From contig LSSN01001244.1 in assembly GCA_001970855.1 (NCBI GenBank), forward strand, positions 1 to 30,713: 30,713 nucleotides of DNA, read 5' to 3'. The position numbers and the translations under genes are program-made. This document shows, piece after piece, positions 1-30,713 of this stretch (position 1 is the stretch's first letter; each line of letters opens with the position of its first letter). The DNA is from Smittium culicis. Its lineage: Eukaryota > Kickxellomycota > Harpellomycetes > Harpellales > Legeriomycetaceae. The notes under the pieces were generated by a model that saw nothing but the letters and a program-made list of their open reading frames with translations, had not been told where the DNA came from and ran no database searches.

Positions 1-3000
1 TTATTTTAATCATGGAATTTTATTGGTACGATAACAATAAAAGTTGAAATTTAATTTAGATAATGTCATCCTGAAAGTAATCAAAATTAATGAAATACCA
101 TTCTTTGTGGATAAATGATTATAGATGAATTATTAAAGTTAATTTTGATAGGTTTTAAATTAAACGCTTGGATTTATATGTAAAATTAAAAAAGAATTTT
201 TATCAGTAGATCAATTATTTCGGCATGAAAATTTTACGCTTCAAAAAAAAGCTAAAAATCATAAATCACAGCTAATAAATGATTATTTATTACAAAAATC
301 TATAAATATCTATAATACCCCTTTATAGTTCCCAGGTTTGAATTTAATATATTATATTTAATGGAACTCAAATAGTTGAATACCAAAAAGAAATGCAAAA
401 AGATAATATACACTATTTAAACGGTGAAAAATGAACAATAATGGATCGTATCTATAAAGATAAAAGCCCCTAAACTCCCCCATCCTCTTAGTAAATGAAA
501 TTAAGCAGTCATTTAATTATTTTTATATATACCAAAATAAATTGTATTTAAAAAAAAATATAGGTTGATAGGATTAATACACGAGGGAAAAAATTAATAT
601 AATGTGAATTTTAATTTCTCTCATTGGTTTTTATCTCCATTAGCTTTCTATTAAATCTAAAAAACTTTATATCCATTTTTCAAATTGAAATTAAATCATT
701 TAACCATACTCTAGACTGATAAAAACAATTATAATTGATTCCAAGACCATCCAAATTGGCTTTATTTATCGTTTATTAATATTTTACGCATGCCAAGCTA
801 TATTATTTCAGCGTAATTTATTAAATAATTTTTTAAATAGTTTCTTAATTACATATATTTAAACATTGTTTTTTTTTTAAAAAAAAATTATATATTCTTT
901 AGAATAAAGTAGAAATTGAAGAATAAATATTATACTGAATTATATAATATAAAAAAACTTAATAATTATATCAAAATTATTCACAAAAATCTTTCGTATG
1001 TTAAATTTTTCAATAGAAACTAACAGAATTTTATAATTAATATCTAAATATTGGTTTATATAGCTTTATATAATTAAGTTTTGTGATCATAATGTAAAAT
1101 TTTTTTACTAATATTTTTATGAGAAAATTTATATTATTAAACAATAATTAATAAAAAAGATTTAAAATTTTTAAAAGAAATTAATAGCAGTTTTTTCGTT
1201 TTATTTATAATATTTAAGTAATAAACTAATGATCATGAAATTATTTAGGATGACAGAAATAAACGAATTATATATTTCTAAAGCGGGAAATACTTTATCA
1301 AATAATATTAAAATATACCTCCTGTTCTAATATGTATTTAACTCACGAAAAAAATATGAGAAAATAATATATTATAAATAGATTCGATGAATATTTCATC
1401 TCAGTATAATCTTTTGGCTTCAAAAATCACCTCTCATAATCGTTGGAAATATTTTTTAACATAAAAATTGACTAGATCGCCTTGTTATCAAAACTAAAAA
1501 ACCTAAAAATCGGATATATAATATAACATAATATAATTGAAAAGAATAGATTTCAAAAATTGAAAGTCTAAGCTTTATTTATAGGAGGAAAATTGGATTT
1601 GATTTCATACCCAAAATCTAGGTGCAATGATAGTTAAATGGTTTTTTCATATTACATTAACTGTGGTATAAATTCAAAAAACCCATTTCTTTGATAGTAC
1701 CATAGTAATTTAAATCCATTCTAAATTTTTCACTGAATTCAGTGTTTAATTGCTAGATTTTACAATCTTATTGATTTCATTTATCGCAAAGTCAGTTTTT
1801 TAAGTGATATTCTAGTGAATAAAGACACATTTATACGATCATCAACTTGGTCTAATATTGAAAACAATTATTCAATATTATTGATTAAATCGTTAAATTG
1901 TATCCAAAATAGTTTTTATTAAATTTTACTATTTTCCGTTTATTTGAACTATCAATTTACTCTCAGTTATACTCTTTTTACATTTTCATATTTAAAATGT
2001 TTTAATATTCTCAATAATTTTATTTTCTCCTAACTAGGCTGTGAAAAAACATTTAAGGTTATATAAGTAATTCTATTTAATCTTATTAAATCAAAACTTA
2101 ATTATTAGCATGTAAATTTACATTTTTTATTGATAATGCATCTTTTTTTAATTAAATAAAAATGTGAAATTTAATTATTGATTAAAAAATTTTAAATTTA
2201 TGCAAATTTTTAGTAACCAAAGTAAAGATTATAATTCTTTATTCTGAAAGTTTTGTTACAATTCCAATCGTATATAAGTTTACACCTGAATTATATACAC
2301 TCAAAGATTCATAAATAATTTATGTTAAACATATCGAATAGTTATATTATTAAAATATCATCAATATTTAGAATTATAACTGCGAATTTCATAAAGAAGT
2401 ATTTCTTTCATTAAGTGCCCAATTTTTTGGTATAATTTTTTTTCATCATTAATTCATTTGATTTTTTCATTTCTTAAGTCAAATGTTCTTTGCAGAATAT
2501 ATTTAGTGCTCCAGGTTCAGAAAATTTATCGTTTCTTGGTTTAAGAATTTTATTTTCCTATAAATATTATTTATAATTATTTAAAATATCTTTTAATTTT
2601 TCCAATCTAATTAATTAATTTGGCATCTATAAATTAGTCGTAAATTTATCTAAATTCTTGTTTTTTTAATTATAAAAATCCGTCTTCATATTTAATTTAT
2701 AATAATATTAACAAATATTTTTTTATGAAAAGTAAATTATGAACTACCTTTGGCTTAAAGGCTTGAATTAAATTAGAAAATTTAACTTATAAAAATGCTA
2801 TATATATACATATAAATTATGCTATAGATTAACAGCCTTATAAAAAAAACCAGTGATTATTATTTATGACTTTTTTTACATTATTCCAGGTGAATAAAAA
2901 AATTAATATATCTCTGGGCTCGATCTAGACATAATATTCAATTTATATGATCTAATTGAATTCTATTTCTGAATTTTAATAAAAATTGTATATTTTTTAT

Positions 3001-6000
3001 TTCATAATTCAGAAATTTAGGGATGGATATTTGTACCTGTGTAATATCAAAAAGGGAGTTTTTATCAAATTTAACTCCGGCTATTATAGAGTATATTTTT
3101 TAAATTATAAAGTTTACCTCATAATCATTTCTGATTTTTCACTCTAAAAAAATTATTAGGCTCATAATTTTTCCTAATTATATTCATAAAAATACATTAT
3201 TTTTATAAGGTACAAGTTATTATTCAAATATTTATATTATTCTAATTATAGGACATTTTAATAGCATCAAAATTCCTCGACAGAATTTTTTTATCAATTA
3301 ATCTCAGTTTTAAAATTTTAAATAAAAACGAGTTTAGATGTGTACTATAAAATTCCACATATAATAATCATCCACACAGAAAAAATATGTAATTTTTCCA
3401 ATTTATTTTTTACCTCTCATATTCACTTGAAAAGATAATCAATACATTAAATTTATCTTATGTTACTTTATTAAATTTTATTTTCTATTTTTATAATATA
3501 ATATATAGTAAAATTTATTAATAATATGTAAAAGTCTAAAAATTTCAAAAATTTTTCAAATTTTACGCACGTGTCTATGAAGAATGTTTTTAATCGATTT
3601 TAGAATGCATCAATGTACATTAAATATCGTAACAGTGAGCTAGTTTTTTATATATGCCTTTTAATTAAATATAATAGCACTTTTAATTATAAATGTTTAT
3701 TATTGAAATTTTATGTCGAAGCTTTTAATTATATTAAAATTACTTTCTATATTCGTTAAAACACTTATTAATAATTTTCCTCAAAGTCGAGTCCTTGGAT
3801 ATAATACGAAAAGATTACAACCATCTCTCAGTTGAAACTATAATCCATAATTCAAAAGTATTAATAAAATTTTTTTCTGGTAAAATTCCAAGAATTGAGC
3901 TAGCTAATTTTTTTTTTTACCCTAATAGATATATTTGAAATGTATTTCGTCTACATATTAACAAAAAAATAATTTAAACTTAACTTTATAAGATCAATTT
4001 TATGTAAAAAATATGGATTTAATCTCAAATATATATTTAATAACTTATAAAATGCCGTAAATAAAAGAATTACATAAAACTCTGGACTTATTATTTATTT
4101 ATTTGCTTAATCTGTATTCAAATTTGCTAAATTAGATAAAAAAATTTCATAGTACATTTTTTTAATCGAAAAATCAATATCCCAAAATTAAGAGAATTTA
4201 ACATAAAATTAAACCGGGGTTGTATTCCTTAGAAGCTTTATAGTAAAATTATTTATAGATATTTAATTAAATTTATAACTTTATAAATTTGAAAAAATGC
4301 TCAAATATTAAAGCATCATTTTAGAAATTTATTATTAATTTTTAAAACAGTTTAATCAACTATCATAAGCGGGTAGTGAATATAATATGTTATTATTTTT
4401 ACTGTTCACTATAGCAGAATTGAATAGTGAAAATTTATTTTTAAATTAAATTTCACATAAAATAATATATAAATTTTCTAAAATTTGGTGCTATGTTTTG
4501 TAGGCCATTTTAATTTAACGAAATAACAGAGAAAAATAAAATTTTTTTAAAAATTAGTTGAGTACAAGTGATTTTTAAATTTTTTTGATAGAATGACTCA
4601 TAATAAAATTTATAGGATTATCATACAATTTAAGGCGTTAATAGCTACTATATATATTATCATTATATTTTTAAATTTATAAAATGAAAGAAAAAAAATA
4701 ATAATAGCAAATCCAAGGACAGGCTAATATTTTAAGGACGTATTAGGATTTATTTTAACTCGTATATAGCTTTATATTTTATAACGCATAAAATATAGAA
4801 CGATAAGATATACTTTATAGTTTTTAAAACATATAATCTGATTGTTACTAGGAAAAAATAGATTAATTTATTAACCGATTGACATGAATAATTAATTTAA
4901 TTATATATAAATGCATTTAATTTACGATTTTATATTTTAATACGTTTAAATTTTCAAAAAGGAGAAAATCAAATAGTACATATTATTAATGAAGCTCTCT
5001 TAAAGATAAAAAATCACCTTTTTTATATCTATTTTTTGTTATAAAAATTGAAAGTATATAATCAAGCTTAAATCAAATTATTAACTTTATTAAATTTAGA
5101 GCTTATAAAAAATTTTACCTTCTTACTTTAATAAACTCAGCATATTTAACTAGAAAATGGAGTACAAATAGTAAAAAAATAGCTATAGATAACGCTGTAA
5201 ATAATACAATATTTTTTAAATCCATTCATATCCAGCTAATTATCATCGGTGTTTCATACAGTATTTATTGATTCTAAAAAAATAGATATCAAGCAGATAA
5301 AATTTAACTATTAAAGCTAAAGATATAATATTTCTTGTATTTTTTCTAGTTATATTAGTCGATAATAATCTGATACTTTTTGTAAATAAAAAAAATGATT
5401 ACAGTTCTAAGCTAATTTATAGGATTTAATTTTTTATTTTTATTATCGTAAAATTTAAAGCGGCAATATAAATATTTTAAATTTTAGTTATTGATTTTAG
5501 TTTTAGATATTTCTATTTAGCCTTAGAGCCATTAATCCAAATGCGACAAAAAACCATAACTAATTGTCTAAAAAATGAATATTTCCATTAATTTTGGAGT
5601 TTCATATACTATTTATTCTATTTGAAAACCTCCAAATTTATGAAAATTTATGTTTATAAGAGTATATTTTAAATATGACAAACAAAATACTTTAATTTTT
5701 CTTTTGGATTTTTTTAGAAGTGCTTTATGTCTAAACATTCATATATATACAGAAACATGGAGTAGCTTTTGTTAACTTGCAATGTTAAATTAATATTGAG
5801 TTTTTTTTCTGGGTTAAAAATCGAGGAAAATATTTTTATATTAATCATAAGATTAAATCAGATAGCATGCATGTCTATTTTGGTTTAGAATTTATTTTAT
5901 TTAAACATTATGTGATAATCCTTCCTAAAATTATAAACTGATCTAAATCTTAATTCCAAAGTATTATAAAGAGAATATTTATTATAGAATCGTATAGTTT

Positions 6001-6420
6001 TTATTTTAGGGATTAAGAGATAATGTTAAAAAGGTAGTATAATTTTCAATGTTTATTGAGTATCTTAGTATCCATTTCCAATACAGTTTTTTTCTTTACT
6101 GTCAATAATTAAAGTGGAAAAAAGACGAATAAGTAATTTTAAAAATTTTGTATGCTATTAGGAAGAAAAAATTTAGACTTTCACTTAAAACAGCGCGGTG
6201 AAATTTTATTTGGAAATGTGATTTGAAACATCTTATATTTATTTCAATTTTTGCTACAATTTTTATCTTTAAATATACGAATTAGGGCTGTGAGTAAATT
6301 AAATATAGACTATTACCAAGGTGTATAAAGTATAAATTTAATAATTTATCAAATAAAATAATTAATTAGTTTCTAATTTTGCTTGCTTATAAAAAATCGT
6401 TATTGCAAATTACTATTATA
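1..6420. other. AT-rich gene desert
   Basis: This stretch is extremely AT-rich; for example, 3481-3540 has only 5 G/C among 60 bases. No open frame of 60 codons or more and no recognisable family is visible on either strand. Homopolymer A/T runs and short TA repeats are common. The only recognisable item is the 33-bp retroposon-tail repeat at 8-40. It may be decayed mobile DNA, but apart from that repeat no element can be recognised. Confidence 0.7.
8..40 (-). repeat. retroposon 3' tail fragment, 33 bp
   Basis: These 33 bases match 28531-28563 with a single C/T difference (catgg here, cacgg there). At the second site the sequence adjoins a 15-base T run and belongs to a retroposon with target-site duplications, so on the minus strand it represents the element's 3' end just before the poly(A) tail. 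Homology does not clearly continue beyond position 40, and the window edge cuts the other side. Confidence 0.6.
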
Positions 6421-6947
6421 TTGTCGAACTAATGAGTTATTCGGCACTAGGAATTAAAAAGGTAGAATATTGTGCCAATGAAAAAGGGCATTTAAGTACA
6501 AAGTTGACGTTTAGAATTCAATGCTAAATAGCTCTAATCATTGGCCGAGCTGTTTTTGTTGGATAATAAATGGGAGAGATAAGTTTACAATAGTGGGAAG
6601 TTATTGGCTGATTAGCATATTTCTTATCAGTGATAGATATGAAGCAGCAAATTATAACAAAGATAATGGATTATTGTATGGCGGAAATTGTGAAATGATG
6701 ATCTGATTAGTAGAGGTGAATAGCTTGGTGGATGGAGGTAAAAAAAAAAAAGAGGCAGATATACACTATTTTAAACTCTTTTAAATATTTTTTTTCAATC
6801 AAGTTTCTAGTTATTTGATATTTTTAAAAAAAAAGTACTCGTTTGTCATTCACAAATCACGATTTTTTTTTTTTAAAGATTATTTTTTTTCCGTAACAAA
6901 TAAGAAAACCTAAAGAAAAAAGGTATCGATAATACAATAATTAGAAG
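6421..6947 (+). promoter_or_regulatory. upstream region of the hinge-protein gene
   Basis: Base composition becomes less AT-rich here than in the desert. CCAAT-type words on the reverse strand lie in cattggc (about 6540) and agttattggct (6599-6609); the latter 11-mer recurs exactly at 21835-21845, upstream of the Vps23 gene. A CCAAT (HAP complex) site would suit a respiratory gene, but this is inference. The 61-codon frame at 6521-6706 resembles no known protein and is not called. Confidence 0.3.
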
Positions 6948-7578
6948 ATGAACTTTTTTGAAAGCTTGGGATCAATCACATCTTACTTGACCACTTCAGT
7001 ATACGCCGAAGAGCAAGTAGAGGACGTCGAAGTTGAAGTATCAGTCATTGCTGTGTCAGAAGCTGAAGAAGAAGCTGCCGAAGAGGAAGAAGAAGAGGAA
7101 GAGGACGAAGAGCCTGAAGATCAAAGAACAAAAATCTCCGAAGGTAATTTTTCTGCTAACACTTTTAAAAGCAAATTACTCATTTTAAAAAGATAAAATT
7201 AACAGAATTTTACTTTTTTCTTTGTAGAATGCGAAAAAACTCCAGCTTGCAGTGCTTTGAAAGCTAAAGTTGAAAGCTGTGGACAAAGACGCGAGGGAGG
7301 ATCAACCGAAAGCTGCGCGGAAGAATTCTACCACTTTATAGAATGCGTTGATCACTGCGTAAGTATACCTTATGTCGCCATTTATTATAATTTTCATACT
7401 TTAATAGAAAAGCAGGCCATACTTTTTTTTTCATTTTGTGTTTAACTTGGCTATTGATTTGCCAATTAACCTTACCCAAGTTACTTAAATTTATTAATCG
7501 TGTTTAATTATATAATTTTTTTCTCTTTTATTGTTCAATCTCTAGGCTGCCGGCACACTATTCTCAAAACTCGTTTAA
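6948..7578 (+). CDS. QCR6: ubiquinol-cytochrome c reductase hinge protein (complex III subunit 6)
   Basis: This is the small acidic subunit of mitochondrial complex III that sits on cytochrome c1 in the intermembrane space and assists cytochrome c docking. Three exons were inferred: 6948-7143, 7228-7358 and 7546-7578, with GT-AG introns, giving 119 residues. Residues 39-57 form an almost unbroken Glu/Asp run. The hinge domain follows with Cys67, 73, 83, 95, 105 and 109 in the family spacing, including the C-x-E-E-x-x-x-F and C-x-D-H-C signatures. The C-terminus LFSKLV resembles the family's LF-S/N-x-L-K ending. The start is the first ATG of the frame, and upstream sequence gives no better one. 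Exon 2 encodes the Cys core and exon 3 only ten residues, so an unspliced reading would lose the conserved tail. Confidence 0.93.
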
Positions 7579-7634
7579 TCTTTTTGACTTTCTCATCAAA
7601 AAAAAAGATTTCTATATATTATATTTTTTTCCTT

Positions 7635-7640
7635 AATAAA
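7635..7640 (+). terminator. AATAAA poly(A) signal of the hinge-protein gene
   Basis: A canonical AATAAA hexamer lies 57 bases after the stop codon, in a T-rich 3' region. The distance suits a cleavage/polyadenylation signal. Confidence 0.45.
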
Positions 7641-8959
7641 GTTTGAAAAAAAATGACTTATTTGTTTTTCTTGGATATGTTTTAGAAATTAAATGGGGGC
7701 TTTATTAGCCTTATCGAATCTAAAAAAGTAAATGTTTGTATATTTATTGTCTGATTTATTAACATTTCAAATTGACAGCCTTTAGTGGAGATAACTTAAG
7801 CTAGAAGAGGCGATAATGTATTACTTTAAATAATAGCTGGGGTTTCAATCATTCTTAAATTTAAGTTTTTACTGTAGAACCCAACTTGCTTTATGGCAAT
7901 AAAGCTGAATTTAAGGCTGGTGTACTGTTTTAAAATATACTCAAGCATATTGCCTTGAAGCCCAGTTAAGCAATTTTGTGGATGATTGAATATTATCAGT
8001 TAAGGGGATAATCCATAAGTAGCGAACCAGAAGGTATTTTCTAGATAACAATTTAAGCATTTTGTTATATTAATTTCCATCATCTTTTTTCTAATGCGAT
8101 ATAACTCTATCTTGTAACATTCGGAGAAGAATTAAAATAAGCAACCAAAAAATTCATAAAGCTATAGTATAAAAAACCTTTTATATCCTAAATAGATCTG
8201 GCTTGTCTTTTGTGCAGCATATCGTATAGGATATAAACCAAGCACTTAAAACGGTCGCTCTTTTAATCAATACAGGGAAATTGTATGCGTACGCTTTATT
8301 AATTAGCCAAGAGAGTTCATAATTGTTCATCACTAGTGCATTTATTATATCAATCGGTTAAATAAGTCGATGAAAATATCCAGGTCACTTGGCTATACTC
8401 ATATGTACAGCGAGTCATAAATAAAATTAATGTAGACAAAGAAAGAAAGTTATTCGAAGTGTTCGCCTCGTGTATATTGTGCCTTATAATACACGAATGT
8501 GTAAGAAAAAAAACTCTATAGCAATTTGATATAGGACTGACGTTACGTTTTGTACATAAATAATACTTTTTAAGAGTTATAAATACCATTTAGAATTATA
8601 ATAGATATGGGGGAAAACATTATAATAATGGATGAGTAATATCGTATAGCTTGCTTGTGTATAAGTTGGTGTAAGTTAGGGTTATTTAGTAGTTTTTTTG
8701 ATCACTAGATACTTGGATGAGATAATGCTATTTTGAAGAAAGGTCACTAATAATCTTAGGTCTAAGAGAAAAGTGGTGGTATTGATCTGTTATTAAAAAA
8801 GACTTTCATTACAGTAAGTTATTGGATGGACTGTATCTTTCAAGGTAAAATGGCTATACTATAAGTGAATCTATACACAGGAGCGCTTTGCACTGATTAT
8901 CTTTTTGAGTGTGGGAATTTTTAAGGTTCAGCTGATTATGCTGGTAGGTATAATTGGCG

Positions 8960-8987
8960 GTTAAACAGAGTGCTTTTGCTGTTTAAC
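8960..8987. repeat. 9-bp inverted repeat (hairpin)
   Basis: The arms gttaaacag (8960-8968) and ctgtttaac (8979-8987) are perfectly complementary around a 10-base loop. No function is assigned. Confidence 0.4.
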
Positions 8988-9133
8988 AGATTTATAAGTC
9001 ATATTTGCGCGCAATTATTCCTACGGGTTTGAAATTTAGTAGGCAAAAAAAAAAGCAAGAGAGTCTGATTATATAACCAAGACGCTAAAATAATCCGGAT
9101 ATTGCCAAGTAGTTAATTACCCCTTAAAAAAAT

Positions 9134-9161
9134 AATGCGATTTAGTCACTTTAATCGCATT
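9134..9161. repeat. 9-bp inverted repeat upstream of deaminase gene
   Basis: The arms aatgcgatt (9134-9142) and aatcgcatt (9153-9161) pair perfectly across a 10-base loop. It lies about 340 bp upstream of the deaminase ATG. The GC-containing core in AT-rich DNA makes it a candidate protein-binding dyad, but nothing else supports that. Confidence 0.35.
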
Positions 9162-9501
9162 TTGTTATTTTTTATTCGTAAATTAAAACTCCTCCACATA
9201 AAATAAAAATAAAAGAGTCCAGAATGATAGATTAGGCTTATATCATCACAAACATATAAACGCAGACTTTTTCTTTAATTTAAAACATTAGCGCATTTGA
9301 GCCAAGAAAATACTCCGTTTTTATAATACAAAGGTATGTCTTCTTTTGAATAATAAATTGTACCTTTACTTCTCAATTACACTTATTTAGTTACTTTTCC
9401 TTTTCCTTTTTATTCTTTACACTCGGTTCATCAATATTAAACAAATTTATTTTTTCTTTTTCATACCCCAAAACCAAAAATTATTTAGAATTCAAAAAAA
9501 A

Positions 9502-9948
9502 ATGCCTTACCAAGTATCCTCGTTCTTTATGCCAAACAAAGCTAAACCACTAGCTTCGTACCCACACGCTAAGCGCGTCGGCCCATTCGTCTTCGTCAGC
9601 GGTATCTCCTCACGCCTGCCCGACGATTCCTACGCTGGCGTATCAGTAAATCCAGAAACCAACGAGCTCGTCCTCGACATCAAGGAGCAGACTAAAGCCG
9701 TCCTCGAAAACATCAAAGCCATCATTGTCGAGATGGGCGGTAAAGGTCTTGAGAACCTTGTTGACGTTACCGTGTTCCTCGCCAACATGAACGACTTTGA
9801 CCAATACAACTCGGTCTACAACCAGTACTTCGATGGTGCTAATGGGCCCGCCAGAACCACCGTCGAAATCAGCAGACTGCCCGGAAAGTTGCCCTCAAAA
9901 CTACTCATTGAAATCAAGTCCACTGCTTACATTCCCGAACTCAATTAA
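9502..9948 (+). CDS. 2-aminomuconate deaminase, RidA/YjgF fold
   Basis: The predicted cytosolic enzyme hydrolyses 2-aminomuconate to the 2-oxo acid (4-oxalocrotonate type) and ammonia, the step after the ALDH8A1-type dehydrogenase encoded next door. It is an intronless frame of 148 residues, typical of the RidA fold. Family marks include FVFVSGISSR (residues 29-38), an IKEQTKAVLENIKAI helix (60-74), GPARTTVEI (115-123) with Arg118 in the conserved carboxylate-binding position, and LLIEIKSTAYIP (134-145) with Glu137. The SGISSRxPDxxxAGV segment is as I recall it from 2-aminomuconate deaminases (NbaF/AmnD type) rather than generic housekeeping RidA. The start is the first ATG, after a purine-rich leader. 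Codons are strongly C-ending (9541-9600 has 35 G/C of 60), unlike the Vps23 and Mtg1 genes. A generic imine deaminase remains possible, but the neighbours make the specific role likely. Confidence 0.88.
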   Translation: MPYQVSSFFMPNKAKPLASYPHAKRVGPFVFVSGISSRLPDDSYAGVSVNPETNELVLDIKEQTKAVLENIKAIIVEMGGKGLENLVDVTVFLANMNDFDQYNSVYNQYFDGANGPARTTVEISRLPGKLPSKLLIEIKSTAYIPELN

Positions 9949-10388
9949 TCTCTTACCCTGCCTTTACCAAATACCACCCCCCCCCCTCATTTAATAATAC
10001 TCTTATCATTTTATCATAAAAAGATAACTTCTATACTTTTAAAATATATCATTATATTTAATATTAGCTTTTAAACACACTCACTCCTCATGAAAAATAC
10101 TGTGCATATCTATATTAAAATCCCACAAATACATACATTACCACACTTTATTGAAAAAAAAAACAAAAAAGAAAAAAAAAAGCATATAGAAATCATTTTA
10201 GAATTAATTTCAAGCGTATTATTTTAGTTAGATATGGAAAAGAAGATAAGTTAAATGGAATGAATTCAATTATAAGAATTAATTATTTTGCTTTTAAAAT
10301 TAGTATATAACAAAAAAAAAAAAGAAAAAAACTAGATGAACAAAATACAAGTTTTTTTTTTTTTAGAATAAGAAGGAAGAAAAAAAAA
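9949..10388. other. shared 3' region of convergent deaminase and dehydrogenase genes
   Basis: The two genes are tail to tail with 440 bp between their stop codons. The segment holds a C10 tract at 9977-9986, 29 bases after the deaminase stop, and several long A-rich runs (about 10150-10180 and 10311-10330). A T run at about 10351-10364 reads as poly(A) on the dehydrogenase strand. No additional gene is seen. Confidence 0.5.
9977..9986. repeat. C10 homopolymer after deaminase stop
   Basis: Ten consecutive C on the plus strand lie 29 bases past the deaminase stop codon, in the probable 3' UTR. Confidence 0.9.
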
Positions 10389-12198
10389 TTAGCCCAAAGT
10401 GATAGATTGTTGTTTAGTGAAGAAGTCGATACTGAACTTGCCGCCCTCAGTTCCGACACCAGATGCTTTGAACCCGCCGAATGGCATGTTCAAGTCGCGG
10501 ACCATCCAGCAGTTGCACCATACGAGTCCTGAAACGATCTGGCCAGCGACTCTGCGCAGTCTACCTTGATCCCTTGACCAGACGGTTGATGCGAGGCCAT
10601 ACTGCGTGTCGTTGGCAAGGCGGATCGCGTCCTCTTCGGTGTCGAATGGGATGATGGAGACGACAGGACCAAAGATTTCTTCTTGCACGATGCGCGAGTC
10701 TTGCTGCAAATTGGTGATTACGGTTGGTGCCATGAAGTACCCGTTTTCGAGATGTTCAACAGTTAATGCCCCAGTCGCGGAAATATCCTTGATGTGAGGG
10801 GAGACGGTTTGGTCAACGCAGAAATCGACGTCATAGCCGGCATCTTGCGCGTGCTTGACGTAGCTCTGGACCTTTTCAAAGTGAGGCTTGCTAACTAGCG
10901 GACCATAAAATGTCTTTGGGTTAGTTGGGTCGCCAACTATGACAGTGTCTCTAACAGCGCGCTTGTACTTGGCTACAAAGTCGTCGAAGATGCCTCTTTG
11001 CACGTACAAGCGTGAAGTGCAGAGACAAATCTCACCTTGGTTCTGGAAAGCGGAACGGACTGAAGTTTTTATAGCAAGGTCCAAGTCGCAGTCGTCAAAG
11101 ATGAGACCTGGGTTTTTACCGCCAAGTTCCAGCGATAGGTGCTTGAACATGGGAGCAGCAGCAGAAGCGATATGTTTACCGGTGATAGTTCCTCCGGTGA
11201 ATGAGACGAGTGGGATATCTTTATGAGTAACAATGGAGTTTCCAGTACTTTGACCAAGTCCGAAAACGATATTTACAACACCATCAGGAATTCCAGCTTG
11301 TTTGATGAGTTTTGTTAGCACTATAGATCAAATTGGATAAAAAGAGAAGAGTAAACATTAGATATATTTTGACTTATATAAAATAAAATAGAAGTATGGC
11401 CATTATAACTTAATAAAAAATAAAGGGAGGCCCTTACTCATTGCAGTTACACTGGTGAATTCGCTAGGTTTGCAAACACAGGTATTACCAGCTAAAGAAA
11501 TAAAAGTAAAAATTCGGGAACAAAGATTAGTATGATTTTTAAAGGAGTAGGTGGAACTAATTTAAGCATATAATAAGATAAAGCATTTTCTTAATTAAAA
11601 GGTTACCAGCGATACAAGGAGCGATCTTCCAAGATAGGAGGTATAAGGGTAAATTCCATGGGCTGATCAAACCGGCTACACCAACGGCGGATCTTTGTAC
11701 GTAGCTGAGGGCGTGACCGATGACGGGTTTGCCGTCTTGGGATATGTTTGCAGTGGGGTACGACATTTGGGAGGTGAATTCAGTCAAGTTCGATTCGATG
11801 TAGTCAGCGAAGTGGCGGAAGTTGGTAGCAGTTCTTGCGATGTCGACGTTTCTGGACATGAAGAGGGTCTTGCCTTGGTCCATGGTTTCAAAGTTGGCCA
11901 TGACTTCGTTGTTAGCATCTATTAAATCGGCTAGCTTGTGCATGTATCTGGCTCTTTCTTTTGGGTGTAGGGCAGACCATTGAGGGAAGGCTTTCTTTGC
12001 TTCGGAGGTGGCGAAGTCAACGTCAGCGGGTCCAGAGTCGGGGATCTGGCAAATTACAGTATCGGTAGAAGGATTCTTATTGTCAATGAAGTTATTTGAG
12101 ATGGGCTCGTACCATTTTCCGCCTATGAAGTTTTTGATTTGGATTTGGTCGACGTTTGGGACAGGGAGTTCAAGAGGTATGTTTGCAAGAGTAGCCAT
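10389..12198 (-). CDS. 2-aminomuconic semialdehyde dehydrogenase (ALDH8A1 type)
   Basis: This NAD-dependent aldehyde dehydrogenase should oxidise 2-aminomuconate 6-semialdehyde to 2-aminomuconate, directly after ACMSD. Three exons on the minus strand are 12198-11607, 11491-11438 and 11320-10389, joined in phase to give 525 residues. Splicing restores the conserved segment IAAGNTCVCKPSE (196-208). Visible motifs are SPWN with oxyanion Asn182, FTGGTITG (256-263), LELGGK with general-base Glu280, QNQGEICLCTSR (308-319) with catalytic Cys314, and EEIFGPV (429-435). QGEICLCTSR and the C-terminal LNMPFGGFKASGVG are characteristic of the ALDH8/AmnC/NbaE group rather than ALDH2 or betaine-aldehyde enzymes. 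The gene is convergent with the deaminase and divergent from ACMSD. The N-terminal ~20 residues precede the usual family start; no convincing targeting peptide is seen. Confidence 0.93.
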
Positions 12199-13505
12199 GA
12201 TTAATTTATATTCTTGTTATAAGTACGGAAATGGATTGGTTGTTTTAATTAGAGGTTTAGCTTAGTAACTATTTTGAATAAAATATAATGGCTGTATATA
12301 AATAAAGAAAAACAAATGGTTAAGAATTGAGATTTCGAACAGTTAAAGACAGTTAAACTCTAAAAAAAAAAATTATAAAGTTAAGCAGCATAGAAGTGAT
12401 TTTAATATTTTCAGTAAATAAAAATGCTTTTTTAGCTCGAGCAATTTAACTTTTTAATAGATCCAATATGATTTGTTGAGTAATTAAATGATAAGTTTAT
12501 ATGTCCCAAAAAAAGAAAGAAAAAGTAACCTAAAGCTGGTGTTCAACTATGAAACAGCACGATTTAAGGGGTTAAGTGAATGCTTCTTGAGTCTATACTT
12601 ATTTACTAATTATTTTAATAAGGGTTTGTTACTTAATAGCAAAGGGGGTAGTGAAATCTATACAAGTCCGTGGGAAAATATAAAACTAAGTAAGAGTTTA
12701 AATTTTGACTGAAAAAAGTGTCATCTAAAATCAGTGCATAAAAATAGGTGTTTTGTGAAATGGTTATGGCGTTTGATGTTTTAATAGGCTTAGCATAAAT
12801 AGAAAACAAAAAACATAGTGCAGAATAGCGCTTAGTGTCACTTTTAGTGTAAATAATTGATGTCGTTTATTGAGTATTTTTTTTTCCGTGTCACTAATTA
12901 ATGTTAAATTTCAGATTCAGATCACATTCCAAAAAAAATCAAAGGATTAATTTTGATAAAAAATAATAAATAGTAGATCTAATAGGCTAACGAGAAAAAA
13001 AGCATTGGCAAATAGACATTGTAAAAAAGTTGTCGATTAGTTCTCAGAGTAAGTAATATTGAGGTGAGATGATAAAATGGCGAATAAGTGTTCAGTATTA
13101 AGAGTTGCCGAAATAACATTTTTTAGGGAGCATTTTACAGAGGTTTTTGTTCGTTTCACCTTAAAAATAGTTATAAGGTATGGGTTTAAAAGATATGAAT
13201 AGTAAAAATAATGATTAATCATAAAGGAATGATTATCAGGTTAAAATATCTCAGAGGCTTAGATATTTTGAGGTTAGAAGATTGAATATTTTTTTTGATT
13301 AGTAAATAGCACTGGCTCTTAGCGAATTCAGCATATTTTAAATCAACTAAGGTTTTTTTGATTTCGCTTATCGAGGTATCTTAATAGTCGTATTTTAGGC
13401 AATTGGTCTATTAGTTATTTGAATTTAAACTTCAGTAGCTTTAATTTTAGAAGAGAAATATTGAGTAAAACAGATATTGCTATGCTTTTAAGGTTGAAAT
13501 TGAAG

Positions 13506-13527
13506 TATACAAACAAAAGTTTGTATA
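13506..13527. repeat. 9-bp inverted repeat with AAAA loop
   Basis: The arms tatacaaac (13506-13514) and gtttgtata (13519-13527) pair perfectly around aaaa. It lies inside the divergent intergenic region. It may be a dyad binding site or chance in AT-rich DNA. Confidence 0.35.
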
Positions 13528-14324
13528 TTAGTGTGGGAGAATTGAACTATTTTGGCAAAGTCAAAATAGACTGATATTTATAAGATAGATGATATTATAG
13601 TAGCCCACTGGCGCTAAAAATGCATTAGATGATTTCTTTTTGTTGTAAATTACTAATTTGTACGCACCTGAAATCAAACATGAAACAATCTATTTTGCGG
13701 ATCAGTAGTAACGTAAAAAGATATCTGAAACATGCCGTGGGAAGTTTCGACTGGCCAACAGGAGTGACTTGATCACTCGCCGCAAGACGATGTGCCAGCT
13801 ATTCATCCTTCTCTTAATCATCACGAATTTATCAGTATAGCACTTCTACTACTTTTAGCCAGCGGAGTCTAATTGGCTCGAAGCCTCTGACATAATACAT
13901 TGAGCTGATTATTGGCTACTATAGTGGGTGTATTGGAGCGTCATTAGCTGGCTGAAGAAAAATGCACTTATAGCTTCCAGAGTTTAGAAGTATAAGATAT
14001 ACTTTCTTGCCATAAGCTGCTCTCTAGTGACACTTATCAAAAAAAAAATGTATGGGGATAAAAACCAGTACCAAACCAGTAAGTAAAGATAATAATTGTC
14101 ACATTAATTCCATAATTTATTATCTACAGGGATTACTTTTTAGAGCTAAATAAGCATTACAAATTATTACAAAGCAAACATACTTTTCAGGTGTCTAAAC
14201 TTGCTGTCCAATAGATGATATAACTGCTACTGGGTATTGCAAATCTATAGATAAATCAGAAAAGGACGGGCCAGTTAGGGTGCGAGATAGGTATGTAAAT
14301 ATGCCGTCTTGCTTTCATTTGCCC

Positions 14325-14357
14325 ATTCGATTATTTTCCGCTTTTAGCTAATCGAAT
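14325..14357. promoter_or_regulatory. spaced inverted repeat upstream of ACMSD
   Basis: The arms attcgatta (14325-14333) and taatcgaat (14349-14357) are perfect reverse complements separated by 15 bases, about 600 bp upstream of the ACMSD ATG and inside the divergent promoter region. The spacing of about 24 bp centre to centre would suit a dimeric regulator such as a fungal zinc-cluster protein, but this is inference only. Confidence 0.3.
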
Positions 14358-14849
14358 CCGTGAGAAAGAATTCCAAATTCAAACAAGCGCCCCTTTTTTA
14401 TTAATCTCTCCTACTCGTCTCTTCGCTTAGAAAAAATATCTAGAAGCTGAAAAAAAAATCACATTACCACCTCATTTGTCAGGCTTAAATGTAACTCTGG
14501 CTATTTGTCTGGTAAAAACTTATGCGCCAAAAGAGTAGAAAACAACTAAATATTCTGGCATACGGCCCAAGCTCCAATGAAATAATACCCAATTAATACT
14601 CCGCAAAAAATGTCACTTACCACCCTTATTTTTGGCTTCTGTTTTGTAAGCTCACCGTCAGCTTAAATCGCCAGAAATCAAAGCTCCCACCACTGCCCCC
14701 TTTTTTTAAAGATGAACACTTATCTAACCTCTACTCGAGCTTTTCTTTTTTCCATATAAAGCATTCCCAAAATGCCGAACTTATATTGCTCTTAGCAATC
14801 ATTCCTCTTAAATCTTCTAGAGTATTTCTATTAGCTTACCCATTAATAC

Positions 14850-14869
14850 TATATATAGTACTATATATA
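14850..14869 (+). promoter_or_regulatory. 20-bp TATA palindrome, probable ACMSD core promoter
   Basis: A perfect 20-bp palindrome centred on agtact carries TATATA on both strands and ends about 90 bp before the ACMSD ATG, a usual TATA-box distance for a short leader. The sequence between it and the ATG is C/T-rich, compatible with a transcription start region. Confidence 0.4.
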
Positions 14870-14958
14870 ACACCCATTTTACCAAATATACTGTCCCCTC
14901 TTACATTTTACAACTACCCTTATACAACACATCATACTTATATATTACCGTACTAAAA

Positions 14959-16200
14959 ATGCCTCAAAAATACCTTAAAATCGATTTTCATACTCATATC
15001 CTACCTGAAAATATCCCCGACTTTGAAAAGAAGTTTGGATATGGCGGCTTTATAAAATTACAACATAACGAAAAGGTACATTAATTCTCTTATATCAATT
15101 TCTTGAAATTCCTCTAAAACTTTATTTTCTTAGTCCTAAACCCCATTTTTTGTATCTTTATAGGAAGCGGACAAAATGGATATGATTAAAGATGGAAAGA
15201 ATTTTAGAACAATCGAATGTAACTGCTACTCCCCCACAAAACGTATCGAAGAAAATGAATTAACTGGCGTCAACGTTCAGGTTCTTTCTACCGTTCCTGT
15301 CATGTTCAGCTACTGGGCAAAGCCATACGACGCTTTAGAAGTCTCTGTCTTTTTAAACGACCACATTGCTGACATTGTTCAACAGCACCCCAAAAAGTAT
15401 ATTGGACTTGGAACTGTTCCCCTACAAAACATCGACTACGCTATCAAGGAACTTAAAAGATGCGTCAAAGAACTCGGTCTAGCTGGCGTCCAAATCGGCT
15501 CTCACGTAAATGGAACTAACTTGGGCGAACCTGTTTTTGAACCCTTCTGGAAAGCTGTTGAAGAACTTGACACCGTCGTCTTCATCCACCCTTGGGACAT
15601 GGACCAAGGCTCTCGCAACTCAAAATACTGGTTCCCTTGGCTCATTGGAATGGTATGCCCTATTTTCTATTTTAAACTGCCCCCCCCCCTACCTCAATTT
15701 CATTATTTTACTATAGCCATTACATTATTTATATTAATTCTCCTATTTGTTCCATGTATATTTTTTTTCAATAGCCCACTGAAACTACAACCTCAATCTG
15801 TTCATTGATGTTCAGCGGCATTTACGATAGGTACCCCAACCTCAAAATCGTATATGCCCATGGCGGTGGCTCATTCCTCGGTACTCTTGGCAGAATCATC
15901 CACGGTTACGAATGCCGCCCCGACCTTGTTGCATGTGACACCGTCAACCACCCCCTTAAAACGCTCAAAAAATTGTATTTCGATTCCCTCGTCCATGACG
16001 AAGACGCTCTCAAGCTCATGATTTCTAAGATCGGTACCGACAGAATCGTACTTGGCTCTGACTACCCCTTCCCCCTTGGTGAACAGATGCCTGGTCAGCT
16101 AGTCGAAGGCTGCGACTGGATCTCTCATGAAGATAAACTAAAAATCCTAAGTCAAAATGCCCTAAAACTCTTCAATCTCGATGCTAGTAAATTCGTTTAA
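14959..16200 (+). CDS. 2-amino-3-carboxymuconate-6-semialdehyde decarboxylase (ACMSD)
   Basis: This zinc-dependent amidohydrolase-superfamily decarboxylase converts ACMS to 2-aminomuconate semialdehyde, diverting kynurenine-pathway carbon away from quinolinate and NAD. Exons are 14959-15075, 15164-15652 and 15775-16200, all phase 0, encoding 343 residues; the human enzyme has about 336. The metal site is visible as DFHTH with His11 and His13, IHPW with His181, YAHGGG with the catalytic-position His231, and GSDYPFPLGE with Asp298. Arg54 (NFRTIE) and Arg242 fit the two substrate-binding arginines known from the bacterial enzyme. The start at 14959 places KIDFHTHILP at residues 7-16, as in the family. 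Intron 2 carries a C10 tract. Codons are mostly C-ending, as in the other two pathway genes. Confidence 0.96.
15680..15689. repeat. C10 homopolymer in ACMSD intron 2
   Basis: Ten consecutive C on the plus strand begin 27 bases after the inferred intron donor at 15653. The tract falls between two exons of confident frame, so it does not disturb the coding sequence if splicing is as inferred. Confidence 0.9.
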
Positions 16201-16208
16201 TATTAACA

Positions 16209-16217
16209 CCCCCCCCC
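16209..16217. repeat. C9 homopolymer after ACMSD stop
   Basis: Nine consecutive C on the plus strand, followed by tttcccc, lie 8 bases past the ACMSD stop. The position parallels the C10 tract after the deaminase stop. Confidence 0.9.
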
Positions 16218-16290
16218 TTTCCCCTCGATCCATTCCCTAAAATTTTTTAATCTTTTCCCCATAATAGTAATCTTGTATAAAATTTTTATA

Positions 16291-16296
16291 AATAAA
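16291..16296 (+). terminator. AATAAA poly(A) signal of ACMSD
   Basis: A canonical hexamer lies 90 bases after the ACMSD stop and runs into an A-rich stretch. Confidence 0.4.
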
Positions 16297-16547
16297 AAAA
16301 ATCCAAAATAGTAATACGTGTGATTTACCCTTTATAAAATTTATTGTTTAAAAGATAAATAATATTTTTTTTGGTTAGTCTTTGTGATTGATAATATTAA
16401 CTATTTTTATTGATAATTAAAAAGTTTCTCAAATTGGATAAAAATAAAAAGACTAGTTCAATAATATTTAGCACCACCCTCCTCTCCGTGAAAAATTGTA
16501 TTAATAAAAAGCAAGACATGTATTAAATTTCCAAAAATCCAAAAGAA

Positions 16548-18270
16548 TCACAGCCCACCCCTGTACCTTGAGCGTAGACCAACTTGGTCGTTTGATAGAA
16601 ACAACGAGCTAATCAAGCTATTAGATTTGGCAAAATATTCGTTTGTAACTTTCATAAATTTTTCGTTCTTCAACCTCTCTTCCAACGTATTAATGCTATT
16701 AAAGTCGGACACTTTAGTATTTATCCCTACCATCTCTCCCGAATCTCCCTTATCTTCTCTGATCTTGTCTAGGTTGATTTCCAGCAATTTTTTGTAGTAC
16801 CCACCAGACATTCTAGGAGCTGAAATTTCGCTTTTAGCCTTTATATTCCTAGACTTGTTCATGTTGAATGTTTTTAGCCTAGAACTTAAATTGGAATTGT
16901 TTAGGTCTGCTCCAGAGAAGATGTTACTTATTCCTACCTTCGCTCTCACGTTTCCATCAAACTGCAAGCTATTTTGCTCTGATGGCGCTTGGATTTGTTT
17001 GGATGTAGAGCTTGACTTTATATCGAAATTTGTGTTGGGCGAATTCAATAAAGTTTTTGCATTGATATCGTCTTTTGATGAACTATCGCTTGTTTCAGAA
17101 TTTACTTCATTTCTAGCTGCTCCATCATTTGCTTTAGACTTTCTTTGGTACCTTTTCCTGAAGGAAAATCGGTTTTCATTGGTTAAATTGTCTAGATCAT
17201 CACTCAATGAATGTGTATTTTGGTTTGAATCCGGCATTCCAAACACTGTACGATTATACACCAAATCATCAACTGTTTGGCGATTAGCTTCGATTAGTGA
17301 GTTTATTTCGGCTAAGGCTTTTTTAAACTGCTCACTTGTAGACGTATATGCACTAGTACACTCATCTAGCACTTCTTTGGACTCTACTGAGTACTTTGCT
17401 AATTTGTCAAGGCCATCCTCTATTTTTTCAAAGCGATTAAAGTTATTTTCACTAAGCTTGGATATTACAGTTTCTAGCTTTGCTAGACGGGTTTCGAATT
17501 CGTACTTTTCTTCCAGGTTTTTAGAAATTTCAGTTTGCATATTATCTAATGAAAATGTTGTTATAATTCGATTTTAAAAAGATTAAAATTATTAAAAAAA
17601 TTTAGATTTCTTGTAAAATAAATATTTTAAAACAAAAAAATATCAACATATCTTACTTAGAGTTAGTTGTAAAGAATTGAAGCGGGTATCGACGTAAGAT
17701 TTAAGTTTATCTAGCTCATTAATAAGTAGCTTTGCATCAGAAACATCAAGCTCAAGACGTGCTTGATTTTCAGAAAGATGGTATAGATTTTCAGTATTTT
17801 TCTTGCTTTCGTATTCTAGTTTATACAAAAAATCCCTCAAATCTTCCTGCTCTTGATTTATCTTGTCGAACTGCATGTTACATTTGAGATTTTGGTCATT
17901 TTGGTGGGATAATAAATCAATCTATGATATATAAAATAAAGGAATATTCATTAGTGCCTCCACTTTTAAAAAATAATAATTATACAGGTATAAAAAAAAT
18001 TAAGCTTACAGATAATTTTGCCTCTTCCAGACCCTTTTCTAACTTATTTACTCTTGCGAATAAAAGTTTGTTTTGCTCAAAAAAGTTGACTCCTATAGAG
18101 GCAGCCATTTCCATATTCGATTTATACTCCTGGACCATGCTCTTCAACTTTTGTACGTCATTTTCGTTACTGATATCTGGAGGAAAATAGCAAACAGATT
18201 GAATATACTTTAAATGTTTTTGAATTGCAGAAATTATCAGCGATTTAGTTTAAATACCTATTTCTTCCAT
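16548..18270 (-). CDS. coiled-coil protein with CC1-box-like motif
   Basis: I do not recognise an orthologue. Four exons on the minus strand (18270-18258, 18176-18010, 17921-17657, 17545-16548) join in phase to 480 residues. The first exon encodes only four full codons, so the start rests on splice logic. Residues 12-150 and about 151-245 are heptad-like and rich in Leu, Glu and Lys, with few prolines: probable coiled coils. Near the N-terminus, MAASIGVNFFEQN (28-40) resembles the CC1 box (A-A-x-x-G, then two large hydrophobics and x-x-N) of BICD, Spindly, HAP1 and TRAK, which binds dynein light intermediate chain. The rest is Ser/Asn-rich and probably disordered, ending in a basic SRYRGGL tail. 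A role as a motor adaptor or scaffold is inference; a general structural coiled coil is the alternative. The gene is convergent with ACMSD and shows no link to that pathway. Confidence 0.8.
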
Positions 18271-18753
18271 GGTGGGGCGGGTAATAATGATTTAGTGGAA
18301 ATATACAAACATGTGCAGAATTGGAATAAATTAATTAAAAAGACAGCGAGTATGAAAGAGTGTATGTGCTTTATAGTATGTAGATTGTTTTAATATAGCT
18401 TAAAACTTGAAGATTTAGACTACCTCAATGCTTAAAATATATACAAAAGCAATAGCAACTAACCTATGTGAACTTTTTTAGATATTAAGGTTACTCTACC
18501 TTGATTTTTATATGCGTGTTTATTATTCGCCTATTGGAAATCTCTGTTTATCATTCAGCTACAAATAATCTGCAATCTTGCAATCTAATTACTATTTTTT
18601 ATTTTTTTCACAATACGCTCTTTTTTTCGCAACTACATTCTCGAGTACCATTTAATTTACCACTGTAGAATTTATAGTAAACAATAAAACTATAAAATTC
18701 CAAAGTCTACCAATGAATGTTACTACTTTATATATCTAGCTTCAGCGCTTTGC

Positions 18754-18882
18754 ATTATTGGCCAGAGAATTTCTATCTCATTCGGTATCTGTAATATTAT
18801 TGGCTTTATTGATCCAAGCTTTTTAATTCTGAATATTATTGGTATTTCATTGTACATTCTGCTTATATTTTACTATTATTGG
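18754..18882. repeat. four ATTATTGG words at ~40-bp intervals
   Basis: The octamer attattgg occurs at 18754, 18796, 18835 and 18875, with spacings of 42, 39 and 40 bp. The bases between are only weakly alike. Read on the minus strand, the words are CCAATAAT and lie about 480-610 bp upstream of the coiled-coil gene's ATG. It could be a decayed tandem repeat or a phased array of CCAAT-factor sites. Confidence 0.5.
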
Positions 18883-20026
18883 TCCAGGCTTTGTTGGGAT
18901 TATTTACCACCGCAGAATGCTAATATTTGTAAACATAAACATAGCTGAAACACAAATCAAAGCCAATAACTGTGTATATCTGTAGATAAATAAAAGAAAA
19001 AATATCAATTTTACATCCAAAGCATACACTGCTACAAATAACCTCGGACTAAGACTAACTTTAAAATTTTGTATTATTTTAATTATTTTCCATCATTATT
19101 CAAGTAACTCACAATCTCATACTGTTAATTAATCTATTTTATCTCTAAATAAAAACACTATATCAACCACTTATGATTTTTATATAGCAAGTTATTCAAA
19201 ATTCAATCAACAACGAACTTTGTATTAGATTCGTATTTTGCAATTAAAAGAAACGATTTCTTTCATTTTTAGTAGATTTTACCACATTATATAATAAATT
19301 TAATTATTTCTATACTCATAAAGTCTGCAGCTAAGAAACTATATTCTTGAGTCAACCACTATTAAATAAATAAAATATCAATGAATATTCAATTTTGGAA
19401 TTTATTTACAAATTAATAAAGTAGATATCATACCCCAAGCATTAAATTAATTATCAAGTATTGTAATAAATATCTCTAGTATAATAATTTTCATATCCTT
19501 GACAATTAAAGTAGGATATTCAAGTACCAACTATCACTATCCATAAAAATAAACTCTTTATTAATATTTTAGTTTAATGTATATAATATTTGAGGTTATT
19601 ATTGAATTAGTAAATCTAAAAAACCAACAGATTATAATTCAAACTCTTTAAACTTACTTTGGCAGCTACAAATTATCAGTATAATCAAATAAGTTGATAT
19701 TTTATAGATTTACGACCATAAATAAAATTAACACCATACTGTATTTTAATTTTTAAATATTTAAACAATTAGCCCATGAAGCAAATAATAAAAATTGTAT
19801 TACTATCTGCATAAGTAATTTCTTTTCTGGAAATCTTCTTTTGATAAGTTTTTCACAAGAAACAAAATAGCAAATAAGTTTTTTTCATTTATTTATTACT
19901 TTAACTATGGCGATTTTTAATATCAATATACTTTATTCTCAGGTCGAGGTTTTTAAAAATTGTTGAAAAAAGTTATTTCTGTACAGATATTAGTTGTTCA
20001 TAAAGTTAATTTAATTGTGATATCAA

Positions 20027-20037
20027 CCCCCCCCCCC
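20027..20037. repeat. C11 homopolymer
   Basis: Eleven consecutive C on the plus strand lie in otherwise very AT-rich DNA, far from any called exon. It is the longest of four plus-strand C tracts in the window. Confidence 0.9.
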
Positions 20038-21660
20038 TGTCCAACACCCCGAATCAAAATTTCTAGACATCAATACAAAATATCACTTAAAATTTTTTTT
20101 ATTTTATCCTTTTTTAAATCTATACTCATACAAAACTTTTTGAATTATTTTAAAATCTGAAAAAATTAATAGTATTAATAATAATGATATTTTATAAATA
20201 AATCTAATTGCGTGGACCAGAAAACGTTACACCTTTATAAATTTTTTTAAACTAAAATAGTATGTAGGCCAATTCCATAGACGAATATACTCTTAAAGCT
20301 ATTTAATGATAATAATATAACTCTTTTATTTTATTTTAAACTATCAGGTAACATTTATTAATCACTATTTAATATATTATGATCAACTATCATCTATTCT
20401 ATAATACAAATTAATCGAAAGAAACACTCTTGGTGAATAGATAAATTTAATTGTTAATTAGAGCTTTGCAAAAAATATGATTTTAATTTTTTTCTCACAA
20501 GTTTTAGATGATTTAATGAAAAAAAATTTTACATAATTATTTTTAGAAAATTTGAAACTCTAAAAATATTTTTCATATAAACTAAAATAGATAAAACAAT
20601 AAGAAAACTCTTCATTCACAAATGGTCGATAATTTCGGTATATTAGTTTGATAAAATAAAGCGTTTTTGAAACCACCCACTTAATAAAATAGCTAACGAT
20701 ATTATACATTTTTTCTCATATCCATAAAAAAAATCCATAAAAACTACAAAGAAATTGCAATATGCAACTTTAAAATCATTATAAAACCAACGCAATCTTT
20801 GCTTGCAATATAATACAATTAAATCTGAATTTTATAATATTTTATAGCTTTATATAATTCATTAACAGTTAAGATTTTTCAATAATTATAAATAAATTGT
20901 ATCAAAAATCCAATATTAAATTTATTATTTCTCGTTTAAAAGCTGTCTACTACTTTTAATAATCGATTTTTTTTATCGCGCTGAATTTTTATTTTGAAAA
21001 TTTTGTCTTTAAAATATCATTTCAGCCCCTTTTGTTTTCTATTTTAGGATTATATAAGGAGTTTTCGTTTTATTGAATAAATAAAAAATAAATAACACAC
21101 ACGCAACAACGACCTTTTTTTTTTTAAATAAAAGAACATTTTAAATTTTTATTTAGATATATTACTGTAAATTTTTTTGATAAAACGATAATTTAATCTT
21201 GTTCTAACATCGAGAAAATTTAGTGCCTTGATAAAATAAAATAAAAGCGAAAAATACCCAACTTTGAAAAGACAATTTTGGTTTACAAAAAACTCGTTTA
21301 AATATAACTAGATAAAGAAATGGTTTTAATCAAAACTCTTTATTTTTTTATTTTGCTGTTGAATGAATGGTTATTTTTTTAAAAGAAAAAATATCGACTA
21401 AGAAGAAGACATGTATCTGAAATAAAAATTATAATAAAGGATATTTAAAAGCGTTCTAAATTTCTTATGGTGTACCTGTAAATATTTATAAACTAATGAA
21501 TTGACTTGGTAACTCTTGGCATTTTCTCTCGGCCAAGGCTGCTGGGCGGCTTTTATAATAGCTTATATATAATTAAATTCTATTGACCCAAAGCTATAGG
21601 AATTTAAATAAAAAAAGAAAAAAAGTTAAGAATAGTGAACGAGCCAAATAATATTTATCG

Positions 21661-21850
21661 ATTGTATAAGTAATTTCTATTGGCTAGTTGAATAATCTTG
21701 CTATTAATAAGTTCGCCCGAAAAAGTATATTTTTGTTTGGTTATTATTTAACCTTCTTGGATAGCGTATGTCATTTTGGGCTTTCAAAGATAGCCAATTA
21801 TTTCTCGCTATTATTGTATTTACCCAGTACAATTAGTTATTGGCTATAAA
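21661..21850 (+). promoter_or_regulatory. CCAAT-word cluster upstream of Vps23
   Basis: Three CCAAT/ATTGG words are seen: ctattggctag (about 21678), tagccaatta (21791-21800) and agttattggct (21835-21845). The last ends about 310 bp upstream of the Vps23 ATG and is identical to 6599-6609, which sits about 340 bp upstream of the hinge-protein ATG. CCAAT-factor binding is inference. Confidence 0.3.
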
Positions 21851-22153
21851 AAGTTTATTATCAAATTATATATATATTTAAAAGCTTGCAGCAAATGAAT
21901 GAAATTCATTTTATTTAATTGAGTTTATATCGAAAGGCTGGCACCTCAAAATAATTAACTAAAAATTTGAATAATAAGCTAGTTGAAAAATAAAGTCTTG
22001 AAAAACCTGAATAAGTTTTCAAACATTTGTGTATTTTAGAATATAACTATAATTTTTTCTTGGAATATTTATACCTTTTTTCTTTATAATATTAAATTTT
22101 CTATCGTTTTAGGCCAGTCACTATTAAAATTTTTTGGAAATACCTTAGATAAA

Positions 22154-24206
22154 ATGAAAGACGAATTGCAACCAGTTCTAAACTGGCTATTAATGATCTC
22201 CCAAAACATGGTATGTTGTATTAATCATATAATCTTTCCGTGAATATAAGTTTCAATCATTTTAAAGCTCATTAACTAAACAAATTTTAATTTTCCGATA
22301 TAATCATAATTCCTAATTTAGCTATCGAAGCCAAAAACTGGCTATAAAAATATTGAGGAAGTTTTGTTAAATTGGAATTCATTGCTACCTAAAGTAGATG
22401 AATATGTTTCTGATAACGGGACTATAATTTCATTATTAAAATTATATGGAACAATTCCAGTTGAGATAAAAGGTTCAGTCTTTTATATCCCCGTTTCAAT
22501 TTGGTTCCCCAGGCAGTTTCCTGAAAAAAGCCCTTATGTATACGTAGTACCAACAGATTCAATGATAATCAAAGCTAGCAAAACTGTTAGCGACAAAGGC
22601 AGAATCACGACAAAATATATAGAAAATTGGGATTCAGGAAAAAAAGTAATTTGTTATTTTAATATAAGTTCTAATGCTCTTAATTTTTCATATTAATAGC
22701 TATTAAATATTTTAACTTTACAACTTACTAAAATCTTAATTGTTCAACCAATCTTTCATAAGGATGTAAATCTAAAAGATTTAATAGAAGAATTAATTCA
22801 AATTTTTTCAATTGAGCCGCCTGTATTCAGTAAGTCTAATAACCCGAAGATTGATTCTGCCTTGTTAAAAAAAACTGAGAACGACCACCAATCAGAAAAG
22901 TCTGAATCTGGCTGTAATAATTCAAGTAGCAATGATGGAACTCTAAAGGCCTCAATTTCAATTCCTCACTCATCTCCAAGTGATAAAAAACTTAACAACG
23001 ATAATAAAATGGAAAATCTAAAAAACCAACTGGCTAGATTGAACATGGGTTCCTTAGAATCCACTGCAAAAATCTCAATAGTTGATTCTACTTCTTCAGA
23101 CAAGCCCAATTCCTTTGCATTAAAAAACTCGTCCAACTTACAAAATCTGCCTAATCCTGTATCTAATTCTGTATCTAATCCAGCACCTAATCTAGAATCC
23201 AATCCAGCATCTAACCCTGTATCTAATGCTAGTAGATTCAACAAATATACAGGACGTCCACCAATTCCGATACCAATTCAACCCAGCGACAAAATATCTT
23301 CTAAAATTAATTCACATGACTATGACAATGTCCAACATCAAAACTCAACAAAAACTGAGAGCTTAGAAAATACTGGTAATAAAATCCAATGACATTTATA
23401 CTTACTTTAAATCTTAGACTAATTTAACCATGTTTATAAGTTTTTAAAATTAAAACTTTAATTGGCTGAATTTTTATAATTTTTTAGCTAACAGCAACAA
23501 GTATAAAGATTATTCTAGCAATATAAATGTAGATAACACAACAGTTGAAACTTTTAACAGTATGAGCAAGAATCAGTCTACCTCAAACTCATTAACGCCA
23601 CAAAATTTGTATTCAAATAACGCAGCCGCTAGAAAAGATGATTCATTTGTTTCTAACAACTCGCTTTTAGACTCTGACCCTGAAAATGACTCTGAAAAGC
23701 GATTTTTGGGCTATAAAATTGCAATAGTTGATAAGCTAGTTGAATCTATGTACGAATTTAGAGAACTACACTCTAAACTAAATCATAATTTACTAAAGGA
23801 CTGTGCTGAATTACAGAATAGTTCTACAATTGCCTCACTTGAGGAAAAGGAGCTAGAATCATTAAATAACAGGCTTAATAAAAACATAAAAATACTCAAA
23901 GAAAGCATTTCAACTTTAAAGTCTAGACAGTTAGAATTTGATAGAGCTTACAAGGATGTTATCGAAAATAAACCTGATGCTTTAGAGCCTGAATCTTTAT
24001 TTACAGGAGTCAACCCCCTTTCTGAGCAGTTAATAATTTTAGATTCTGAAATCCATGCTTATGATGATGCTCTATATTATCTCACAAAAGCTTTGGATAA
24101 TAAAAAAATCGAATTATCAGTTTATCTAAACCAAGTTAAAACTTTGGCGCAGAATCAATTTTTAAAGAAAGCACTTGCAATTAAAATTAAAAAGATGCTA
24201 AATTAA
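22154..24206 (+). CDS. VPS23: ESCRT-I subunit Vps23/TSG101
   Basis: This ubiquitin-binding ESCRT-I subunit sorts ubiquitinated membrane proteins into multivesicular bodies on endosomes. Exons 22154-22210, 22322-22645, 22763-23375 and 23488-24206 join in phase to 570 residues. Residues 1-150 form the UEV domain, recognisable from LYGTIPV, YIPVSIWFP, the PxxSPYVYVVPTDSM segment and the closing IEPPVFS. Residues 150-400 are Ser/Asn/Pro-rich linker, including a short tetrapeptide repeat ending in Asn and a PPIPIPIQP stretch. Residues about 407-490 are helical coiled coil. Residues about 516-570 match the C-terminal steadiness box (DDALYYLTKALDNKKIEL, then QFLKKALAIKI) that joins Vps28 and Vps37. 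Codons are A/T-ending (23761-23820 has 18 G/C of 60). Intron 2 uses an AAG acceptor, fixed by the conserved domain continuing across it. Confidence 0.93.
23156..23227 (+). repeat. six 12-bp tandem units inside Vps23
   Basis: Six imperfect 12-base units resembling cctgtatctaat run head to tail and encode a four-residue repeat ending in Asn (PVSN, SVSN, PAPN, LESN, PASN, PVSN). They sit in the disordered linker between the UEV domain and the coiled coil, so copy-number change would leave the frame intact. Confidence 0.85.
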
Positions 24207-25611
24207 AAAATATGGAAATTAGACATAAATATATTTCAATAATAGTACTTCAGCATTCCATCAATTTTTATAATTTTATATTTATTAGATTAATAAGAGT
24301 CTAGGTCCAGTCATCATACTGCGAAATATTAATACTAGAGTACTTTTAATTATTTTCCATCTTTCAGTGCCAACTCTTTTAAAAAAAATTGTTAATGCTA
24401 TTTTTTCTATAGACTTAGCTCTTGAATATTAATTGGTGTGGTATTTTAATAGCCTTTTATCTAGTGTTTATATAAATTTTTTATTTGTATAAAGCTTTTT
24501 CTGTAAATTTGACAATTTTGTGAAACATAAACTATTTCATGTTTACTAAATCTAGCTAAAGTATTTTCATATAAACAGTTATTGCTATTCTAATTAAATG
24601 TATTGGCCTGGAAAATTTTTATAGTAAATATGAGACTTGTCTAAAAATAAGTATCGAATAACAAAAATATAAAATTTTTAAAGGTTGTTACTTTATGGAG
24701 GGTTAACCATCAAAAGATATTATGTTGCATTTAAATGTTACGCTTTTCATTTAATAATTTTATTTACTTTTGAAGAGTTGCGTCTAGCAACTAGCAGACA
24801 ATTCATATTTATCTTCTTTCCGTGAAGTAGATTGTTTTTTGTCTAACAAATTTAGCTTGCTGTGTTCAATAAAAATATATTAATTTCGAGATCAGCTCAA
24901 TTATTGGTTTATTGTAAAATGGTAACAAATGTTAAACGGTTTTTTTTTATTTTTTAACGGGCGTTTGAAGAGTAAGTGTTATTGTTTTGGAATAATAACA
25001 ATAAAGCTACATAATTATATATAAATAACCTAAAAGGGATTTTGGTATAAATAGCTAAAAAATAACACTATTGGTTTGATAAAGGTGATTATACTTTTCT
25101 AATAATTTTTTACAGCCAGAAACATTTTAATAAATACAATTCTCTAATTCCCAAATTCTTATGGTATATCGCATGACGATACTTCCAGTAAATCTATCGG
25201 ATAAAACACATTACCCTATAAATGCGATTCCTCAGTTTAGAGTTTTCCGCTCCATATCCTATCACCACTGCGTGTAATTATGCTTTATTTGATCATGAAG
25301 CTGATACGTTATAAAAAACTATTTAAAAATTAATTATTGTCCAATAGAGTTGACAGAAATACAATTAAAAATCCTTCACTTTATAAATTTAGGTCGAGTC
25401 TTCCATTAATCTTGAGCTAATTTCCCAAAATTTAATATTTTTTTTAGATATATGCTTGCCATTCTAAACTATAATTCAATAACCTTGTAATAAACCCACA
25501 ACCCGCAACTCACATTTGCTCATATACTCATTTTTATTCATCGCACTTATACTCATATTTTGAACTGGCAAGTTTTATTTAAAATAGATCGAATAATAGC
25601 AGAAAGATAAA
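24207..25611. other. 1.4-kb intergenic region between Vps23 and Mtg1
   Basis: No gene or convincing RNA is visible. Composition is AT-rich, slightly less so from about 25140 onward, where the Mtg1 promoter should lie. No clear TATA or CCAAT arrangement close to the Mtg1 ATG stands out. Confidence 0.5.
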
Positions 25612-27139
25612 ATGGCAGCAACTAATAGCGCTTTTCGTTCGACTTTTGAATTCACTAAATCGATAAACTGGTTCCCCGGTCATATGACGAAAGGGCTAAG
25701 AAAAATCAAAGAAACTTTAGGAAATGTCGATTTAATGATTGAGGTGAGAGATTCAAGGGTTCCAATATCCTCAATCAATTACGAGCTCGAAAAAGTAGCT
25801 GGGAAAACTAAAAGGCTTATAATTTACAACAAATCAGATCTTATTCCCAAAGAGTCAATAAATGTAAACTACCTAATATATTATAGTCTTTTATACTTTT
25901 ACCTTTCTTCTGGCTTGTTAATATTAAAAGTCTATTGTTTATATTGAATTTGACTATTTAATAACCTTAATCCAGATTCTGAAAAAAACCCACAGCATGC
26001 TTGGTAATAATAATATCATGTTCACAGATTGTAGAACCCCAAAATCAACAAAGAATGTAGTGCAATTTCTTAAAGGTATCTTATTTAGATTCATTATTAT
26101 ATATGTGTTTGTTATTTCATATATTGATCAATACTATAGAGAGCTATTCTTCAGAACAAAAAACAATTGCTATGGTTGTTGGAATGCCAAATGTCGGGAA
26201 ATCTTCGATGATAAATACATTAAGGCACATAGGAACAAATAAAGGTTGGAATTCTATCTATCCTATATTTAGAGCTCTATATTACATAAAAAAATTTTCT
26301 TTTTATATTAAAATTTACCTTCAACTTTAATTAAATTTTAGGAAAAGCTGCAAAAACAGGTAGCCTTCCCGGAGTAACTAGATCACTTAGTACTATAATA
26401 AAGATTTTGAATAATCCTGATATATATCTGTATGATACTCCAGGTAACTATTTTATCTTTAAATAAATTTTTTATGTAATATATTTAACACTTATTTTAT
26501 GTTTAAATAGGTGTCATGATTCCGTATATCCCTAATCCAATAAATTCTTTAAAAATAGCCCTAACAGGTAATTTTTTATATTAAAACAATTTTCTATTTT
26601 TTATCATGCTAATAGCCTATAAACTTTTTTGTAGGCGGTTTAAGAGATAATTTAGCTGATTATGAAATTATGGCAGATTATTTACTATACAGATTGAATT
26701 CTTTTGGGTCAACAAAGTAATATTTTACTTTATATTATACATTTACGCACTAATCTCTTTTAACAGCTTTTAGATAAAGTTTATACTTTAATTAAAATTT
26801 TTTTATATATTTAGCTACGTAAACGCACTTGAGCTATCTGAGCCAACAGATAATATCGATTTCTTATTGAACCATGTGGCTAAACGTATTGGTGCATTAC
26901 AGCCGGGTGGAGTGCCATTGCCTTCTGTAGCTGCTAGGTTTTTCATAAATCAATATAGATTGGGTAAATATGGATTATTTTGTCTAGATGATATAAACTA
27001 TGAAGATGTTGTCAATGAGATCGATTTAAACAAGAACCCAGAAACTCTAAGCAAAAACCAAACTAGAAAATTGATGATAAACGAGAGGAAGCTGAGGAAT
27101 TTGGAAAAGTTCAATAGCAGAAATGAAATCAAGTCATAG
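25612..27139 (+). CDS. MTG1: mitochondrial ribosome-associated GTPase 1 (Mtg1, YlqF/RbgA family)
   Basis: This is a circularly permuted GTPase needed for assembly of the large mitoribosomal subunit in the mitochondrial matrix. Seven exons (25612-25863, 25976-26075, 26140-26244, 26342-26443, 26511-26567, 26635-26716, 26815-27139) join in phase to 340 residues, close to the human length. The motif order is permuted as expected: NWFPGHM (19-25), G4 NKSD (73-76), then G1 GMPNVGKSS (132-140), G2 Thr in GVTRS (163-167) and G3 DTPG (184-187). The C-terminal domain includes RIGALQPGG followed by Ala-rich segments and a basic tail. The intron after exon 3 has an unusual GTTGGA donor, but the phase and the GKAAKTG sequence support it. 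Codons are A/T-ending. The N-terminus before NWFPGHM is Ser/Thr-rich with one Arg, compatible with a short mitochondrial presequence. Confidence 0.93.
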
Positions 27140-27184
27140 AAACAGTATAGTGCAATTTATAACTGTGAACACGTTAATTTATTT

Positions 27185-27190
27185 AATAAA
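27185..27190 (+). terminator. AATAAA poly(A) signal of Mtg1
   Basis: A canonical hexamer lies 45 bases after the Mtg1 stop codon in AT-rich sequence. Confidence 0.45.
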
Positions 27191-27316
27191 ATTTTGATGC
27201 TAAAAAATCAATGCATGAGGCTGCTTAAAATGCCTTCCATCTTTCTTCTAAGTTTTTCCTCCTAATAATCTTTTTAATTATTCTGCTGCTATATTATATT
27301 ATATTATATTTATATA

Positions 27317-27341
27317 TGGAAGTTCTGAACGAGAACTTCCA
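27317..27341. repeat. 10-bp perfect hairpin
   Basis: The arms tggaagttct (27317-27326) and agaacttcca (27332-27341) pair perfectly around the loop gaacg. Its GC content is high for this region. It lies about 180 bases past the Mtg1 stop, beyond the probable poly(A) site. Confidence 0.5.
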
Positions 27342-28500
27342 GATAGAACTCAAACGAGCACTAATTTGTAAATATTGGCGTTCTTAATAAAACAAAAAAA
27401 AATAATAATAATTATAATAACAAGGTATAGTTTGAGCTTATTTTAAATTAATTATTTTTTAACTGGTGGATTTGAAATTAATAACTAAAAAATATTAGAA
27501 ATCCACTTTTTATAAAACTTAAATTGCTAACTAACAGTGACAAACCATCGATAAATCAAATGCAAAGTGTTTATAATTAATCTTATAGTAATAAAAAATA
27601 ATTCCTAATCGACTAGTAGATTCAAAGCATCTGAACGTTACAAGAAAATAAATAAATTGATATTCAAGCTATTTTGAAAATTAGAGATAAAGTACCAGAC
27701 TTTAAACGAAGGAATTCATTAAAAATTCGATATCTAATCAAACATTAATAATTTTATTAGTATATTATGCCTCATTAATAAAAAAAATTAAAAAACATTT
27801 CTATTTATTACGACTAAAGAAATCAATAACAAGAGCTCAACGATTCAGCTAAAGTATTCGAAGTGACTGGTAGTTCCAAGGAGAATGTATTTTTTACACA
27901 GAATGCCGTCTCTAGAGAAGGAGAACCCTCCACATATATATATATTCTCATTAAAAAATTTAGCGAGTATAAATTTACTAGCAAACTATTCTTTTGGGAA
28001 ATTTTTTTGATTTCTATATACTTTTACTTTATTTTCGGTTTTCGTATAAAAATAAATTAACTAATACTTCAGCATAATAAAAAATATAGATAAAGGCAGA
28101 ATTAATTTATGTTCAAAGAACATAGAATTGCACTTACAATTTTAATTATTGAAGTTGAAAAAATTTTATGCGTAAAATATGAAATAAATTAATTTCATAT
28201 TTACATATATCTATAATTATATAATGATATTATAATTAAACTTATATAACATTTGGAAACCAAATATATAAACTATAAATATCTATTATCAAATTTTTAA
28301 TTAAAATATTATTTTGTTTTATTTTTATTTAACATAACAAACTCTAAAGTAATATAATTACCCAGATTTTATTTATTTAAACGCTTTTACACTTATATTT
28401 TGAATCATATATATTTTTCTTATAAATAATTTATGTTTTAGATTTAGTAGTCAAAATAATTACCCCTTTATTATTTAATTTTCTATAATAATAACCGATT

Positions 28501-28733
28501 TCGTACTATTGAGATTTTTTTTTTTTTTTTAATCACGGAATTTTATTGGTACGATAACAATAATAGAAAATACGCGGTAAATAAACTAAGAAAATAGAAA
28601 TTCAGTGCAAGGCATAAAAAAACTAATATTCTAATACTAATAAATTCCTCTGCCGGTCTACCGGCTGCGTACCTAAAGGGAAATGGGATCAATCTACCAT
28701 CCGAAAGATCCACCCAGGTCGTACTATTGAGAT
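28501..28733 (-). mobile_element. 203-bp poly(A)-tailed retroposon with 15-bp target-site duplication
   Basis: The 15-mer tcgtactattgagat stands at 28501-28515 and again at 28719-28733. Between them, 28516-28718 begins with 15 T and ends with the sequence whose reverse complement starts cctgggtggat. Read on the minus strand, this is an insert with a defined head, a 203-bp body and a poly(A) tail, flanked by perfect direct repeats. That is the signature of target-primed reverse transcription: a SINE or a 5'-truncated LINE. No coding potential is seen, and no Pol III A/B-box pair with normal spacing was found. The perfect duplications and intact A-tail suggest a recent insertion. Confidence 0.82.
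28531..28563 (-). repeat. retroposon 3' tail repeat, second copy
   Basis: These are the bases directly adjoining the poly(T) run of the retroposon. They match 8-40 with one C/T difference, so the element family is present at least twice within 29 kb. Confidence 0.65.
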
Positions 28734-29449
28734 ATCATAATATAAATATATCCTTAAAAATAATTTTTAATAATTTAAACTTATAAAAAGAATTGGGAAA
28801 AATATTTATTATGAAAAAAATAATTAAACTATGGCCAAAAGGTCTATTATAAATAAAGAATATATAGTAGTCATACTATATTATTTCCAATTCGGAATAA
28901 ATATTGAGATTTTTATAATGAAATCTTGAATCCAGAGCTAAATCTTACACAATGTATTACTTCGATTAAAATTACTTATAGCTATATAAATTTATATTGA
29001 TAAATATGAAGCAAAGATATCTAGCTAAAAAAAGAGGGACTGTAAAGAATATTTGAAGTTTCAGGAGGTAGTTATGAAAATTAATAGCGAAAACAGAACT
29101 AACTATGAAACAATTAAACTATAAACCTAACTTATTAAAAACATAGAAATTGATTTTATGATATCCACGAGGAGCTTTTCTAATTGATTCGCTTGATTTT
29201 TAGATAGCTCATAGTGATATTCAGATAATCTTTGAATTCTTCAGAACAATTGTTAAATTTGATAATTGAAAATAATTATGTTTAAATTTTAAATAAAATT
29301 TATATTATTTACAAAAATTCTTAGTTTAACCTTACTCGAACTATATTATTAAAGATTTGATTTTATTAAATTTAATCATTGGTCGATAGTTTTATAGCTG
29401 ATATAAATTTATTGAAGAAATAATAATATAATAGTACACCATATTTCCG
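28734..29449. other. AT-rich spacer between retroposon copies
   Basis: No gene or recognisable element is visible in this spacer. Composition is that of the desert. Confidence 0.45.
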
Positions 29450-29955
29450 CTCTATGGTTTAGAGGCTTAAATATTGTACTTTTTTGATTGGATTAAACTA
29501 AAATTTGAGACAGCTTTACACTATACTTGGTTGAGGGTAGCGATTGAAACCATCAGTGACTCTGAGGTCAGAGATTCCAGAGTAGGACCATATAGAAAAA
29601 TATGGAACCGATTCTTTGGGAATAGCCTAGAACAATATCTATGTATAAGTCCAGAGATAGACAGAAAAACGGATCTTAGCAGTTAGCCATCTTATTTATG
29701 GAGAGTCAGGTCTGTAATTCTCGTATTAGGGTATGGATCTATTTTTTAATCATCATTTTAGATTTAAGCCGTGGGTAAGAGTTCAATGGTATCAGAGAAT
29801 TCAATTTTTTTCGAAAAGTCCTAATCTCATGACTGCTTCTAACTTCAACCATCGATCAGATTTGAAGCACTGCCTGGGTGGATTTTTCGGTAAGTATAAA
29901 GATCCCATTTATCTTGAGATACGCAGCCAGTAGACCGACAGAGGAATTTATTATT
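29450..29955 (+). mobile_element. degenerate retroelement fragment in a GC-balanced island
   Basis: This island stands out from the desert: 29521-29580 has 28 G/C of 60, while 30001-30060 has 7 of 60. Its end, 29873-29950, aligns without gaps to the reverse complement of 28641-28718 (65 of 78 positions by hand count). The island therefore carries the same element in opposite orientation, with about 420 bp of extra upstream sequence. Two short frames (29474-29686, 29733-29933) match no family I know and are interrupted, so no protein is called. The word TGGTATCAGAG at 29787-29797 is the complement of the 3' end of plant-type initiator tRNA-Met, a known LTR-element primer site, but the sister copy behaves like a LINE/SINE. 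Confidence 0.5.
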
Positions 29956-30713
29956 ATAATGATCTGAATCGCTATACAATCAATCTAATTAAATAAAACA
30001 CAAAGTATCTAATATATTTTAACAAAATAAAATATCGTGATAAATTAAAAAAAATAAATATCAAAATATTATATAAATATAAAAAGCGATAATAAAAATT
30101 ATTATATAAAATATGCCAATTACGAATAAACTACTAAAAAAAGTAAGAAAAAATATTATTCATGCAAACATATATTTCGTAAGATTTGGAAAATACATTA
30201 TATTAATAAAATCAAAGAATGGACAATAAAAAGATAATGAAAAATTGATGAAAAAACAGAAAATAAGAGTAATACATACAAAATTTTAATAAAATCGTTA
30301 GAATAAGAAGAATAGAAAAAAAAATATATAAAATTAAAACAAAAAACATTATAAGGCAATAATAATTAGAAAAAAAATAAGAAAAATAAAAATTTAACTA
30401 CAAATAATTTATAAATTTTGGTATGCTAAAGATACAACAAAAATTAATCGCATAATAAAATAGTATACAAATAATATACAGCTAAATATGATAAATATTA
30501 AAAATTTTAAAAATAACAATAAAAAAAATTAATATGGATAAACAAAAATCAAATAAATGATATAAAATTAAAAAATAAGTAATATAAATCGATAACAATA
30601 ATAATATCATAGTGTTGTAATAATAGGAATAAAATTTTTAAAATTAAATGATATTATAACTGGTGCTTTTATTTGGCTATTACAAACTACCACGCGCAAA
30701 ATGTGTAATTTTG
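29956..30713. other. AT-rich desert at window end
   Basis: This is A-rich, low-complexity sequence with almost no G/C over long stretches. No frame, repeat family or RNA gene is recognisable. Confidence 0.6.

Follow-up and report, generated by a model that had tools for sequence, protein, structure and literature searches.

A putative gene cluster for 2-aminomuconate catabolism in the insect-gut fungus Smittium culicis

Do genes for consecutive steps of 2-aminomuconate catabolism form a functional unit in the genome of Smittium culicis (Harpellales; Kickxellomycota), one of the insect-gut fungi, which lives in larvae? Within 6.7 kb of one contig lie genes for ACMSD, an ALDH8A1-type AMSDH and a RidA-family protein. 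The window, i.e. the whole stretch of DNA analysed, is 30,713 nt long. An initial annotation had proposed the adjacency, positions and enzyme families of these genes, as well as introns in two of them; splice models, PDB matches and conserved residues bear this out, with two introns each in ACMSD and ALDH, all four with GT..AG borders.

9502..9948, + strand: RidA-family 2-aminomuconate deaminase candidate, 148 aa, intronless
10389..11320, - strand: predicted ALDH8A1-type AMSDH, exon 3 (splice model; residue mapping to PfAMSDH)
11438..11491, - strand: predicted ALDH8A1-type AMSDH, exon 2 (splice model)
11607..12198, - strand: predicted ALDH8A1-type AMSDH, exon 1 (splice model; spliced protein 100 % identical to the deposited 525-aa protein)
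12199..14958, no strand: ALDH–ACMSD intergenic region of 2.76 kb, conceivably a shared control region
14959..15075, + strand: predicted ACMSD, exon 1 (splice model; carries H11 and H13)
15164..15652, + strand: predicted ACMSD, exon 2 (splice model)
15775..16200, + strand: predicted ACMSD, exon 3 (splice model; residue mapping to PfACMSD)

The introns are 115 and 117 bp long in ALDH (525 aa) and 88 and 122 bp long in ACMSD (343 aa), and deposited S. culicis proteins are identical to both spliced products over their full length (100 %). Orientations are mixed: RidA and ACMSD are on the + strand and ALDH is on the - strand, making ALDH and ACMSD divergent and RidA and ALDH convergent. The 2.76 kb gap gave a single match in its own genome, itself, and a repeated element was therefore rejected. 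The 600-base upstream regions of the three genes have no word of 8–10 bases with at least three G/C in common. Counts of such words of 7, 8, 9 and 10 bases are 4, 0, 0 and 0, where random triplets of the contig's intergenic regions average 3.6, 3.1, 5.4 and 7.7; an upstream motif common to the three genes finds no support. Other recognised genes of the window are housekeeping (a QCR6-type hinge protein, Vps23 and an MTG1-like protein), and scanning it for tRNAs and Rfam families found nothing.

The cluster ACMSD is predicted to be a PF04909 decarboxylase of ACMS (EC 4.1.1.45), an assignment supported by both homology and residues. A genome search placed PF04909 at the cluster gene alone (two exon matches among four scored candidates). 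The best PDB match is human ACMSD (2wm1, E 2.1e-116), and the 12 homologue matches listed after itself are 52–75 % identical, nine of them named as fungi and three unnamed. Residues H11, H13, R54, H181, H231, R242 and D298 align with H9, H11, R51, H177, H228, R239 and D294, the Zn ligands and substrate arginines of PfACMSD, and are identical at all seven mapped positions. Likewise supported is the prediction that the neighbouring dehydrogenase is an ALDH8A1-type AMSDH. Seven of its eight PDB matches at E <= 1e-100, including the top three, are 2-aminomuconate (6-)semialdehyde dehydrogenases, and many of the named matches among those listed are 2-aminomuconic semialdehyde dehydrogenase or ALDH8A1. 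R122, N182, E280, C314 and R490 align with, and are identical to, R120, N169, E268, C302 and R464 of PfAMSDH (5/5 mapped positions), its catalytic (C302, E268, N169) and substrate (R120, R464) residues. The next-best ALDH match elsewhere in the S. culicis genome is only 33 % identical. An NCBIfam search returned no match for ACMSD and only matches below the cut-off for ALDH (best 25 of 42) and RidA (3/3); the three genes thus owe their names to PDB and homologue matches and to conserved residues. Animal ACMSD and ALDH8A1 are of the same enzyme types, at 55–57 % (ACMSD) and 49–54 % (ALDH) identity among the matches listed. To our knowledge the animal genes are not known as a cluster, and we know of no animal gene assigned to deamination of 2-aminomuconate.

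The third protein (PF01042, 90 bits) is a candidate deaminase; the comparisons support its siding with AmnE and with cluster-borne bacterial 2-aminomuconate deaminases rather than with housekeeping RidA, as the initial annotation had anticipated. Its best PDB match is 6izh, 2-aminomuconate deaminase AmnE (E 1.7e-30; runner-up 6.7e-23). In the tree, 17 housekeeping rows are split from the other 88 (Smittium and bacterial deaminase-type) at 99/98, a value attached to long branches and a bootstrap that had not settled. R38 is present in 84/84 deaminase-type rows and K139 in 82/84; both occur in 4/4 Smittium proteins and 0/17 housekeeping rows. Genomic context points the same way: at least one of ACMSD, AMSDH, HAAO and KYNU is found in the fetched flanks of 76/80 bacterial relatives. 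As 41 of the 55 ACMSD matches counted there are under 30 % identical (25–29 % to fungal ACMSD for the ACMSD-like match of Flavobacteriaceae loci), their identity as ACMSD is unsure; with ACMSD left out of the count, 75/80 loci remain. In a paired control drawn from the same genomes, 19/19 deaminase-type loci are near kynurenine-pathway genes vs 0/19 housekeeping RidA loci. These bacterial loci, retrieved with two peptide patterns, one of which contains H22 (so that H22 conservation among them is partly built in), resemble the fungal locus in having the same RidA type near such genes. However, 52/80 have a KYNU match and 18/80 an HAAO match, neither of which is linked in S. culicis. The nba genes of 2-nitrobenzoate degraders are bacterial loci of the same kind.

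Smittium RidA keeps S35, G36, R117 and K135 of the cleft of AmnE from Pseudomonas sp. AP-3 (6izh, PMC6742747), its best solved match, but has Asp in place of E88, as do 74/84 deaminase-type rows. Additionally, a 3-residue insertion between R117 and K135 occurs in 4/4 Smittium proteins and 0/84 other deaminase-type rows, in the loop responsible for AmnE hexamer formation. R56 and H123 belong to the hexamer interface of AmnE and are determinants of the hexamer; the available portion of PMC6742747 does not show that they define activity. Both are replaced in Smittium RidA: the R56 position is E, E, T and T in the four proteins (R56 is found in only 2/84 deaminase-type rows), and that of H123, in the hexamer loop, is Ser in 4/4 (H123 in 75/84).

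Synteny in related fungal genomes, proposed earlier as a check on the cluster, is indicated within the Harpellales. ACMSD and ALDH fall on equal-sized contigs in all six species listed for both, linkage being read from the sizes of contigs carrying homologue matches. RidA joins them in three of the six; in S. simulii the locus tags are neighbours. For Zancudomyces, Furculomyces and S. megazygosporum no RidA is among the 120 matches listed, so these three of the six species may lack it. Outside the Harpellales, no ACMSD–ALDH linkage was seen in named fungi among the 120 matches listed for each, in a by-eye comparison of sizes that is a weak test. One other equal size in the two lists (2140 bases) comes from two different sources and is too short for both genes. 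Mixed orientation and the long gap are what an accidental meeting of three unrelated metabolic genes might leave, yet the 56 Mb genome yielded a single ACMSD and a single ALDH8A1-type gene, and these lie 2.8 kb apart. Chance adjacency is largely contradicted by the linkage in relatives and is extremely improbable.

A second alternative is that ACMSD and ALDH are a functional pair beside which RidA, a general imine deaminase, is a bystander. The gene is intronless and convergent with ALDH, is not among the matches listed for half of the species with the pair, and deamination of 2-aminomuconate may proceed without an enzyme, according to the available part of PMC7842363. Against this stand its repeated presence on the shared contig, the residues R38 and K139, the bacterial context with its paired control, and two further RidA-family genes in the genome (three places in total by genome search, the cluster copy included). 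A bystander is accordingly unlikely. Still less probable is that a flavobacterium donated RidA to a fungus already carrying the pair. That the named organisms besides Smittium among the 120 RidA matches listed are Bacteroidota, whereas the ACMSD matches listed lead with fungi and the ALDH matches listed with Kickxellomycotina fungi, suggests such an origin, as does the absence of introns. However, the protein search was word-limited and Ascomycota deaminases may be missing from those matches. Moreover, in the tree Smittium RidA does not fall among the Bacteroidota rows; its neighbours, weakly joined to it (76/89), are single rows from Myxococcota, Pseudomonadota and a metagenome. Forcing it into the main Bacteroidota clade of 50 rows, picked with the tree already in view, is disfavoured (p-AU 0.024), and a flavobacterial origin was set aside; a position outside all bacterial deaminase-type rows is not rejected by the AU test (p 0.40). 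It is highly probable that the three genes make up a fungal metabolic cluster serving the kynurenine pathway's catabolic branch; counting against this are the mixed strands, the 2.76 kb gap, the lack of a common upstream word beyond chance, the unlinked HAAO, KYNU and KMO, and the altered hexamer loop of RidA.

The initial annotation held that eukaryotic ACMSD and ALDH8A1 are not generally regarded as clustered. This is contradicted by the 3-hydroxyanthranilate catabolic cluster of Ascomycota, which, in the portion of Martins et al. (2021, PMC7842363) available, comprises 3HAO, ACMSD, AMSDH and, recurrently, YjgF/RidA. As in Smittium, a fungal genome groups ACMSD and AMSDH with a putative 2-aminomuconate deaminase of the RidA family, but the Ascomycota cluster also contains 3HAO, with further syntenic genes in aspergilli (PMC7842363), whereas 3HAO is not within the Smittium cluster and lies on other contigs. 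The claim of novelty is thereby weakened for the kind of cluster, published for Ascomycota in 2021 (PMC7842363), and stands for the module in Kickxellomycota, its linkage there and the 3-residue insertion in 4/4 Smittium deaminases. The fungal cluster is extended from Ascomycota to early-diverging insect-gut symbionts, and the ill-defined 2-aminomuconate deaminase step gains a eukaryotic candidate with a residue signature.

HAAO and kynureninase, sought near the cluster, are absent there and present elsewhere in the genome: HAAO on contigs C1050, C1694 and C2499 and not on C758 (Pfam, PDB match), and kynureninase likewise away from the cluster's contig. KMO is likewise unlinked, and IDO and QPRT are also found in the genome. 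A genome search for PF01361 (4-oxalocrotonate-tautomerase family) found no match, although an intron-split domain of 60 residues could be missed; there are two FAA_hydrolase matches of uncertain role, and a bacterial-style downstream route was rejected. With HAAO, KYNU and KMO unlinked to the cluster and the tautomerase search negative, growth on tryptophan as carbon and nitrogen source, raised as a possibility in the initial annotation, is conjectural.

From the observed gene structures, family membership, catalytic residues and contig linkage in relatives, we infer enzyme activities, co-expression and a physiological role. The substrate, 2-amino-3-carboxymuconate semialdehyde, would come from IDO, KMO, kynureninase and HAAO, whose genes lie at other places in the genome; ACMSD would decarboxylate it, diverting it from spontaneous formation of quinolinate (NAD). 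The dehydrogenase would then oxidise 2-aminomuconate semialdehyde with NAD+ to 2-aminomuconate, and RidA would release ammonia from this product to give an oxo-acid (2-hydroxymuconate / 2-oxo-3-hexenedioate). The role, in the gut of the insect, might be to remove or salvage tryptophan, kynurenine or 3-hydroxyanthranilate, which suggests a possible link to host kynurenine chemistry. A speculative and rather doubtful extension is that the Harpellales cluster arose independently of that of Ascomycota, around an ancient fungal ACMSD and ALDH8A1, and recruited an altered, non-hexameric 2-aminomuconate deaminase, stripping ammonia, and possibly 2-oxoadipate, from products of host tryptophan and 3-hydroxykynurenine. 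2-Oxoadipate is a precursor of fungal lysine synthesis.

The S. culicis assembly that holds the window contig (C758) comprises 56.3 Mb in 2529 contigs, and the species is placed in the Harpellales, Kickxellomycota, in the NCBI taxonomy. The genes for a RidA-family protein, an ALDH8A1-type 2-aminomuconate semialdehyde dehydrogenase (AMSDH; here ALDH) and ACMSD are located in the window with the following neighbours:

9502–9948, plus strand: RidA, candidate 2-aminomuconate deaminase, intronless
12198–11607, 11491–11438 and 11320–10389, minus strand: ALDH, three exons
14959–15075, 15164–15652 and 15775–16200, plus strand: ACMSD, three exons
About 16548–18275, minus strand: coiled-coil gene, seemingly multi-exon, with a 330-aa ORF (16548–17540) for which a Pfam search gave no match
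Elsewhere in the window: ubiquinol-cytochrome c reductase hinge protein
Elsewhere in the window: Vps23/TSG101-type protein with UEV and Vps23 core domains
Elsewhere in the window: MTG1-like GTPase, named from sequence, the tested 84-aa piece having no Pfam match

All four introns of ALDH and ACMSD have GT..AG ends and are 88–122 bp long, and both spliced products agree over their full length with deposited S. culicis proteins. A 240-aa ORF on the opposite strand (16855–17577), overlapping the coiled-coil ORF, is probably spurious. Runs of 9–11 C are found at 9977–9986, 15680–15689, 16209–16217 and 20027–20037 in a window of 28 % GC; two lie shortly 3′ of stop codons (RidA and ACMSD), and another is within ACMSD intron 2. 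The cluster gap sequence was found once in the genome.

ACMSD scores 141 bits against PF04909, a family for which the genome search returned the window gene only. Its top PDB match is human ACMSD (2wm1, E 2.1e-116), with the reference enzyme PfACMSD behind (2hbv, E 5.6e-64), and the seven mapped metal and substrate residues of PfACMSD are all identical. Seven of the eight PDB sequences matching ALDH at E ≤ 1e-100, including the top three, are 2-aminomuconate semialdehyde dehydrogenases, and many named entries among the 120 matches listed are 2-aminomuconic semialdehyde dehydrogenase or ALDH8A1. The PfAMSDH residues N169, E268 and C302 (catalytic) and R120 and R464 (substrate) are all conserved; the next-best ALDH match in the genome is 33 % identical.

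The three-gene module, with a putative role in catabolism, is real and is linked in related species. Judged from equal contig sizes and locus tags of matches rather than gene maps, ACMSD lies on a contig of the same length as that of ALDH in all six Harpellales species listed for both proteins: S. culicis (30713 bases), S. mucronatum (53933), Furculomyces boomerangus (64488; tags 000083, 000084), S. simulii (98954; tags 004329, 004330), S. megazygosporum (45132; tags 003178, 003180) and Zancudomyces culisetae (60011). RidA is on a contig of matching size in S. culicis, S. mucronatum and S. simulii (tag 004328). The initial annotation proposed a search for synteny; by these criteria it is indicated for ACMSD–ALDH in six species, with RidA alongside in three. 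No RidA for F. boomerangus, S. megazygosporum or Z. culisetae was among the 120 matches listed, and the S. angustum RidA is on a 56187-base contig to which none of the listed ACMSD or ALDH matches is assignable. If tags follow position, S. simulii proteins P0124, P0005 and P0244 (004328–004330) give the order RidA–ACMSD–ALDH versus RidA–ALDH–ACMSD in S. culicis; order would then be shuffled and togetherness retained.

The top PDB match of RidA is AmnE, the 2-aminomuconate deaminase of Pseudomonas sp. AP-3 (6izh, E 1.7e-30; runner-up E 6.7e-23). Bacterial relatives were sought by scanning genome contigs with a 21-protein alignment, and flanks of up to 10 kb each side were searched for ACMSD, AMSDH, 3HAO (HAAO) and kynureninase. 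Among the best 80 of at least 556 confirmed stretches, 76 loci matched at least one of these genes and 60 at least two; with ACMSD left out of the count, the figures are 75 and 50. Bacterial ACMSD matches are often distant (41/55 below 30 % identity). As a control, 20 of the same genomes were searched with another S. culicis RidA, and the best non-deaminase copy was taken, yielding 19 loci; pathway genes were matched at 0/19 of these housekeeping loci versus 19/19 deaminase-type loci from the corresponding genomes.

A RidA tree of 105 rows and 143 columns, in which the bootstrap had not converged and a number of branches were long, separated 17 housekeeping rows from the remainder, including Smittium, with support 99/98, so that the Smittium protein stands outside the housekeeping clade, in keeping with the initial annotation. 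R38 is present in all 84 deaminase-type rows (80 loci, three metagenome proteins and AmnE), all four Smittium proteins and no housekeeping row; K139 is present in 82/84, 4/4 and 0/17, respectively. H22 (84/84, 4/4 and 1/17) carries less weight because it sits in one of two retrieval patterns for the bacterial loci, present in 58/80 rows. In AU tests, placement of Smittium RidA outside all bacterial deaminase rows was not rejected (p 0.40), and grouping with the main Bacteroidota clade, picked after seeing the tree, was disfavoured (p 0.024). The deaminase type of RidA is therefore fairly clear, more so than its origin.

Three bacterial loci (L023, L068 and L091; one Myxococcales, two Saprospiraceae) have an ACMSD near the RidA gene that is 49–52 % identical to the fungal one, and the ACMSD-like match of Flavobacteriaceae loci is just 25–29 % identical. 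Perhaps two ACMSD types occur in similar bacterial clusters.

The AmnE study (PMC6742747) ascribes hexamer formation to R56 and the H123-bearing loop Lp3. Whereas AmnE has H123 in this hexamer-building loop, all four Smittium proteins have Ser there, plus a three-residue insertion between R117 and K135; the insertion is in 0/84 other deaminase-type rows, and the His is kept in 75/84. R56 is uncommon (2/84). The Lp3 changes suggest that the Smittium deaminase is probably a trimer or otherwise assembled.

The initial annotation took such clustering to be generally unrecognised in eukaryotes. This does not hold, since a 3-hydroxyanthranilate catabolic cluster of 3HAO, ACMSD and AMSDH, recurrently joined by a YjgF-family gene put forward as the 2-aminomuconate deaminase, is already described across Ascomycota by Martins et al. 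(2021; PMC7842363). None of the titles and abstract openings listed in searches of open-licence literature reports the cluster for Smittium, Harpellales or Zoopagomycota. What is new is the occurrence of the module in another lineage of fungi and the unusual form of its candidate deaminase.

HAAO and kynureninase are not near the cluster, where the initial annotation had suggested looking for them. HAAO, with PDB matches, is on three near-identical contigs (C1050, C1694 and C2499; 98.4–99.9 % over 3.4 kb) and kynureninase on contig C2347. The genome also has IDO matches (C882, C1059, C632), exons of kynurenine 3-monooxygenase (KMO; C1114, C1905, C2157), that on C1114 having 10/10 PDB matches to this enzyme, and QPRT (C1665). 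Both NAD and the ACMSD branch should therefore, in principle, be accessible from tryptophan. The genome search found no PF01361 tautomerase and two FAA_hydrolase-family genes. The HAAO, KMO and squalene-epoxidase (C1769/C2483) loci are each on two to three nearly identical contigs (98.4–99.9 %), pointing to alleles or assembly redundancy.
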